The notes under the pieces: generated by a model
Told to the model about the DNA's origin: nothing
The model's input: only the letters and a program-made list of their open reading frames with translations
Database searches by the model: none
Source of the DNA: Georgenia sp. M64
GTDB taxonomy: Bacteria > Actinomycetota > Actinomycetes > Actinomycetales > Actinomycetaceae
NCBI RefSeq assembly: GCF_038049925.1
Contig: NZ_CP145809.1
Location: forward strand, 3,816,599-3,880,598
Direction of reading: 5' to 3'
Length of the DNA: 64,000 nucleotides
In this document: piece after piece, positions 1 through 64,000 of the stretch
Numbering within the stretch: position 1 is the stretch's first letter
Layout: the number at the start of each line of letters is the position of its first letter
Program-made: the position numbers and the translations under genes

Positions 1-230
1 TCCGTGACCGAGTGAGAGCGGTGTACGGGGATCGTTCGGCAACAGAGGGATCGCTCGGCAACCCAGGGATCGCTCGCGGCCCGGGCCCACCACTGCGCAC
101 CACCCGCGGCCGGGTACCGGCGTCGCACCGACGCCACCGATCCCTCCGTGACCGAGTGAGAGCGGTGTACGGGGATCGTTCGGCAACAGAGGGATCGCTC
201 GGCAACCCAGGGATCGCTCGCGGCCCGGGC
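1..230. repeat. 86-bp perfect direct repeat, two copies 144 bp apart
   Basis: Positions 1-86 and 145-230 are identical and are separated by 58 bp of different sequence. Inside each copy a shorter motif (ggatcgytcggcaac) recurs two to three times. A 9-bp inverted repeat (cgatccctc at 138-146, gagggatcg at 189-197) spans the left part of the second copy. The first copy starts at the window edge, so the array may continue upstream. The 144-bp period is a multiple of three and a GTG-started reading frame crosses both copies (12-239), but its composition does not look like a protein. Positions 231-369 contain nothing I can name. Confidence 0.85.
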
Positions 231-369
231 GGCCCCTGACCTGGCACCGACTCCGGCGCGGCCCCGACCGCAGCCGCGTGCGCCGCAGCCGCGGCGCGGT
301 CACCGCTGTGCACCGGCACCGAAGCGCGTCACCAAAGCGCGTCACGGCAGCCGCGTCACGGCTCCACCG

Positions 370-2058
370 TCACCACTCCCGCGACGGAGGCAGGATCGTG
401 CCCGGGTTGAGGTTGCGCCCCGGGTCCACCCCACGCAGCAGCGCGACCATGACGTCGGTGCCGGCCTCGGAGATGTCGTCGGCGAGCCAGCGCGCGTGGT
501 CGGTGCCCACGCCGTGGTGGTGGGAGATCGTGGCGGCGTTGTCCATGAAGGACTGCTGCACCGCGTTCTTCACGGTCCAGTACTTCTCGAGCTGGGCGTC
601 GGCGTCGGTGGTGCCCGGCGGGAACGCGAAGGTGAAGTACAGGCACGCACCGGAGTGGTAGCTGTGGGAGAGGTGGCACATGATGAAGCCCTTGACGCCG
701 ATCTCGTCGAAGGCCGCCTGCGCCGCTCGGACCGTGCCCGAGTGGACGTCCATGAGCCGCGACCACGGGGCCGCCGTCTCCGAGACGTCCGCCACCCCGC
801 CGACGTCGAGGAGGAAGTCGCGGATGTAGGGCGTGTCAAACTTCTTCTGGTCGTACAGGGCGCCGGGGCCCGTGCCGAGGCTGATCCCGCCGTGCCTCTT
901 GACGATCTTGCCGACGAGGGCCTTGTTGCGGCGCACGAGGTCCTTGCCGCCCTCGTAGCCGATGTAGGACAGGCACGCGTTGCTCAGGTCCCACCCGCGC
1001 CGCTCCAGCACCGCGAACAGCGCCTTGGACACCTTGCCCTTGATCCCCTTCGACCTCTTCTGCGTCGACAGCGAGAACTGGGTCTCGTTGGCGTCGGACA
1101 CGCGGGTGACCGACGGGGTCGCGTCGGAGGAGGCGATCTCCTGCATGGCCGCCATGCCCGCCGCCCAGGACGGGAAGAGGTAGGCGATGATCTCGCGGTT
1201 CTCCGGCACCCGGTGGACGTTGACCCACGCCTCGGTGATGACGCCGAGCCGGCCCTCCGAGCCGAGGATCATCTCGCGCACGCTGGGGCCCGAGGAGGTG
1301 CTCGGCAGCGGCCGCAGGGCGACGACCTTGCCCGGCAGCACCACGCGCAGACCACGGGTGATGTCGGCGATGTCGCCGTACTTGTCGGACTGCATGCCCG
1401 ACGAGCGCGTCGCGATCCACCCGCCGAGGGTGGAGTGGCGGAAGGAGTCCGGCTGGTGGCCCATGGTCCAGCCGCGCGCGCCGAGCTGGTCCTCCATGTC
1501 CGGGCCGAGGACGCCGGCCTGCACGCGCGCGAGGCCGGCCGCCTCGTCCACCTCGAGCACCCGGTTCATCCGACCGAGGTCGAGCGAGACGATGGTGCGC
1601 GCCTCCGCGGCGGGCGGCGTGAGCGAGCCCGAGATGTTCGACCCGCCCCCGAACGGGATGAGGACGGCGTCCGCCGCGACGACGGCGTCGACGACCGCGC
1701 GCACCTGGTCCTCGTCGGCCGGGTAGACCACGACGTCGGGCACGCGGGGCAGGTCGCCCGCGCGGACGCGCACGAGGTCGGCCAGGCCCTTGCCGTAGGT
1801 GTGGACGAGCCGGTCCTCGTCCTCGACGACGACGTGGCCGTCCCCGACGGCGCCGCGCAGGACGGTGGCGAGGTCCTCACCGAGGCGCGAGGCCGGGACG
1901 GCGATGTCGCTCAGGGCCGGCGGCGGGTTCCCCGGGGCGTGCAGGTCGATGCCGACCCGGTCCAGGACGAACGGCGCCAGCTTGGGCTTGTCGCGGTGGT
2001 TGAAGGCAATGCCCTCCTCGCCCCAGCCCCACCACTTCTGGTGCCGAACTCCGTTCAC
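370..2058 (-). CDS. FAD-binding oxidase, alkyl-dihydroxyacetonephosphate synthase (AGPS) homologue
   Basis: The 562-aa protein is a VAO-type FAD flavoenzyme closest to alkyl-DHAP synthase, which replaces the acyl chain of acyl-DHAP with a fatty alcohol to form the ether bond. The N-terminus has the AGPS-like QKWWGWG motif. The FAD domain shows IPFGGGSNISGSL, then HQPDSFRHSTLGGWIATRS. Near the C-terminus is HHHGVG, the histidine cluster typical of AGPS. It is the last gene of a four-gene operon. Its GTG start overlaps the stop of the acyltransferase gene by 4 bp, which fixes the start. Family membership is clear; the ether-bond reaction is inferred from family and neighbours, because related FAD oxidases can use other substrates. 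Confidence 0.85.
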   Translation of the reverse strand: MNGVRHQKWWGWGEEGIAFNHRDKPKLAPFVLDRVGIDLHAPGNPPPALSDIAVPASRLGEDLATVLRGAVGDGHVVVEDEDRLVHTYGKGLADLVRVRAGDLPRVPDVVVYPADEDQVRAVVDAVVAADAVLIPFGGGSNISGSLTPPAAEARTIVSLDLGRMNRVLEVDEAAGLARVQAGVLGPDMEDQLGARGWTMGHQPDSFRHSTLGGWIATRSSGMQSDKYGDIADITRGLRVVLPGKVVALRPLPSTSSGPSVREMILGSEGRLGVITEAWVNVHRVPENREIIAYLFPSWAAGMAAMQEIASSDATPSVTRVSDANETQFSLSTQKRSKGIKGKVSKALFAVLERRGWDLSNACLSYIGYEGGKDLVRRNKALVGKIVKRHGGISLGTGPGALYDQKKFDTPYIRDFLLDVGGVADVSETAAPWSRLMDVHSGTVRAAQAAFDEIGVKGFIMCHLSHSYHSGACLYFTFAFPPGTTDADAQLEKYWTVKNAVQQSFMDNAATISHHHGVGTDHARWLADDISEAGTDVMVALLRGVDPGRNLNPGTILPPSREW

Positions 2059-2822
2059 GAAGCCTCCTCCTGCTGCGCTCGCGGCTGGTCGGGGCGTTGC
2101 CCGCCCGCGCCGTCGACGTGGTCGTCCTCCCCGCCGGGGACCACGTGGTCACCCAGGACGTACGGGGTCTGCATGGTGAGCATCGCGCGCACCCGGGCGG
2201 CCACGCGGTCGTTGAAGTCGCGGGCCTTCTCGCCCGGGCGGGGCCGCATCGGCCGGCCCACCAGCAGCCGGATGGGCGGGCGGCCGGGCTTCGGCCAGCT
2301 CCGCCCGACGGGCATCGCGTCGTGCGTGCCGATGAGCGCGACGGGCACGCACGGCACGTTCTCCTTGATGCACAGCGCCGCGGCGCCGGGCTTGAAGGCC
2401 TTCATCACCCCGTCCCGCGCACGGGTGCCCTCGGGGAAGATGAGGATCGGCACCCCCTCGGCGAGCAGCCGCTGCGACATGCCCTTGCCCTTGCCCTGGC
2501 CGGTGCGGTGCACGGGGTAGGAGTTGAAGAACAGCCCGGTGAGGAACCGCCGCCACCACGTGTTGAAGAAGTAGTCCGCCGCGGCCGCGACCGCCAGGCG
2601 CCTCGTGACCCGGTAGGGCAGGCGCGTGACCAGGACGGTGGCGTCCATGTGGCTGGAGTGGTTGGCGACGACGACGAACGGGTCGGTCAGCCCCTCGAGG
2701 TTGTCCGCCCCCTCCACCGAGGTCGAGGTGAACGTCCCGACGATCCCACCGAGGATCCACCGCTGCGCGACGAACCGGGCCCACCGGTGCGTCACCGACC
2801 GGAAGCGGGTGAGCTGCTCCAT
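2055..2822 (-). CDS. PlsC-type 1-acyl-glycerol-3-phosphate acyltransferase family protein
   Basis: The 255-aa protein is a member of the PlsC/LPLAT family, membrane-associated enzymes that move acyl groups from acyl-CoA or acyl-ACP to glycerolipid precursors. The catalytic HX4D motif is in NHSSHMD (H55, D60), and the acceptor-binding motif FPEGTR lies near residue 130. Start and stop both overlap neighbours by 4 bp (ATGA), so it is translationally coupled between the dehydrogenase and the alkyl-DHAP synthase. In that setting it may acylate dihydroxyacetone phosphate or the sn-2 position of alkyl-glycerol-3-phosphate; the sequence does not decide which. The last 25 residues are polar and probably disordered. 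Confidence 0.88.
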   Translation of the reverse strand: MEQLTRFRSVTHRWARFVAQRWILGGIVGTFTSTSVEGADNLEGLTDPFVVVANHSSHMDATVLVTRLPYRVTRRLAVAAAADYFFNTWWRRFLTGLFFNSYPVHRTGQGKGKGMSQRLLAEGVPILIFPEGTRARDGVMKAFKPGAAALCIKENVPCVPVALIGTHDAMPVGRSWPKPGRPPIRLLVGRPMRPRPGEKARDFNDRVAARVRAMLTMQTPYVLGDHVVPGGEDDHVDGAGGQRPDQPRAQQEEAS

Positions 2823-3691
2823 CAGCGCCTCCTCAGCCGGACGATGCGCGCGGCCACGAACCGGACCGCGGGGCGCGGGGCGTACTGGGCGAGGAAGGCG
2901 AGCACCTTGTACCGGTGCGACGGCGTGGACCGGGGCCGACCACGCTCGACGTCCGCGAGGCACTCGGCGACCACGCGCTCGGGGTCGAGCCACAGCACCT
3001 CGGGGATCTTCGAGCGCGAGACCCCGGCGCGGTCGTGGAACTCGGTGCGCACCCACCCCGGCAGCAGCGTGGTGACCTGGACGCCGGAGCCCTCGAGCTC
3101 GAGGGCGAGGGCCTCGGAGTAGCTGTACACCCACGCCTTGAGGGCGGAGTAGGCGCCCATGGCGATGAACGCCTGGACCGAGCCGACGTTGACGATGACG
3201 CCGTGGCCACGCTCGCTCATGACACGACCGGCGGCCCCGCCGAGGTGGAGGACGGCGCGGACCATGAGGTCGAGCGCGTCGTCGTGCTCGGAGAGGTCCT
3301 CGCCCAGCAGCGGGCTGTGCAGGCCCCGGCCGGCGTTGTTGATGAGGATCTCCACCGGCGAGGTGGGGTCGACCAGGCGCTCGACGACCGTCGCGACGTC
3401 GGTGGTCTCCGACAGGTCCGCCCGGATCGTCTCGACGTCGACGCCGTATCGCCAGCGCAGCTGGTCGGCGGTCTTCTCCAGGCGGGCGGCGTCGCGGGCG
3501 ACGATGACGAGGGGGCAGCCGCGGGCGGCCAGGGCGTGGGCGAAGGCGAGGCCGATGCCCGAGGTGCCGCCGGTGACGAGGGCACGGCCGTCGAGGACGC
3601 TGCGACCGCCCGCCGGACGTGCGCCCTCGCCGGCCGGACGTGCGCCGCCGTCGGTCGGACGTGCGCCGTCGGCCCTGCCCCGCTCGGTCAT
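2822..3691 (-). CDS. Short-chain dehydrogenase/reductase (SDR)
   Basis: A 289-aa classical SDR. After a roughly 30-residue low-complexity leader (repeats of GARPAG type) comes the Rossmann motif TGGTSGIG. The NNAG motif follows, then the catalytic serine region (NVGSVQ) and YSALK, which holds the Tyr-Lys pair. It probably uses NADP(H). The C-terminus is basic (RLRRR), which would suit membrane contact. Start chosen at MTERG because it overlaps the stop of the upstream reductase gene by 4 bp. Given its neighbours, reduction of acyl- or alkyl-DHAP at the ketone, as done by eukaryotic Ayr1/DHRS7B, is the most economical role. This is inference; SDR substrates cannot be read from sequence. Confidence 0.85.
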   Translation of the reverse strand: MTERGRADGARPTDGGARPAGEGARPAGGRSVLDGRALVTGGTSGIGLAFAHALAARGCPLVIVARDAARLEKTADQLRWRYGVDVETIRADLSETTDVATVVERLVDPTSPVEILINNAGRGLHSPLLGEDLSEHDDALDLMVRAVLHLGGAAGRVMSERGHGVIVNVGSVQAFIAMGAYSALKAWVYSYSEALALELEGSGVQVTTLLPGWVRTEFHDRAGVSRSKIPEVLWLDPERVVAECLADVERGRPRSTPSHRYKVLAFLAQYAPRPAVRFVAARIVRLRRR

Positions 3692-5955
3692 GCCCTCTGC
3701 GCCCCCTTGATGCTCCGCAGGACCGGCGAGAGCCGTCCCTCCGCGGTGGTGGTCCAGGCGTGGACCGGCCACCGCCGCGCACTGGCGTACCGGTACAGGC
3801 TGGCGTCGGGGTTGACGGCGTTGGGGTGGCCGACGACCTCGAGCCACGAGCGGTCCGCGTAGCTGTCGCCGTAAGCATAGGACTCGGCCAGGTCGACGCC
3901 GCGCTCACGGGCGTAGCGCCGCAGCCACGCCGCGCGCGCCTCGCCCACCAGCGGCGACGCGGCGAGGTGCCCGGTCCAGCGGCCCTCGGCGTCCTTCTCC
4001 ATGCTGCCGGCCACGATCTCGTCGAACAGGCCCGCGAGGGGCTCGACGAACACGTCGATCTCCCCGGTGACGAGCACCGTGCGGTGCCCGGCGGCGCGGT
4101 GCGCCTGCACCCGCTCGACCGCCTCGGTGAGCAGGCCGCGCCGCAGGGAGGGCTCGACGACGCGGGCGACGACGCCGCGCAGCTCCTCCTCGGCGATGCC
4201 CTCGTAGCGCCGCATGAAGGTGCGGATGAAGTCCGAGCGGTCCCGGCGCTCGGCGCCGAGGTAGCGCGGGCCGAGGGCGAGGAGGTTCGCCAGCGAGCCG
4301 GGCCAGTGCCGCACCGGCTTCGCGGCCAGCTCGATCCACAGGTAGTGCTCGACCAGGGTGGCCGCGGCGATCGTGCGCTGGAGGTCGAAGACGGCGACGA
4401 CGTCGGTGCGGTGGGGCAGCGCCGGCGGCGGGCCGCCGGCGTCCTTGGACCGGCGGTCCCGCATGAGCCCGGGCACCCCGGGGATGTGGACCTCCTGGAG
4501 GTAGTGCTGCCAGTCGATCTCCGTGACGTCGAACCCGTGCTCGCCGCGCCGATCGGCCGGCAGGCCGGCGTGGAGCGCGCGCGTGCGGGCGTCGTCGAAG
4601 ATCACCTCGGTCTGGGTGTACGGCTGGTACAGGGAGGTGAACTTGCGCAGGGTGCCCAGGTCGCGACGCGCCTTGTCCAGGGTCGACATCCACCCGCGGG
4701 TGCGCTGGTTGGCGGGCAGCCGGCCCAGCGCCTTGTCGGCGAGGTCGACCGCCCTCTCGCGCCGGCCCAGCGCCCGCTCGACGGCGCCGGTGTGCGGGAA
4801 GGACCACGAGGGCACCTGCACGTGCGCGCCCTCGGCGTCCTTGAGCGGGTGCGCCTCGAAGTACTCGCGCACGAGGCGGTACAGCCGCCCGATGGGCAGC
4901 GGGTTGGTGATGCCCGAGGAGACCTGGAAGAACTGCGGCTCCCCGGCCGGGGCGGGCGCGGCCGCCGCGGCCAGGATCGCGTTGACGACGAAGTCGACCG
5001 GGATGACGTCCAGGACGGTGTCGGCCAGGGCGGGGAACTCCGGCAGCAGACCGCGCCCGTAGGCGGCGATGAGCGGGTCGGCGACCTTGAACCCGTCGAT
5101 CCAGCCCGGGTAGGGGTGCTTGAGGGAGGACTCGATGATCGTCGGGCGCACCACCGACAGGCGGTGCCCGGCGCCGGCCCAGAGCTCCTCGGCCACCCGC
5201 TCACCCAGGGCCTTGGTGAACGTGTAGACGTCGGTCCAGCCCAGCGACTGGGCACGCGTACGGCCGGCCTCGACGAGCTCGGCCCGCACCCACTCGCGGC
5301 GGGCCTCCTCGGCCGCCTCGGCGACCGCGGCCGCACCCGCGCGCCGGTGCTGCGCCTGGGCGTCGTCGAGCAGGTGGCGCAGGACCTCGGGACGGCGGGA
5401 GGCGGCCTCGGCCTCCTCGCGGGCCAGCAGGGCCTGCGTCTGCTCGAGGTCGCGGTCGACGTCGTGGTCGAGGGGACGCTCCTCGGCGACCCCCTTGCGC
5501 AGGCCCGCGACGTAGGCGGTCGAGACGTGGACGACGTGGGGGTCGCCGCCCGCGGCGACCAGCGCCTCGTAGAGCGAGACGGGTCCGCCGACGTTCGCGG
5601 TGAACGCCTCGTCGATCGGCAGGTCGAAGGAGACCGTGGAGGCGGAGTGGAGGACGACGTCGAGGTCGCCGGGCAGCGGGGGCAGGTCGCCGAGGTCGCC
5701 GGAGATGACGGTCACGCGCTCGGCGACGGCGGCCGCCGCGGCCTCCTCGCCGAGCTGGGCACGCCAGGGGCGGAAGACGGGCTTGCGCAGGAGCTTGTCG
5801 ACCCGGGCCTGCGCGGACAGCTCGCCGCGCGGACGGACGAGCACGCTCACGCGCGTCGTCGGGTAGGCGGAGAGGAGCTTCTCCAGGACGGCCTGGCCGA
5901 CGAAGCCGGTGGCCCCGGTGAGCAGGACGTGGGCGCCGTCGAGCGGTTTGGACAT
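3688..5955 (-). CDS. Fatty acyl-CoA reductase (NAD-binding_4) fused to HAD-IB phosphatase-like domain
   Basis: A 755-aa two-domain protein. Residues 8-440 form a male-sterility/FAR-type extended SDR with TGATGFVG (13-20) and YTFTK (catalytic Y244, K248). It is expected to reduce fatty acyl-CoA with NADPH to aldehyde or alcohol. Residues about 518-740 resemble the HAD-IB (SerB-like) fold: motif I is FDLQRT (D524), a TGE motif II region follows, and GDSYAD is motif IV. The usual second Asp of motif I (DxD) is replaced by Gln, so phosphatase activity may be altered. It is the first gene of the operon. Start chosen at MSKPLDG; an in-frame start 60 bp upstream would add an unlikely basic leader. 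Confidence 0.87.
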   Translation of the reverse strand: MSKPLDGAHVLLTGATGFVGQAVLEKLLSAYPTTRVSVLVRPRGELSAQARVDKLLRKPVFRPWRAQLGEEAAAAAVAERVTVISGDLGDLPPLPGDLDVVLHSASTVSFDLPIDEAFTANVGGPVSLYEALVAAGGDPHVVHVSTAYVAGLRKGVAEERPLDHDVDRDLEQTQALLAREEAEAASRRPEVLRHLLDDAQAQHRRAGAAAVAEAAEEARREWVRAELVEAGRTRAQSLGWTDVYTFTKALGERVAEELWAGAGHRLSVVRPTIIESSLKHPYPGWIDGFKVADPLIAAYGRGLLPEFPALADTVLDVIPVDFVVNAILAAAAAPAPAGEPQFFQVSSGITNPLPIGRLYRLVREYFEAHPLKDAEGAHVQVPSWSFPHTGAVERALGRRERAVDLADKALGRLPANQRTRGWMSTLDKARRDLGTLRKFTSLYQPYTQTEVIFDDARTRALHAGLPADRRGEHGFDVTEIDWQHYLQEVHIPGVPGLMRDRRSKDAGGPPPALPHRTDVVAVFDLQRTIAAATLVEHYLWIELAAKPVRHWPGSLANLLALGPRYLGAERRDRSDFIRTFMRRYEGIAEEELRGVVARVVEPSLRRGLLTEAVERVQAHRAAGHRTVLVTGEIDVFVEPLAGLFDEIVAGSMEKDAEGRWTGHLAASPLVGEARAAWLRRYARERGVDLAESYAYGDSYADRSWLEVVGHPNAVNPDASLYRYASARRWPVHAWTTTAEGRLSPVLRSIKGAQRA

Positions 5956-6051
5956 TCCGCAGACGATACCGCTGTGCGCCGGGCGGGCCGACCGTGACCG
6001 TGCCACGGTCAGCACGTGGAACGTCTCACGCCCGGAGCGTCCACCCCTGGT

Positions 6052-6079
6052 TTGACGGGGTCCCCCATCGGTCTACGAT
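6052..6079 (+). promoter_or_regulatory. Probable sigma-A-type promoter of the 6123 gene
   Basis: TTGACG at 6052-6057 and TACGAT at 6074-6079 are separated by 16 bp (17 bp if the -35 is read as TTTGAC from 6051). They match the -35 and -10 consensus well and lie in the 167-bp gap between divergent genes. Transcription would start near 6086, about 37 bp before the ATG. Confidence 0.55.
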
Positions 6080-6122
6080 CGGAGGTTGCAGTTGTTTCCT
6101 GTCACCGACGAATCCAGGAGCC

Positions 6123-7613
6123 ATGGGCGTCACCGACGTACCGCAGTGGTTGCCCGCCGCGTTCATCCGCAGCGTTCTCGCCGCCGGTGCCACGGCACCT
6201 CGGGAGGAGATCGAGGCCACCTGCCGGCGGCTCCTCGATCGCTGGGCCGGGCCGGACCGTCGCTTCCACAACGTCAAGCACCTCATCGACGTCCTCGCCC
6301 GGGTGGACGAGCTCGCCGAGGAGACGCACGACCCCGACCTGGTGCGGCTGGCGGCGTGGTACCACGGAGCGGTCTTCAGCTCCACGGCGACGAAGGCGTA
6401 CTCCCGCAGCGGCGGGGAGGACGAGGTCGCCTCCGCCGACCTCGCCACCGAGGAGCTCCTCGCCCTCGGCGTGCCCGAGCGCACCGTCGACCGCATCGCC
6501 GAGCTCATCGTCAACCTCAAGCGGCACGAGGCGGCGGTGCGTGACATCGACTGCCTGGCGCTGTGCGACGCCGACCTGGCCACCCTCGCGGCGGACCCGC
6601 AGCGCTACCGCGCCTACCGGCGGGCCGTGCGGGAGGAGTACGCGCACCTGCCGGTCAGGCACTACGTCGAGGCGCGCAGGAGCATCGTCTCCAAGCTCCT
6701 CGCACGCCGGCACCTCTTTCTCAGCCCCATGGGCGCACAGTGGGAGGACCGGGCGCGGGAGAACCTCACCGCCGAGCTCAACCGGCTCGACGCCGAGCTG
6801 GCCACGCTCGGCGAGGCGATGCCCGAGGAGTCGGTGACCGCCGCCGAGGCCGCACAGGGCGAGGTCTTCGACGAGAGCCACCCGGTCCGTCGTGACAGCG
6901 CCTCGCACGTCTTCACCGCCACCCACGGCACGACCGAGCGGACGGCCGGTCCGTACGACGGACCGGCCGAGCGCCACGCCGCGGAGCGGCACCCGGCACC
7001 GGCTCCCAGCGCCGACACCCCGGCGGTGACCGCCGCCGCTGCCGCGGAGACCGCGGCCGCTGCCGGCAGCGGCGATCGGGCGGCAGACGCCGCCGACAGC
7101 CCGGCGCGTGCACGTGCCTCCTCCCTGGAGTCCTTCCCGGACGACCTCGACGGACGCCGCGACGGTGCGGCCGGCGCGACGCGGGCCGGCCGCGAGCTCA
7201 TCGCCCGCACCTCGCGCGAACGGATCGAGGAGGCCGTGCGCCACGGCGCCGAGCGGGCCGAGCGGGACCGCCGTCAGCGCGAGCGGCTCGTGTCCGCCCG
7301 TGCGGCGCGCGAGGCCGCCCAGCCGTCCCGGACCGAGCGGGTCGCCGACCGTGGCGCCCAGCCGCTCGACCCCTCGGGCGCGCTCCTCACCGCCGCCACG
7401 CCCGCGGAGGCCGGCGATGCCGGGGCCCAGCCCGCGTCGGCCACCCCGGTGGAGCAGCGCTCGGCGGTGGACCGGGTGCCCGAGGAGATCGAGCCCGACC
7501 CGGTGACCGGGGTGCTGGAGCGCCCCGACGCCACCCCCCACAGCGGCATCGAGCGGGAGCCGGAGCTCTTCGGGCACCGCCGGGACCGGCGCAGGGACCG
7601 CCACCGCCGCTGA
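6123..7613 (+). CDS. HD-superfamily-like protein with long disordered tail; HD dyad degenerate
   Basis: The 496-aa protein has residues 1-220 matching the predicted metal-dependent phosphohydrolase family also found in the gene at 8163 (shared RYRAYRRAVREEY and LCDADL blocks). The first metal ligands are present (RFHNVKHL, H49/H53), but the family's FHD motif reads WYHGAVF here (H81-G82), so the defining Asp is missing. Residues about 230-496 are Ala/Glu/Arg-rich and probably disordered. The only good in-frame start is this ATG, although the AGGAG box is just 2 bp upstream, unusually close. It may be a catalytically impaired regulator or binding protein; function unknown. Confidence 0.75.
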   Translation: MGVTDVPQWLPAAFIRSVLAAGATAPREEIEATCRRLLDRWAGPDRRFHNVKHLIDVLARVDELAEETHDPDLVRLAAWYHGAVFSSTATKAYSRSGGEDEVASADLATEELLALGVPERTVDRIAELIVNLKRHEAAVRDIDCLALCDADLATLAADPQRYRAYRRAVREEYAHLPVRHYVEARRSIVSKLLARRHLFLSPMGAQWEDRARENLTAELNRLDAELATLGEAMPEESVTAAEAAQGEVFDESHPVRRDSASHVFTATHGTTERTAGPYDGPAERHAAERHPAPAPSADTPAVTAAAAAETAAAAGSGDRAADAADSPARARASSLESFPDDLDGRRDGAAGATRAGRELIARTSRERIEEAVRHGAERAERDRRQRERLVSARAAREAAQPSRTERVADRGAQPLDPSGALLTAATPAEAGDAGAQPASATPVEQRSAVDRVPEEIEPDPVTGVLERPDATPHSGIEREPELFGHRRDRRRDRHRR

Positions 7614-7775
7614 CGTCGGCCCGCGGGACCCGTTCCGCCGAGCCCGTCCACCGGTCGACGTCGCGGGCCCGCGTCCACAGGCCCGCCGTGCGCCGCCAGG
7701 GCTCGGTGCCGAGCCTGCCTAACGTCGGCCGTGGACGCCCGCACCCGGTGGGCGGGGTGGACGGTGAGGGTGACG

Positions 7776-8066
7776 ATGTCGAGATTCCAGGTGGACAGCA
7801 CGGAGGTCGCCCGAGCGGCCGCGCTGACCCGCGCCAGCACGGCCGTCATCCGGGACGAGGTGACGGCGATGATGGCGCACCTCTCCGCGCTCCAGGCCGG
7901 GTGGACGGGTGCCGCGGCCGCCGCGTTCGCCGGGTGCGCCGAGAGTTGGCGGGCGACGCAGACGCAGGTGGAGCTCTCCCTCGAGCAGGTCACCCAGGCC
8001 CTCGACACCGCGTCGCGGACCTACGCGGAGGCGGAGGCGAGCGCGCAGAGCCTGTTCCTGCGGTGA
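7776..8066 (+). CDS. WXG100 family (ESAT-6-like) protein
   Basis: A 96-aa protein of the size and pattern of WXG100 proteins, small helical hairpins exported by type VII (ESX) secretion. WTG sits at the turn between the two predicted helices, and the C-terminal helix carries YAEAE, which fits the YxxxD/E export signal. Start chosen at MSRFQVD; an in-frame start 45 bp upstream would add an atypical basic leader. No ESX core gene (EccC, EccB, MycP) or second WXG100 partner is present in the window, so the secretion system must be elsewhere. The stop codon lies inside the first unit of a 21-bp tandem repeat. Confidence 0.85.
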   Translation: MSRFQVDSTEVARAAALTRASTAVIRDEVTAMMAHLSALQAGWTGAAAAAFAGCAESWRATQTQVELSLEQVTQALDTASRTYAEAEASAQSLFLR

Positions 8067-8134
8067 GCGGACCTGTTCCTGCGGTGAGCGGACCTGTTCC
8101 TACGGTGAGCGGGCCTGTTCCTGCGGTGAGCGGG
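8051..8134. repeat. 21-bp tandem repeat, four units
   Basis: Four consecutive 21-bp units (cctgttcctgcggtgagcgga and close variants) begin inside the last codons of the WXG100 gene and end 28 bp before the next start codon. Units 1 and 2 are identical; 3 and 4 differ by one or two bases. Each unit contains an in-frame TGA, so loss of the first stop would be followed at once by another. Confidence 0.9.
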
Positions 8135-8162
8135 CCGGCGCCGCGGTCCGTACGATCGCGAG

Positions 8163-9074
8163 GTGGCCGTCCTCGTCGATCCACCGCAGTGGCCGGCCCA
8201 CGGCACCCGCTGGGCCCACCTCGTCTCCGACGCCTCCCTCGTCGAGCTCCACGCCTTCGCCCGGGCGGCCGGGCTGCCGGCGCGGGCCTTCGACCTCGAC
8301 CACTACGACGTGCCGGCCGAGCGGGTGGCGGACCTGGTCGCCGCCGGGGCGGACCAGGTCGCGGCCCGTGAGCTCCTGGCCCGGCTCACCGCCTCGGGGC
8401 TGCGGGTGCGTGGGGCCGACCGCGACGCGCTCGCCGCCGCCCGCCGCCGGGACGACCTCGTGCGCCGCTGGGCGCGCCTGGCGCCCGAGCTGCCGGTCGG
8501 GGCGTGGATGCCGGCCGGCACCGACCTGCTCGGCCGGTGGGCGGAGCCGCACCGCGGCTACCACGACCTCGGCCACCTGCACGAGGTCCTCGTCCACCTC
8601 GACGTGCTCGCCGAGAGCGGCGAGCGGTTCGGGCGGCCCGCGGTCCTGGCCGCGTGGTTCCACGACGCGGTCTACCGCGGCCGTCCGGGACAGGACGAGG
8701 CCGACTCGGCGGAGCTGGCGCGGGCCGAGCTCGACGCCCGGGGGGTCGCGGCGGCCGACGAGGTCGCCCGGCTCGTCCGCGTGACCGCCGCCCACCTGCC
8801 CGACGTGGCAGACAGCGACGCCGCGGCGCTGTGCGACGCCGACCTCGCGGTCCTGGCCGCCTCGCCGCGCCGCTACGCCCGGTACGTCGCCGGGGTGCGG
8901 CGCGAGTACCCGCACGTCACCGACGAGGACTTCCGGCGGGGGCGGGCCGAGGTCCTGCGGCGGCTCCTCGGGCGCGGGCACCTGTTCACCACGACGACCG
9001 GCCGGCGCCGCTGGGAGCGTCCCGCCCGGGACAACGTCGCGCTCGAGCTCACGTCGCTGGAGACCCACCGCTGA
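8163..9074 (+). CDS. DUF4031 domain fused to HD-superfamily phosphohydrolase domain
   Basis: A 303-aa, GTG-started protein. The first 80 or so residues (AVLVDPPQWPAHGTRWAHL) are a DUF4031 domain. The rest is an HD-type domain with metal ligands in GYHDLGHL and an intact WFHDAVY motif, then a glutamate-bearing GQDEADS segment and CDADL. It is a paralogue of the HD domain in the gene at 6123, but with the HD dyad intact, so it is the likelier enzyme. The substrate is unknown; family members are only predicted phosphohydrolases. It lies 97 bp downstream of the WXG100 gene, across the tandem repeat. Confidence 0.82.
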   Translation: MAVLVDPPQWPAHGTRWAHLVSDASLVELHAFARAAGLPARAFDLDHYDVPAERVADLVAAGADQVAARELLARLTASGLRVRGADRDALAAARRRDDLVRRWARLAPELPVGAWMPAGTDLLGRWAEPHRGYHDLGHLHEVLVHLDVLAESGERFGRPAVLAAWFHDAVYRGRPGQDEADSAELARAELDARGVAAADEVARLVRVTAAHLPDVADSDAAALCDADLAVLAASPRRYARYVAGVRREYPHVTDEDFRRGRAEVLRRLLGRGHLFTTTTGRRRWERPARDNVALELTSLETHR

Positions 9075-9190
9075 GGACCGGCTGCCCGATGGTCCCTGGC
9101 CCCCCGGCCGGCCGGGCCGGACGATGGAGAGGTCAGGTCGGCAGGGCCGGACCGGCGCGGCCGGACCGGCGGGCGGGGAGGAGCAGAACG

Positions 9191-9472
9191 GTGGCACACA
9201 CGTGGAAGGTGCAGATCGACCTCTTCAACGCCAGCGAGGTCCGCTCCGACGAGCCCCTCACCACCGCCCACGCGGCGCTGACGACGTCCGCGGGGACGAC
9301 CCTCAACGGGTACGGGCGCGCCAGGCGCAACCCCGGTGACTCGGACGTGCCCGAGATCGGCGAGGAGCTCGCCGCCGCGCGAGCCCTGCGCGACCTGGCG
9401 GACCGCCTGCTCCGGGCGAGCTCGGACGACATCTCCGCCCTGGAGCACCACCGGGTCCATCTCGCCCGGTAG
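9191..9472 (+). CDS. DUF1876 domain protein
   Basis: A 93-aa actinobacterial DUF1876 protein. The recognisable core is WKVQIDLF near the N-terminus, followed by GYGRARRNPGDSDVPEIGEELAAARAL, the conserved signature of this small family. The fold resembles a dsRNA-binding-like alpha/beta unit; a role in RNA binding or stress is not established. The GTG start gives the normal family length. It stands alone, 118 bp after the HD gene and 87 bp before the sugar kinase gene. Confidence 0.85.
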   Translation: MAHTWKVQIDLFNASEVRSDEPLTTAHAALTTSAGTTLNGYGRARRNPGDSDVPEIGEELAAARALRDLADRLLRASSDDISALEHHRVHLAR

Positions 9473-9558
9473 GTCTCCCGCCCGCCGCGCTCGCGGCCCG
9501 GGCGCGCGTCGCCGGGTTCCCCCCTAGGCTCCAGGAGCCGACAGCGAGAGGGGCAGCC

Positions 9559-11061
9559 GTGACCGGAACGACGTCCGTGACCGGGACGACGAGCGTGGGG
9601 CTCACCGAGGCGGTCGACCCGCTCGTCGTCGCCCTGGACGTCGGCTCGACCGGCACCCGCGGCGGCGTCTACGACGCCACCGGGCGCCCGGTGCGCGGCC
9701 TGCGCCACAAGGTGCCCCACGGGTTCACCACCCGGCCCGACGGCACGTCCGAGATCGACCCGGCCCAGGTGCTGAGGGAGGTCGCGGAGATCCTCGACGC
9801 CCTCGACGACAGTCGGCTCGGCGCCCGGGTCCGGGGCGTCGCGCTCGACACCTTCGCGGCCAGCCTCGTGGGTGTCGACGCCGCCGGGACCGCCGTCACG
9901 GCCTGCCTGACCTACGCCGACTCGCGCAGCGCCGCCCACGCCGCTGCCCTGCGCCGCGAGCTCGACGTCCGCGCGGTCCACGACCGCACGGGCACGATGA
10001 TCCACCCGTCGTACCACGCACCCCGGCTGCGGTGGCTGGCGGCCACCGCACCCGACGTCGTCGTGCGCTCGTCGTCCTGGTGGTCCCTCGGCGAGTACGT
10101 CTACCACCACCTTCTCGGCACGACCGCCGTCGGCACCTCGACGGCGGCGTGGACCGGCCTGCTCGACCGGCGGACCGGCGCCTGGGACACCGAGCTGCTC
10201 GAGGCGACCGGGACCGACCCCGAACGGTTCTCCGCCGTCCACGACCCGGGCGTGCCCCTGACCCCGGCGACCGGCGAGGTCGCCCGCCGGTGGCCCACGC
10301 TTGCCGGTGCCGTGTGGTTCCCTGTCGTCTCGGACGGGTTCGCGAGCAACGTCGGCGCGGGCGCCGTGGACGCGACGTCGATCGCGGCGGCAGCGGCCAC
10401 CTCGGGGGCGCTGCGCGTGCTCCTGGACGCCCCGCCGGAGACGGTCCCCGACGGGCTGTGGAGCTACCGGGTCGACGCCGGGCGCTCCCTCCTCGGCGGC
10501 GCGCTCAACGACGTCGGCCGCGCCGTGACCTGGCTCTCCGAGACCCTCCGACTCGACGGCGCGCAGGGCGCCGTCCTCCTCGCCGAACCCTCCGCCACCA
10601 CCCCTCTCGTGCTGCCCTACCTCTCCGGGGAGCGGGCACCGGGCTGGGCCGGTGACGCCCGTGCCGTCCTCACCGGCGTGGGAGCGGCCACCACGCCGGA
10701 CGACCTCTACCGCGGCACGCTGGAGGGCGTCGCGCTGACCTACGCCCGGGTGGCCGACCTCCTCGCACCGGCTGCGCCGGACGCGGACCGGATCATGGCC
10801 TCGGGCCGCGTGGCCAAGGACCTGCCCGAGTGGCTCCAGGTCCTCGCCGACGTGCTGGGTCGGCCCGTCACGCACGTCACCGCCCGGCGCTCGACCCTGC
10901 GGGGCACCGCACTCCTCGCGCTGGACGTGCTCGCCCCGGCGGTGGCGAGGTCGTCGCCGGAGACCGGGGCCACGTACGAGCCCGTCCCCGGACGTGCCGG
11001 GTACTACCGCGACCGCAGGGGGCGGTTCGAGGCGCTCTACGACGCGCTCGTGCGGGGCTGA
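9559..11061 (+). CDS. FGGY-family carbohydrate kinase
   Basis: A 500-aa kinase of the ASKHA fold that phosphorylates a sugar or polyol with ATP in the cytoplasm. The N-terminal phosphate-binding motif is ALDVGSTGTRGGVYD, and the C-terminal domain has LSGERAPGW followed by RGTLEGVALTYARV and the ATP-binding GRVAKDLPEWLQVLAD. The SGER-P motif is typical of gluconokinase-like members, so a gluconate or related acid substrate is possible but unproven. The length is usual for the family. GTG start; a second GTG-type start 27 bp downstream would shorten only a low-complexity leader. No transporter or sugar-pathway gene is adjacent. Confidence 0.88.
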   Translation: MTGTTSVTGTTSVGLTEAVDPLVVALDVGSTGTRGGVYDATGRPVRGLRHKVPHGFTTRPDGTSEIDPAQVLREVAEILDALDDSRLGARVRGVALDTFAASLVGVDAAGTAVTACLTYADSRSAAHAAALRRELDVRAVHDRTGTMIHPSYHAPRLRWLAATAPDVVVRSSSWWSLGEYVYHHLLGTTAVGTSTAAWTGLLDRRTGAWDTELLEATGTDPERFSAVHDPGVPLTPATGEVARRWPTLAGAVWFPVVSDGFASNVGAGAVDATSIAAAAATSGALRVLLDAPPETVPDGLWSYRVDAGRSLLGGALNDVGRAVTWLSETLRLDGAQGAVLLAEPSATTPLVLPYLSGERAPGWAGDARAVLTGVGAATTPDDLYRGTLEGVALTYARVADLLAPAAPDADRIMASGRVAKDLPEWLQVLADVLGRPVTHVTARRSTLRGTALLALDVLAPAVARSSPETGATYEPVPGRAGYYRDRRGRFEALYDALVRG

Positions 11062-11180
11062 GGGGTCCGCCGCGACGGCGGGCGCGACCAACGGCCCTTG
11101 CGGGCCGTCCCGCGGCGTCCGACGCTGGAGGTGACGCACGGCCCCGGCACAGGGGTCCCGGCGGAGCGGAGGTGAGCGAG

Positions 11181-11450
11181 ATGCGCGCCGACCCTGGTGA
11201 CCGCATCGTCATCCAGTCCCGCAGCCAGGGGGTGGTCTCCCGCGACGGGGAGGTCCTCGAGGCCCGTGGCCCGGACGGCACCCCGCCCTTCCTGGTGCGC
11301 TGGTCGGACAACGGCCATGTCGCCCTGGTCTTCCCCGGCCCGGACGCCGTCGTCGCCCCGGCGAGGCTGCACCCGTACCCGCTGGACCACCTCCAGCACA
11401 TGACCCACCTGGCCCAGCACGGGACGAGGCACCACCTCGACGCGGCCTGA
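11181..11450 (+). CDS. DUF1918 domain protein
   Basis: An 89-aa member of the actinobacterial DUF1918 family, small SH3-like-fold proteins of unknown function. Seen here: a conserved GDRIVIQSRSQG start, then GEVLEARGPDGTPPFLVRWSDNGH, and a variable basic C-terminus. The ATG is preceded at 8 bp by GGAGG; an in-frame GTG 9 bp upstream overlaps that box and is less likely. It is monocistronic, ending at a strong bidirectional hairpin shared with groEL. Confidence 0.85.
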   Translation: MRADPGDRIVIQSRSQGVVSRDGEVLEARGPDGTPPFLVRWSDNGHVALVFPGPDAVVAPARLHPYPLDHLQHMTHLAQHGTRHHLDAA

Positions 11451-11541
11451 ACCGCCCGCCGCCGGCGCCGGGACGCCGCACGGGCGGGCACGCTCCGTCC
11501 CTGCGACCGACGCCGCACGGGCCGGCACGCGCCGTGACGCG

Positions 11542-11573
11542 CCGAAGGGCGGCACGTGGGTGCCGCCCTTCGG
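11542..11573. terminator. Bidirectional intrinsic terminator between DUF1918 gene and groEL
   Basis: A perfect 14-bp stem (ccgaagggcggcac / gtgccgcccttcgg) with a 4-base loop lies between two convergent genes. No long T tract follows on either strand, which is common in this GC range. Confidence 0.8.
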
Positions 11574-11629
11574 TGTGCCGTGCTCCCCGGCCGGTCCGGA
11601 GCGGTCCGGCCGGGGGTCAGGCGGGTGGG

Positions 11630-13333
<1,704 letters not shown>

Positions 13334-13378
13334 TCACGTCCCGCCACCCGCCCGGCCTCACCGGCCAGCCGGTATGTT

Positions 13379-13405
13379 CTGTCACTCTCGGACCGAGAGT
13401 GCTAA
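13379..13405 (-). promoter_or_regulatory. CIRCE element 1 (HrcA operator) upstream of groEL
   Basis: On the plus strand: ctgtcactc (13379-13387), nine bases, gagtgctaa (13397-13405). The consensus is TTAGCACTC-N9-GAGTGCTAA; the right half is perfect and the left half has three mismatches. CIRCE is bound by the HrcA repressor, which is released on heat stress. The element belongs to groEL (minus strand) and lies in the gap it shares with the divergent GH15-like gene. Confidence 0.85.
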
Positions 13406-13413
13406 CGCCGAGT

Positions 13414-13440
13414 CTGGCACTCTCCCTGTCCGAGTGCAAG
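13414..13440 (-). promoter_or_regulatory. CIRCE element 2 (HrcA operator)
   Basis: ctggcactc (13414-13422), nine bases, gagtgcaag (13432-13440): two symmetric half-sites with the correct 9-bp spacer. On the minus strand its left arm contains TTGCAC, a plausible -35 hexamer for groEL, so repressor and polymerase would compete. It lies only 32 bp from the start of the divergent gene at 13472, so that gene could also be affected. Confidence 0.8.
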
Positions 13441-13471
13441 ACGCGTCCGGCCGTGGACGTAACCTTCTGGG

Positions 13472-14920
13472 ATGTCGGTCGCCACCCTGCCCCGGACCGC
13501 CGCACCGGTCGAGAGCCCGGCGCCGCGCCGTCGTCGGCGGCTCCGCCGAGCCGCCGGGTGGGCGGTGGCGGCCCTGGTGTACGCCGTCGTCGCGCTGTGG
13601 TCCTTCCACCTCAAGGCGACCGAGTCCACCGAGGCCTTCGTGGACCTCTACCTCGACGGCGTGCACCTCAGCGCCGAGGGGACCGTCGGCGACGTCCGGG
13701 CCCGTGAGGCGGCCGAGTACCTGCCCGGCAGCCGGGTGCTGGCCCGCGACGCCGACGACCCGCGGGCCCTCGCCCTCGCCCAGGAGCAGCGCGACTGGCT
13801 CGCCGCCGGCACCGTGCCGGGCGAGGGGACGCGGTACGAGGAGCTCGTCTCCTCCGCCCTCCTGGACATCCGCACCCTCACCGGGGCCACCTTCGACGAC
13901 CCCGGGAGCGAGACGGCGGCCGCCCCCGGCGCCGTGGTGGCGGGCTGGACGGACCGCTGGCGGTACGTCTGGCCGCGGGACGCCTCCTTCGTCGCCGCCG
14001 CGCTGGCCCGGTCCGGCCACCCGGACGACGCCGTCGAGGTCCTCGGGTTCGTCGAGCAGGCCCAGAGCGCCGGCGGCGGCTTCCAGGCCCGATACCTCCC
14101 GGACGCCTCGGGCGTGCCGGACGGCCGCGGGATCCAGCTCGACGGCACCGGCTGGGTGCTGTGGTCGGCCGCCACCGTCCTGGACACGCTGCCGGACGGC
14201 GCACCGCGCGAGGCCGCGCTGGAGCGGCTGCGGCCCCTCGTCGACCGCGCGACCGACCGCATCCTCGAGCTCACCGCCGACCCGCCGCACCTGCCCCCGC
14301 CGTCGGCGGACTACTGGGAGGTCCAGGAGGACGAGCTCACCCTCGGCACCGCCGCCCCCATGCTCGCCGGGCTCGAGGCCGCGGCGGGGATCTACGCCGC
14401 CGCGGGCGACCCCGCCCGGGCCGACGCCGCCGCCGGGCGCGCCGCCCAGCTGCGCACCGCGGTGGAGGAGACGTTCGGGTCGGACGGCTACACCCGCTAC
14501 GCCGGCGACGCCGGTCCGATGACGGCGCTGCTGGGTGGGGACGGCCGCGACGCCGCCACCGCGATGCTGCTGCCGCCGTTCGTCGCCGAACCCCTGCCGG
14601 GCGCGGAGGAGGCCTGGCTGGCGTCGGCGCAGGAGATGGCCCGGCCCGCGGGCGGCCTCGCTCCGGGCTCGGGGTGGAAGCGCGACGGCATCTCCTGGAC
14701 CCCTGAGACCACGCTGTACGCGCTGACGGCGGCCCGCAACGACCACCCGGAGCGCGCGACGGCGTGGCTGGACTGGGTCGAGGCCCACCGCACCGGCTCG
14801 GGCGCCATCCCCGAGAAGGTCCTCGCCGGCGGGGCCCCCGCCGCGGTCGCCCCGCTGACGTGGTCCAGCGCGAACGTCGTCCTGGCGGTGGCCGCGCTGG
14901 AGGACGCCGGGGCCCTGTAG
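13472..14920 (+). CDS. Membrane-anchored glucoamylase-like (GH15-type) protein
   Basis: A 482-aa protein. A basic N-terminus is followed by one membrane segment (about residues 29-45), so the catalytic domain should be outside the cell. The (alpha/alpha)6 domain shows the GH15 signature [12 protein letters not shown], then a DYWEVQED segment (candidate acidic residue) and, near the end, GSGAIPEKV, where GH15 enzymes carry the catalytic base (PE motif). GH15 enzymes release glucose from alpha-glucans or trehalose. It is short for a secreted glucoamylase and lacks a starch-binding module. It is divergent from groEL with CIRCE elements in the shared gap, which is odd for a glycosidase. Confidence 0.75.
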
Positions 14921-14970
14921 GGGCCGCCCGGGGCGCTCAACGGGCCCGCGCCGCGGGCGGGCGCGGAGGG

Positions 14971-15048
14971 CTACTCGAGGTCGACGCCGTCCTGGACGGT
15001 GCGCTCACGCTGGTCGTCGGCCGGGGGGAAGATCTGGCCAGGGGTCAC
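14971..15048 (-). CDS. Possible 25-aa small protein
   Basis: A GTG-started frame encodes VTPGQIFPPADDQRERTVQD plus five more residues. It is preceded at about 6 bp by GAGGAG. The peptide is acidic and Gln/Asp-rich with no membrane segment or Cys pair. It lies in the gap between two plus-strand genes, so it would be a lone minus-strand gene. Amino-acid composition and third-position GC look protein-like, but 26 codons give little statistical weight. I do not recognise a family; it could be noise. Confidence 0.3.
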   Translation of the reverse strand: MTPGQIFPPADDQRERTVQDGVDLE

Positions 15049-15238
15049 GAGGGCTCCTCGAGGAGGACCCGCGCTCGTGCGCGGGCGGGGGGAAGGACGT
15101 CGATCCGAACGTATCGACACCGCAGTCGTTCACCAGGGACCCAGGTCCCGGCGCGCCTCGGCCACGGCAGCACTCGCGCGAGGTGGCACACCCCGCCCCG
15201 CTCGCGCGACCGGGTCCGGGCGGGGCAGGATCGTGGGC

Positions 15239-16135
15239 GTGAGCAGCACACCCCCGACCGCCGTCCCGACAGGCGCCGCCGGCCCGTGGTCGCGGTACGT
15301 CGCCCTGGGCGACTCCTTCACCGAGGGCCTGTGGGACCTTCCCGACCCGGCCCGCCCGGACCGCCTGCGCGGGTGGGCCGACATCCTCGCCGGCCGTCTC
15401 GCCGGCCGGCTCGCGGCCGGACCGACGCCCGGCGACGACGCCGACGACGCCGGCAGCACGGACGGCGGCGCCGACGGGCTGGTGGACGACGGCCTGGTCT
15501 ACGCCAACCTCGCCGTCCGGGGCCGTCTCCTGGGTGCCATCGTCGAGGAGCAGCTGCCCGAGGCCCTCGCGCTCGGCCCGGACCTGGTCAGCCTCGTCGG
15601 CGGCGGCAACGACCTCCTCCGCCCGGGGTCCGACCCGGATGCGCTCGCCGACATCCTCGAGGGCGCGGTGGTCCGGGTGCGCGCGACCGGCGCCGACGTC
15701 CTGCTGGCCACGGGCATGGACCCGCACGGCTCACCCCTCCTGCGCGCGACCCGCGCCCGGGTGGCGGTGTACAACGCCCACGTCTGGTCGCTCGCCCGCC
15801 GCCACGGCGCATCCGTCATGGACGTGTGGGGCATGCGCTCGCTCCGCGACTGGCGCATGTGGGCGCCCGACCGCATCCACCTCACCACGGCCGGTCACGA
15901 ACGCGTGGCACAGGCGGCGCTCGTGGCGCTGGGGGTGGGGGCCGACGACACGGCCTGGGACGACCCGCTGGCACCCCTGCCCCCGGTGGCCCGCGCCGAG
16001 CGGCTCCGCTCCGACCTGCTCTGGGCCCGTCAGTACGCCACGCCGTGGATCGGCCGGCGGCTGCGTCGTCGCTCCTCGGGCGACACCCGCCCGCCCAAGC
16101 ACGCCGAGCCGGTCGTCCTGACGCCCCGAACCTGA
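15239..16135 (+). CDS. SGNH/GDSL-family hydrolase
   Basis: A 298-aa serine hydrolase of the SGNH fold, acting on ester bonds of lipids or acylated carbohydrates. Block I is ALGDSFTEG (nucleophile S26), the block II region is YANLAVRG, block III is GGGNDLL (oxyanion Gly and Asn), and block V is DRIHLTTAGH (catalytic Asp-x-x-His). No signal peptide is evident, so it is probably cytoplasmic. Residues 55-80 are an Asp/Gly-rich insertion and the last 40 residues are basic. The GTG start was chosen for its GCAGGA box at 9 bp; another GTG lies 6 bp upstream. It ends 5 bp from the convergent oxidoreductase gene. Confidence 0.87.
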   Translation: MSSTPPTAVPTGAAGPWSRYVALGDSFTEGLWDLPDPARPDRLRGWADILAGRLAGRLAAGPTPGDDADDAGSTDGGADGLVDDGLVYANLAVRGRLLGAIVEEQLPEALALGPDLVSLVGGGNDLLRPGSDPDALADILEGAVVRVRATGADVLLATGMDPHGSPLLRATRARVAVYNAHVWSLARRHGASVMDVWGMRSLRDWRMWAPDRIHLTTAGHERVAQAALVALGVGADDTAWDDPLAPLPPVARAERLRSDLLWARQYATPWIGRRLRRRSSGDTRPPKHAEPVVLTPRT

Positions 16136-16139
16136 GCGC

Positions 16140-17630
16140 TCAGTCGCGCGGGCCGAGGTCGGGCGCGTCGCGCTGCCCGAACCGTTCGGCGAGCGCCCGA
16201 CGGGCGGCGTACCAGCCCGCCATGCCGTGCACGCCGGGGCCCGGGACGGTCGACTGCGACGCGAGGTACACCCCGGGGACCCCGCCGTCGTAGGGGTTCC
16301 ACGCCACCCGGGCGCCGAGGGCCATCCGCCGCATCGTCACCGCGCCGGAGGCGATGTCCCCGCCCACGAACGCCTCGTCGTGCTCCGGCATGCGCGCCGC
16401 GGGGATGACGTGCGCGGCGACGACGACGTCGCGGAAGCCCGGCGCGAACCGCTCGAGCTGCGCCGTCACCAGCTCGGTGACGTCGGCGGCCGAACCCGCC
16501 GGGACGTGCGCGTACGTCCACAGCGGCCGCAGCCCCCCGGCGCCGCGCGAGCGGGCCACGACGGTGGGGTCGGAGACGAGCATCATGGGCCGGGCCGGCA
16601 GCCGCCCGGCGGCGACGTCGCGCTCGGCGGCGACCATCTCGGCGCGGGTGCCGCCGACGTGGACCGTGCCGGCCGCGCCCACCCGCTCGTCGGACCACGG
16701 CACGGGGCCGGAGAGGACGAAGTCGACCTTCGCGGCGGCGTCGCCGTAGCGGAACCGCCCGAAGCCGCGCCGCGCGGACGGGCGCATCCGGGCGCCCCAC
16801 ACGGCGGCGAGCGTCGCCGGAGAGGTGTCGAAGAGGTAGGCCCGCGCCCGGGGCAGCGTCCGCCACGTCCGGACCGGCTCGCCGGTGCGGACCTCGCCGC
16901 CGTGGGCACGCAGGTCGGCCAGCAGGGCGTCGGCGATGGCCTGGCTCCCCGCGGCCGGGACGGGCCACCCGGGGTCGTGGGCGAGGGCGGCGAGCATGAG
17001 CGCGGTGCCGGCGCCGGCGAGGGACGGCAGCGCGGTGATGGCGTGCGCGGCGACGCCGGTGAGCAGCGCGGGCGCCACCTCATCCCGGAATCGGGCCCCC
17101 CACCAGGGGCCGCCCTGCTCGACGACGCCCGCGGCGAACGCGACCGCGGCGCGCGCACCGGCGGGGGTCAGCAGCGACGGCGGCACCGATCGGTGGTCGC
17201 CCAGCGCCAGGTCCACGACCGCCTCACGCCCGCGCACGAGCGGCCCGAGGAGGCCTCGCCACGCCTCTCCGTCGGCGCCGAGCTCCTCGGCGGTGCGCTC
17301 GAGGGAGCGGTAGGCCAGCGCCGCGGGCCGGCCGATCAGCGGCTGGGCGTAGGACACCTCGGGGACGACGAGCTCGACGCCGCGGGCGCCGAGGTCGAAC
17401 GCCCGCAGGAACGGGCTCGCCAGGGCGAGGGGGTGCACCGCCGAGCACAGGTCGTGCACGATCCCCGGGGCGAGGCCGAGGTCGACGGTGCGCGAGCCGC
17501 CCCCGGCCGTCGGCTGCCCCTCGAGGACGAGCACGTCCAGGCCCGCCCGCGCAAGCGTGACGGCCGCGGCCAGGCCGTTGGGCCCAGCGCCCACGACGAC
17601 GGCGTCGCGCACCTCCCGCCGGGCCGTCAC
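16140..17630 (-). CDS. FAD-dependent oxidoreductase of the phytoene-desaturase/CrtI-like family
   Basis: The 496-aa flavoprotein starts with the dinucleotide-binding motif VVVGAGPNGLAAAVTLARAG (residues about 10-29), followed by EGQPTAGGGSRT. The C-terminus has the second FAD contact region GVPGVYLASQSTVPGPGVHG, typical of CrtI-type amine oxidase/desaturase relatives. Substrate unknown: many actinobacterial members annotated as phytoene-desaturase-like are not in carotenoid clusters, and there is no crtB, crtE or other carotenoid gene here. GTG start. It is separated by only 5 bp from the following LytR_C gene, so the two may share a transcript. Confidence 0.85.
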   Translation of the reverse strand: MTARREVRDAVVVGAGPNGLAAAVTLARAGLDVLVLEGQPTAGGGSRTVDLGLAPGIVHDLCSAVHPLALASPFLRAFDLGARGVELVVPEVSYAQPLIGRPAALAYRSLERTAEELGADGEAWRGLLGPLVRGREAVVDLALGDHRSVPPSLLTPAGARAAVAFAAGVVEQGGPWWGARFRDEVAPALLTGVAAHAITALPSLAGAGTALMLAALAHDPGWPVPAAGSQAIADALLADLRAHGGEVRTGEPVRTWRTLPRARAYLFDTSPATLAAVWGARMRPSARRGFGRFRYGDAAAKVDFVLSGPVPWSDERVGAAGTVHVGGTRAEMVAAERDVAAGRLPARPMMLVSDPTVVARSRGAGGLRPLWTYAHVPAGSAADVTELVTAQLERFAPGFRDVVVAAHVIPAARMPEHDEAFVGGDIASGAVTMRRMALGARVAWNPYDGGVPGVYLASQSTVPGPGVHGMAGWYAARRALAERFGQRDAPDLGPRD

Positions 17631-17635
17631 GGTGC

Positions 17636-18283
17636 TCAGCCGGTGAAGTCCGCGCGCAGGACGATGGCGATGGCCTGGGTGGCGCTCGCGGACTCCACGA
17701 GGTTGGTGATGCCCAGGACGGAGGCCACCTCCTCGGCGGTGGCCTGCAGGCCGGCGTTGTTGTAGTACAGGGTCGTCGTGGCGGGGGTCGCCGAGGCGTA
17801 GTTGTCGGCCACGCCGCCGGTGAAGCCCTCCGCGGCGAGCCGGCCGACGACCTCGCCGGCCAGTCCGCCCACGCCGGCGCCGTTGAGTACGGCGATCGGG
17901 GTGCCGAGCTCGACGTTCGCGGCGGGCTCGGTCTCCTCCGGGGTCTGGGTGGTGGCGCCCTCCGTCGGCGCCTCGCTCGCGGCGTCGGTGGGCTCGGCGG
18001 TGGCCGTGCCGCCCTCGGTCGCACCCTCGGTCGCGGTGTCGGTGCCGCCCTCGGTGGCCGCGGCGGTGGCCGTCGCCGCCGCGGTCGGTGCCGCGGCGGG
18101 GTCATCGCCCCCGCCGAGCAGGGAGATCGCACCCCACGCCAGCAGCGGGGCCAGGACGATGACGGCGACCACGGGCAGCAGCGCGCGCCAGAGCGGACGC
18201 GGGCTGCGGTGGACGCCCTCGGGGGCGCGGTCGCGGCCGGCGACGTCGAACTCGTCCTCGTGGTCCTCGTGGTGCGTGCTCAC
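17636..18283 (-). CDS. LytR_C-domain membrane protein (VirR/Rv0431-like)
   Basis: The 215-aa protein has a charged cytoplasmic N-terminus (about 28 residues), one membrane helix (LWRALLPVVAVIVLAPLLAW), a Thr/Ala/Glu-rich linker with TEGG/TEGAT repeats, and a C-terminal LytR_C domain from about residue 120 (IAVLNGAGVGGLAGEVVGRL). LytR_C domains are found in cell-wall polymer-handling proteins. Together with the DUF3263 gene 121 bp upstream it forms the pair I know as Rv0430-Rv0431 of M. tuberculosis, where Rv0431 (VirR) affects vesiculation. Start inferred from GTG at STHHEDH; no clear Shine-Dalgarno, so possibly leaderless. Confidence 0.82.
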   Translation of the reverse strand: MSTHHEDHEDEFDVAGRDRAPEGVHRSPRPLWRALLPVVAVIVLAPLLAWGAISLLGGGDDPAAAPTAAATATAAATEGGTDTATEGATEGGTATAEPTDAASEAPTEGATTQTPEETEPAANVELGTPIAVLNGAGVGGLAGEVVGRLAAEGFTGGVADNYASATPATTTLYYNNAGLQATAEEVASVLGITNLVESASATQAIAIVLRADFTG

Positions 18284-18403
18284 GCAGGTGAGGTTATCTG
18301 CTCGGTGGACGCGCCCGCGCATCCCCCGCCGCGGCGGCGCACGGCCTGTGCCGGACAGGGGGCGGAGCGCACGGGCAGTGGCCGGGCAGGCGCGCGGGTG
18401 GGG

Positions 18404-18685
18404 CTACAGCCCCGAGCCGAGCCGCCGGGCGGAACGCTCGCGCTGGCGGGCCGAGCGCATGCGGCGCAGCCGCTTGACGAGCATCGGGTCGGCCGCGAGA
18501 GCGGCCTCGGAGTCCAGGAGCTGGTTGAGCACCTGGTAGTAGCGGGTGGCAGTCATGTCGAACAGGTCGCGGATCGCCGTCTCCTTGGCGCCGGCGTACT
18601 TCCACCACTGCCGCTCGAAGGCGAGGATCTCCTGCTCGGTCTCGCTGAGGGCGTCGGTGACCTCGTTCGCCCGGGCTGCCGTCAC
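18404..18685 (-). CDS. DUF3263 domain protein
   Basis: A 93-aa protein of the DUF3263 family, seen throughout actinobacteria. The core is LSETEQEILAFERQWWKYAG followed by KETAIRDLFDMTATRYYQVLNQLLD, predicted helical and resembling a helix-turn-helix. The basic C-terminus (RLRRMRSARQRERSARR) suits nucleic-acid binding. GTG start with GGAGGAAC 4 bp upstream. It precedes the LytR_C gene, a conserved neighbour in mycobacteria too, so a regulatory or co-functional role is plausible but unproven. Confidence 0.88.
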   Translation of the reverse strand: MTAARANEVTDALSETEQEILAFERQWWKYAGAKETAIRDLFDMTATRYYQVLNQLLDSEAALAADPMLVKRLRRMRSARQRERSARRLGSGL

Positions 18686-18801
18686 GGCGTTCCTCCTCGC
18701 TGGGACCTCTCGGGCCGGCCGCGCCGACCACCGTGGCCATGCTAGAGCAGCGAACGACACGCATGTCATTCCTCAGCGCGTCGCGTCGGCGCGTCGACCG
18801 G

Positions 18802-21117
18802 TCACCGGCCGGCCGGCACCCCCCGTCGCGCCGGGACCGCGGCCCGCCACCACGAGGTCCGGGTGAGCGTTGCCGCGTCGAGCGCCTCCAGCGCGCCCGC
18901 GACCGACCGGCGCCGGTCGAGCGCCTCGGCAGGCAGCCAGACCTCCGCGCCCGGGTGCAGCGGCAGGATCCGCACGCTCACCCGGTCACGCTCGGCGCCC
19001 GGCAGCACGTCGAGGTCGACGTCCCACGGCGAGCCGTCCCAGAAGCGGTCGGCGACGACGTCGTCGTCGACGATGAGCTGCGCGACGTCACCCGCCCACA
19101 CCAGCCGGAGGACGCGCCGGTCCTCCCCGCGCGACGCCGTCCCCACGTCGGTGAGCCGGTAGCGCGCCGCGAGGTCGGTGAGCCTCTCCTGCGCCGGCGC
19201 CGAGGCCCGGCCCTGCGACCGGCCGTAACCGGGCGGCACCTCGCCGGGCCTGCGCTCGAGAACCACCCGTACCTCCCGCGGCGGGCGCGGCTGCCCCTCG
19301 CACCGCACGGGCAGGGACTCCCAGCCCTCGCCGAGGACGCGGACACGGGGCTCGACCGCCGCGCGGACGACGACGTCGCCGCCCTCGACCCACACCGGGT
19401 CCGCGCACAGCGTCACGAGCGGCCGCGCGTCGGCCTGCAGGACCCACACGTCGTCGGCGTCCTCGGCCGCGACGACCACCACGCGCGCCCGTGCACCGTC
19501 CAGCTCGACCTCGAGGGTCCCGCCCGGGCGCGCCCGGTGGACCCCGGGCGCCCGCTCCGCGAGCGCGCCGGAGACCACCGCGGCCGGGTCGAGGCACACG
19601 TCGACGTCGACGCCGCGCTCGGCGACGAGCACGAGCGTCGACGGGTCGGCCAGCGTCAGGGCGGACGCGGTCGCCCAGCCCACACGGATCCCGCCCACGT
19701 CCAGCCCGAACGGCCAGCGGGCGAGCGTCCCGGCCGGGACGTCGAACGGGCCGACGCGCAACCGGCCACCGGGCAGGTCGAGGGCGAGGACGACCCCGTG
19801 CAGGTCGGGCAGCGGCACGTGGGGCTGGTGCCAGCTGATCACGACGAAGCCGCTCGTCCCGTCCCCGCGCACCGCCCACCGCAGGGTCCGTGAGTCCTCG
19901 ACGCCCTTCGGGAGGACGTCGGGCAGGCTCGAGCGCATGCCCACCAGCTGCGGGCCGAAGGCCCGGAGGAACGCGTGCTGGCGGCGCAGCGGCGCGTGGC
20001 TGGGCCCGAGGAGGCCGGCGGAGCCGATCGCGGCGTGGAAGTCGTAGTCGAGCCGGGGCAGGTCGTTGGGGTAGCCGGTCGCGTGGGACTCCTGGACCGC
20101 CGGGCCGGCGGGGTTCGTCCCGCCCGCGTACATGTAGTACCCCTGCCACGCCGATCCCGCCGCGATCTTGGTGTTGGCGACCGCGGCGATGTCGGCCCCC
20201 GTCGGGACGGGGCGGCGGTGGTAGGTGGTGGCCATGCCGCCGCCGAGCTCGCACGTCGCCGGCGGGAACGACTCGTCCAGCTTCCGGGGACTCACCTCCT
20301 CCGCGGCGACGCCCCGGACGTCGGCGCCGACCCCGGGGTCGTCCCACTCGTGCGAGACGAGGTAGTGCGACCGGAACGTGGGGTCCCAGGGTGCGTGGGC
20401 GTCGACCCAGAAGCCGTCGCCGTAGCCGGACCAGAGCGGGAGGACCTCCTCGGGCGGCAGCAGCGCGCCGCCCCACGCCGTCGCGGTCCACAGGGGGGCG
20501 CGCAGGCCGACCGAGCGGGCCATGGACTTCAGCGTGAGGAGGTGGTCCGGCTGGTCGTAGAGCTCGTTCTCCACCTGCACGGCGAGCACGGGACCGCCGG
20601 GGGCGCACAGCGCGGCGAGCTGCTCGCCCAGCGCCTCGAACCAGGGCCGGACGAGGGCGAGGTAGCCGGCGTCGTCGGTCCGGTGCCGCACCGGCGCGTC
20701 CTGCACCCAGTCGGGGAACCCGCCGTTGCGCACCTCGCCGTGGCACCACGGGCCGATGCGCAGGACGACGGCGAGGCCGAGCTCGTGGCAGAGGCGGACG
20801 AACGCGGCGACGTCGAGGTCCCCGTCGAAGCGCGGCGGGCCCGGGTCGCCCTGGTGGTGGATCCAGATGAGGTAGGTGGAGACGACGTCGACCCCGCCGG
20901 CCCGCATGAGGAGCAGGCGCTCGCGCCACCGCGCGCGCGGGACCCGTGAGTAGTGGATCTCGCCCGAGACGGGCACCCAGCCGACGCCGTCGCGGGCCAG
21001 GCCGCGGGCCGTCACCGTCAGGCGGGGGTCGGCGTCGGGGGCACCGGCCATCGCGGGGACGACGGGCGGACCCTGCCAGCCCTCGTGCCGGACCACCAGG
21101 ACGTCGTCGTCACGCAC
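18802..21117 (-). CDS. Beta-galactosidase, GH35 family
   Basis: A 771-aa GH35-type glycosidase. The TIM barrel begins with [19 protein letters not shown], the typical GH35 entry motif. The acid/base glutamate is in VQVENELYD and the nucleophile region in CELGGGM. C-terminal beta-sandwich domains follow. No signal peptide, so it probably cleaves imported galactosides in the cytoplasm. Start chosen at a GTG with GGGAGGGG 6 bp upstream; the reading frame extends about 790 bp further upstream, but that part is antisense to ung and not protein-like. No dedicated transporter is next to it. It has the classic residues but the natural sugar is unknown. Confidence 0.88.
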
Positions 21118-21183
21118 GCCGGACCCCTCCCACCGCTGCCGGGGGACATCCCACCACACCGGAGCGCCGGTAGCCTCGTCGCG

Positions 21184-21852
21184 ATGAGCCCCCTCCCCGT
21201 CGACCCGGCGTGGGCCGACGCCCTCTCCCCGGTCGAGCCGCGCATCCACGCCCTGGGCGAGTTCCTCCGCGGCGAGCTCGCGGCCGGTCACGGCTACCTG
21301 CCCGCGGGGCCGGACGTCCTGCGGGCCTTCACCTACCCCATGGCGGACGTGCGCGTCCTCGTCGTCGGCCAGGACCCCTACCCCACCCCGGGGCACCCCA
21401 TGGGGCTGTCGTTCTCCGTCCAGCCGCACGTGCGGCCGGTCCCCCGCTCGCTGCGGAACATCTACCGCGAGCTCCACGACGACCTGGGGGTTCCCGCTCC
21501 CGACGACGGCGACCTCACCCCCTGGGCGAGGCACGGCGTCATGCTGCTCAACCGTGTCCTCACCGTGCGCCCGGGCACGCCCGCCTCGCACCGGGGGCGC
21601 GGCTGGGAGGAGGTGACCGAGCACGCCATCCGGGCGCTCGTGGCCCGGGGCACCCCGCTCGTGGCGATCCTGTGGGGCCGCGACGCCGCCACGCTCAAGC
21701 CGGTCCTCGGCGACACCCCGGTCGTGGAGTCGGCGCACCCGAGCCCGCTGTCCGCCTCCCGCGGCTTCTTCGGCTCCCGGCCGTTCTCGAGGGCCAACGC
21801 GCTGCTCGCGGAGCTCGGGGCCGAGCCGGTGGACTGGTCGCTCGCCGGCTGA
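21184..21852 (+). CDS. ung: Uracil-DNA glycosylase, family 1
   Basis: A 222-aa DNA repair enzyme that excises uracil arising from cytosine deamination, an important task in a GC-rich genome. Catalytic water-activating motif [18 protein letters not shown]; the aromatic/proline loop; [18 protein letters not shown], the DNA-intercalating and catalytic-His motif. Length is normal. The ATG follows 66 bp after the divergent GH35 start. Monocistronic. Confidence 0.97.
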
Positions 21853-21962
21853 CCGCGGTGCCCGCCACGCGCGGTCGTGTCGCACGCTCGCGGGGTCGCG
21901 GGGCATCATGAGTACCGGGGGGTCACACCGACCGTCGGGCCGGCCCCCTCGAGGAGGAGACC

Positions 21963-22226
21963 ATGGGAACCCCGGAGACGACGCGCGAGCCCGGGTGGCG
22001 CCCGGAGCTGGTCAACGACGCCCTCGTGCACCGCGGTCTCGTGCGGCCCGAGGAGCACGGCGACCACCCGGTCCGTGACCTCCTCAAGGGCGGTCGTGCC
22101 GCAGGCGCCCCCCGCACCGACGCCGAGAGCTACGGACGGGACTCCGAGCTCGTGGGAGCCGGTCCGGACGACGAGGACGAGTTCGTCCACGGCGACTCCG
22201 GCCAGGACTCGGGCTCGATCATCTGA
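21963..22226 (+). CDS. Small acidic hypothetical protein
   Basis: An 87-aa protein without recognised domain. It is hydrophilic and acidic, with a C-terminal stretch rich in Asp/Glu/Ser and no membrane segment or signal peptide. A strong GAGGAGGAG box lies 4-12 bp before the ATG, so translation is likely. RPEEHGDHPVRDLLKGGRAAG in the middle is the only segment that looks structured. It is the last gene before tRNA-Thr and is followed by a hairpin. Function unknown. Confidence 0.7.
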   Translation: MGTPETTREPGWRPELVNDALVHRGLVRPEEHGDHPVRDLLKGGRAAGAPRTDAESYGRDSELVGAGPDDEDEFVHGDSGQDSGSII

Positions 22227-22265
22227 CCGGCTCCTCCTGACGTCCGCCGCTCCACGGGCGGCTCT

Positions 22266-22292
22266 CCCGGACCGTCGGACGGACGGCCCGGG
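22266..22292. terminator. Possible terminator hairpin
   Basis: An 11-bp stem with one A-C mismatch (cccggaccgtc / gacggcccggg) and a 5-base loop, 40 bp after the small acidic protein and 23 bp beyond the tRNA-Thr 3' end on the other strand, where it could stop both. No T tract. Confidence 0.4.
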
Positions 22293-22314
22293 TCTCCGGT
22301 CGTCCGGCCTGCTG

Positions 22315-22390
22315 TGGAGCCGCCTGTCGGAATCGAACCGACGACCGTCCGCTTACAAGGCGGGTGCTCTACCAGCTGAGCTAAGGCGGC
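22315..22390 (-). tRNA. tRNA-Thr (anticodon UGU)
   Basis: A complete cloverleaf on the minus strand: acceptor GCCGCCT/AGGCGGC, D-arm GCTC-AGCTGGTAGA-GAGC, anticodon loop CTTGTAA (anticodon UGU, reading ACA), and T-arm with GGTTCGATTCC. The 3' CCA is encoded (22315-22317). Confidence 0.95.
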
Positions 22391-22451
22391 GGGGCGGGCA
22401 GCAGTCTGCCACGAGCGGCAGGCCCGGGCCGAGCCGGCCACCCCCGTGCCG

Positions 22452-23261
22452 TCACTCCCCGGTGACCGCCTCGACGAGGGCGCCGGGCGTGTTCCACTCC
22501 TGGAAGACCTCGCCGTCGACCAGCACGGTCGGGGTCCCGGTGAACCCGTCCCGGCTGAACTGCTCGGTGGTCGCCGAGACCCACTCGGTGAAGCGGCCCT
22601 CGGCGATGGAGTCGGCCACGTCCTGGGGGACACCGGACTCGACGGCCGCCGCGGCGATGTCCTCGTCGGTGGGCTCGACGCCGCCACCGGACTCGCTCGC
22701 CCCGGCGTCGACGGCCTCGGCCCACAGCGCGAACAGGGCGGCGTGGAAGTCGGCGAAGGCCTCGGGAGCCGCGTCCGCGACGACGGCCGCCGCCTGGGCG
22801 GACCGGCCCGAGTAGCCCGAGAACTCCCCGGTCCGGTCGAGGATCGCCACGGGGTGGAACACGACCGTCGCGTCGCCGGCGGTCACCATCTCCTCGACGT
22901 CACCGGCGTTGATCTCCTCGAACATCGCGCAGAAGCTGCAGGTGTAGTCGAGGTAGACGTCGAGCACCGGGGCACCCTCGTTGGCCGTGCCGGCGACGAG
23001 GTCCGAGCCGAGCGAGATGCCGCCGTCCTCCACCGAGACGTTGGCCGGCACGGTCTCCACGTTCTCGGCGACGGGCTTCGAGCCCTGGCTGATGATCACG
23101 TAGAGGGCGATGGCGACGACCACCATGAGGGCGATGACACCGCCGATGAGGATGTTCCGGTTGCGGCGGTCACGCCGGGCCTGCGCCTCGCGCAGCTGCT
23201 TGGCCTGCTCGCGGGCGGCCTCGCGACGCTCGGCCTTGGTGGGGTTGGGGTTGCTCGGCAT
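22452..23261 (-). CDS. Membrane-anchored DsbA-like thioredoxin-domain protein
   Basis: The 269-aa protein has a charged cytoplasmic N-terminus (about 35 residues), one transmembrane helix (NILIGGVIALMVVVAIALYV) and an external thioredoxin/DsbA domain. The active site is CSFC (C108, C111) in LDYTCSFCAMFEE, followed by a helical insert and cis-Pro region TGTPTVLVDG. It should oxidise or isomerise disulfides in exported proteins, like actinobacterial DsbA (MDB) family proteins. ATG start with AGGAAG upstream. No VKOR or DsbB partner is adjacent. It could share a transcript with the kinase gene upstream, across 164 bp of repeats. Confidence 0.88.
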   Translation of the reverse strand: MPSNPNPTKAERREAAREQAKQLREAQARRDRRNRNILIGGVIALMVVVAIALYVIISQGSKPVAENVETVPANVSVEDGGISLGSDLVAGTANEGAPVLDVYLDYTCSFCAMFEEINAGDVEEMVTAGDATVVFHPVAILDRTGEFSGYSGRSAQAAAVVADAAPEAFADFHAALFALWAEAVDAGASESGGGVEPTDEDIAAAAVESGVPQDVADSIAEGRFTEWVSATTEQFSRDGFTGTPTVLVDGEVFQEWNTPGALVEAVTGE

Positions 23262-23288
23262 GACTCTTCCTGTCCCTGGGTCCGGTGC

Positions 23289-23318
23289 GGCGACGGCGAC
23301 GGTGACGGCGACGGCGAC
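23289..23318. repeat. GGCGAC hexamer repeat (5 units)
   Basis: Five tandem hexamers, GGCGAC except one GGTGAC, lie between 28 and 57 bp upstream of the DsbA-like gene, in the zone where its promoter or leader should be. Confidence 0.75.
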
Positions 23319-23366
23319 GGCGCACCTGACAAGGGTAGGGCGCGCAGCGCCCCGCTCGTGCGGGAC

Positions 23367-23422
23367 CGGTGGTGGTCGGGCGGTGGTGGTCGGGCGGTGG
23401 TGGTCGGGCGGTGGTGGTCGGG
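23367..23422. repeat. 14-bp tandem repeat, four perfect units
   Basis: Four identical copies of cggtggtggtcggg end 3 bp before the stop codon of the kinase gene, in the 164-bp kinase-dsbA gap. On the transcribed (minus) strand the unit is cccgaccaccaccg. The copy number could vary by slippage. Confidence 0.92.
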
Positions 23423-23425
23423 TGG

Positions 23426-25180
23426 TCACAGGGGCCAGGGGGGCTCCGGCAGCGGCGCCCAGCTCGGCGACGGCGGCGCGAGCAGCACCACCGCCACGAC
23501 CGCCGCGACGACGACGAGGACCAGCACGGCCAGCAGCGCCCGGAAGCCGGCCGTCGGTGTGAGCACGTCGACGGCCGCGCGGGCGCCCTCGCGCGCGGGC
23601 AGGGTCGTCGGCGTGAGCCAGGCCACGCCCAGGGCCGCGGCCGCCGCGCCCCACAGGACCACCGGCGCGGTGAGGCGCGGGTCCCCCACCGAGATCCCGA
23701 CCCACCAGGCGGCGGCGCCGGCGAGGAGGCCGAGCACGAGGCCGGGCACGACGGAGAGGAGCCCGCGCAGGAGGTGCCAGGGCACCCCGGCGAGCATCCG
23801 GGCGTCGTCGCCGGGCCGCGGGCCGCGGCGCAGCCGGGCGGTGCGGCGCGAGCGCCCGGCCCATCCGGCGGTGGCGGAGAGGACGAGCGCGACGGCCGCG
23901 ACGAGGACGAAGACACCGGGGTAGGAGGTCGCGATGGCGGCCACGCCCAGCCCGACGACGCCGACGAGCAGGCTGCGCCGCCGCGGCGGCACGGCCCACC
24001 GGGGAACGGCGGGCGGGCCCTCCGGGGTCCAGGTGCCGCCCTCCGGCGGCGCCCACCGCTGGTGAGCCGGGGGCGCGCCGGGGCCGACCGGGCCCGGCCG
24101 GACCTGCGGCTCAGGCGCGGCCCCCCGCCAGGCCTGCTGCTCGGCGGGCCGGCCCGGCCCGTCCTCCCGTCGCGGCGCCGGCGAGATGCCCGGGGGGTAC
24201 ACGGGCGCGGTCGCCGGCTCCGCGGCGCGGGGCAGGGCGCGGGTGGCCGGCCCGGACCCGGCGGCGTCCGGCAGCGTCCGGGTGCGCCACGCCTCGGGGT
24301 CACCGGGGGCGGCGTCGCCCGGACCGCTCCGCGGATCGTCGTGGCCGCTCCGCGGCGCGGCCAGGACGCGGGTCAGCGCGGTCGACCCCCGCCCGTCGAG
24401 GGCGGCCAGGACGTCGTCGGGGCCGAGCCGGTCCGCGGGCCGCGCGGCGAGGGCCGCCGTGAGGGCGCGGGCGGTGCCGTCGGGCAGCCCGGCGGTGTCC
24501 ACCTGACCGGTGGCGACCCGGGCGAGCACGGCGTCGGTCGGGCCCCGGCCGAAGGGGGGCCGGCCCGTCGCGGCGAAGACCAGCACCGCCGCCCACCCCC
24601 ACCAGTCGCACCCGGGCCCGGGCTCCGCACCGGCGATGATCTCGGGGTCGAGGTAGCCCGGGGTGCCCGTCACCATCCCGGTCTGGGTGAGGCGGGCGTC
24701 GTCGGCGACCTGCGCGATGCCGAAGTCGATGACGACCGGCCCGGTGTCGCTCATCATGACGTTGCCCGGCTTGAGGTCGCGGTGGACCACCCCGACCGCG
24801 TGGATCGAGCGCAGGGCGTCGGCCAGGCCGTGCGCGAGGACCGAGAGCTCCTCGGCGTCGAAGGGGCCGTCGTGCGCGACGTCCTCCTCGAGGGTGGGCC
24901 CCTCGACGAGCTCGGTGACGACGAACGCCTCGGCGTCCTCCACCTCGGCGTCCAGGACCCTCGCCACCCCGGCGTCCCGCACCCGGTGGAGGAGGGCGAC
25001 CTCACGCGCCAGTCGCCGGCGCGCCTGCGGGTCGGCGCCGATGTGGGGGTGCAGGAGCTTGATCGCCACGTGCCGGCCCTCGCCGTCCACGGCCTCGTGG
25101 ACGGTGCCCATCCCGCCGGCGCCGAGCGTGCGCACGAGCCGGTAGCCGCCCACCGTGCGCCCGGAGGCCTGCGCCGTCAT
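23426..25180 (-). CDS. Serine/threonine protein kinase with C-terminal membrane region
   Basis: A 584-aa Hanks-type kinase. Domain residues 13-270: Gly-rich loop GAGGMG, ATP-binding K41 (AIKLL), catalytic loop HRDLKPGN (D135), DFG (152-154) and activation segment ending GTPGYLDPE. A Pro/Ala/Gly-rich linker (about 280-400) follows. The last 180 residues contain about five hydrophobic helices, so the kinase is anchored by several membrane segments rather than one plus PASTA repeats. It is therefore not a PknB orthologue. The ATG start gives the usual N-terminal length before the Gly loop. No phosphatase or FHA gene is adjacent; signal and targets unknown. Confidence 0.9.
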   Translation of the reverse strand: MTAQASGRTVGGYRLVRTLGAGGMGTVHEAVDGEGRHVAIKLLHPHIGADPQARRRLAREVALLHRVRDAGVARVLDAEVEDAEAFVVTELVEGPTLEEDVAHDGPFDAEELSVLAHGLADALRSIHAVGVVHRDLKPGNVMMSDTGPVVIDFGIAQVADDARLTQTGMVTGTPGYLDPEIIAGAEPGPGCDWWGWAAVLVFAATGRPPFGRGPTDAVLARVATGQVDTAGLPDGTARALTAALAARPADRLGPDDVLAALDGRGSTALTRVLAAPRSGHDDPRSGPGDAAPGDPEAWRTRTLPDAAGSGPATRALPRAAEPATAPVYPPGISPAPRREDGPGRPAEQQAWRGAAPEPQVRPGPVGPGAPPAHQRWAPPEGGTWTPEGPPAVPRWAVPPRRRSLLVGVVGLGVAAIATSYPGVFVLVAAVALVLSATAGWAGRSRRTARLRRGPRPGDDARMLAGVPWHLLRGLLSVVPGLVLGLLAGAAAWWVGISVGDPRLTAPVVLWGAAAAALGVAWLTPTTLPAREGARAAVDVLTPTAGFRALLAVLVLVVVAAVVAVVLLAPPSPSWAPLPEPPWPL

Positions 25181-25343
25181 GGGTCCAACGTACCCAGCCG
25201 GCCCGTGCGGCCGGTCCGTCACCGGCCGGCCGGGCACCCGCTGCGCCCGGCCGCGCGCGGCACGGGCCCTCGCCCCACCGGGCACGTCACCACGGGCACG
25301 GATACGGTGGGTCGGAAGTCGACCAGGGAGCTGTGAGTCACCA

Positions 25344-26771
25344 ATGCCGGCCGGAGAGCATGAGTTCGTCGTCGTCGCGAACCGACTGCCCGTGGACATC
25401 ACCGTCGAGCCGGACGGTGGGCTGCGCACCGAGCGCTCGCCGGGCGGTCTCGTCACGGCCCTGGCGCCGATCATGCGCAAGAACGACGGCGCCTGGGTGG
25501 GCTGGTCGGGCCAGCCGGACTTCACGCACGAGCCGTTCGACGCCGAGGGCATGCGCCTGTGGCCGGTGCCGCTGAGCGAGCGTGAGGTCGCCGAGTACTA
25601 CGAGGGCTTCTCCAACGCCACCCTCTGGCCGCTCTACCACGACGTCATCGTGGCGCCGGAGTACCACCGCAACTGGTGGAACGCGTACGTCTCGATCAAC
25701 CGGCGCTTCGCCGCCGCCGCGGCCGAGGCCGCCGCCCCGGGCGGGACGGTGTGGGTGCACGACTACCAGCTCCAGCTCGTCCCGTCGGTGCTGCGGCTGC
25801 TGCGCCCGGACGTCAAGATCGGGTTCTTCAACCACATCCCGTTCCCGCCGGTCGAGATCTTCGCCCAGCTGCCCTGGCGGCGCCAGGTGGTCGAGGGCCT
25901 CCTCGGGGCCGACCTCGTGGGCTTCCAGCGGCCGGGCGACGCCTCGAACTTCCTCCGCGCCGTCCGCCGGCTCACCGACCTGCAGGTCCGCGGCCCGCAG
26001 GTGACCATCCCCGGCCGCTGGTCGCGCCCGGACCGCCAGGTGCGGGCCCAGGCCTTCCCGATCTCCATCGACGCCGCCTCCTTCGACGAGCTCGCGCGCA
26101 CGCCCGAGGTGCTCGCCCGCGCCGAGGAGATCCGCAGGAACCTCGGCAGCCCGGAGGTCCTGCTCCTGGGTGTGGACCGGCTCGACTACACCAAGGGGAT
26201 CCGCCACCGGCTCAAGGCCTTCGGCGAGCTCCTCGAGGACGGGCAGCTGCGGGTGCCCGAGGCGGCCATGGTCCAGGTGGCCAGCCCGTCCCGGGAGCGG
26301 GTGGAGCAGTATCGCCAGCTGCGCGACGAGGTCGAGGTGACGGTCGGGCGCATCAACGGCGACTTCGGCACCCTGGGGCGCGCCGCCGTGCACTACCTCC
26401 ACCACTCCTACCCGATGGAGGAGATGGCCGCCCTGTACCGGGCCGCCGACGTCATGCTCGTCACCTCCCTGCGCGACGGCATGAACCTCGTCGCCAAGGA
26501 GTACGTCGCGGCCCGCTCGGACCTCGGCGGGGCGCTGGTCCTCAGCGAGTTCACCGGCGCCGCCGACGAGCTCGCCCAGGCCCTGCTCATCAACCCGCAC
26601 GACATCGACGGCACCAAGGCCACCGTCATGCGCGCCATCGGCATGGACCCCCGCGAGGGCCGCCGCCGCATGCGCAGCCTGCGCCGGCGCGTGCTCGAGC
26701 ACGACGTCCAGCGGTGGGCCGACGACTTCCTCGGCTACCTCGCCATGACCGCCCCCACGGAGACCCAGTGA
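25344..26771 (+). CDS. otsA: Trehalose-6-phosphate synthase
   Basis: The 475-aa GT20 enzyme makes trehalose 6-phosphate from a nucleotide-activated glucose and glucose 6-phosphate. Motifs: VVVANRLPVD at the N-terminus, SPGGLVTAL, VHDYQLQLVPSVLR, GFFNHIPFPP, VDRLDYTKGI, and the donor-binding SLRDGMNLVAKEYVA. It overlaps otsB by 4 bp, so the two are translationally coupled. Start ATG at PAGEHEF; AGGGAG lies 13 bp upstream, rather far. It provides the compatible solute trehalose, and in actinobacteria possibly cell-wall glycolipid precursors. Confidence 0.97.
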   Translation: MPAGEHEFVVVANRLPVDITVEPDGGLRTERSPGGLVTALAPIMRKNDGAWVGWSGQPDFTHEPFDAEGMRLWPVPLSEREVAEYYEGFSNATLWPLYHDVIVAPEYHRNWWNAYVSINRRFAAAAAEAAAPGGTVWVHDYQLQLVPSVLRLLRPDVKIGFFNHIPFPPVEIFAQLPWRRQVVEGLLGADLVGFQRPGDASNFLRAVRRLTDLQVRGPQVTIPGRWSRPDRQVRAQAFPISIDAASFDELARTPEVLARAEEIRRNLGSPEVLLLGVDRLDYTKGIRHRLKAFGELLEDGQLRVPEAAMVQVASPSRERVEQYRQLRDEVEVTVGRINGDFGTLGRAAVHYLHHSYPMEEMAALYRAADVMLVTSLRDGMNLVAKEYVAARSDLGGALVLSEFTGAADELAQALLINPHDIDGTKATVMRAIGMDPREGRRRMRSLRRRVLEHDVQRWADDFLGYLAMTAPTETQ

Positions 26772-27697
26772 CCACCGAGCCCGCCCCCACCCCCGACCGC
26801 CCGGACCGCGACGTCCCCCACGGTGAGCGCGCCCCCGACGACGCCGGCGTGCCGGGCCCGGGCGTGGACGCGCCGCTGTTCACCGCCCACCTCGAGGAGG
26901 GGCTCGACGCCGCGCTGCGCGACCTCGCCGGCGCCGGCCGGCTCCTCGTGGCCCTGGACTTCGACGGCGTGCTCGCCCCGATCGTCCTCGACCCGACGGC
27001 GTCGCGGATCCTGCCGGTCTCCGCGCGGGCGCTGGCCGACCTCGCCGTCCTCGACGGCGTCGACGTCGTCCTCGTCTCCGGCCGCAACGCCGCGGACCTC
27101 GCCACGCTCGCCGACGTCCCCGACGGCACCCGGGTCATCGGCAGCCACGGCGCCGAGCTCGGCCGGGTCACGCTCACCCCGGACGGGCGCCGCGGGGTGG
27201 ACGCCGAGGCCCTGAGCCTGAGCGAGGAGCAGGCCGCGCTGCGCGCCGAGCTGTTGCGCGAGACCGAGGAGCTGGCCGCCGCGGTGGAGGGCGCCTGGGT
27301 CCAGGCCAAGCCCGCCGCCGTCGTCCTGCACACCCGCCCCGCCGCCCCGGAGGCCGGCGCCGAGCTCACCCGGCGGGTCCTGGCCGGGCCGGCCGCCCGC
27401 GACGGCGTCCACGTCGTCGTGGGCAAGGAGGTCGTCGAGATGGCCGTCCTCGCGGTGACCAAGGGTGACGCCGTGACCACGCTGCGCTCCGACGTCGGCG
27501 CGGACGCCGTGCTGTACGCCGGGGACGACACCACCGACGAGGACGCCTTCGCCGTCCTGACCGGCGACGACGTCGGGATCAAGGTCGGTGACGGCGAGAC
27601 CCTGGCCGGCTGGCGAGTGGCCGACCCGGAGGAGTTCTCCGCCGTCCTCGTCCGCCTGGTGGAGCTGCGTCAAGAGACCTCCGTCACGCGTTCGTAA
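26768..27697 (+). CDS. otsB: Trehalose-6-phosphate phosphatase
   Basis: A 309-aa HAD-superfamily phosphatase, the second step of trehalose synthesis. After a 40-residue acidic/proline-rich leader, motif I is LDFDGVLAPI (DxDxV rather than the more common DxDGT), motif II is VLVSGRN, and motif IV is YAGDDTTDEDAF. AKPAAVVLHTRP and VHVVVGKEVVEMAV are typical of OtsB. GTG start overlapping the otsA stop. It is 135 bp before the MsiK-type ABC ATPase gene, which might or might not be cotranscribed. Confidence 0.95.
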   Translation: MTTEPAPTPDRPDRDVPHGERAPDDAGVPGPGVDAPLFTAHLEEGLDAALRDLAGAGRLLVALDFDGVLAPIVLDPTASRILPVSARALADLAVLDGVDVVLVSGRNAADLATLADVPDGTRVIGSHGAELGRVTLTPDGRRGVDAEALSLSEEQAALRAELLRETEELAAAVEGAWVQAKPAAVVLHTRPAAPEAGAELTRRVLAGPAARDGVHVVVGKEVVEMAVLAVTKGDAVTTLRSDVGADAVLYAGDDTTDEDAFAVLTGDDVGIKVGDGETLAGWRVADPEEFSAVLVRLVELRQETSVTRS

Positions 27698-27832
27698 CAA
27701 ACCTGTGCAAGGATGACCCCAGCGACGGCCCCTTCCCGGGGGCCGCCCGCTGTGTCAGTGCGGACACGCTCTCGGCACCCTCCACAACGGATCGTCCGGC
27801 ACGTACCTGCCGGTGAAGGGATGTACATCACC

Positions 27833-28960
27833 ATGGCCTCAGTCACCTTCGACAAAGCCACCCGCATCTACCCCGGCGGCGAGCGCCCCGCGGTGGACGC
27901 CCTCGACCTGGAGATCGCCGACGGCGAGTTCCTCGTCCTCGTCGGGCCCTCCGGCTGCGGCAAGTCCACGTCGCTGCGCATGCTCGCCGGCCTCGAGGAC
28001 GTCAACGCCGGCCGCATCTTCATCGGTGACCGTGACGTCACCGACGTCCAGCCCAAGGACCGGGACATCGCCATGGTGTTCCAGAACTACGCGCTGTACC
28101 CGCACATGTCCGTCGCGGACAACATGGGCTTCGCCCTGAAGATCGCCGGCACCCCCAAGGCCGAGATCGAGACCCGCGTCAAGGAGGCGGCGAAGATCCT
28201 CGACCTCACCGAGTACCTCCAGCGCAAGCCCAAGGCGCTCTCCGGCGGCCAGCGTCAGCGTGTGGCGATGGGCCGCGCGATCGTCCGCCAGCCGCGCGTG
28301 TTCCTCATGGACGAGCCGCTGTCGAACCTCGACGCCAAGCTCCGCGTCCAGACCCGTACGCAGATCGCCTCGCTCCAGCGCCGCCTGGGCGTCACGACGG
28401 TCTACGTCACCCACGACCAGACCGAGGCCCTGACCATGGGCGACCGCATCGCGGTGCTCAAGGACGGCGTCCTGCAGCAGGTCGGCACCCCGGCGCAGAT
28501 GTACGACACCCCGGCGAACGTCTTCGTCGCGGGCTTCATCGGCTCCCCGGCGATGAACCTGGGTGACTTCCACATCGAGAACGGCCACGCCGTCCTCGGC
28601 GAGGCCAACGTCCCGCTGACCCGCACCACGCTCGACGCCCTCACCTCCGAGGACAACGGCAAGGTCGTCCTCGGGTTCCGGCCCGAGTCCCTCGACCGGG
28701 CGTCGGCCGCGGGCCAGGGCACCATCCCGGTCACGGTCAACATCGTCGAGCACCTCGGTTCCGACGCGTTCGTCTACGGCGAGCTCGCCGGGTCCAAGGA
28801 GCTCAAGGAGCACCTGGGCTCGGGCGAGGACTCCAGCCAGATCATCGTCCGCATCGACCCCCGGGACGTCCCGGCCAAGGGCGAGACGATCCACGTGAGC
28901 ATCCGTGAGGGCGAGCAGCACGTGTTCTCCTCCGCGACGGGCAAGCGCCTGCCGCAGTGA
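27833..28960 (+). CDS. Sugar ABC transporter ATP-binding protein, MsiK/UgpC type
   Basis: A 375-aa ATPase of the carbohydrate-uptake ABC family (CUT1). Walker A GPSGCGKST, Q-loop VFQNYALYPHM, signature LSGGQRQRVAMGRA, Walker B VFLMDEPLSNLD, switch His in VTHDQTEA, and a C-terminal TOBE/OB regulatory region. In actinobacteria such stand-alone ATPases (MsiK) energise many sugar importers. No permease or binding-protein gene lies next to it, which fits that shared role. ATG at ASVTF with GAAGGG upstream; an in-frame ATG 12 bp upstream overlaps that box. It ends at a strong terminator. Confidence 0.93.
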   Translation: MASVTFDKATRIYPGGERPAVDALDLEIADGEFLVLVGPSGCGKSTSLRMLAGLEDVNAGRIFIGDRDVTDVQPKDRDIAMVFQNYALYPHMSVADNMGFALKIAGTPKAEIETRVKEAAKILDLTEYLQRKPKALSGGQRQRVAMGRAIVRQPRVFLMDEPLSNLDAKLRVQTRTQIASLQRRLGVTTVYVTHDQTEALTMGDRIAVLKDGVLQQVGTPAQMYDTPANVFVAGFIGSPAMNLGDFHIENGHAVLGEANVPLTRTTLDALTSEDNGKVVLGFRPESLDRASAAGQGTIPVTVNIVEHLGSDAFVYGELAGSKELKEHLGSGEDSSQIIVRIDPRDVPAKGETIHVSIREGEQHVFSSATGKRLPQ

Positions 28961-28996
28961 CGTCCGGCCCGTAGGGCCGCACGTCGTTCGAACCCC

Positions 28997-29030
28997 GCAC
29001 GGGGCGGGTCCAGCAGGACCCGCCCCGTGC
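28997..29030 (+). terminator. Intrinsic terminator of the ABC ATPase gene
   Basis: A perfect 15-bp stem (gcacggggcgggtcc / ggacccgccccgtgc) with an AGCA loop, 37 bp after the stop codon. The next gene, on the same strand, starts 77 bp later. Confidence 0.85.
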
Positions 29031-29106
29031 GTTCGTGTCGGGCACGTCACACCACCGTCGCGCCCGCACCCCGCGCGACGACCGGACCACCTGGGAGGAT
29101 GGCCGC

Positions 29107-30348
29107 ATGGCCCAGGAGCTCCAGATCACCGCCGCCTCGGTGGAGCCCGCGCTGCTCGACCTGCCCTGGGACGTCCCGCTCGAGGAGTGGCCCGGCGAGG
29201 TCCTCGCCGCACTCCCCCGGGGCCTCTCGCGTCACGTGGTGCGGTTCGTCAAGCTCGGCGGACGGATCATCGCCGTCAAGGAGATCGGTGAGACGGTCGC
29301 CTACCACGAGTACGAGCAGCTCCGGGCGCTGGGCCGCCTCGGTGCCCCCTCCGTCCAGCCCCTCGCGGTCATCACCGGACGGCGCGACCACAGCGGGGAG
29401 GATCTCAACTCCGCCCTGGTCACCGAGCACCTGCAGTACTCGCTGCCCTACCGCGCGCTCTTCAGCCAGTACATGCGTCCCGAGACGGCGGACCGGCTCA
29501 TCGACGCCCTCTCCGTCCTCCTCGTGCGCATGCACCTGCTGGGCTTCTACTGGGGCGACGTCTCGCTCTCGAACACCCTCTTCCGCCGTGACGCCGGTGC
29601 GTTCGCCGCCTACCTCGTCGACGCCGAGACGGGCGAGCTCCACCCCACGCTCACCCCGGGGCAGCGCGCCTACGACCTCGACCTCGCCCGGACCAACATC
29701 ATCGGCGAGCTCATGGACCTCCAGGCCGGCGAGGTCCTCGACGAGGACGTCGACACCATCGCCGTGGGCAACCAGATCGTCGAGCGCTACGAGTCGCTGT
29801 GGGCCGAGCTGACCCGCAAGGAGTCCTTCGAGTCCGGCGACCGCTGGCGCGTGACCCGCCGGATCAACCGCCTCAACGACCTCGGCTTCGACGTGGGCGA
29901 GCTGACCATCACCACCGACATCGACGGCACCACGGTCTCGATCCAGCCCAAGGTCGTCGACGCCGGTCACTACCACCGTCAGATCATGCGGCTCACGGGC
30001 CTGGACGTTCAGGAGAACCAGGCCCGGCGCATGCTCAACGACCTCGAGTCCTACCGGGCGCTGACCGACCGGCAGAACGACGACGCCGTCGTCGTCGCCC
30101 ACGACTGGCTCGCCGAGGTGTTCGAGCCCACCGTGCGCGCCGTGCCCCGCGAGCTGCGACGCAAGCTCGAGCCCGCCGAGATCTTCCACGAGCTGCTCGA
30201 GCACCGCTGGTTCATGTCCCAGCGCGAGCGGCGTGACGTGCCGACCGCCGAGGCCGTGCAGGACTACGTCGAGACGGTGCTGCGCCACCGCCCCGACGAG
30301 CGCTCGTTCCTCCACCACGGCGGCATCGCCGACGAGGCCACGGAGTAG
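29107..30348 (+). CDS. DUF4032 domain protein with kinase-like fold
   Basis: The 413-aa protein belongs to an actinobacterial family combining a lipopolysaccharide-kinase/RIO-like N-terminal domain with a DUF4032 C-terminal domain. Kinase-like traces: VKLGGRIIAVKEIGE (candidate ATP-binding Lys), then YWGDVSLSNTLFRRD (catalytic-loop-like, with D and N), then YLVDAETGEL in place of DFG. DUF4032 begins about residue 225 (WRVTRRINRLNDLGFDVGE). Substrate unknown. ATG start with GGGAGG upstream. It is monocistronic, next to the ABC ATPase terminator. Confidence 0.85.
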   Translation: MAQELQITAASVEPALLDLPWDVPLEEWPGEVLAALPRGLSRHVVRFVKLGGRIIAVKEIGETVAYHEYEQLRALGRLGAPSVQPLAVITGRRDHSGEDLNSALVTEHLQYSLPYRALFSQYMRPETADRLIDALSVLLVRMHLLGFYWGDVSLSNTLFRRDAGAFAAYLVDAETGELHPTLTPGQRAYDLDLARTNIIGELMDLQAGEVLDEDVDTIAVGNQIVERYESLWAELTRKESFESGDRWRVTRRINRLNDLGFDVGELTITTDIDGTTVSIQPKVVDAGHYHRQIMRLTGLDVQENQARRMLNDLESYRALTDRQNDDAVVVAHDWLAEVFEPTVRAVPRELRRKLEPAEIFHELLEHRWFMSQRERRDVPTAEAVQDYVETVLRHRPDERSFLHHGGIADEATE

Positions 30349-30437
30349 GACGGTGCGGCGGGCGGGGCCCGGCCGTCCCGGCGAGCACCGTCGCACCCGG
30401 GGGCCAGGTCCGGCCGGGGGCCCGCGTGCTCGACGGT

Positions 30438-30493
30438 CCGGCACCAGCCGGCGCGGGCGTCGGGGCCGGCACCAGCCGGCGCAGGCGTCGGGC
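30438..30493. repeat. 28-bp direct repeat, two units
   Basis: 30438-30465 and 30466-30493 are adjacent near-identical copies (two mismatches), starting ccggcaccagccggcg. They fill the end of the gap between two convergent genes and touch the stop codon at 30494. Each unit can fold on itself, so they may act as transcription stops. Confidence 0.8.
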
Positions 30494-31879
30494 TCAGCCG
30501 TCCTGACGGCCGGGACCGCCGGGCGGCAGGAACCGGCCCTCGGGCGTGGTGTGGCGCGAGACCCAGCGGGCGGCGGCGAGCTCGGCCGCGGCGTCGACGA
30601 GCATCCACGCACCGACGGCCGCACCGACACGGCGGGTCCGCCCGGCGCTGCGCAGCGCCGTCGTCAGCGCCGCCGCCCCGATGAGCGCCTCGGTGGCCGT
30701 GGCACCCCGCATCACCCACGGCCGGTCCACGGCGATGCCGCGGTAGGTGCGCCAGAACGCCGGGACGGCGCCGTAGCCACGGGTCTCCAGGGCGACGGTC
30801 TCGCCGATGGCGTGCGCGATGCCGCGGGGCTCGTAGACCCGCGCGCCCGGCACCGCGAGCGGCGTGAGCCGGCCGTGGAGCACGTCGTCGGCCTCCTGCG
30901 GGAGGCCCAGCGCCCGCGCCAGCCGGCTGAGGCCGTCGGTGCGGTCCAGGAGTGCGTCGCGCACCGCGGTGCGGTCGAGGTCGGGCAGCGCGTCGGCGAG
31001 CGCGGTCGCCATGCCGCCGGCACCGAGGACGTCCTCGGCGAAGGTCGCGGCGGCCTTGCCGTCGGCGTCCCCGACGAGCCCGAGCGGGCGCCAGCCGGGC
31101 ACCCACCGCCACGTCCGTGGCTGGGCCGGGGCGGGGCGGGTGACAACGACGGAGGGCTCGCCGTCCTGCACGTCGAGCTCGACCACCGGCAGCGCGTGGC
31201 GCCCCCAGCCGCCCACGCCGAGCGGCCGCTCGGCGAGCACCAGGCGGCGGTCGCCGCGGTCGAGCACGGCCACGGGGACGCCGAGGTCCTCGGTCCAGAA
31301 CGGCACCTCACGAAGGGGCATCGCAGTGACGGCGGCGACGCGCACGTGCTCGGCGTCGTCGTCGGCCGCGCGCCGCCGGCCCCGGCGGCCGCGCCGGGTC
31401 ACGGGCTCGGCGCCCGGCTGCGCCTCGTCCGGGCCGGCGTCAGGCGTCTCGTCGGTGTCCGTCCTATCGGTGTCCGTCTCGTCGGCGAGGTCGGTCCCCG
31501 CGACGTCCCCGGCGGGGCCGATGCCGGTCCCTTCCGCACCGAGGTCCTCGCCGTCGGCCTCGAGCTCGTCCAGGTCGTCGACGTAGACCTCGCCGCCCGC
31601 CCACACGTCGCCGACGGCGACCTCGGTACCGCTCGCGGCGGCCAGGTCGTCGACGAACCGGAACAGCGGTGGGCCGGGGACGACCTCGCCGCCCTCGACC
31701 ACGGCCACGCGGCGGGTGCGGCCGGTGACGGCCAGGACCACCCCGAGCGCGTCCGGGGACTCCTCCCGGACCAGCGCGACGGCCTTCGTCTCGCGCAGCG
31801 CCTCCTCGAGGGCGGCATGGTCGACGGCGTCGCCGTAGAGCCCGCCGCTGTGGACGGTCCAGGTGACGGTCTCGCTCAC
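30494..31879 (-). CDS. Hypothetical protein with acidic low-complexity insert
   Basis: A 461-aa protein I do not recognise. Residues 1-110 look like a compact alpha/beta domain (WTVHSGGLYGDAVDHAALEE; VGDVWAGGEVYVDDLDEL). Residues about 110-165 are an Asp/Thr/Glu-rich disordered stretch (TDTDRTDTDETPD) ending in a very basic patch (RRGRRGRRRA). Residues 175-461 are mixed, with one or two hydrophobic helices near the C-terminus (ATATEALIGAAALTTALRSA; GAAVGAWMLVDAAAELAAARW). GTG start. It lies 37 bp after rlmB on the same strand, so is probably cotranscribed with cysS-rlmB. Codon use matches its neighbours. Confidence 0.7.
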   Translation of the reverse strand: MSETVTWTVHSGGLYGDAVDHAALEEALRETKAVALVREESPDALGVVLAVTGRTRRVAVVEGGEVVPGPPLFRFVDDLAAASGTEVAVGDVWAGGEVYVDDLDELEADGEDLGAEGTGIGPAGDVAGTDLADETDTDRTDTDETPDAGPDEAQPGAEPVTRRGRRGRRRAADDDAEHVRVAAVTAMPLREVPFWTEDLGVPVAVLDRGDRRLVLAERPLGVGGWGRHALPVVELDVQDGEPSVVVTRPAPAQPRTWRWVPGWRPLGLVGDADGKAAATFAEDVLGAGGMATALADALPDLDRTAVRDALLDRTDGLSRLARALGLPQEADDVLHGRLTPLAVPGARVYEPRGIAHAIGETVALETRGYGAVPAFWRTYRGIAVDRPWVMRGATATEALIGAAALTTALRSAGRTRRVGAAVGAWMLVDAAAELAAARWVSRHTTPEGRFLPPGGPGRQDG

Positions 31880-31916
31880 GTGCTCACTCCTTCTCGGCCG
31901 TGGGGTGCGCCGGTGG

Positions 31917-32948
31917 TCAGGCCACCGGCGGGGTCGCGGCACGGCGCCGCGACACCTCGTACAGGGCGATCCCGGTGGCCACGGCGGCGTTGAGGGACTC
32001 CACCTGCGCGGCGATCGGGATCGAGGCGACGACGTCGCAGGTCTGGCGCACGAGGCGGGACAGGCCCTTGCCCTCCGAACCCGTGACGAGCACGAGCGGG
32101 CCGTCGGCCAGCTCGAGGTCACCCACGGCGGTGGGCCCGTCGCCGTCGAGCCCGACGACGAAGCACCCGGCGTCCTTGAGGTCGGTCAGGGCCCGGACGA
32201 GGTTCGTCGCCCGGGCGACCGGCACCCGGGCGGCCGCGCCCGCCGAGACCTTCCACGCCGTGGCGTTGACCCCGGCGGAGCGCCGCTCGGGCAGCAGGAC
32301 GCCGTCGGCGCCGAAGGCACCGGCGCTGCGCAGGACGGCACCGAGGTTGTGCGGGTCGGTGACCGAGTCCAGGGCGACGATGAGCGGCGGGTGGCCGGCG
32401 CGCTCGGCCCGCGCGAGCAGGTCCTCCACGTCCCGGTAGGCGTAGGCGGGCACCTCGATGACGACGCCCTGGTGCACGGCGCCCTCGGTGAGGTTGTCCA
32501 GGTCGGAGCGCGAGACCTCGACGAGCGGGGCGCCGAGGGCCGTGGCCGTGCGGACCACCTCCGCCACACGCTCGTCGCTGGCCATGTTGCCCGCGAGGAA
32601 GACCTTCGCCAGGGGGATGCCCGACCGCACGGCCTCGGTGACGGGGTTGCGCCCGGCGATGAGCTCGTGGTCCGAGCCCACCCGCAGCGCCTCGCGGACC
32701 TTCGCGGCGACCGTCGCGCTGCGTGCGGCGTCGCGCCCGGCCTGGCCCGCCCGCGCGGGTGCCTTGGCCTCCGCACGCTCGACGGCCGCCTTGCGCTTGG
32801 CGGCGGGGTGGTGCGGGCGCTCGGTGGCCTTGGGCGTGGGGCCCTTGCCCTCCAGGGCCCGGCGGCGCTGGCCGCCGGAGCCGACGACCTGCCCCTTCTT
32901 CGAGCCCGGCTTGCGGACGGCGCCGCGGCGCTGGGAGTTCCCGGCCAT
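31917..32948 (-). CDS. rlmB: 23S rRNA (guanosine-2'-O-)-methyltransferase, SpoU/TrmH family
   Basis: A 343-aa SPOUT methyltransferase. The first 90 residues are Lys/Arg-rich with no fold, typical of actinobacterial members and probably RNA-binding. Then come the substrate-binding domain (LIAGRNPVTEAVRSG) and the SPOUT knot: ALDSVTDPHNLGAVLRSAGAFGADGVLLP, VTGSEGKGLSRLVR, and IPIAAQVESLNAAVATGIALYE. These match RlmB, which modifies G2251 of 23S rRNA. ATG overlaps the cysS stop by 4 bp, a classical pairing. Confidence 0.92.
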   Translation of the reverse strand: MAGNSQRRGAVRKPGSKKGQVVGSGGQRRRALEGKGPTPKATERPHHPAAKRKAAVERAEAKAPARAGQAGRDAARSATVAAKVREALRVGSDHELIAGRNPVTEAVRSGIPLAKVFLAGNMASDERVAEVVRTATALGAPLVEVSRSDLDNLTEGAVHQGVVIEVPAYAYRDVEDLLARAERAGHPPLIVALDSVTDPHNLGAVLRSAGAFGADGVLLPERRSAGVNATAWKVSAGAAARVPVARATNLVRALTDLKDAGCFVVGLDGDGPTAVGDLELADGPLVLVTGSEGKGLSRLVRQTCDVVASIPIAAQVESLNAAVATGIALYEVSRRRAATPPVA

Positions 32949-34387
32949 CAGTTCTTTCCCTTCAGCTGCCAGCGTGCGCCGGCGTTGGAGTCCTCGACGA
33001 CGATGCCCGCGGCGGCCAGCTGGTCGCGCAGGGCGTCCGCCCGGGCCCAGTCCTTCGCCTGGCGGGCCTCGACCCGCTCGGCCAGGACGGTGGAGACGAG
33101 GGCGTCGAGGGCCTCGTGCTCGGCGGAGCCGGCGGCCCCGGCGCCGGTGCGCCACGGCTCGGCCAGCGGGTCCAGGCCGAGGACGTCGAGCATCCCCCGG
33201 ACGCTGAGCTGGGCACCGCGCGCGGCGGCGTGGTCGTCCTCGGCGAGGGCGGTGTTGCCGGCCCGCAGGTGCTCGTGCACCACCGCCATGGCGGCGGCGA
33301 GGTTGAGGTCGTCGTCCATCGCCTCGACGAACGATGCGGGGAGCTCGGCGCGGCCCAGGGCCGCGACCTCCTCGGCGGGGACCTCCCCCACGGTCTCCAC
33401 GGACCGGGTGACGAACCCGGAGAACCGCTCCCACGCCGTCGCCGCCTCGGCGAGGGTGACCTCGGAGAACTCGACCGTGGAGCGGTGGTGGACCGTCCCG
33501 ATGGCGTAGCGCAGGACGACGGCGGGGGTGTGCTCGAGGAGGGCGGACACGACGAGGGAGTTGCCGAGCGACTTGCTCATCTTCTCCCCGCCGATGGTCA
33601 CCCAGGCGTGGTGGACCCAGTACCGGGCGAAGCCGTACCCCGCGCCGTGGGACTGGGCCTGCTCGTTCTCGTGGTGGGGGAAGCGCAGGTCGATCCCGCC
33701 GCCGTGGATGTCGAAGGTCTGCCCGAGGTAGCGCTGGGACATGGCCGAGCACTCCAGGTGCCAGCCCGGCCGGCCGCGGCCGTAGGGCGTGGGCCAGGCC
33801 GCGGTGGCCGGCTCGCCGGGGCGGGGTGCCTTCCACAGGGCGAAGTCGCGCGGGTCACGCTTGTCGGGCTCGGCGTCGCCGTCCTCGGTGGGCGTGAGGT
33901 TCTCCAGCGTCTGCCGGGTGAGCGAGCCGTACTCCGGCAGGGAGCGCACGTCGAAGTACACGTTCCCCGTCTCACCGGTGTACGCGTGACCGCGCTCGAC
34001 GAGCCGGTCGATGAGCTCGACCATCTCGGTGACGTGGCCCGTGGCCCGGGGCTCGTAGGTGGGCCGGGCGACGCCGAGGGCGTCGTAGGCAGCGGTGAAC
34101 TCCTGCTCGAACCGGTACGCCCAGGCCCACCAGGGCACGCCGGCCTCGGCGGACTTCGCGAGGATCTTGTCGTCGATGTCGGTGACGTTGCGGACCAGGG
34201 TCACGTCGAGCCCGCCGCGGCGCAGCCAGCGGGCGAGGACGTCGAACGCGATCGAGGAGCGCATGTGGCCGATGTGGGGCGAGCCCTGGACCGTCGCGCC
34301 GCACAGGTAGATGCCCACCGACCCCGGCTCGACGGGTTCGAAGGGGCGCACCGACCGGGTGGCGGAGTCGTACAGGCGCAGGCTCAC
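32948..34387 (-). CDS. cysS: Cysteinyl-tRNA synthetase
   Basis: A 479-aa class I aminoacyl-tRNA synthetase that charges tRNA-Cys. HIGH motif as [11 protein letters not shown], zinc ligands starting at C29 (LCGATV) and WHLECSAMS plus HHENEQAQS, and KMSKS as [11 protein letters not shown]. Length as usual. GTG start; translationally coupled to rlmB downstream. It is not MshC, which is shorter and uses a different active-site pattern. Note that the MEP gene ispF, often directly upstream of cysS, is separated here by an opposite-strand MFS gene. Confidence 0.96.
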
Positions 34388-34471
34388 CCGCCCAGGCTAC
34401 CGGCGCGCCCTGCCACGTGCCGTTTCCCCGGTCGGCGCCCGGGAGCGCGGCCGGGCCGCTACGGTGCGCTC

Positions 34472-35824
34472 GTGACGAACGCATCCGAACCCCCGCCCGA
34501 GGCCGCGGCGGCGGCGGTCTCCCCCGGTCTCGTGGTTCCCGAGCTCGCGAGCGAGCCCGCACCACGGCGCACGATCGCCGCGTGGAGCCTGTGGGACCTC
34601 GGCTCAAACGCCTTCAACACCGTCATCCTGTCGTTCGTCTTCTCGGTCTACGTCACCCAGGCGGTCGCCGCGGACCCCGAGAACGGCCAGCAGGTCTACT
34701 CCAACGCCCAGACGGTGGCGGGTCTGGGGGTGGCGCTGCTCGCTCCGCTCATGGGTGCCTGGGCGGACCGGGTGCGCAACCGCCGGCTCATGCTCACCGT
34801 GGCGACCCTCGCCGTCGTCACGACCATGGCGCTGATGTGGTTCGTCCGGCCGGAGAACTCCTACCTCCTGCTCGGGGTGAGTCTCATCGCGCTGGCCTCG
34901 GTCATCGCGGAGATCGCCGGGGTGTTCTACAACGGCATGCTCCTGCAGATCTCGACGGCCGGGACGATCGGTCGCATCTCGGGAACCGCGTGGGCGCTGG
35001 GCTACGTGGGCGGCGTCATCGCGCTGGTCGTCGCGCTGTTCGGGTTCATCCTCGACGGCGGGATGCTCGGCATCCCCACCGAGGACGCCGCCAACGCCCG
35101 CGCCGTCGCCCTGCTGTGCGCGGCCTGGTTCCTGGTCTTCTCGATCCCCGTGATGATCTGGGGCCCGAAGGAGGTCCCGGACGCCGCGCGGGTGCGTGAG
35201 CCGTTCCGTCCCGCGCAGGCCTACCGCGACATCGCGACCAGGGTGGTGCGGATGTGGCGGCAGGAGCGCCCGCTCCTGCACTTCCTCGTGGCCTCCGCGG
35301 TCTACCGCGACGGGCTCTCCGCCGTGTTCTCCTTCGCCGGCGTCATCGCCGCCACCTCCTACGGGATGGACACCGTGCAGGTGGCGATCTTCGGCATCGC
35401 GGCCAACGTCGTCGCCGCGGCCGGGACGTGGGTCTTCGGCAAGGTGGACGACCGGGTCGGGCCGCGCCCGGTGATCGTGTGGTCGCTCGCGGCGATGATC
35501 GGCTTCGGCCTCGTGATCGTGGCGGTCGACTCGACCGCGGTGTTCTGGGTGTTCGGGATGGCCATCGCCGCGCTGGTCGGGCCGGTGCAGTCGGCCTCGC
35601 GCACCCTCCTCGCCCGCGTCGTGCCCCCGCACGAGGCGAACGAGACCTTCGGTCTCTACGCCACCGCCGGCCGGGCCGTCAGCTTCATCTCCCCCGCGCT
35701 CATCGCCATCTTCACCGCCGTGGCGGGAGCGCGGATGGGCCTGCTCGGCATCATCCTCACCCTCGCCATCGGGCTGGCCGCGATCTGGCCGCTGCGCATC
35801 CCGGGCGTCACCTCGAAGAGCTGA
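34472..35824 (+). CDS. MFS transporter, Atg22/UMF1-like
   Basis: A 450-aa integral membrane protein with about 12 helices. The N-terminal segment TIAAWSLWDLGSNAFNTVILSFVFSVY and the MFS motif GAWADRVRNRR match the vacuole-effluxer Atg22-like (UMF1) branch; family substrates are poorly known, with amino acids suggested from yeast. GTG start. It is the only plus-strand gene in the carD-ispD-ispF-cysS-rlmB block and runs convergent to ispF (11-bp gap) and divergent from cysS (84-bp gap), so cannot be part of that operon. Confidence 0.88.
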   Translation: MTNASEPPPEAAAAAVSPGLVVPELASEPAPRRTIAAWSLWDLGSNAFNTVILSFVFSVYVTQAVAADPENGQQVYSNAQTVAGLGVALLAPLMGAWADRVRNRRLMLTVATLAVVTTMALMWFVRPENSYLLLGVSLIALASVIAEIAGVFYNGMLLQISTAGTIGRISGTAWALGYVGGVIALVVALFGFILDGGMLGIPTEDAANARAVALLCAAWFLVFSIPVMIWGPKEVPDAARVREPFRPAQAYRDIATRVVRMWRQERPLLHFLVASAVYRDGLSAVFSFAGVIAATSYGMDTVQVAIFGIAANVVAAAGTWVFGKVDDRVGPRPVIVWSLAAMIGFGLVIVAVDSTAVFWVFGMAIAALVGPVQSASRTLLARVVPPHEANETFGLYATAGRAVSFISPALIAIFTAVAGARMGLLGIILTLAIGLAAIWPLRIPGVTSKS

Positions 35825-35835
35825 CGAGCCTCGAC

Positions 35836-36330
35836 TCAGGCGCCTGGCTCCCGCGCGGAGAGCACGAGCGCCGTGGCGACGGCGGCGACGCCCTCGCCCC
35901 GGCCGGTGAACCCGAGGCCGTCGGTGGTGGTGGCACTCAGGCTCACCGGGGCGCCGACCGCGCGAGCCATGGCCGCCTCGGCCTCGGCGCGGCGCGGGCC
36001 CACCTTGGGGCGCAGCCCGACCACCTGGACCGCCACGTTGCCGATGTCGAAGCCGGCCTCCCGGACCCGGCGGGCGGCCTCGGCGAGGAGGCGCTCGCCC
36101 GCGGCGCCGGCCCACTCGGGGTCCGCGGTGCCGAACTGGCTGCCGAGGTCACCCAGGCCGGCTGCGGAGAACAGGGCGTCGCACGCGGCGTGGGCGGCGA
36201 CGTCGGCGTCCGAGTGCCCCTCGAGACCCACCTCGTCGGGCCACCGCAGGCAGGCCAGGTGCATCTCCCGCCCCGAGCCGGGCTCGGCGAAGGCGTGGAC
36301 GTCGGTCCCGATCCCGGTGCGCGGCAGCAT
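35836..36330 (-). CDS. ispF: 2-C-methyl-D-erythritol 2,4-cyclodiphosphate synthase
   Basis: A 164-aa enzyme of the MEP isoprenoid pathway; it cyclises CDP-methylerythritol phosphate with release of CMP. Zinc ligands in GIGTDVHAF (D, H) and [16 protein letters not shown] (H). C-terminal [21 protein letters not shown] is the conserved end. Normal trimeric family length. It lies 260 bp downstream of ispD, unusually far for this pair, and the gap contains inverted repeats. Confidence 0.97.
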
Positions 36331-36424
36331 GGTCGAAACCGTAGCGCCAGCCGCCGGCTCCCTCACCGCGCGGACCGCAGCGGCGCCACCGCGGGCTCGG
36401 CGCGACGTCATGCTGGTGCCGGCT

Positions 36425-36502
36425 CGATGTCACGCTGTTGCTGCTCTGCGCCGAGGAATTTCCGCCACACCGTCACATCGCTGCCGCAACAACGTCACAT
36501 CG
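36425..36502. repeat. Imperfect inverted repeat and direct repeats in the ispD-ispF gap
   Basis: cgatgtcacgctgttgc (36425-36441) and gcaacaacgtcacatcg (36486-36502) are inverted copies matching at 15 of 17 positions, with a 44-bp loop. A further cgtcacatcg stands at 36471-36480 and a degenerate direct copy at 36402-36412. The rest of the 260-bp gap (36331-36590) holds no gene I can support. Confidence 0.6.
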
Positions 36503-36590
36503 CCCTGGGCACCACACTCCAGCGCTGCCGACACGACACCGCTCCCGGCCCAACGCGTGACGTCGACCCGTCCGCGCCAGGCCCGAGCGC

Positions 36591-37325
36591 TCAGCCGCGG
36601 TCGGACAGCAGCAGCTCCGCGATGGCCAGGTCGTGCGGTGTCGTGATCTTGAGGGCTCGCTCGTCGCCAGGGACCACCCACACCTGTTCGCCGAGCGCCT
36701 CGACGAGGCCGGCGTCGTCCGAGGCAGCCGCGGCCTCGTCGCCGGCCCTCGACGCCCCCGCGACGTGCGCGGCCTCGAGCAGCGAGCGGTCGAACCCCTG
36801 CGGGGTCTGGACGGCCCGCAGGCTCGCACGGTCCACCGTGGCGGTGACCGGCTCGGCGCCCGTGGCGTCGGCCGGCCCCACCCGCTTGACCGTGTCCGTG
36901 ACGGGCAGCGCCGGCACGACCGCGCGGTGGCCGCCGCGGACCGCGGCCTCGACCGCCCGGACCGTCCCCGGCGGGGTGAGGCACCGCGCGGCGTCGTGGA
37001 CCAGGACGACGTCGACCTCGGCGGGCAGCGCCGCCAGTCCGGCGGCGACCGAGGCCTGGCGGGTGGCGCCCCCGGGGACGACCGCGACCGCCAGGGTGGT
37101 GCCCGGGACGTGACCACCGGGGAAGAGCGCAGCGAAGGCACCGAGCTCGGCCGCGGGGACGGTCACGACGAGCGCGTCGAGGCAGCCCGCCTCGGCGAGG
37201 CCCCGTGCTGCCCGCAGGACGAGCGGGACGCCCCCGAGCTCGACCAGCGCCTTCGGCACACGCGCGCCGAGCCGGGTCCCGGAGCCGGCGGCCGTGAGGA
37301 CGGCGGCGCTGCCCCGCCGGCTCAC
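36591..37325 (-). CDS. ispD: 2-C-methyl-D-erythritol 4-phosphate cytidylyltransferase
   Basis: A 244-aa MEP-pathway nucleotidyltransferase that forms CDP-methylerythritol from CTP. Motif AAVLTAAGSGTRLGARVPKAL holds the CTP-binding Gly-rich loop and catalytic Arg/Lys; VLVHDAARCLTP binds ribose and metal; TPQGFDR and the final DLAIAELLL are typical. Start taken at GTG (VSRRGSA) with AGGGTGAT at 7 bp; GTG codons 15 and 27 bp further upstream (to 37352) are alternatives. It follows carD by 66 bp, the normal actinobacterial carD-ispD order. Confidence 0.95.
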   Translation of the reverse strand: MSRRGSAAVLTAAGSGTRLGARVPKALVELGGVPLVLRAARGLAEAGCLDALVVTVPAAELGAFAALFPGGHVPGTTLAVAVVPGGATRQASVAAGLAALPAEVDVVLVHDAARCLTPPGTVRAVEAAVRGGHRAVVPALPVTDTVKRVGPADATGAEPVTATVDRASLRAVQTPQGFDRSLLEAAHVAGASRAGDEAAAASDDAGLVEALGEQVWVVPGDERALKITTPHDLAIAELLLSDRG

Positions 37326-37391
37326 GGCGACATCACCCTGCACGGGAGGCACCGACGGGTCAGCGACGACGACCGGCGCGGGCGGAGCGGC

Positions 37392-37874
37392 TCAGGACGC
37401 GAGGACGTCGTCGAGGATGGCCTCGGCCTTGTCCTCGCCGGTCTTCTCGGCGAGCGCGAGCTCGGAGACGAGGATCTGGCGGGCCTTGGCCAGCATGCGC
37501 TTCTCGCCGGCGGAGAGGCCACGGTCGGTGTCGCGGCGGGACAGGTCGCGCACGACCTCGGCGACCTTGATGACGTCGCCGGAGGCGATCTTCTCCACGT
37601 TCGCCTTGTACCGGCGCGACCAGTTGGTGGGCTCCTCGGTGTACGGCGCGCGCAGCACGTCGAAGACCTTCTCGAGCCCCTCCTTGCCGACGACGTCCCG
37701 CACACCGACGAGGTCGACGTTCTCCGCCGGCACCTGGATCGTCAGGTCGCCCTGGGCGACCCGGAGGTGGAGGTAGAGCTTCTCCTCCCCGCGGATGATG
37801 CGGGTCGAGATCTCCTCGATGAGAGCGGCGCCATGGTGCGGGTAGACAACGGTCTCGCCGACAGCGAAGGTCAT
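37392..37874 (-). CDS. carD: CarD-family transcriptional regulator
   Basis: A 160-aa protein that binds the RNA polymerase beta subunit and upstream DNA to stabilise open complexes, chiefly at rRNA promoters. N-terminal RNAP-interaction domain ([17 protein letters not shown]), then the helical DNA-binding domain with [13 protein letters not shown] and the conserved Trp (NWSRRY) that wedges at the -10 upstream edge. Very high similarity in length and motifs to mycobacterial CarD (about 162 aa). Transcription starts in the AT-richer gap upstream. Confidence 0.97.
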
Positions 37875-37906
37875 TTCGTGGTGCTCCCTAAGTCGTGAGT
37901 AAGGCT

Positions 37907-37912
37907 ATTCTA
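37907..37912 (-). promoter_or_regulatory. Likely -10 element of carD
   Basis: On the minus strand TAGAAT lies 33 bp upstream of the carD ATG and is the best -10 match in an AT-rich patch (ggctattctaacac). A -35 at 17 bp is not recognisable. Confidence 0.4.
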
Positions 37913-37988
37913 ACACGCCGAAATGGCGAGATTCCGCGGCTCTCGAGGGGACCTGACGGGCGGCTCCCGGCCCGGGCCGCCCCCGGAG

Positions 37989-38029
37989 GTGACGGATCGT
38001 CACGAAGGACTGGCGCTCTCCGGTAATCT
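37989..38029 (+). promoter_or_regulatory. Candidate promoter with 15-bp palindrome upstream of the lipoprotein gene
   Basis: GTGACGGATCGTCAC (37989-38003) is a palindrome with 6-bp arms. TAATCT (38024-38029) is a reasonable -10, placing the palindrome over the -35 position. It could be an operator; the protein that binds it is unknown. Confidence 0.3.
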
Positions 38030-38084
38030 CGCGGTGGGCGAGCGCCGCGCTCCACCTCGCCCCGCACCCGAAGAAGGAGATCTC

Positions 38085-38558
38085 GTGGCCCGCACCGCCC
38101 CTCGCGCCCGCACGGTCGCCGTCGCCTCCGCCGCCGCGACGCTCACGCTCGCGGGGTGCTCGGTCGCCAACCCCATCACCACCGCCGTCCCCTACGCCCC
38201 CAGCGACGGGGTGCGGGTGGAGGTCACCGACGGCGTCGTGGTGGAGAACCTCATGATCCTCGCCGAGGGCGAGGGCGAGGAGGGCCTCGTCATCGGCTCG
38301 GTGGTCAACCGCTCCCGCGAGGACGTCGAGGTCACCCTCAGCCTGGGCGAGGGCGGCGGCGAGGTGCCGGTCGAGGTCGCCGCCGGCGAGAGCGTGAGCC
38401 TGGGTGAGGCCGGGCTGTCCGTCGCCTCCCTCGAGGTGCCGCCGGGTGCGGTGCTCCCGTCCTCGGTCTCCACCGACGTCGGCGGCGCGGTCGAGGTTCC
38501 GGTGCCGGTCCTGGACGGCACGGTCCCGCCCTACGACGACGTCCTCGACCAGGGCTGA
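38085..38558 (+). CDS. Predicted lipoprotein of unknown function
   Basis: A 157-aa protein with an Arg-containing n-region, hydrophobic h-region and lipobox LAGC (acylated C25), so it should be anchored outside the membrane. The mature part is acidic and Val/Gly-rich: a single beta-rich domain (VENLMILAEGEGEEGLVIGSVVNRSREDVEVTLSL) resembling proteins with a DUF461/CopM-like or FxLYD-type beta-sandwich; I cannot assign it. GTG start with GAAGGAG upstream. It is convergent with regX3 (30 bp), next to the phosphate regulators; a phosphate-related role would be speculation. Confidence 0.8.
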   Translation: MARTAPRARTVAVASAAATLTLAGCSVANPITTAVPYAPSDGVRVEVTDGVVVENLMILAEGEGEEGLVIGSVVNRSREDVEVTLSLGEGGGEVPVEVAAGESVSLGEAGLSVASLEVPPGAVLPSSVSTDVGGAVEVPVPVLDGTVPPYDDVLDQG

Positions 38559-38588
38559 CCTGGCCGCCGCCCGCTGTCGCGGGTGCCG

Positions 38589-39281
38589 CTAGGCCGGGGC
38601 GCTGACGAGCTTGTACCCGAGCCCGCGGACGGTCTGCAGCATGGCCGGGCGGGAGGGGTCCTCCTCGATCTTGGCCCGTACCCGCTTGACGTGGACGTCG
38701 AGCGTCTTGGTGTCGCCGACGTAGTCCGCGCCCCAGATCCGGTCGATGAGCTGACCGCGGGTGAGGACCCGGTCGGGGTTGCGCAGGAACAGCTCGAGCA
38801 GCTCGAACTCCCGCAGCGGCATGGCGACCGGGTCGCCGTCGACCTGGAGCTCGTGGCGGTCCACGTCCATCCGCACACGGCCGACGGTGAGGACCGGGGG
38901 CTCGCCGAGGTCGTCGTCCCCGGCGGTGCGGCGCAGCACCGCGTGGACCCGCGCGAGGAGCTCGCGGTAGGAGTAGGGCTTCGTCACGTAGTCGTCGGCG
39001 CCGAGCTCGAGCCCGACCACCTTGTCGATCTCGCTGTCCTTGGCCGTGAGCATGATGACCGGGACCTTGCCGTGCTGGCGCAGCTGCCGGCACACCTCCG
39101 TCCCCGACATCCCGGGGAGCATGAGGTCGAGCAGCACGAGGTCGATCCCGCCGCGCTCGTAGGCCGCCACCGCCTCGAGCCCGTCGGCCACCGGGACGAC
39201 CTCGAACCCGTCCCGCTCCAGCTTGTAGGTCAGCGGCTCGCGGTAGGACTGCTCGTCCTCCACCAGCAGGATCGTCGTCAT
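38589..39281 (-). CDS. regX3: OmpR-family response regulator, RegX3-like
   Basis: A 230-aa regulator with receiver domain (phospho-acceptor D52 in LVLLDLMLPGMSG; Lys in DDYVTKPYSYREL) and a C-terminal winged helix (PLREFELLELFLRNPDRVLTR, DTKTLDVHVKRVRAKIE, RGLGYKL). The pairing with the histidine kinase (4-bp overlap), the divergent phoU and nearby gpmA are the arrangement of SenX3-RegX3, the phosphate-starvation system of actinobacteria. The name rests on sequence style and this context. Confidence 0.92.
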   Translation of the reverse strand: MTTILLVEDEQSYREPLTYKLERDGFEVVPVADGLEAVAAYERGGIDLVLLDLMLPGMSGTEVCRQLRQHGKVPVIMLTAKDSEIDKVVGLELGADDYVTKPYSYRELLARVHAVLRRTAGDDDLGEPPVLTVGRVRMDVDRHELQVDGDPVAMPLREFELLELFLRNPDRVLTRGQLIDRIWGADYVGDTKTLDVHVKRVRAKIEEDPSRPAMLQTVRGLGYKLVSAPA

Positions 39282-40585
39282 CGGCGTGCTTCCTTCCTGC
39301 CGCGCCGGCGCGCGGCGCGTGTCTCGTCGTCGCCGCCGTCGACCTCGTCGCGCGGGGTGGTGCCCTGCCCGGCCGGGCCGGTGCCGCGGGCCGGGACGGC
39401 GGCATCGTCACGGTCGTCGGCGTCCTCGGTCCCGCCGGCCTCATCCGGGCTCTCGCCGGGCTCGATCGCCTCGGGCAGGACGAGGGTGAAGGTCGAGCCG
39501 CGGCCCTCGGCGGACCACAGCTCGACCCGGCCGCCGTGGTCGCTGGCGATGTGCTTGACGATGCTCAGTCCCAGCCCGGAGCCGCCCGTCTCGCGCGAGC
39601 GCGCCTCGTCGAGGCGGTAGAACCGCTCGAACACCCGCTCGCGCTGGTCCACGGGAATGCCCGTGCCCTGGTCGACGACGGCGATGCGCACCAGGGCGTC
39701 GTGCCGGGACACCCCCACCGACACCCGGGACTGCGCCGGGGAGTACCGGATGGCGTTGTCGAGGAGGTTGCGCACCGCGGTGGTGAGCAGGGACGCGTCG
39801 CCGTAGACCTTCAGCCCGGTTGTCCCGCCGACGACGACGGACACGCGGCGGTCCCGTGCGGCGACGCGGACCCGGTCCACCGCCTCCGTGACGACGTCGT
39901 CGACGTGGACGAGCTCCGGCTCGACGAGCGCGTCCGGCTCCTGGAGCCGGGAGAGCTCGATGATCTCCTGGACGAGGGCCGCCAGACGACGGGACTCCTT
40001 GCCCATCTGGCCGGCGAAGTGGCGTACGGTGCCGGGGTCGTCCGCGCTGTCCGCGACGGTCTCGGCGAGCAGCGAGATGGCACCGACGGGGGTCTTGAGC
40101 TCGTGGGAGACGTTGGCGACGAAGTCACGACGCATCTCCTCGACGCGGCGGGCGGCGGTGCGGTCCTCGACCAGCACGAGCACCCGGCCGGCCTTGAGGG
40201 GGGCGACGCGCACCTGCATCCGCAACGTGCCGGCACCCTCGACGGTGCTGCGCGGCAGGGTCAGCTCGGTGTCGCGGATCTGCCCGTCCCGGCGCAGGCC
40301 CTCGACGAGCGCCCTCAGCTCGGCGGGGACGAGGGCGTCGTTGCGCACGAGGCCGAAGCTGTAGGCGGCCGGCGAGGCCCGCAGCACCTCGTCGTCGGGC
40401 TCGAGGACGATGACGCTCTGGGGCAGCACGCTCAGCACCGAGACGACGTCGTCGTCGACGGTCCCGTCGTCGGAACGCCCGGGACCGCGCTGCTCGCGCT
40501 CGCTCAGGCGGAACGCGAGAACCCCGACGGCGCCGACGAGCACCCCCAGGAGGGCCACCCCCACGAGCTGCCAGATCTGGTCCAC
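39278..40585 (-). CDS. senX3: Sensor histidine kinase, SenX3-like
   Basis: A 435-aa kinase. One N-terminal membrane helix (about residues 5-26), a PAS-like domain (45-145), HisKA with phospho-acceptor H161 in VANVSHELKTPVGAIS, and HATPase_c with NAIRYSP, VDQGTGIP and GSGLGLSIVKHI. The roughly 60-residue tail is Asp/Glu/Gly-rich and disordered. The small or absent sensor loop outside fits SenX3, which is controlled through PhoU and the Pst transporter. Start taken at GTG (VDQIWQL); an ATG 66 bp upstream adds an unlikely leader and runs into the PHO-box region. Pst genes are not in the window. Confidence 0.92.
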   Translation of the reverse strand: MDQIWQLVGVALLGVLVGAVGVLAFRLSEREQRGPGRSDDGTVDDDVVSVLSVLPQSVIVLEPDDEVLRASPAAYSFGLVRNDALVPAELRALVEGLRRDGQIRDTELTLPRSTVEGAGTLRMQVRVAPLKAGRVLVLVEDRTAARRVEEMRRDFVANVSHELKTPVGAISLLAETVADSADDPGTVRHFAGQMGKESRRLAALVQEIIELSRLQEPDALVEPELVHVDDVVTEAVDRVRVAARDRRVSVVVGGTTGLKVYGDASLLTTAVRNLLDNAIRYSPAQSRVSVGVSRHDALVRIAVVDQGTGIPVDQRERVFERFYRLDEARSRETGGSGLGLSIVKHIASDHGGRVELWSAEGRGSTFTLVLPEAIEPGESPDEAGGTEDADDRDDAAVPARGTGPAGQGTTPRDEVDGGDDETRAARRRGRKEARR

Positions 40586-40645
40586 GCCGTGAGCGTACGG
40601 CCCGCCGGACGTCTTCACCGAGACCGCCCCGGCAGGCCGCCGGCC

Positions 40646-40678
40646 GTTCACCCGCGCGCCACCGGGTGTACACCCAGG
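40646..40678. promoter_or_regulatory. PHO-box-like array (three 11-bp direct repeats)
   Basis: gttcacccgcg, cgccaccgggt and gtacacccagg run head to tail, each 11 bp, sharing the GTNCACC-type 7-bp core of the Streptomyces PhoP box (second copy degenerate). They stand in the gap between divergent senX3 and phoU. TACGGT at 40689-40694 could be the -10 of phoU, with the array over its -35, as in response-regulator-activated promoters. Confidence 0.6.
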
Positions 40679-40760
40679 ATGGCTTGACTACGGTAGGAAG
40701 CAGAGCAACGGCACGAACCGGTCACGAGCCGACGGCTGGACCGCACACCTGGAGGAAGCC

Positions 40761-41447
40761 ATGCGCGAGATGTTCACCCACGAGCTGGAGGCCTTGCGCG
40801 ACGACCTGGTCAAGATGGCGAACCACGTCGCCGTCGCGATCGAGAAGGCGACGTCCGCCCTCGACAACGCCGACCTCCTCGTCGCCGAGGAGGTCATCGA
40901 CGCCGACCGCCGGATCGACGGCATGGAGCGCGCCCTGGACGACCAGGGCATCTCGGTCCTCGCCCGCCAGCAGCCGGTCGCCACCGACCTGCGCGTGGTC
41001 GTCTCGGGGCTGCGCCTGTCCGCCACGATCGAGCGGATGGGCGACCTCGCCCGCCACGTCGCCTACGTCGCCCGGGGCCGCTACCCGCAGACGGCGCTCG
41101 ACGGCCCCATGCGCGACCTGGTCTCGGAGATGGGCTCCCAGGCGGTCAAGGTGGCCCAGCGGGTGACCCAGCTGCTGGAGAACCGGGACCTCGACCTCGC
41201 CGCCGAGATCGAGCGGGAGGACGACGTCCTCGACGAGCTGCACCGCCGCTCGTTCGAGATCGTCCTGGACGAGTCGGTGCCCATGACCCGCCAGCAGGTG
41301 GTCGACGCCGTCCTGCTCGGTCGTTACCTCGAGCGGTTCGGCGACCACGCCGTCTCGGTCGCGCGGCGCGTGTCCTATCTCGTCACCGGTGACACCGTGT
41401 TCGAGACCGACCACAAGGACGGCGAGACGGACGCCCACCGCGACTGA
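40761..41447 (+). CDS. phoU: Phosphate transport system regulator PhoU
   Basis: The 228-aa, all-helical protein consists of two PhoU repeats. Metal-binding signatures ERMGDLARHVAY (first repeat) and ERFGDHAVSVARRV (second) are intact. PhoU links the Pst transporter to the SenX3-type kinase and keeps the Pho response off when phosphate is plentiful. It is divergent from senX3-regX3, with a candidate PHO box between. ATG start with GGAGGAAGCC upstream. It ends before a strong terminator. Confidence 0.96.
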   Translation: MREMFTHELEALRDDLVKMANHVAVAIEKATSALDNADLLVAEEVIDADRRIDGMERALDDQGISVLARQQPVATDLRVVVSGLRLSATIERMGDLARHVAYVARGRYPQTALDGPMRDLVSEMGSQAVKVAQRVTQLLENRDLDLAAEIEREDDVLDELHRRSFEIVLDESVPMTRQQVVDAVLLGRYLERFGDHAVSVARRVSYLVTGDTVFETDHKDGETDAHRD

Positions 41448-41520
41448 CCGGAGCCGGCACCGTCAGGAAGGCGCCCTGGCACGCCGGTCAGGATCGCCGC
41501 CCACCAGGTCGGAGCACGCG

Positions 41521-41552
41521 AGAGCCCCCGCACCACCAGGTGCGGGGGCTCT
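41521..41552. terminator. Bidirectional terminator between phoU and gpmA
   Basis: A perfect 14-bp stem (agagcccccgcacc / ggtgcgggggctct) with an ACCA loop, between two convergent genes. Confidence 0.88.
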
Positions 41553-41578
41553 GCCGTGTCAGGGGCGCGCCGGTCGGC

Positions 41579-42316
41579 TCACTTGCCCTGGTTGGCGACG
41601 GCCTTGATGGCCTCGGCGGCGGCGTCGGGGTCCAGGTAGGTCCCGCCCTTGGTGACGGGGGTGAGGTGCTCGTCCAGCTCGTAGACCAGCGGGATGCCGG
41701 TCGGGACGTTGAGCCCGGCGATCGTCTCGTCGTCGATGCCGTCGAGGTGCTTGATGATCGCGCGCAGCGAGTTGCCGTGCGCCGCGACGAGAACGGTCTT
41801 CCCGGCCTTGAGGTCGGGCACGATCTCGGCGTCCCAGTACGGCAGCGCCCGCTCGAGGACGTCCTTGAGGCACTCGCTGCGCGGGATGGGCTCGCCGGCG
41901 TAGCGGGGCTCGGCGTCCTGGGAGTACTGCGACCCGAGCTCGATCTCCGGCGGCGGGACGTCGTAGGAGCGGCGCCAGAGCATGAACTGCTCCTCGCCGT
42001 ACTCCTCGCGGATCTCCTTCTTGTTCTTGCCCTGCAGGGCGCCGTAGTGACGCTCGTTGAGGCGCCAGTCGCGCTTGACGGGGATCCAGTGCAGGTCGGC
42101 GACGTCGAGGGCGTAGTAGGCCGTCGAGATCGCGCGGCGCAGCAGCGACGTGTGGAGGATGTCCGGGGACACCCCCGCCTCCTTGAGCAGCTCGCCGCCA
42201 CGCTTGGCCTCGGCGACGCCCTTCTCGGACAGCGGCACGTCCACCCAGCCGGTGAACAGGTTCTTGGCGTTCCACTCGCTCTCGCCGTGGCGGAGCAGTA
42301 CCAGGGTGTAGGTCAT
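41579..42316 (-). CDS. gpmA: 2,3-bisphosphoglycerate-dependent phosphoglycerate mutase
   Basis: A 245-aa glycolytic/gluconeogenic enzyme that interconverts 3- and 2-phosphoglycerate. RHGESEWN (phospho-His), [22 protein letters not shown], and the second His in [11 protein letters not shown]. Length normal for dPGM. Start taken at MTYTLV; an ATG 9 bp upstream is also possible. Its place beside senX3-regX3-phoU mirrors gpm1 in mycobacteria. Confidence 0.96.
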
Positions 42317-42404
42317 GGCGGCCATTCTTCCATCCCCGACCACGGGCGGCCCGGGGACCCAGGTCACGAGGTGAGGGACCTCACTCACCGGCCTCTCACG
42401 CAGA

Positions 42405-42434
42405 CCGGCCGGCCCCCGTGAGGGAGCCGGCCGG
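42405..42434 (-). terminator. Terminator of lsr2
   Basis: Arms ccggccggc (42405-42413) and gccggccgg (42426-42434), extended inward by three more pairs around a GTGA loop with one mismatch. It lies 39 bp after the lsr2 stop codon. Confidence 0.7.
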
Positions 42435-42472
42435 GTACAGGCGTCCGGAGGACGTCCTGCGTCGGGGAGACC

Positions 42473-42817
42473 TCAGTTGGTCGCCTTCTCGTAGGCCTCG
42501 CGGATCTCGGCCGAGATCCGGCCACGCTCGGAGACCTCGTACCCGTTGTCACGGGCCCAGTCGCGGATCTTCCCCGCGTCGGAGCCGGACGAGGCGCGGC
42601 CCGCGCCGGCCTGTGCCCCGCGCTTGGCGGGCGCCTTGCGGCCGCCGGCGCGGCGGGCGTGCCCGATCCACTCGGCGAAGGACTCACGAAGCGCGTTCGC
42701 GTGCTCGTCGGTGAGGTCGATCTCGTACGAGACGCCGTCGAGCGCGAACGTCACCGTCTCGCTCGCCGACGAACCGTCGATGTCGTCGACCAGAGTCACC
42801 TGAACCTTTTGCGCCAT
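42473..42817 (-). CDS. lsr2: Nucleoid-associated protein Lsr2
   Basis: A 114-aa H-NS-like xenogeneic silencer of actinobacteria. The N-terminal dimerisation domain begins AQKVQVTLVDDIDG; a basic Ala/Lys/Gly linker follows; the C-terminal AT-hook-like domain ends DWARDNGYEVSERGRIS, holding the RGR motif that enters the minor groove of AT-rich DNA. Length normal. The upstream gap is AT-rich for this genome, which would allow autoregulation. Confidence 0.97.
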   Translation of the reverse strand: MAQKVQVTLVDDIDGSSASETVTFALDGVSYEIDLTDEHANALRESFAEWIGHARRAGGRKAPAKRGAQAGAGRASSGSDAGKIRDWARDNGYEVSERGRISAEIREAYEKATN

Positions 42818-42904
42818 GTTTCTCGATTCTTTCTCTCGTCATTCCGGTGCGAGCCGGAGTGAGTACCCCCTGCGGTGGAACGGGACCGGTCCACCCACCG
42901 AGAA

Positions 42905-42933
42905 CACTAATTGGCGGCAACGTCATTGTCACG
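42905..42933 (-). promoter_or_regulatory. Likely promoter of lsr2
   Basis: Minus strand: GTGACA (42933-42928), 17 bp, TAGTGT (42910-42905), about 90 bp upstream of the lsr2 ATG, in the least GC-rich part of the region. Confidence 0.5.
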
Positions 42934-42959
42934 CCAACCACGGAGAAGTTGTGGAGAAG

Positions 42960-43115
42960 CTATCCGTCCCTTCCGTCGGGACGCTTCGCCGCCTCGCGGT
43001 CCATCCGTTCCAGCGCCGCGCGCTCATTCCGGTCGGCGTTGACCATGGCGCGAATGACGACGAAGAAGAGAATTCCGGTGCCCACGGACGGGATGAGCGC
43101 GAGGAGGTGGTCCAC
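42960..43115 (-). CDS. Small single-pass membrane protein (51 aa)
   Basis: The frame encodes VDHLLALIPSVGTGILFFVV followed by IRAMVNADRNERAALERMD and a charged tail. It has one membrane helix near the N-terminus, then an amphipathic helical stretch rich in Arg and Glu. This pattern (short helix, then ADRNERAAL) matches small membrane proteins I have seen in many actinobacteria, though I know no function. GTG start; a purine-rich CTCCAGGTGTG stretch precedes it without a strong Shine-Dalgarno. It sits upstream of lsr2 on the same strand; the lsr2 promoter starts just after its stop. Confidence 0.65.
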   Translation of the reverse strand: MDHLLALIPSVGTGILFFVVIRAMVNADRNERAALERMDREAAKRPDGRDG

Positions 43116-43120
43116 ACCTG

Positions 43121-43582
43121 GAGTCTACGTGCCGGGGCCGGGCCACGCCGCGGGGGTGCGGAGGGGGCGGCCCACGGAGGGGGCGTGGCGGTGAGGGGCC
43201 CCGGCCAGGCACGACGTGCGCACGTCTGGTCCGCGGCGGTCGCAGCGGCGCACGCAGCGTGCGATCGGTAGGCGGCCGCCTCGGCGCGAGAGGCATCGAC
43301 GGTGGGTCATCCGGTTGTGCGCTCGTCGATTTCCACGCATGGTCAGATCTCGTGGGTCGTTCGTCCGGTCGGATATCAGAACTGCTCCGTCCACAAAACG
43401 ATGTGATGCAGTCCTCAGAAATGGGGTCGGGAACTGCCCCGACCCGAGGGGGCGACACCCCGTGGGCGTCGCGGCGAAATTTCCGAAACCGCCAGCGGGA
43501 AATACCTGGGGTGGCATTGGGCTGCACCGGCCGGCCCCGCCCGTCGTGCGGCGACGAACCGCCCGGGCCGGACCAGGAAAAC
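43121..43582. other. Gene-free stretch, partly AT-richer
   Basis: I see no convincing gene in about 460 bp. The part from 43300 to 43510 is clearly less GC-rich than the surroundings (for example gatatcagaactgctccgtc, acgatgtgatgcagtcctca), which in a genome with Lsr2 can mark silenced or regulatory DNA. Reading frames on both strands have non-coding codon bias. Confidence 0.5.
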
Positions 43583-43617
43583 GTTCAGGCCCACCCCGCG
43601 CCGGGGTGGGCCTGAAC
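43583..43617 (-). terminator. Rho-independent terminator of tRNA-Thr(CGU)
   Basis: A perfect 15-bp stem (gttcaggcccacccc / ggggtgggcctgaac) with a 5-base loop starts 6 bp beyond the tRNA 3' end and is followed on the minus strand by GTTTTCC, a real T tract. Confidence 0.92.
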
Positions 43618-43623
43618 AACCGG

Positions 43624-43696
43624 AGCCGCCTGTGGGAATCGAACCCACGACCTATTCATTACGAGTGAATCGCTCTGCCGACTGAGCTAAGGCGGC
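43624..43696 (-). tRNA. tRNA-Thr (anticodon CGU)
   Basis: Cloverleaf on the minus strand: acceptor GCCGCCT/AGGCGGC, D-arm GCTC-AGTCGGCAGA-GAGC, anticodon loop CTCGTAA (CGU, reading ACG, a frequent codon here), T-arm GGTTCGATTCC. CCA is not encoded (CCG follows). Confidence 0.95.
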
Positions 43697-43792
43697 GCGC
43701 CCGCCCGGGAGCTGCCGGGCGCGGCCCGACCACTCTACCGGCAGGTCCGGGGCGGCGACAAAACGGCCCCCGGTCCACCGCCGCGGCCGTCC

Positions 43793-45367
43793 TCAGCAGG
43801 TCGCGCCCTCCTCGGGCACCACGCCGTCGAGGAGGAACCTGTCGACCGCGGCGTTGACGCAGTCGTTGGAGCGGCCGTACGCGGTGTGCCCGCCGCCGTC
43901 GTAGGTGAGGAGGAAGCCGCTCTCGAGCTGGTCGGCCAGCGCGACGCTCCACTCGTAGGGCGTGGCCGGGTCGCCGGTGGTGCCGACCACCATGATCGGC
44001 GGCGCACCCGCCGCGGTGACCGGCTCACGCTCCGCCTCGCCCTGCGCGGGCCAGGCGTCGCACAGCACGGCGCCGTAGCCCATGATCGGCCCGAACGTCG
44101 GGGCCGCCGCCTCGAGCTCGTCCGCCTCGGCCTTCCACCGGGCAAGGTCGCCCTCGACCGGGTAGTCGAGGCAGTTGACCGCCCAGTTCGCCTCGGTGGT
44201 GTTCACCGGGTAGGAGCCGTCGGCCTCGCGGCCGGCCAGGAGGTCGGCGAGGAAGAGCAGCTGGGAGCCGTCCCCCTCGTTGATGGCCTGGTCGAGGGCG
44301 GCGGTGAGGGCGAACCACGTGGAGTCGTCGTACAGCGGGGTGATGATGCCGGAGAAGGCGAGGGAGGCGGTGAGCTCGCGCCCGTCCGCCGTCGGCAGGG
44401 GCGTGTCGCCCGTCAGCTCGAGGAGCGTGCGGACCTGGCCGACGGCGTCGTCGACGCTGCCGGTAAGGGGGCAGTCCGGCCCCGCCAGGCAGTCCTCGGC
44501 GTAGGCGCGCAGGGAGCTCTCGAAGCCGACCGCCTGCGCGAGGGTGGTCTCGTGCGCGGAGAGGCTGGGATCCATGGCCCCGTCGAGCACGAGCCGGCCG
44601 ACCCGCTCGGGGAACAGCTCGGCGTAGGTCGCCCCGAGGTAGGTCCCGTAGGAGAAGCCGAGGTAGTCCAGCTCCTCCTCGCCGAGCAGGTGGCGCAGGA
44701 CGTCGAGGTCCCGGGCCGCCGAGACGGTGTCGACGTTGGCCACGAGGTCGCCGGACGTCGAGGCGCACCCGTCGGCGATGAGCTGCGCGTCGGCCTGGTA
44801 GGCCCGCAGGCCCTCGTCCGTCTCGAGGTCGTACTCCGCCGCCCGGAGGCGGTCGAGCTCGGCGTCAGATACGCAGTCCACCGGGGTCGAGTCGCCCACG
44901 CCGCGCGGGTCGAGGCCGACGACGTCGTAGGCCTCGCGCAGCTCGGCGGTGAAGTAGCTCGGGGCGGCCTCCGCGAGCTCGATCCCGGAAGAGCCCGGAC
45001 CGCCGGGGTTGATGACGAGCGACCCCTGCTTCTCCCCCGCCGCGAGCAGCCGCTTGGCGGCGAGGGTGATGCTCTCCGCGCCGGGGTCGTCGTAGCTCAG
45101 CGGCACCGTGATCTCGGCGCACTCGAAGGTCTCCCCGCACGCGGTCCACGCGACCTCCTGGCCGTAGTACTCCGCCAGCCCCTCGGGGACGTCGTCCGTC
45201 GCCTCGCCGGCGGTCGGCGACGCCGACGGCGACGCCGAGGACGTGGCCGAGGACGGCGCGGGGGACGTCGACGGGGCGGCCGTCGGCTCGTCGCCGGAGA
45301 CCGAGGTGCACGAGGTCAGGACGAGGGCGGCGGCCACGAGAGCCAGGGCGGGGCGGGGGCGGCGCAC
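43793..45367 (-). CDS. Secreted lipoprotein alpha/beta hydrolase, S33 tripeptidyl-aminopeptidase type
   Basis: A 524-aa protein with signal peptide and lipobox LTSC (C20), so anchored on the outer face of the membrane. A Ser/Pro/Ala/Thr linker follows to about residue 60. Hydrolase core: INPGGPGSSG (oxyanion HGGP-like), nucleophile elbow GFSYGTYLG, and C-terminal TAP-like domain (MVVGTTGDPATPYEWS with Asp; GGGHTAYGRSNDCV with His). These are the marks of Streptomyces SlpD/E- and Tap-like exopeptidases; some relatives are esterases. GTG start. It lies between holB and tRNA-Thr, a common place for this family. Confidence 0.9.
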   Translation of the reverse strand: MRRPRPALALVAAALVLTSCTSVSGDEPTAAPSTSPAPSSATSSASPSASPTAGEATDDVPEGLAEYYGQEVAWTACGETFECAEITVPLSYDDPGAESITLAAKRLLAAGEKQGSLVINPGGPGSSGIELAEAAPSYFTAELREAYDVVGLDPRGVGDSTPVDCVSDAELDRLRAAEYDLETDEGLRAYQADAQLIADGCASTSGDLVANVDTVSAARDLDVLRHLLGEEELDYLGFSYGTYLGATYAELFPERVGRLVLDGAMDPSLSAHETTLAQAVGFESSLRAYAEDCLAGPDCPLTGSVDDAVGQVRTLLELTGDTPLPTADGRELTASLAFSGIITPLYDDSTWFALTAALDQAINEGDGSQLLFLADLLAGREADGSYPVNTTEANWAVNCLDYPVEGDLARWKAEADELEAAAPTFGPIMGYGAVLCDAWPAQGEAEREPVTAAGAPPIMVVGTTGDPATPYEWSVALADQLESGFLLTYDGGGHTAYGRSNDCVNAAVDRFLLDGVVPEEGATC

Positions 45368-45447
45368 CCCGTCACGCTACCTTCCCGCCGGTGCCGCCCG
45401 CACCCGGCCGCCGGGGTCTGTGGGCGAGACCACCGCTGGTCGCGACG

Positions 45448-46605
45448 TCATCCCTGGGGGCGCAGCGCCACCATCATGGCCTCCACCGCGAGCAGCGGGG
45501 CGACGTTGGCGGCGAGCCGCTCGCGCGCGACCCCCACGGCGTCCATCCGCCGCACGCTCTGCTCCGGCGTCGAGCCGGCGGCGAGGCGCCGGACCTCCTC
45601 GGCGGCGTCGGTGTTGACGAGGTCGACGTCGGCGCCGAGCTGGACCACCAGGACGTCGCGGTACAGGGAGAGCAGGTCCACCATCGCCCGGTCGAGCACG
45701 TCGCGCTGGGCGCGGGTGGCCCGGCGCTTCTGGTCGTCCTCGAGGGTCTTGACCTGGCCGCGCAGGGCGGGCGGGAGCCGCGAGCCGGCGTCGGCGCCCA
45801 GGGTGCGCAGGAGCTCCGCGCGCTCGGCCGCGTCGCGCTCCTCCGTGGCCCTGCGGGCGTCGACCGTGGAGATCTCGATGAGATCGGCCGCGGCGAGCAC
45901 GGCGTCCCCGACGCCGCGGATCGACGTCGGCACGGCCAGGAGACGACGGCGCCGCTCCCGGGCCTCGGGGTCTCGCGCGAGGCGGCGCGCCAGACCGATG
46001 TGGGACTGCGCGGCGCGGGCCGCCGCGAGGGCGACGTCGGCCGGCAGGCCGTCGCGGCGCACGAGGAGATCGGCCACCGCCCGCGGGTCGGGCACCCGCA
46101 GGTGCACCGCCCGGCACCTCGACCGGATGGTGGTGAGCACGTCCTCCGGGCTCGGCGCGCACAGGAGCCACACCGTGCGCGGCGGGGGCTCCTCGATGGC
46201 CTTGAGCAGGACGTTGGAGGTGCGCTCGACCATGCGGTCGGCGTCCTCCATGAGCATCACGCGCCAGCGGCCCTGCGACGGCGCACGCTGCGCCTGCGAG
46301 ACGAGGGGGCGGATCTCGTCGATGCTGAAGATGACCTTCTCGGTGCCCACGAGGGTGACGTCGCCGTGGGTGCCCGCCAGCGCCGTCGTGCAGCCCTGGC
46401 AGTGGCCGCAGCCGGGCTCGTCCGGGTCGGTGCACTGCAGGGCGGCGGCGAAGGCGCGGGCCGCGACCGAGCGGCCCGAGCCGGGCGGCCCCGTGACGAG
46501 CCACGCGTGGGACATCCCCGGCCCACCGCTGCGCGCGGCGGCCACGGCGTCGCGCAGGGTGGCCACGACCTGCTCCTGGCCGACCACCTCGTCCCAGACG
46601 CTCAC
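45448..46605 (-). CDS. holB: DNA polymerase III subunit delta'
   Basis: A 385-aa clamp-loader subunit (AAA+). WDEVVGQEQVVATL at the start, Walker A-like GPPGSGRSVAARAF, zinc-binding CGHCQGC plus an upstream Cys, EDADRMVERTSNVLLKAIEEPPP, sensor LLCAPSPEDVLTTIRSRCR with the SRC motif. GTG overlapping the tmk stop by 4 bp. The C-terminal half is divergent as usual. It belongs to the topA/tmk/holB replication block. Confidence 0.93.
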   Translation of the reverse strand: MSVWDEVVGQEQVVATLRDAVAAARSGGPGMSHAWLVTGPPGSGRSVAARAFAAALQCTDPDEPGCGHCQGCTTALAGTHGDVTLVGTEKVIFSIDEIRPLVSQAQRAPSQGRWRVMLMEDADRMVERTSNVLLKAIEEPPPRTVWLLCAPSPEDVLTTIRSRCRAVHLRVPDPRAVADLLVRRDGLPADVALAAARAAQSHIGLARRLARDPEARERRRRLLAVPTSIRGVGDAVLAAADLIEISTVDARRATEERDAAERAELLRTLGADAGSRLPPALRGQVKTLEDDQKRRATRAQRDVLDRAMVDLLSLYRDVLVVQLGADVDLVNTDAAEEVRRLAAGSTPEQSVRRMDAVGVARERLAANVAPLLAVEAMMVALRPQG

Positions 46606-47330
46606 GGCCGCGCAGCCGGGGCCGGGGCCGGGAGGAGGCGGGCCAGCCTGCCGCGCACCCGCTCCTGGATCTCCTCGGGCGCCAGCGTGGCGTCGACGAC
46701 GAGGTAGCGGCCTGGCTCCGCCGCGGCGAGCTCGAGGAAGTGCTCGCGCACCCGTGCGTGGAACGCGGCGGGCTCGCGCTCGATCCGGTCCGGCTCGCCC
46801 GTGCGCCGGCCGGCCGCGACGGCGGGCTCGAGGTCGAGCAGGACGGTCAGGTCCGGCAGGAGACCGTCGGTCGCCCACAGCGACAGGGCGCGGACCTCGT
46901 CGGCGCCGAGGGCGCGGGCGGCGCCCTGGTAGGCGACCGAGGAGTCGAGGTACCGGTCGGTCACCACGACGGCGCCGCGGTCCAGGGCCGGTCGCACGAG
47001 GTGGTGGACGTGGTGGGCCCGGTCGGTGGCGTAGAGCAGCGCCTCGGTGCGCGGGTCGACGTCGTCGCCGTGCAGCAGCGCGTCGCGCAGCACCTGTCCC
47101 AGCTCGGTCCCGCCGGGCTCACGGGTGAGGACGACCTCGTGGCCGAGCCCGCGCAGCCACTGCCCGAGCAGGTCCCGCTGGGTGGTCTTGCCGGCGCCGT
47201 CACCGCCCTCGAAGGAGACGAAGCACCCGCGGGACCCGGCCGGCGAGCCCTCGAGGCCGGGGGCTGCGGGGTGGGGGCCTGAGGGGTCGGCGGCGGCCGG
47301 GTCGGGGGCGGGGGGCGGGCCGTCGGTCAC
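46602..47330 (-). CDS. tmk: Thymidylate kinase
   Basis: A 242-aa kinase converting dTMP to dTDP. P-loop FEGGDGAGKTTQ, LTREPGGTELGQVLRDALL, DRYLDSSVAYQGAARAL, and the LID region (GRRTGEPDRIE). A 34-residue Pro/Ala/Gly-rich N-terminal extension precedes the fold and may be partly spurious; the GTG start is kept because no better in-frame start lies before the P-loop. Coupled to holB. Confidence 0.95.
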   Translation of the reverse strand: MTDGPPPAPDPAAADPSGPHPAAPGLEGSPAGSRGCFVSFEGGDGAGKTTQRDLLGQWLRGLGHEVVLTREPGGTELGQVLRDALLHGDDVDPRTEALLYATDRAHHVHHLVRPALDRGAVVVTDRYLDSSVAYQGAARALGADEVRALSLWATDGLLPDLTVLLDLEPAVAAGRRTGEPDRIEREPAAFHARVREHFLELAAAEPGRYLVVDATLAPEEIQERVRGRLARLLPAPAPAARP

Positions 47331-47403
47331 CGGGTCAGCGTAACCACCGGCGGGCCCGACCCGGCGCCGGCGGTGTGGACGCCGGCCGCTCGCGCCCCGC
47401 CTC

Positions 47404-48453
47404 TCACTCGCCCGGGTAGACCACGCCGAGCTGGCGTCGGACCTCGTCCATGGTCCCCATGACCTCGAGCGTCGCGCTCCAGGGCATGACGTCGGACTGC
47501 TGCCGGCCCGCGCTCACGCACCGGGCCACCTCGGCGGCCTCGTACTCGAAGCCGTACCGGTGGCCCGCGAGCTCGGCCGGAGGCCACTGCCAGGCCTCCC
47601 CGCCCCGCGGCGTGACGACGAACGAGGTCGAGCCGTAGAAGGGCCCGGCGACGTCGATGCGGCCCTCCGTGCCCACCACGGACGCGCCCGTGGCGCTGGC
47701 CGTCCACATCGAGGCGGTGCAGACGGCGAGCGCGCGCTCGTGCTCGCCGTCGTAGGTGAGCACGACCGCCTCCTGCAGGTCGACCCCACGGTCGGTGAGC
47801 ACCCCGGTGGCGCGCACGCCGGCCGGTGCGCCGAGGAGCAGGTGGGCGAACGAGACGTCGTAGACGCCCAGGTCGAGCAGGGCCCCGCCGGCCAGCTCCG
47901 GCGCGAAGAGGCGCTCGACGTGGTCCAGCCGCTGCCCGTGGTCGGCGGTGACGGTGCAGATCTCACCGAGGGCGCCCGAGTCGACGACGGCGCGCAGCGC
48001 GACCGTGTGGGGCAGGAAGCGGGTCCACATCGCCTCCATGGCGAACAGGCCCTGCCGCTCGGCGACGGCCAGGACCTCACGGGCCTCGGCGGCGCTGCGC
48101 GTGAAGGCCTTCTCCACGAGCACGTGCTTGCCCGCCTCGAGCGCGAGGACGGCGTGGTCGCGGTGGTGGCTGTGCGGCGTGGCGACGTAGACGGCGTCGA
48201 CGTCGGGGTCCGCGACGAGCTCCTCGTAGCTGCCGTGGACGCGCTCGATGCCGTGGCTCGCGGCGAACGCGGCGCCCTTGTCCGCGCTGCGGGAGCCGAC
48301 GGCGACGACGCGCTGGGCGGAGCGGGCGGGGACGTCCCGGGCGAACGTTCCGGCGATGCCGCCCGCACCGAGGATGCCCCAGCGCAGCGCGGGGGCCTCG
48401 CGGGGGTCGGGCGGCAGCGGGAGGGAAGGCGGCGTCGTCGCCAGGAGGCTCAT
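47404..48453 (-). CDS. Gfo/Idh/MocA-family oxidoreductase
   Basis: A 349-aa NAD(P)-dependent dehydrogenase, usually acting on sugars or inositols. N-terminal Rossmann fold RWGILGAGGIAGTFARD, then VYVATPHSHHRDHAVLALEAGKHVLVEKAF, where EK holds the catalytic-domain lysine. The C-terminal alpha/beta domain has GALLDLGVYDVSFAHLLLG. Substrate unknown. It lies between topA and tmk, in the replication block, without functional relation I can see; ATG start with AGGAGG at 5 bp. Confidence 0.9.
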   Translation of the reverse strand: MSLLATTPPSLPLPPDPREAPALRWGILGAGGIAGTFARDVPARSAQRVVAVGSRSADKGAAFAASHGIERVHGSYEELVADPDVDAVYVATPHSHHRDHAVLALEAGKHVLVEKAFTRSAAEAREVLAVAERQGLFAMEAMWTRFLPHTVALRAVVDSGALGEICTVTADHGQRLDHVERLFAPELAGGALLDLGVYDVSFAHLLLGAPAGVRATGVLTDRGVDLQEAVVLTYDGEHERALAVCTASMWTASATGASVVGTEGRIDVAGPFYGSTSFVVTPRGGEAWQWPPAELAGHRYGFEYEAAEVARCVSAGRQQSDVMPWSATLEVMGTMDEVRRQLGVVYPGE

Positions 48454-48463
48454 GGGGGCCAGG

Positions 48464-48760
48464 CTAGGGCCTGACGGCGAGCTGGAAGGTCCCGTCCACG
48501 AGCACGGCGTCCAGCGCCGCCTCCCCGCCGGGAGCGACGGTCAGGCTGGTGGTGGCCCGGCCGTGCGTGGAGCGGCGGTTGCGGTAGTGCACCCCGACCT
48601 CGTGCACGCCGGGGGTCAGGACGAGGCGCCGCTCACCCAGCCAGGACAGGTCCGTCTCGACCCCGTCGACGCTGAGCACCGGGGTGGCGAACGCGCGGCG
48701 GAGCCGGGCGAGGAACCCCTCGATCCGGGCCCGCACGGTGAGGGTGGCTGCGACGGTCAC
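48464..48760 (-). CDS. Small hypothetical protein, beta-rich
   Basis: A 98-aa protein without recognised domain. After an N-terminal basic helix (VRARIEGFLARLRRAF) comes a beta-rich part (PVLSVDGVETDLSWLGERRLVLTPGVHEVGVHYRNRRSTHG) reminiscent of PEGA-like sandwiches or a DUF found beside topA. GTG start with AGGATC upstream. It ends 10 bp before the Gfo/Idh gene and follows topA by 64 bp, so is likely cotranscribed. Confidence 0.65.
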   Translation of the reverse strand: MTVAATLTVRARIEGFLARLRRAFATPVLSVDGVETDLSWLGERRLVLTPGVHEVGVHYRNRRSTHGRATTSLTVAPGGEAALDAVLVDGTFQLAVRP

Positions 48761-48824
48761 GGGGCCGATCCTGCCAGCGCCTCGCGGCTCCGGCACGCCG
48801 AGCGCCCGCGGGACTCCGGCGCGC

Positions 48825-51551
48825 TCAGCCCTTCTTCGCCGGGGCCTTGCGGGCCGTGGTCCTCTTCGCCGGGGCCTTGCGCGTCGTGGTCTTCTTGACC
48901 GGCCCCTTGGCGCGCTTCTCGGCGAGGAGCTCGAAGCCGCGCTCGGGGGTGATGGTCTCGACGTCGTCGTCCTTGCGCAGGGTCGCGTTGGTCTCGCCGT
49001 CGGTGACGTAGGGGCCGAACCGGCCGTCCTTGACGACGACGGGCCGGCTGCTGACCGGGTCCTCGCCGAGCTCACGCAGCGGCGGCTTGGCCGTGGCGCC
49101 CCGGCGGGTCTTGGGCTGGGCGTAGATGGCCAGGGCCTCGTCGAGGGTGATGTCGAAGATCTGCTCCTCCGACTCCAGGGTCCGCGAGTCGGTGCCGCGC
49201 TTGAGGTAGGGCCCGTACCGGCCGTTCTGGGCGGTGATCTCCTGGCCCTCGGGGTCGGTGCCGACCACGCGCGGCAGGGACATCAGCCGCAGCGCGTCAT
49301 CGAGGGAGACGGTCTCGAGCTGCATCGACTTCAGCAGCGAGGCGGTGCGCGGCTTGGCCGCGGCCTTCTTCCGGGCCGGCTTCTTGGCGCCGCCGCCGGG
49401 GGCCGGCTCGTCCGCCTCGGGGAGGACCTCGGTGACGTAGGGGCCGAAGCGGCCGTTCCTCGCGATGATCGTGTGGCCGGTGGCCGGGTCGGTGCCCAGC
49501 TCACGGCCGTCGTCGGCCTGGCGCTCGAGGAGCTCACGGGCCTTGGCCACGGTGAGCTCGTCCGGGGCGACGTCGTCGGGGACGGACGCACGGCGGCCCT
49601 CCTCGCCCTCGGCGCCGGCGACCTCGAGGTAGGGGCCGTAGCGCCCGACCCGCACCGTGATGCCCTCGCCGATGTCGATGCTGTTGACGGCGCGGGCGTC
49701 GATGTCGCCCAGGCCCTCGACGAGGTTCTTCAGGCCGGGCCGCTCGGTGGCGGTGTCGCCGCGGTAGAACCGCGCCAGCCAGTCCACCCGCTCCTCCGAG
49801 CCGGTGGCGATGCGGTCGAGGTCGGACTCCATCTCGGCGGTGAAGTCGTAGTCCACCAGGCGCGGCAGGTTCTCCTCGAGGAGGCGCACCACGGAGAACG
49901 CCAGCCAGGTGGGCACGAGCGCCTGCCCGCGCCGGTCGACGTACCCGCGGTCGGTGATGACCGAGATCGTCGCGGCGTAGGTCGACGGCCGGCCGATGCC
50001 CCGCTCCTCCAGCGCCTTGACGAGCGAGGCCTCGGTGTAGCGCGGCGGCGGTGTGGTCTCGTGGCCCTCGGCGGTGACCCGGTCGGTCCCGACGAGGTCG
50101 CCCTCGGCCAGGACGGGCAGCCGGGTCTCCTTCTCGTCGCGGCCCTCGCCGGCCTCGTACCGCTCGGCGTCGCGGCCCTCCTCGTACGCGGCCATGAAGC
50201 CGCGGAACGTGATGACCGTGCCCGACGCCGTCAGCTCGGCGCGTCGGTCGCCCTCGGCCGTCGCGGCGGTCGCGGCGAGCCGGACGGTCGCGGTCGAGCC
50301 ACGGGCGTCGGCCATCTGCGAGGCGACGGTGCGCTTCCAGATGAGCTCGTAGAGCCTGAACTGCGACCCGGTGAGCTGGTTCGCCACCTGGGCGGGGGTG
50401 CGGAAGGAGTCACCCGCCGGCCGGATCGCCTCGTGGGCCTCCTGGGCGCCCTTGGCCGCCTTGCCGTAGGTGCGGGGCTTGTCCGGGACGTACTCGGCGC
50501 CGTAGAGCTCCCCCGCCTGACGCCGGGCGGCGGCGATCGCCTGCCCCGACAGCGCCGAGGAGTCGGTACGCATGTAGGTGATGTAGCCGTTCTCGTACAG
50601 CCCCTGCGCGGTGCGCATGGTCTCCCGGGCGCTCATCCGCAGCTTGCGGGAGGCCTCCTGCTGCAGCGTGGAGGTGGTGAACGGGGCCGCCGGGCGGCGC
50701 GTGTAGGGCTTGGTCTCCATCGAGACCACCCGCGCCTGCGCCTCCTCCAGCGCGGCGGCGACGGCGGTCGCGGTGGCCTGCTCCAGGTGCAGGACCCCGG
50801 CCCGGACCGCGGAGGCGGTCAGCGCGCCGTCGTCGCCGAAGTCCCGGCCGGTGGCGACCTTCTTCCCGTCCAGGGTGACCAGGCGGGCCTCGAACGGCCG
50901 CGGCTCCGCGCCGCCGGTGAACACCCCCCGCACGTCCCAGTACGACGCCGCCCGGAACGCCATCCGCTCGCGCTCGCGCTCGACGACCATGCGGGTGGCG
51001 ACCGACTGCACCCGGCCGGCGGAGATGCCCGGCTTGATCTTGCGCCACAGCAGCGGGGAGACCTCGTAGCCCACGAGCCGGTCGAGGATGCGGCGGGTCT
51101 CCTGGGCGTCGACCAGGCGGGTGTCCAGCTCGCGGGTGTGCTCCAGCGCCCGGGTGATCGCCTCCTTGGTGATCTCGTGGAAGACCATCCGCTTGACCGG
51201 CACCTTGGGCTTGAGGACGTCCAGGAGGTGCCAGGCGATGGCCTCGCCCTCACGGTCCTCGTCCGTGGCCAGGTACAGCTCGTCGGAGTCCTTGAGGAGG
51301 CGCTTGAGCTCGGCCACCTTCTTCTTCTTGTCCGGGTCGACGACGTAGTAGGGGTCGAAGTCGCCCTCGACGTCGACGGCGAACTTGCCGTACGGGCCCT
51401 TCTTCATGTCCGCCGGCAGCTCCGAGGGCTGGGGCAGGTCGCGGATGTGGCCCACCGACGCCTCGACGTCGAAGTCCGGGCCGAGGTAGCCGCCGATGGT
51501 GCGGGCCTTGGCGGGGGACTCGACGATCACGAGCTTGCGGGAGGTGGGCAT
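48825..51551 (-). CDS. topA: DNA topoisomerase I
   Basis: A 908-aa type IA topoisomerase that relaxes negative supercoils. Toprim domain KLVIVESPAKARTIGGYLG with YLATDEDREGEAIAWHL, GRVQSVATRMVVERE, and the active-site tyrosine in YITYMRTDSSAL; GRPSTYAATISVI; then C-terminal repeats with GRYGPYLEV, NGRFGPYVTE, NGRYGPYLKRG and DGRFGPYVTDG, the actinobacterial Toprim_Crpt type without zinc fingers. The end is Lys/Arg/Ala-rich (KAPAKRTTARKAPAKK), as in mycobacteria, and should aid processivity. Confidence 0.97.
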   Translation of the reverse strand: MPTSRKLVIVESPAKARTIGGYLGPDFDVEASVGHIRDLPQPSELPADMKKGPYGKFAVDVEGDFDPYYVVDPDKKKKVAELKRLLKDSDELYLATDEDREGEAIAWHLLDVLKPKVPVKRMVFHEITKEAITRALEHTRELDTRLVDAQETRRILDRLVGYEVSPLLWRKIKPGISAGRVQSVATRMVVERERERMAFRAASYWDVRGVFTGGAEPRPFEARLVTLDGKKVATGRDFGDDGALTASAVRAGVLHLEQATATAVAAALEEAQARVVSMETKPYTRRPAAPFTTSTLQQEASRKLRMSARETMRTAQGLYENGYITYMRTDSSALSGQAIAAARRQAGELYGAEYVPDKPRTYGKAAKGAQEAHEAIRPAGDSFRTPAQVANQLTGSQFRLYELIWKRTVASQMADARGSTATVRLAATAATAEGDRRAELTASGTVITFRGFMAAYEEGRDAERYEAGEGRDEKETRLPVLAEGDLVGTDRVTAEGHETTPPPRYTEASLVKALEERGIGRPSTYAATISVITDRGYVDRRGQALVPTWLAFSVVRLLEENLPRLVDYDFTAEMESDLDRIATGSEERVDWLARFYRGDTATERPGLKNLVEGLGDIDARAVNSIDIGEGITVRVGRYGPYLEVAGAEGEEGRRASVPDDVAPDELTVAKARELLERQADDGRELGTDPATGHTIIARNGRFGPYVTEVLPEADEPAPGGGAKKPARKKAAAKPRTASLLKSMQLETVSLDDALRLMSLPRVVGTDPEGQEITAQNGRYGPYLKRGTDSRTLESEEQIFDITLDEALAIYAQPKTRRGATAKPPLRELGEDPVSSRPVVVKDGRFGPYVTDGETNATLRKDDDVETITPERGFELLAEKRAKGPVKKTTTRKAPAKRTTARKAPAKKG

Positions 51552-51681
51552 GACGTCCTTCGAGGCGTGGGCGGCCGGCCGGGGGCCGGATCTCTCGCGG
51601 CTGACGGTACATCGTGGATCCGGTGGCGTCGCCACCGCCGTCCACCGGGCGGCGGTGGCGGCCCGCGGACCGCGGGCGGTC

Positions 51682-54216
51682 TCAGGCGGGGTGGTCGATG
51701 GCGATCGCGGCCGGCCGCGGCGCGCGTCCCAGCGGCTGCGGGGGGCGCGGGAGGAGAGGCTCGGGCACCCGGACGGGGTGCTCGACCGGCTCGTCGGTGA
51801 CCTTCACCTCCTCGCCGTACAGCAGCACCGGGACGCTCGCCCCGGGCTGGTCGGGCAGCCACAGGCGCACCTGCTCGTGGGTGACCTCGACGCGCAGGAG
51901 CGCGCCGCGCCAGCGCAGCCCGAACGCCATGCGGCGCACCGGGGCGGGCAGGGCGGGGGCCAGCCGAACGGCCTCGCCGTCCTCGCGGAGCCCGCCGAGC
52001 CCGCTGACGGCGGCGGTCCAGGCCCCGGCGAGGGAGGCGATGTGCAGCCCGTGCGCGGTGTTCTGCTGGAGGTCGTGAAGGTCGACCAGGGCGGCCTCGT
52101 GGAGGTAGTCGTGGGCGAGGTCGAGGTGCCCGACCTCCGCGGCCACGATCGCCTGGGGCGAGGCGGAGAGGGAGGAGTCGCGCACGGTGCGCCGCTCGTA
52201 GTAGTCGAGGTTGCGGGCCTTCTGCTCGGCCGTGAAGGCGTCGGTGCGCCACACCATCGCCAGGACGAGGTCGGCCTGCTTGACCACCTGCTTGCGGTAG
52301 AGCTGGACGTAGGGCGCGTGGAGCATGAGCGGGTACCGGCCCACGGTCGCCTCGAAGTCCCACTCGGCGTACCGGGTGAAGTTCGCGCATGCCGGGTGGA
52401 CCTGCAGCTTGGCGTCGAAGGGCACGTGGACCGACCGCGCGGCCCGGCGCCACCGCGCGATCTCGGCCTCACCCACGCCGAGCAGCCGGGCGGCCCGGCG
52501 CTGGCGGGTGCAGGCGCCGACGGCGGCGTTGAGGTTGGCGGCGGCCATGAGGTTGGTGAAGACGTTGTCGTCGACGACGGCGGTGTACTCGTCCGGCCCG
52601 GTGACGCCGTCGACGTGCCAGCGCCCGGCGGCGTCGTGGTGGCCGAGCGAGATCCACAGCCGCGCCGTCTCGACGAGGACGTCCAGCCCCACCGACCGCT
52701 CGAGGCCGTCGTCGCCGGTGGCCCACCGGTAGAGCTCGAACGCGCGGGTGATGTCGGCGTTGATGTGGAAGGCGGCGGTGCCGGCGGGCCAGTACGCGGA
52801 GGTCTCGTCGCCGTCGATGGTCCGCCAGGGGAAGGTGGCGCCGGCCAGGCCGAGCGTCCGGGCGCGCTCCCGCGCCCGGTCCAGGGTCGAGGCCCGCCAC
52901 CGCAGCGCGTGCGCGGCGGCGTCGGGCGCCGTGAGGGTGAGGACGGGCACGACGAAGCCCTCCACGTCCCAGAACGTGTGCCCGTTGTACCCGGTGCCCG
53001 TCAGCCCCTTGGCGCCGATGGCCCGGCCCTCGGTCCGGGCGCCCGCCTGGAGGACCTGGAAGGCGGAGAACCGCAGCGCCTGCTGGAGGACGGGGTCGCC
53101 GTCGATCTCGATGTCGGCGGCGCGCCAGAACTCGTCGAGGTAGTCGCGCTGGGCGCGGCGGAGCATGTCCCAGCCGGAGTACTTGGCCCCGGTCAGGGCC
53201 GCGGCGACCTGGTCCCGCAGCGCAGGGTCCGAGCGGGTCCGGGACCACCCGTAGCCGAGGTACTTCACCACGCGGAGCTTGTCCCCGGGCCGCAGGATCG
53301 TCACCACCGTCGTGCGGGCCCAGTCCTCACGCACCTCGTTCTCGACGTCGTACTGCCGGGAGCACTCGATGTCGTGGTCCATCCCGGCCGCCAGGTGCAG
53401 ACCGCTGTGCGCGGTGCGGTGGAGCAGGACCGACCCGTGCTGCTCGAGGTCCTGGCCGACCGCGACGAGGGGGTTGTCCAGCGCCTCGGCCACGCGCGGG
53501 TCGTCGCTGTCGACCTCGGGCGGCGCCTCGTTCGCGACGAGCTCGGACTGCAGGATGATCCGCACCTCCTGCTCCGCCTCGACCGTGTAGGCGATCGCGG
53601 CGACGGCGCGGTGCGCGAAGGAGACCAGCCGCGTGGACTTCACCCGCACGGCCCGGCCGGCCGGGGAGACCCAGTCGACCCAGCGCTGCAGGGTGCCCGC
53701 GCGCATGTCGAGGACCCGCTCGTGGCGCAGGACGGTGCCGTACCGCACGTCGAACGGCTCGTCGTCCACGAGCAGCCGGATGAGCTTGCCGTTGGTGACG
53801 TTGACCATCGTCTGGCCGGACTCGGGGTAGCCGTAGCCGCCCTCGGGGTAGGGCAGGGGGTGGTGCTCGAAGAACCCGCTGAGGTAGGTGCCCTGGGTGT
53901 GGTGCGGCTCGCCCTCGTCGAGGTTCCCGCGCAGGCCGATGTGGCCGTTGGACAGGGCGAAGAGCGACTCGGTGCGGCCCAGCCCGGCGAGGTCGAGGGT
54001 GGGCTCGCGCACCGTCCACGGGTCCACCGGCAGGGAGCCCCGGCCGTGCGCGACGTGCAGCGGCCGTTCGGACGGCGCGGCCTGCGACGCGGCCGCCCTC
54101 TCGGCCGCGCCGACCTCCGCCGGACCGACCGCGGCCGCCCCGGCCCGGGGACCGTCGCCCGCGACCGCGGCCACCTCCGCCGGGACCGGCTCCGCCGGCG
54201 CGTCCTGCGCGTTCAC
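51682..54216 (-). CDS. Glycoside phosphorylase/hydrolase, GH65 family
   Basis: An 844-aa GH65 enzyme, which splits alpha-glucosides such as maltose, trehalose or kojibiose with phosphate into glucose and beta-glucose 1-phosphate. N-terminal beta-sandwich begins about residue 70 ([30 protein letters not shown]); the (alpha/alpha)6 barrel has [36 protein letters not shown] (catalytic Glu) and [15 protein letters not shown] (phosphate-binding region), and a C-terminal sandwich. The first 60 residues are Ala/Pro-rich. Its start overlaps the stop of the beta-PGM gene by 4 bp, which supports a phosphorylase. Confidence 0.93.
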
Positions 54217-54944
54217 AGCAGCTCCTCGAGGTCGGCGACGACGACGTCCGCCCCGTGCCGGCGCAGCGCGTCGGCCTGGCCGAGCCGGTCCACGCCGACG
54301 ACGTGGCCGAACCCCCCGGCCCGGCCCGCCTCGACCCCGGCGAGGGCGTCCTCGAAGACCGCGGCCGCGGCGGGGGCCACCCCCAGGCGGCGGGCCGCCT
54401 CGAGGAAGGTGTCGGGAGCGGGCTTGCCGGGCAGGTCCAGACGCCGGGCCTCGACGCCGTCGACGACGACGTCGAAGAGGGGGGCCAGGCCGGTGACGTC
54501 GAGCACGAGCCGGGTGTTCGCGCTGGAGGAGACGACGGCCCGGGCCAGGCCCGCGGCGGCAGCGGCCTCGACGTAGCGGCGGCTGCCCTCGAAGACCTCC
54601 ACGCCCTCGTCGTGGAGGAGGCTCAGCAGGAGGCGGTTCTTTCGGTTGCCCAGGCCGGCCACGCTCCCCGTGCCCTCGTCCTCGGCCGCGCCCTCAGGCA
54701 GGACGACGCCCCGGCTGGCGAGGAAGTCGCGCACGCCGTCGGCGCGCTTCTTGCCGTCGACGTGGGCGGCGTAGTCCGCCGCGGGGTCGAAGGGCACGAA
54801 CGGCTCGCCGGTGCGGTCCGAGCGTGCGCGCAGGTACTCGTCGAACGTCGCGGTCCACGCGGCACGGTGGACCTGCGCCGTCTGCGTGAGCACCCCGTCG
54901 AGGTCGAAGAGGCAGGCCCGGACACCTGCCGGCAGTCCCAGCAC
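54213..54944 (-). CDS. Beta-phosphoglucomutase family HAD hydrolase
   Basis: A 243-aa HAD-superfamily protein. Motif [20 protein letters not shown] (D nucleophile, second D acid/base), cap domain with [33 protein letters not shown] (motif II), [11 protein letters not shown] (motif III) and [11 protein letters not shown] (motif IV). It converts beta-glucose 1-phosphate to glucose 6-phosphate, completing the GH65 reaction. GTG start (LGLPAGVR) chosen to put motif I near the N-terminus; in-frame starts up to 54995 exist. Coupled to the GH65 gene. Confidence 0.92.
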
Positions 54945-55004
54945 GTCAGCCCCCGTCCCGCGCCGCGTCGCGCCTGCCCAGTCTGGCACCGGCACCGGCC
55001 CGTC

Positions 55005-55970
55005 TCAGTGCCACACGCGCGGCGTGGACAGGCGCAGCACGGCCAGGAAGGTCAGCGCGGTCACCGCGCCGACCCCGACGGCCGCACCTGCGTAGGCCAC
55101 GACGAGCTCGGTGCGCGAGTCCCCACCGAGCCAGTTGGTGACGAGCACCGAGAGCAGGGCGAGCATGAGGGCGAAGAGCGCGACCCCGCCGAAGAGGTGC
55201 TCGGTGGTCCGGGTCGCGCGCAGCGCCGCCGGCGCGCTCTCCTCGTCCGCCTCGACGAAGCCGTCGCGCGAGAGGTGCGGCTCTGCGGCGCCGTCGGCCG
55301 TCCGGGTGGTGTCGCTCGCGGGTCCGGCGGACCGGACGGCCGCGAGGCGCACCCGGCGGGCCGGACCGAGCTCCAGCGGTGTCGCGGCGGGGCCGAGGAC
55401 CGCCAGCGTGAGGAACGTCCACGCCCCGACGACGAGGATGGCGGCCACCACGTCGGAGGCGCGGTGCCAGCCACCGACCATCGTCGAGACGCCGGTCGCG
55501 CCGGCGTAGGTGGCACCCAGGAGCGCCGTCACCCACCGCCAGCGCGGCGCCGTGACGAGGATCGCGGCAGCCGCCACCGAGCCGGCCACCGTCGCGTGCC
55601 CGCTGGGAAAGGAGTTCACGGTCGCCTCGGAGATGTCCATGTCCGGGCGGACGAGGACGTTCTTGAGCACCTGGGTGGTGACGTTCGAGGCCGCGACGAC
55701 CACGACGACGGCGACCGCGAGCCACCACTGGCGCCGCAGACCCGCGACGACCATCCCGACGAGGACCACGACCATGAGGAACGGGACGGACACGACGTCG
55801 AGGAGGTCGCGGGCGCTGTCCATGAGACGCCAGCGCCCGATGCGCGATCCCTCGAACGCGATCTCGTCGACCTCCTGGCCCGCCGCCGTGGTGACGAAGA
55901 ACCACCACACCAGCCACACCCCGGCGCCGGAGATCACGGCTGCGGCGAGGGCGGTGGCGCGCCGGCTCAT
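55005..55970 (-). CDS. PAP2-family phosphatase (integral membrane)
   Basis: A 321-aa multi-pass membrane protein of the type 2 phosphatidic acid phosphatase family. Motifs: KNVLVRPDM (KX6RP-like), SFPSGHAT (PSGH) and GGWHRASD (SRX5HX3D-like). About six membrane segments, with an Asp/Glu/Arg-rich loop around residues 215-245 before the last helices. It should hydrolyse a lipid phosphate or undecaprenyl pyrophosphate outside. Follows the FUSC-like gene by 28 bp and probably shares its transcript. Confidence 0.9.
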   Translation of the reverse strand: MSRRATALAAAVISGAGVWLVWWFFVTTAAGQEVDEIAFEGSRIGRWRLMDSARDLLDVVSVPFLMVVVLVGMVVAGLRRQWWLAVAVVVVVAASNVTTQVLKNVLVRPDMDISEATVNSFPSGHATVAGSVAAAAILVTAPRWRWVTALLGATYAGATGVSTMVGGWHRASDVVAAILVVGAWTFLTLAVLGPAATPLELGPARRVRLAAVRSAGPASDTTRTADGAAEPHLSRDGFVEADEESAPAALRATRTTEHLFGGVALFALMLALLSVLVTNWLGGDSRTELVVAYAGAAVGVGAVTALTFLAVLRLSTPRVWH

Positions 55971-55998
55971 CGAAGCACCTCGCGCGGTCGCTGGCGTC

Positions 55999-57075
55999 TC
56001 ATCGCAGTCTCCTCGGTGGGTCGGTGACGGCCTGGAGGCATCGTCGCAGGGTGACGACCAGGGTGGCGGCCGTATCGGTGTTCTCGCCGCGGGCCTGCGC
56101 CTCGTGGACGGCGTGGGCGAGGTCCGCGATCGCCTCGGTGGCGAGCGGGACCTCCGCGGTGTGCTCGCTCGAGCCCCGGACGCCTTCGTAGACGGCGGCC
56201 AGGCGGCGCAGCGCCTCGGCGGCGCGCGGACGGAGTCCCGGACCGAGGGCCACCCGCTCCAGGCCGGCGTGCTCCTCCTCGCTCACCAGGATCGTCAGGT
56301 CCTCCACCAGCAGGGCGGCCCGCTCGAGGGCGCGGGACTGCCGGTCCTGGCGCTCGATGCTCTCCCGGTAGCGCGCGGTCCGCCGGTTCCAGAGCTGGGC
56401 GTCGGTGGCATCCTGGACGCTGTCGCGCATGCGCCGCAGCAGCGGGTCGAGGTTGCGGCGGCGCGCCGCCCACTCGTCCGGGTCGGGCGGCTGGTCCTGC
56501 TCCAGGCCCTCGGCGAGGTCCTCGAGCTGCCGGGTGAGGGTGCGCCGGGTCGCGTCGAGGGCCATCTGGGCGGGCGTGAGCGGGAGCGGGGGCCATGCCC
56601 AGTTCACCGCGACGCCGATGGCGGCCCCGACCAGCGTGAGGCCGGTGTACGCGCCGATGAACCCGACCGGGTCGCCCCGGCCGAGGATGAGGACGAACAG
56701 CGAGGCCGTCGCCACCCAGCTGCCCATCGAGCCCAGGCGCGGCCAGCCCGCCAGGAACACGCCGACGAGCACGACGACGGCCACCGTGAGCGGGGCGAAG
56801 TCGGACGGGCTGACGGCGGCCACGCCCAGCGCGACGGCGGCGCCGAGGGTGATCGCGGCCACCGCCTGGAGCGACTCGCGGACCGACCCGGCCAGGCTGG
56901 ACGTCGTCGCGATGACGGCGCCGAGCGGGGCGTAGTACGGGTAGTCCGCGACCGGCCCGGGCACCAGGTGGGCGACGAACCACGCCAGGGCCGCGGCGAT
57001 CGCCGCCCGCAGGGCGAGGGAGAGCCGCGGGTGGCTCGACCAGGTCCTGCGCACGGCGGCGGGGTCGGGAGTCAT
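55999..57075 (-). CDS. FUSC/aromatic-acid-exporter-like membrane protein
   Basis: The 358-aa protein has an N-terminal bundle of about five to six hydrophobic helices (residues 18-165) with a GxPxG-free, FUSC-type pattern (YYAPLGAVIATTSSLAGSVRESLQAVAAITLGAAVALGVA). A roughly 180-residue helical, charged cytoplasmic half follows, ending RCLQAVTDPPRRLR. This layout fits the half-size FUSC or ArAE-like family of presumed efflux proteins; transported compound unknown. ATG at TPDPAAV; another ATG 9 bp upstream. No clear Shine-Dalgarno. Confidence 0.8.
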   Translation of the reverse strand: MTPDPAAVRRTWSSHPRLSLALRAAIAAALAWFVAHLVPGPVADYPYYAPLGAVIATTSSLAGSVRESLQAVAAITLGAAVALGVAAVSPSDFAPLTVAVVVLVGVFLAGWPRLGSMGSWVATASLFVLILGRGDPVGFIGAYTGLTLVGAAIGVAVNWAWPPLPLTPAQMALDATRRTLTRQLEDLAEGLEQDQPPDPDEWAARRRNLDPLLRRMRDSVQDATDAQLWNRRTARYRESIERQDRQSRALERAALLVEDLTILVSEEEHAGLERVALGPGLRPRAAEALRRLAAVYEGVRGSSEHTAEVPLATEAIADLAHAVHEAQARGENTDTAATLVVTLRRCLQAVTDPPRRLR

Positions 57076-57308
57076 CGCGCCCATCTTGCGCGAGGAGGAG
57101 CGGGGCCGCGATCGGGACGGGGTGCGACACCGTTCACACCCCGATGACCCGTCGAGTGCGGATCCGGCTGACCCGGGACCCGCCGTGCGGATCCGGCCGG
57201 CCCTGGCGCCGCCCCACGGGCCCGGCGGCTCGTCCAGGCCGGCCGGACCGGCGCGGGCCGGCCGGGCCGGCCGGGTCGGCGCGGGCCGGCGCGGGCCGAA
57301 CCCTGCCG

Positions 57309-58166
57309 TCAGAAGACCGCTCGACCGCCGGTGACCCCGAGGACCGTCCCGGAGACGTAGCTCGCCTCGTCGCTCGCGAGGTAGACGAAGGCCGACGCCA
57401 CCTCGACCGGGTGCCCGGCGCGACCGAGCGGGGTGTCGGCGCCGAAGCCCTCGACCTTCGACTCGGGCATCGTGGACGGGATGAGCGGCGTCCAGATCGG
57501 TCCGGGGGCGACCGCGTTGACGCGGATGCCCTTCTCGCCGAGCTCGGCCGCGAGGTTCACGGTGAGGTTGTTCAGGGCCGCCTTGGTCGCCGCGTAGTCG
57601 AGGAGCGGCTCGGAGGGCTCGAACGCCTGGATCGACGTCGTCACGAGGATGCTGCTGCCCGGGCGCAGGTGCGGCGCCGCGGCCTTGGCCAGCCAGAAGG
57701 TGGCGAAGACGTTCGTCTCGAAGGTCCGCACGATCTGCTCGCCGGGAAACTCCGCGAGGCCCTGGTGGCTCATCTGGTAGGCGGCGTTGGAGACGAGGAC
57801 GTCCAGCCCGCCGAGCCCGTCGACGGCGCCGGTGACGACCTCGACCGCGGCCGCCTCGGTGCGCAGGTCGGCGGGCAGGAGCACGCAGGTGCGCCCCGTC
57901 GCCTCGACCTGCTTGCGGGTCTCCTCGGCGTCGGCCTGCTCCTCCGGGAGGTAGCTGATGGCGACGTCGGCGCCCTCCTTGGCGAAGGTGATGGCCACGG
58001 CGCGGCCGATGCCGGAGTCGCCGCCGGTGATGAGCGCCCTCTTCCCGGTGAGCCGGTCGCGACCGGTCCAGCTGGCCTCGCCGTGGTCGGGCGTGGGGTC
58101 GAGGGAGGACGTCGTCCCGGGCCACTGCTGCTGCTGGGCGGGGATCTTCGAGGTGTCGGAAGCCAT
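57309..58166 (-). CDS. SDR-family oxidoreductase (YghA-like)
   Basis: A 285-aa SDR with a polar N-terminal extension (SDTSKIPAQQQQWPGTTSSLDP), Rossmann GGDSGIGRAVA, SNAAYQ, catalytic TTSIQ and YAATKAAL, and C-terminal GPIWTPLIPS followed by SYVSGTVLGVTGGRAVF. The N-terminal extension and YLPEEQADAEET segment are those of the YghA/YhdF branch, general stress-linked SDRs of unclear substrate. ATG at ASDTSKI. It is followed downstream by a very GC-rich repeated spacer. Confidence 0.92.
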   Translation of the reverse strand: MASDTSKIPAQQQQWPGTTSSLDPTPDHGEASWTGRDRLTGKRALITGGDSGIGRAVAITFAKEGADVAISYLPEEQADAEETRKQVEATGRTCVLLPADLRTEAAAVEVVTGAVDGLGGLDVLVSNAAYQMSHQGLAEFPGEQIVRTFETNVFATFWLAKAAAPHLRPGSSILVTTSIQAFEPSEPLLDYAATKAALNNLTVNLAAELGEKGIRVNAVAPGPIWTPLIPSTMPESKVEGFGADTPLGRAGHPVEVASAFVYLASDEASYVSGTVLGVTGGRAVF

Positions 58167-58213
58167 GAGCCCATGGTGGGACGGCGCGGCGGTGCCCGCA
58201 CGCGGGACGTCCG

Positions 58214-59830
58214 TCATACGCGGCGGAGGAACCCGTCGAGGAGGAGGTCGCGGGCCGCGGGCAGGACCTCGGCGGCGACGTCGTCGGCGGGGACGTCCAG
58301 GAGCGCGGCGAGACCGGCGACGATCTGACCGAGCGTGAGCTCGCCGTCGCACGCCCCGACCGCGCCGGCGACGAGGGTGCCGGGCCGGACCACGCGCCCC
58401 AGCCCGCCGCCCTGCCGGAGCTGGAGGACCCGGGGGTCCTCGGCGCCGGGCTCGAGGTACCGCTCCTCGGTGACGTCGGCGGCCACCACCAGCCGTTCGC
58501 CGGCGAGACCGGGCGTCGTCGTGGTGCCGGACGCGGCCACCGCCGGTCCCGTGGCCACCGCCGGTCCCGTGGCCACCTCGACGCCGGCGAGCCACTCGCG
58601 GGTCGCGAGGACCTCGGCGACGTGCGCGCCGAGCGGCTGGCGCACCGGGCCGGTGACCGCCTCCACCCGCCGCCACGGTGTCCGCGTGCCGGCGGGCCGG
58701 TGGAGGAGGACGTACCCGAAGCCGACGCCCTCGACGCCGCGGGCCGCGAAGTCCGCGAGCCAGGCCTCGTAGGCGGCCTCGTAGCGCGGCCGGTCCACCT
58801 CGGGCCGCAGGCCTCCGTCGCGCAGCCACAGCTCGGCGTACTCAGCCGGGTCCTGCACCTCCCGTTCCACCACCCAGGCGTCCAGGCCGGCGACGTCGAG
58901 CCACCGGCCCACGCGCTCGCGCCAGTCCTCGCCCGCGTGGTGCTCCCAGTTCCCCAGGAGCTGGGCGACGCCGTCCGGGGCCAGGTGATCCCCCACCCCC
59001 GCGACGAGGTCGGCGACGAGGTCGTCGCCGGCGCGCACGCCGTCGCGGTACTCCATGACCGGCAGGCCCGCGGCGTGCACCGATGCCGGTGTGATGACGA
59101 AGGGCGGGTTGGACACGACGAGGTCGAACCGCTCGCGTGCGACCGGCTCGAGCATGGAGCCGGCGCGCAGGTCGAGCCGGACCCCGGCGAGGTCGGCGTT
59201 GAACCGGGCGAAGCCCAGCGCCCGCCGGGAGATGTCGGTCGCGACGACGGAGCCGCTGTGGCGGGCCGCGTGCAGGGCCTGGACGCCGCACCCCGTGCCG
59301 AGGTCGAGGGTGCGCTCGCGCCGGTCGCGCACCGTGATCTGCGCCAGGGTGGTCGATGCGCCGCCGATGCCCAGGACGTGGTCGCGCCCGAGCGGCCGCC
59401 CGGTGGCGGCCTCACCGAGGTCCGAGGCGATCCACCAGTGCGCCGGCCCCGCCGCGTCGTGGGCGGCGTAGGGACGCAGGTCGACGGCGCCCCGGACGTC
59501 GTCGCCCGCGCCGTCGCCCGCGGCCAGCACCAGACCGAGCCGCTGCGCGCCGGCGGTGCCGGTGCGCGGCAGGGCCCGGTCGAGCAGGGCGCGCGGGACG
59601 TCGTCGCCGAGCATGAACACCCGCAGGAGGGCGGCGGCCGGCTCCTCGGCGGACCGGGCGGCGACGAGGGCGGGCAGCCGCTGCTCCCGGTGGAGCGCGG
59701 CGGCGGCGACGTCGTCGAGGAGTGCGCCCACGCCGTCGACGGTGAAGGCCGCGCCGGCGAGGTCCGCGCGCAGCGCGTCGACGTCCGCCGGCGAGGCGGC
59801 ACGGGGGGTTTTCTGCGCCGGCTCGGTCAT
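58214..59830 (-). CDS. Class I SAM-dependent methyltransferase (PrmC/RsmC-like, NPPF)
   Basis: A 538-aa protein. An N-terminal winged-helix-like region (1-140) precedes the methyltransferase fold: TLDLGTGCGVQALHAARH binds SAM, VVATDISRRALGFARFNADL, and DLVVSNPPFVITP, the NPPF motif of enzymes that methylate adenine or guanine bases or Gln side chains. The C-terminal 200 residues hold a second, unassigned domain with a 6-residue repeat (ATGPAV twice, 18-bp DNA duplication near 58550-58585). rRNA, DNA or protein substrate cannot be told apart here. Start ATG, no upstream alternative. Confidence 0.87.
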   Translation of the reverse strand: MTEPAQKTPRAASPADVDALRADLAGAAFTVDGVGALLDDVAAAALHREQRLPALVAARSAEEPAAALLRVFMLGDDVPRALLDRALPRTGTAGAQRLGLVLAAGDGAGDDVRGAVDLRPYAAHDAAGPAHWWIASDLGEAATGRPLGRDHVLGIGGASTTLAQITVRDRRERTLDLGTGCGVQALHAARHSGSVVATDISRRALGFARFNADLAGVRLDLRAGSMLEPVARERFDLVVSNPPFVITPASVHAAGLPVMEYRDGVRAGDDLVADLVAGVGDHLAPDGVAQLLGNWEHHAGEDWRERVGRWLDVAGLDAWVVEREVQDPAEYAELWLRDGGLRPEVDRPRYEAAYEAWLADFAARGVEGVGFGYVLLHRPAGTRTPWRRVEAVTGPVRQPLGAHVAEVLATREWLAGVEVATGPAVATGPAVAASGTTTTPGLAGERLVVAADVTEERYLEPGAEDPRVLQLRQGGGLGRVVRPGTLVAGAVGACDGELTLGQIVAGLAALLDVPADDVAAEVLPAARDLLLDGFLRRV

Positions 59831-59933
59831 GCGCGTGAGCGTATGCGCCGCACCGGCCGCTCTGCCCGATGGTGCCCGGCGGCGGGCGGGGTTAGGTTCT
59901 TAGCGACCCTCTCCCCGGCCCCTGGAGGACGTC

Positions 59934-61709
59934 ATGTCGCAAGCCACGCGCGCCCGGGTCCGGGCCCCCCACGACCGGCGGGTCCAGGCCCCGGCGGTCT
60001 TCTTCCCGGCCCTGGCCATCATCGTCGTCGCCGTCGCCCTCGCCATCGCCCTGCCGGAGCGGACCGCGGCGGTCCTCGGCACCCTGCAGGGCTCGGTGGT
60101 GGCCGGGTTCGGTCCGTACTTCGTCGTCGTCGTCGCCGGCTTCGTCGTGTTCTCCCTGTGGATGGGCATGAGCCGGTTCGGTGACATCAAGCTGGGGAAG
60201 GACGAGGACGAGCCGGAGTTCGGCCTCATGTCCTGGTTCGCGATGCTGTTCGCCGCCGGCATGGGGATCGGCCTGGTGTTCTGGGGCGCGGCGGAGCCGT
60301 TGACGTTCTTCGTCAACCCCAAGCCGGGAGCCGGCGCCGAGACGCGCGTCGAGCGGGCCGAGGCGGCGATGACCCAGACCTTCCTCCACTGGGGCTTCCA
60401 CGCCTGGGCGGTGTACGCCGTCGTCGGCCTCTCGCTGGCCTACGCCATCCACCGGCGCGGGCGTCCGGTCTCGATCCGGTGGGCCCTCGAGCCGCTCCTC
60501 GGTGACCGGCTCCGCGGACGGACCGGCGACGCCATCGACGTCATCGCCATCGTGGGCACGCTCTTCGGGGTGGCGACGTCGCTGGGGCTGGGCGTGCAGC
60601 AGATCTCCGCCGGGCTGGTGCGGCTCGGCGCCGTCGGGCAGCCGTCGGACGGCCTGCTCATCGTGCTCATCACCGTCATCACGCTCATCGCGTTGACGTC
60701 GGTGCTCAGCGGGGTCGGGCGCGGCATCAAGTGGCTCTCGAACATCAACCTCGGCCTCGCCGGGGTGTTCCTCGTCGCCGTCCTCCTGCTCGGGCCGACG
60801 CTGTTCCTCCTGCGCGACCTCGTGCAGTCCTTCGGCAGCTACCTGCAGAACATCGTCCAGCTCACCTTCAACGCCTCCGCGTACACCGGCGCCGACGGGC
60901 TCGCCTGGCAGGGCTCGTGGACGATCTTCTACTGGGGCTGGTGGATCTCCTGGGCGCCGTTCGTGGGCGTGTTCATCGCCCGGATCTCGCGCGGGCGCAC
61001 CGTCCGGGAGTTCATCCTCGGCGTCATGCTCGTCCCCACGGCGGTGACGTTCGTGTGGTTCACCGTCATGGGTGGGGGCGCCATCCGCCAGGCGTGGGAC
61101 GACTTCAACGGCGGGCTGTTCGACCCGGAGGAGGGCATCGTCTCCGAGGCCGTGCTCTTCAACTTCCTCGGCACCCTGCCCGCGTCTGGCGTGCTGTCGG
61201 TCATCGCGATCATCCTCGTTGCGGTCTTCTTCGTCACCTCCTCCGACTCCGGCTCGCTCGTCGTGGACATGCTCGCCTCCGGCGGGGACATCGACCCGCC
61301 GAGGTGGAGCCGGGTCGTGTGGGTGACCCTCGAAGGTCTCGTGGCCATCGCCCTGCTGCTGGCCGGCGGCCTCGCGGCCCTCCAGACGGCGGCGATCCTC
61401 ACGGCGCTGCCGGTGAGCCTGGTGATGATCGGCATGTGCGTGGCCACCTACCGCGCGCTGCGGGACGAGCACGCGGTGCTCGTACGCGCCGAGCGGCGTC
61501 AGCGCCGCGAGGAGCTCGCCCACCACGTGGGCACCCGGGTGCGCACCGAGCTCACCGAGGGGTTCGGCGACCACTTCGGCGTGCACGTGGACGACCGGGT
61601 GGCCGTCGCCCTGTCCGAGCACATGGACGACCGGGCCGGCGCCGTCCCCGAGCACCTCGACGACGTGCCGCGCCCGTGGTGGCAGCGGTTCAGACCGTCA
61701 GCTCGTTGA
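59934..61709 (+). CDS. BCCT-family transporter (betaine/choline/carnitine)
   Basis: A 591-aa secondary transporter with about 12 membrane helices. FAAGMGIGLVFWGAAEP, the Trp-rich YWGWWISWAPFVGVFIARISRGRTVREF and TSSDSGSLVVDML are hallmark segments of the family. It should import glycine betaine or a related osmolyte with Na+ or H+. The C-terminal 90 residues are charged and helical (RAERRQRREELAHHVGTRVR), like the osmosensing tail of Corynebacterium BetP. ATG start with GGAGG upstream. Its 3' end overlaps that of the convergent nnrD gene by 20 bp. Confidence 0.93.
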   Translation: MSQATRARVRAPHDRRVQAPAVFFPALAIIVVAVALAIALPERTAAVLGTLQGSVVAGFGPYFVVVVAGFVVFSLWMGMSRFGDIKLGKDEDEPEFGLMSWFAMLFAAGMGIGLVFWGAAEPLTFFVNPKPGAGAETRVERAEAAMTQTFLHWGFHAWAVYAVVGLSLAYAIHRRGRPVSIRWALEPLLGDRLRGRTGDAIDVIAIVGTLFGVATSLGLGVQQISAGLVRLGAVGQPSDGLLIVLITVITLIALTSVLSGVGRGIKWLSNINLGLAGVFLVAVLLLGPTLFLLRDLVQSFGSYLQNIVQLTFNASAYTGADGLAWQGSWTIFYWGWWISWAPFVGVFIARISRGRTVREFILGVMLVPTAVTFVWFTVMGGGAIRQAWDDFNGGLFDPEEGIVSEAVLFNFLGTLPASGVLSVIAIILVAVFFVTSSDSGSLVVDMLASGGDIDPPRWSRVVWVTLEGLVAIALLLAGGLAALQTAAILTALPVSLVMIGMCVATYRALRDEHAVLVRAERRQRREELAHHVGTRVRTELTEGFGDHFGVHVDDRVAVALSEHMDDRAGAVPEHLDDVPRPWWQRFRPSAR

Positions 61710-62598
61710 GGATGCGGGGGAGCTCGTCGAGCACCTCCCGCGCGAGGAAGCCGACCTTGCCGACGCGTGCGGTGAGCGAGTCCCCGGCGCTGGTGTGCAG
61801 GTGGGTCGACCAGACCGCGGCCTGGGCCGGCTCGGCGCCGCGAGCCAGCAGGCCCGCCAGCGCGCCCGCCTGCACGTCACCGCTGCCCGAGGTGCCGAGC
61901 CCGGTGTGACCTGTGGTGGCCCGCCAGAGTCGCTCGCCCTCGGAGATGCTGCCCCGGCAGGAGACGACGGCCCGGTACTCCCGCGCGACGGCCACCGCGG
62001 CGTCGTCGGGATCCTCGATCTCCTCGCGCCCGAGCAGACGTGCGGCCTCCTCGAGGTTGGGGGTGAGGATGAGCCGACCCGCCAGGGACCGTGCGACGTC
62101 GGGGAGGTCGGGCAGGACCCCGAGCGCGAAGGCGTCGAGCACCACGGGGGTGTCCTCCGGCAGCGCGGCGACGACGGCGGTGAGCAACCGCGCGGTCCCC
62201 TCCGGCCGGCCGAGACCGGGACCGAGCAGGACGACGTCGCTGCGCTCGAGGTCCTTGCCGAGATCCTCGACGCCCGTGCCGCTGACCTCGCCGTCGTCGT
62301 CCTCCGCCAGGCCGCGGACCCCCGCCTCGGGGACGGCGACCGCGAGAGCGGGCGCGACCGACTCCGCCACGGCCAGGGTGAGGCGGCCGGCGCCCACCCG
62401 CAGCGCTGCCAGGCCGGCGAGCAGCACGGCTCCGGGGGTGGCGCGCGAGCCGCCGATGACGAGCACCTGGCCGCGTCCGTACTTCGTCCCGGACGGCTCC
62501 GGCAGGCGCCACTCGCGGAGCATCGTCGGCATGATCGGCAGGGCGTCGGGGGCGGCCGGCCCGGCCCCGCCGGCGTCACGCGGCCTCTGGCGCGTCAT
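61690..62598 (-). CDS. nnrD: ADP-dependent NAD(P)H-hydrate dehydratase
   Basis: A 302-aa repair enzyme of the ribokinase-like fold that restores NADH or NADPH from hydrated forms. GTKYGRGQVLVIGGS, VLLGPGLGRPEG, ILTPNLEEAARLLG and TSGSGDVQAGALAGLLARG (ATP/ADP-binding; usual form GTGDVL-G). The epimerase NnrE domain, often fused at the N-terminus, is missing. Start ATG overlaps the histidine phosphatase stop by 4 bp, so the pair is coupled. Confidence 0.92.
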   Translation of the reverse strand: MTRQRPRDAGGAGPAAPDALPIMPTMLREWRLPEPSGTKYGRGQVLVIGGSRATPGAVLLAGLAALRVGAGRLTLAVAESVAPALAVAVPEAGVRGLAEDDDGEVSGTGVEDLGKDLERSDVVLLGPGLGRPEGTARLLTAVVAALPEDTPVVLDAFALGVLPDLPDVARSLAGRLILTPNLEEAARLLGREEIEDPDDAAVAVAREYRAVVSCRGSISEGERLWRATTGHTGLGTSGSGDVQAGALAGLLARGAEPAQAAVWSTHLHTSAGDSLTARVGKVGFLAREVLDELPRILNELTV

Positions 62599-63344
62599 GG
62601 TGCGGCGTCCTCGTCCGCCGACTCCTGCTCCCCCACCGCCGGCTCGTCGGTGGGCGACACGCCACGGTCCGTGAGGTGGGTGTCGATGTTGTAGTCCACG
62701 AGCCGCCAGCTCGCCGGGCCGTTCTGCGCGATCCGGGTCACCGACGCGTTGCGCACGCCGTCCGTCCGCGCGACGTCCAGCACGGTCTCCTCGTCCAGCC
62801 CCTCGCACACGTACCGGAAGATCATGATGACGACGTCGTGGGCGCTGACGAGCACCCGCCCCTCCCCGAGCCGCTCGAGGTCCGCGAGGACGGACCGGAC
62901 CCGGAGGGCGACGTCGGCCCAGGACTCCCCGCCCGGGGGACGGTGGTAGAACTTGCCGAGCCACTCGCGCCGTTCGGCCTCCTCGGGGTACCGCGCGCGG
63001 ATCCCGGCCTGGGTGTGCATGTCCGTGATGCCGAGGTCGCGGTCTCGCAGGCGTTCGTCCGTGCGGACCGGGACGTCGATGCCGGCCTCGGCCAGCGCGG
63101 TGCGTGCCGTGTCGAGCGCGCGGCGGTACGGCGAGGACCAGACCAGGTCCGGGCGAGCGTCGTCCGGGAGCGAGCGCAGCCAGCTGCCGAGGGCCCTGGC
63201 CTGATCGAGCCCGGTCTCGGAGAGGGTGATGTCGGCGTCGCGCGCGTCGACCTCGATCAGCTCGGCGCCGGACGACTCGGCCCTGGCGGCGGCGACGTTG
63301 GCGGTGCTCTGACCGTGGCGGACGAGGAGGATCTCCAGAGACAT
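62595..63344 (-). CDS. Histidine phosphatase family protein
   Basis: A 249-aa member of the phosphoglycerate-mutase-like histidine phosphatases. LVRHGQSTANVAAA holds the phospho-His; SSPYRRALDTA and ERLRDRDLG follow; the proton donor Glu is in PPGGESWADVALRV and the second His in LVSAHDVVIMIF. Substrate not predictable. The last 30 residues are acidic (DEPAVGEQESADEDAAP). ATG start with AGAG upstream. It is first in the transcript with nnrD. Confidence 0.9.
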   Translation of the reverse strand: MSLEILLVRHGQSTANVAAARAESSGAELIEVDARDADITLSETGLDQARALGSWLRSLPDDARPDLVWSSPYRRALDTARTALAEAGIDVPVRTDERLRDRDLGITDMHTQAGIRARYPEEAERREWLGKFYHRPPGGESWADVALRVRSVLADLERLGEGRVLVSAHDVVIMIFRYVCEGLDEETVLDVARTDGVRNASVTRIAQNGPASWRLVDYNIDTHLTDRGVSPTDEPAVGEQESADEDAAP

Positions 63345-63495
63345 GGGGTGAACGTAGGACGGTCACGGCCGGTGCGCACGGCGGGGCGGGCCGGCAACGA
63401 CCATCGGGCACTCCGTACGAGGTGACCATCCACTCATCGAGCTTCTCCGCGGCCCGAACGGCGGATCTGCGCCGGTCGGGGGTCGATGTCGGTGG

Positions 63496-63511
63496 TCGAA
63501 TGTAGGTTCGA
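63496..63511 (+). promoter_or_regulatory. Candidate LexA (SOS) box
   Basis: TCGAATGTAGGTTCGA differs from the actinobacterial LexA box TCGAAC-N4-GTTCGA at one position. It ends 3 bp before the start codon of the following gene, so bound LexA would block it. Confidence 0.65.
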
Positions 63512-63514
63512 TGC

Positions 63515-64000
63515 ATGGTTCAGGACGGTGGTTCGCAGGCTCTTCCGGGTGGTCCCGGGAAGACCGGTCGCGTGCCCGTGTCTGGCGAGCGCGACGCGGG
63601 CCGCGTCGACGAAACCGCTCCCGTTCCTGCGCCTGCGCCTGCGCCCGCTCCTGCTCCTGTTCCGGCTCCTGCGCCCGCTCCTGCTGCTGGCGGGGAGGCT
63701 TCGTGGTTCGAGGCCGAGGTCGAGGGGTACCTGGCGGGGGCGTGCGCGCGGGCGCGGCGCGCCGGTCGCTCGCGCCATGGTCGGGGGGCCAAGGCGGTGC
63801 GGCGGGCGGGTGCCCGGACCGCGGCGACGGCCCGGGCGCGGGGCCGGGTCATGGCCGACCACGCCCCCTCCGCGGTCCCGTCCCGGGCCGGGACCGGCCC
63901 GATCGAGGTCGCCGCGGCCGATCTGGTCGAGCTTGTCGGGGAGCGGCTGCCGGGCCGGTTCGTCCTGGTCGACCCGGTCGCGGCCCGGCTCGAGCGGATG
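63515..64000 (+). CDS. N-terminal part of a protein with Pro-Ala linker, possibly DUF222/HNH (13E12-type); runs off the window
   Basis: The frame is open from ATG 63515 to the window end (162 codons, no stop). Residues 1-35 are polar, 36-60 are a Pro-Ala linker (PAPAPAPAPAP), followed by a charged helical part (SWFEAEVEGYLAGACARARRAG) and a second region, IEVAAADLVELVGERLPGRF. Codons use T at the third position (cct, gct, ctt, ggt) more than neighbouring genes, as is often seen in 13E12/DUF222-HNH endonuclease-like genes. The LexA box just upstream points the same way, since REP13E12 genes of M. tuberculosis are SOS-controlled. Family assignment is tentative because the diagnostic HNH end is outside the window. 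Confidence 0.6.
   Translation, partial: MVQDGGSQALPGGPGKTGRVPVSGERDAGRVDETAPVPAPAPAPAPAPVPAPAPAPAAGGEASWFEAEVEGYLAGACARARRAGRSRHGRGAKAVRRAGARTAATARARGRVMADHAPSAVPSRAGTGPIEVAAADLVELVGERLPGRFVLVDPVAARLERM

Follow-up and report, generated by a model that had tools for sequence, protein, structure and literature searches.

Four adjoining genes of Georgenia sp. M64 raise the question of whether an actinobacterium could form ether lipids by a route resembling that of animal peroxisomes. The genes lie within a stretch of 64,000 nucleotides (contig NZ_CP145809.1, positions 3,816,599 to 3,880,598), referred to as the window, and all coordinates are given relative to its first letter. To our knowledge, aerobic bacterial routes to ether-linked lipids have been worked out in few organisms.

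Operon layout and gene families

The first-pass annotation of this locus had described four genes joined by 4-bp overlaps, encoding a fatty acyl-CoA reductase (FAR) with a HAD domain, a short-chain dehydrogenase (SDR), a PlsC-type acyltransferase and an alkyl-DHAP synthase (AGPS) homologue. The four genes and the tight junctions were recovered (Table 1), the overlaps being 4, 1 and 4 bp long: FAR-HAD and SDR share ATGA (3688-3691), SDR and PlsC overlap by a single base in TGATG (at 2822), and PlsC and AGPS share GTGA (2055-2058). A gene call based on codon usage returned the identical four genes at 370-5955, but was trained on those genes and hence is not independent. The Pfam domains agreed with all four family assignments, namely NAD_binding_4, Sterile and HAD in the first protein, adh_short in the second, Acyltransferase in the third, and FAD_binding_4 with FAD-oxidase_C in the fourth. 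The overlapping minus-strand genes and the recurrence of their order in relatives are both in line with a single operon, as had been proposed.

Table 1. Genes and sequence features of the operon (positions within the window).
Feature	Position	Strand	Details	Basis
FAR-HAD, fatty acyl-CoA reductase	3688-5955	minus	755 aa; NAD_binding_4 and Sterile, residues ~1-500; HAD-IB-like domain, ~521-720	Pfam, NCBIfam
HAD motif I, D524-L525-Q526	4378-4386	minus	nucleophile Asp present; Gln in place of second Asp	56-protein alignment
SDR, proposed alkyl/acyl-DHAP reductase	2822-3691	minus	289 aa	adh_short, E 2e-37
PlsC-type acyltransferase, with DHAP or 1-alkyl-G3P as proposed acceptor	2055-2822	minus	255 aa	PF01553, E 3e-20
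H55-X4-D60 (HSSHMD) in PlsC-type protein	2643-2660	minus		translation
AGPS homologue	370-2058	minus	562 aa; GTG start	
AGPS R413 (guinea pig R515)	820-822	minus	invariant in 13/13 aligned AGPS	residue map
AGPS Y474 (guinea pig Y578)	637-639	minus	invariant in 13/13 aligned AGPS	residue map
AGPS H513-H515 (guinea pig H615-H617)	514-522	minus	H513 and H515 invariant in 13/13; H514 at least 90%	residue map

The AGPS homologue

In a phmmer search against PDB sequences, the best matches of the AGPS homologue were the two AGPS enzymes of known structure, 2uuu (E 2.5e-108, 366 bits) and 4bby (E 3.4e-84, 287 bits), followed by glycolate oxidase as the next family (E 7e-19, 71 bits). The identity amounted to 39.8% (186/467) with Dictyostelium AGPS and to 33% (166/504) with the guinea pig enzyme. 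Among 15 positions of guinea pig AGPS that were looked up in a residue map, T309, R419 (R319 here), R515, Y578 and H615-617 are all retained, and positions 231, 469, 523 and 527 differ. We take Tyr578, His615-617, Arg515 and Arg419 to be the residues with catalytic roles in AGPS. The first-pass annotation had set beforehand that loss of the AGPS Tyr and His on alignment would speak against its assignment; both are present. The protein is therefore supported as a member of the alkyl-DHAP synthase family, and exchange of an acyl chain for a fatty alcohol is its predicted activity.

A rival reading assigns this flavoprotein a different function, such as that of a hydroxy-acid oxidase or some other bond-forming enzyme; the operon would then lead to ordinary acyl lipids or fatty alcohols. 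Its domains, FAD_binding_4 and FAD-oxidase_C, are indeed common to glycolate and lactate dehydrogenases; however, the oxidases score over 200 bits lower than the AGPS structures, and the AGPS catalytic residues are in place. The genomic surroundings, considered below, also bear on this reading.

The FAR-HAD fusion protein

The closest solved relative of the reductase part is the fatty acyl-CoA reductase 7eoz (E 7e-52, residues 5-500). The motifs GxxGxxG and YxxxK are present, Y244 and K248 being found in 56/56 proteins of an alignment that included the window's own. Together with the NAD_binding_4 and Sterile domains, the latter barely above its cut-off (35.6 versus 35.4 bits), these results bear out the FAR assignment.

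The HAD domain had been proposed to remove the phosphate of an intermediate. Related to this is the possibility that the operon yields neutral or glycolipid-type ether lipids for storage or the envelope, and not membrane phospholipids, alkyl-glycerol-3-phosphate being acylated and then dephosphorylated by the HAD domain acting on a lipid phosphate. In favor of it are the fusion of a HAD-IB domain to the reductase and the conservation of the motif I nucleophile Asp (56/56), the motif II Thr/Ser (56/56) and both Asp of GDxxxD (55/56, the remaining protein being gapped there). The domain also passes TIGR01490 (104.8 bits, cut-off 98.3), and the accessible part of a study on the myxobacterial ether-lipid operon describes ElbB as a HAD-superfamily protein (PMC9131029). 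However, the DxD with both aspartates, used as the criterion for a HAD-IB phosphatase, is absent from the window protein, which reads D-L-Q; the second position is Asp in only 18 of the 56 proteins, Glu in 30, His in one, and Gln in seven (the window protein and six others). Because the second Asp is replaced by Gln, the phosphatase role is doubtful and was downgraded after motif-by-motif inspection; judging from its motifs, the domain is probably not an ordinary phosphatase in the window protein. We consider the neutral or glycolipid product rather unlikely.

The SDR and the PlsC-type acyltransferase

The SDR gave generic SDR matches, and stayed under the cut-off in all of the best 25 of 215 NCBIfam models, mycolate reductase being the nearest (165 bits, cut-off 380). 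For the PlsC-type protein, the nearest solved structure is 5kym, a 1-acyl-sn-glycerol-3-phosphate acyltransferase, and the nearest named model is a 1-acylglycerol-3-phosphate acyltransferase, with a score below its cut-off. The protein contains H-X4-D, which we take to be the catalytic motif of acyltransferases, and the host genome features three PF01553 matches besides that of the operon. As these searches do not separate the two proteins from lysophosphatidate acyltransferases and other reductases, DHAP acylation by the one and alkyl-DHAP reduction by the other are roles that we only infer.

Conservation of the module among relatives

Related loci were taken from the best 80 matches of one AGPS scan, a sample biased to near relatives, and 65 of them were testable, i.e., at least 6 kb were present upstream of AGPS. 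The order SDR, PlsC, AGPS on one strand was found in 54 of the 65 loci, a FAR-HAD gene within 9 kb of AGPS in 49, and both in 46; eight loci showed the order without a nearby FAR-HAD of the operon's type. Since the order recurs at this frequency, mostly with FAR-HAD, the gene arrangement is more than chance.

In five of the 65 loci (L049, L051, L052, L058, and L066), AGPS occurs without a nearby PlsC and without an upstream same-strand SDR. Conversely, FAR-HAD and PlsC are found without AGPS in other actinobacteria, in clusters whose further members, absent from the operon, are a zinc alcohol dehydrogenase and a LarA-like, NPN-dependent isomerase. The FAR-HAD of these clusters belongs to the same family as that of the operon; no AGPS or operon-type SDR was seen in five such stretches, one of which was scanned for the families. 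As the pair occurs in clusters lacking AGPS, it has another or wider role. Both observations favor a different job for the flavoprotein, whereas the linkage of AGPS to a fatty acyl-CoA reductase in 49/65 loci, the structural matches and the catalytic residues argue against it, and we regard that reading as improbable.

The AGPS gene was present in all nine genomes drawn from the genus Georgenia, including the host. Among 197 genomes of the class, host included, a near AGPS was found in 20, a near FAR-HAD in 17 and both in 15, with cut-offs chosen after the scores were seen and counts that ignore relatedness. Another 70 genomes featured only a distant AGPS homologue (E ≤ 1e-60; 90 in all, 20 of them near). 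Such distant actinobacterial homologues are 32-41% identical to the window AGPS, and the surroundings of the one distant locus examined (L126) gave no match to a module-type FAR, SDR or PlsC.

Proposed pathway and comparison with known systems

The four genes together likely specify a route of the acyl-DHAP type by which 1-O-alkyl glycerolipids would be made aerobically. In this scheme, the fatty alcohol would be produced from fatty acyl-CoA by the FAR domain, and 1-acyl-DHAP by the PlsC-type enzyme or by a different acyltransferase. The AGPS homologue would create the ether bond by putting the alcohol in place of the acyl chain. The SDR would then reduce 1-alkyl-DHAP to 1-alkyl-glycerol-3-phosphate, which would enter ordinary phospholipid synthesis. 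What is observed is the order of the genes, their families, the catalytic residues of AGPS and FAR and the conservation of the module; from these we infer all substrates and the product.

The enzymes of the animal peroxisomal pathway (FAR1, GNPAT, AGPS, and acyl/alkyl-DHAP reductase) have plausible counterparts in the operon, which encodes a FAR with NAD_binding_4 and Sterile, a PF01553 acyltransferase, an AGPS homologue with the catalytic residues and an SDR. In contrast to the animal pathway, the genes here form one bacterial operon, the FAR bears an extra HAD domain, the acyltransferase looks PlsC-like, and no PEDS1 match was detected in a search run without a positive control. The likeness to the peroxisomal route claimed at first holds for AGPS, FAR, the single operon and the conserved gene set, and remains a proposal for the substrates of PlsC and SDR.

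A comparable AGPS operon has already been published for myxobacteria. According to the accessible part of that study (PMC9131029), the Myxococcus xanthus operon MXAN_1676-1674 encodes AGPS, a FAR with a GNPAT-like domain and an epimerase/dehydratase-like protein, and disruption of the AGPS homologue MXAN_1676 led to a minor reduction of ether lipids. By this description, AGPS, FAR and acyltransferase functions and a further NAD-dependent enzyme are likewise united in one operon. In Myxococcus, however, one protein combines FAR and acyltransferase, and the HAD protein stands apart in the other operon, elb; in Georgenia, the HAD domain is fused to FAR, the acyltransferase is separate and the reductase is a classical SDR. 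We regard the Georgenia operon as a variant of this kind of operon. It is not described in the accessible parts of two open-licence papers on AGPS or ether lipids of actinobacteria, and the terms alkylglycerone, ether lipid biosynthesis and actinomycete together gave no match in the open-licence literature.

Ether lipids in aerobic actinobacteria

Ether lipids have reportedly been found in Rubrobacterales. No lipid analysis of the host was found in the open-licence literature on Georgenia lipids; since saturated alkyl ethers escape standard fatty-acid analyses, this silence says little. Aerobic production by such an actinobacterium had been regarded as notable, a view to be tempered given the Myxococcus operon and the dimethylacetals already in print, in the parts of the sources at hand, for aerobic Subtercola and Kineococcus (PMC5945732, PMC7472656). 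Those of Kineococcus, including anteiso-C15:0 dimethylacetal identified by GC-MS in Kineococcus rubinsiae B12 (PMC7472656), represent alkenyl, not alkyl, ethers. The genome of this aerobic species harbors all four families, spread outside one operon: its AGPS (L051) is 60% identical to that of the window, an SDR with 45% identity lies approximately 2 kb away on the opposite strand, and FAR-HAD adjoins a PlsC gene elsewhere. For Frondihabitans, the accessible part of one source records dimethylacetals as absent and lists C14:0 2-OH (PMC5945732), and the reading of AGPS is split over two frames (L099); the gene may be genuinely broken, the sequence may contain an error, or the dimethylacetal may have been misnamed.

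Alternatively, these actinobacteria might owe their ether or vinyl-ether lipids to the anaerobic reductive PlsA/PlsR route, the operon being unrelated. PF09989 (DUF2229), presumably the PlsA domain, was found in none of 24 genomes, including the host and K. rubinsiae, with positive controls in 4 of 14 genomes, and this speaks against such an origin. A review, as far as its accessible text goes, places plsA/plsR in some Actinomycetales and Propionibacteriales (PMC9702350); nevertheless, we hold this origin to be very improbable. A search for PF10520 (PEDS1/CarF) likewise gave no match in 24 genomes, the control genomes being silent as well.

A di-iron protein and its partner near FAR-HAD

A di-iron protein with a desaturase fold, C4a, adjoins FAR-HAD in 28 of the 80 loci; in the host, the pair of C4a and its degenerate partner C4b is present away from the operon, outside the window. 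Plantibacter and Occultella also possess C4a and C4b. The ligands E45, E77, H80, E141, E171 and H174 (Glu, ExxH, Glu, ExxH) were conserved in 12/12 aligned proteins of the 28 found. The predicted model (pLDDT 84.6) was best matched in VIA-align by stearoyl-ACP desaturase (Z 18.4, 3.1 Å over 234 residues), and Pfam FA_desaturase_2 scored 20.2 bits, below its cut-off of 22.7. The model thus points to a helical di-iron acyl-ACP desaturase fold, and a shared fold shows no function.

It is conceivable, if unlikely, that the module represents the missing aerobic plasmalogen route without PEDS1/CarF, C4a and C4b introducing the 1'-double bond in lineages where they flank FAR-HAD; soluble C4a would then be a second, non-homologous, oxygen-dependent vinyl-ether-forming desaturase. 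Counting against this role, C4a is missing from six of nine Georgenia genomes and gave no match in K. rubinsiae, despite its reported dimethylacetals. As this was the only record with known printed dimethylacetal data in the C4a search, which covered 50 hand-picked records of 80 named AGPS-bearing ones, C4a was rejected as a plasmalogen marker. Furthermore, C4a tracks FAR-HAD more closely than AGPS, since four genomes (G055, G039, G195, and G267) contain C4a with AGPS absent at E ≤ 1e-60. C4a may instead desaturate an acyl chain.

Significance

As a compact module common to many actinobacteria, the operon, which likely directs 1-O-alkyl glycerolipid formation, would make the peroxisomal pathway amenable to study in a bacterial form. 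The module may explain the plasmalogen-type lipids reported in aerobic actinobacteria, and is a candidate explanation for the dimethylacetals of aerobic Subtercola and Kineococcus. Chemotaxonomy is affected as well: according to the accessible part of the Kineococcus study, a routine identification system had misnamed a dimethylacetal as C14:0 2-OH (PMC7472656).

Organization and Conservation of the Operon

The four-gene operon is real and conserved. Its minus-strand genes encode a fatty acyl-CoA reductase fused to a HAD domain (FAR-HAD), a short-chain dehydrogenase (SDR), a PlsC-type acyltransferase, and a homologue of alkyl-DHAP synthase (AGPS). The 4-bp overlaps described throughout in the first-pass annotation were confirmed from the sequence at two of the three junctions (ATGA and GTGA), whereas the TGATG junction overlaps by 1 bp. 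The same four genes were obtained by a codon-usage gene call, which was itself trained on these genes.

Coordinates of the operon genes and of further features described in the text
Feature	Sequence	Position	Strand	Basis
FAR-HAD gene	window	3688-5955	-	translation/sequence reading
SDR gene	window	2822-3691	-	translation/sequence reading
PlsC-type gene	window	2055-2822	-	translation/sequence reading
AGPS homologue gene	window	370-2058	-	translation/sequence reading
86-bp direct repeat, two copies	window	1-86; 145-230		
Divergent neighbour gene (496 aa)	window	6123-7613	+	
DUF4031-containing gene	window	8163-9074		
C4a/C4b tandem	G000:C1 (window's genome)	177,907-179,528		
C4a/C4b tandem with neighbours	L117 (G000:C1:171000-187000)	3854-8529		
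AGPS in two frames	L099 (Frondihabitans sucicola)	~9001-10658		

Just downstream of the AGPS gene lies a perfect direct repeat with a start-to-start spacing of 144. At a threshold of 0.001, Pfam recognized nothing in the product of the operon's divergent neighbour; by eye, the first part of this neighbour is similar to the nearby DUF4031-containing gene.

To survey relatives, a scan with 13 aligned AGPS proteins was used, which recovered at least 588 stretches (532 confirmed); only the best 80 were kept, so the locus set leans to near relatives. The SDR-PlsC-AGPS order on one strand was found in 61 of these 80 loci, and FAR-HAD, counted at ≥500 bits and ≤9 kb distance, in 51. Among the 65 loci with at least 6 kb of upstream sequence, 54 had the three-gene order, 49 had FAR-HAD, and 46 had both; eight carried the three-gene order without FAR-HAD, three had SDR-AGPS with FAR-HAD, and eight lacked both the full order and FAR-HAD. 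FAR-HAD was divergent in 45 of the 51 loci and collinear in six (three Georgenia, Jiangella, Occultella, and Actinomycetales JB111). In a midpoint-rooted FastTree phylogeny of 58 FARs, the collinear ones, that of the window, and one from a further genome formed a clade of eight with a support of 1.0. Furthermore, among 197 genomes of the class, a near AGPS was detected in 20, a near FAR-HAD in 17, and both in 15 (Fisher p 2e-16, relatedness being ignored), with cut-offs (E < 1e-180 and E < 1e-250, respectively) that were set after the score gap had been seen.

Catalytic Residues of the Encoded Proteins

The best solved-structure matches of the AGPS homologue were the Dictyostelium (2uuu, 366 bits; 186/467 residues identical, 39.8%) and guinea pig (4bby, 287 bits; 166/504, 33%) AGPS enzymes, followed by glycolate oxidase as the next family with 71 bits. 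Guinea pig T309, R419, R515, Y578, and H615-617, which we take to be catalytic, map to identical residues in the window protein; of the 15 positions compared, 231, 469, 523, and 527 were not matched. R319, R413, Y474, H513, and H515 were invariant in all 13 aligned proteins (the window protein and 12 others, 32-86% identical to it). Since the AGPS-type catalytic residues, including Y474, H513, and H515, are kept, the AGPS assignment withstood the check for a lost active-site Tyr or His.

For FAR-HAD, Pfam reported NAD_binding_4, Sterile (marginal, 35.6 bits against a cut-off of 35.4), and HAD domains, and the closest solved structure to residues 5-500 was a fatty acyl-CoA reductase. Y244, K248, and the HAD nucleophile Asp were present in all 56 aligned proteins (the window protein, 49 from named loci, and six from other genome stretches). 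At the second position of HAD motif I, 30 proteins carry Glu, 18 carry Asp, seven, including the window protein, carry Gln, and one carries His. With Gln instead of Asp at this position, it is doubtful that the HAD domain would act as an ordinary phosphatase, and the earlier idea that it removes the phosphate of an intermediate is a weak one. The SDR and PlsC-type proteins gave generic matches only in profile and structure searches; the substrates of both enzymes are those that we infer.

FAR-HAD Genes outside the AGPS Module

FAR-HAD was also found together with a PlsC gene, without AGPS, in five stretches (L158, L159, L162, L163, and L166), indicating that this pairing is not exclusive to the AGPS module. 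Of the two further genes in L166, one encodes a zinc alcohol dehydrogenase and the other a LarA-like isomerase (NF052592, 806 bits against a cut-off of 740). The cluster appears to recur in the other four, where two extra genes resemble this pair by eye in length and opening sequence, families having been scanned in L166 only. As the FARs of L158 (genome G195) and L159 (G267) branch beside the Georgenia clade, the FAR-HAD gene has probably switched its genomic context.

The Candidate Di-Iron Pair C4a/C4b

A family of approximately 265 aa, close to FAR-HAD in 29 of the 80 best loci, splits into C4a (28 proteins) and C4b (25 proteins). Glu45, Glu77, His80, Glu141, Glu171, and His174 are kept in the 12 C4a proteins aligned; the full ligand set is not kept in C4b (11 aligned). 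The best matches of the C4a structure model (pLDDT 84.6) were acyl-ACP desaturases (VIA-align Z 18.4 over 234 residues at 3.1 Å), with R2-like oxidases reaching at most Z 15.7 on a scale where unrelated helical folds can reach approximately 13. Foldseek returned one match past E 0.001, an 18:0-ACP desaturase (5.8e-4).

C4a was detected in 29 of 50 genomes examined from the 80 named AGPS records; by hand count, these comprised 28 of the 33 genomes that have FAR-HAD nearby and one of the 17 that do not. A near C4a occurred in 18 of the 197 class genomes, 16 of them with a near FAR-HAD and 14 with a near AGPS. Within the host genus, three of nine genomes carry C4a, and in the window's genome a C4a/C4b tandem is unlinked to the operon. 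In L117, genes for an ECF sigma factor, an RskA-type anti-sigma factor, and a 437-aa protein to which Pfam assigned no family lie next to this tandem; by eye, L118 and L120 have similar sigma/anti-sigma neighbours.

Relation to Known Ether-Lipid Loci and Reported Dimethylacetals

The closest published parallels to the operon are the myxobacterial MXAN_1676-1674 and elb operons; in Myxococcus, disruption of the AGPS homologue MXAN_1676 had a minor effect, the main effect coming from elbD (PMC9131029). AGPS homologues in Black Sea Actinobacteria were reported from a homology screen (PMC11868695). No description of the four-gene actinobacterial operon was found among the open-licence papers surveyed on AGPS and ether lipids.

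The Kineococcus rubinsiae B12 record (L051) encodes an AGPS with 60% identity and, approximately 2 kb away on the opposite strand, an SDR (45%); elsewhere in the genome (L180), a FAR-HAD gene (44% to its best reference-set match) precedes a PlsC gene (48% to its own). Hence, the four families occupy two places and not one operon. Searches of this genome gave no match for C4a or for PF09989 (DUF2229), presumably the PlsA domain, and none for the plasmalogen desaturase marker PF10520 (PEDS1/CarF), for which control genomes likewise gave none.

Branched dimethylacetals were reported in Subtercola (PMC5945732), a genus absent from our genome set. The same source states that Frondihabitans lacks dimethylacetals, yet lists C14:0 2-OH; the AGPS of Frondihabitans sucicola spans two reading frames. 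For Kineococcus rubinsiae B12, anteiso-C15:0 dimethylacetal was identified by GC-MS, the MIDI system having named this peak C14:0 2-OH, and dimethylacetals were taken as indicative of plasmalogens (PMC7472656). These published data and the gene content place the four families together in one aerobic actinobacterium for which vinyl ethers have been reported. For the operon of the window, we consider an aerobic acyl-DHAP route to ether lipids the most likely function.
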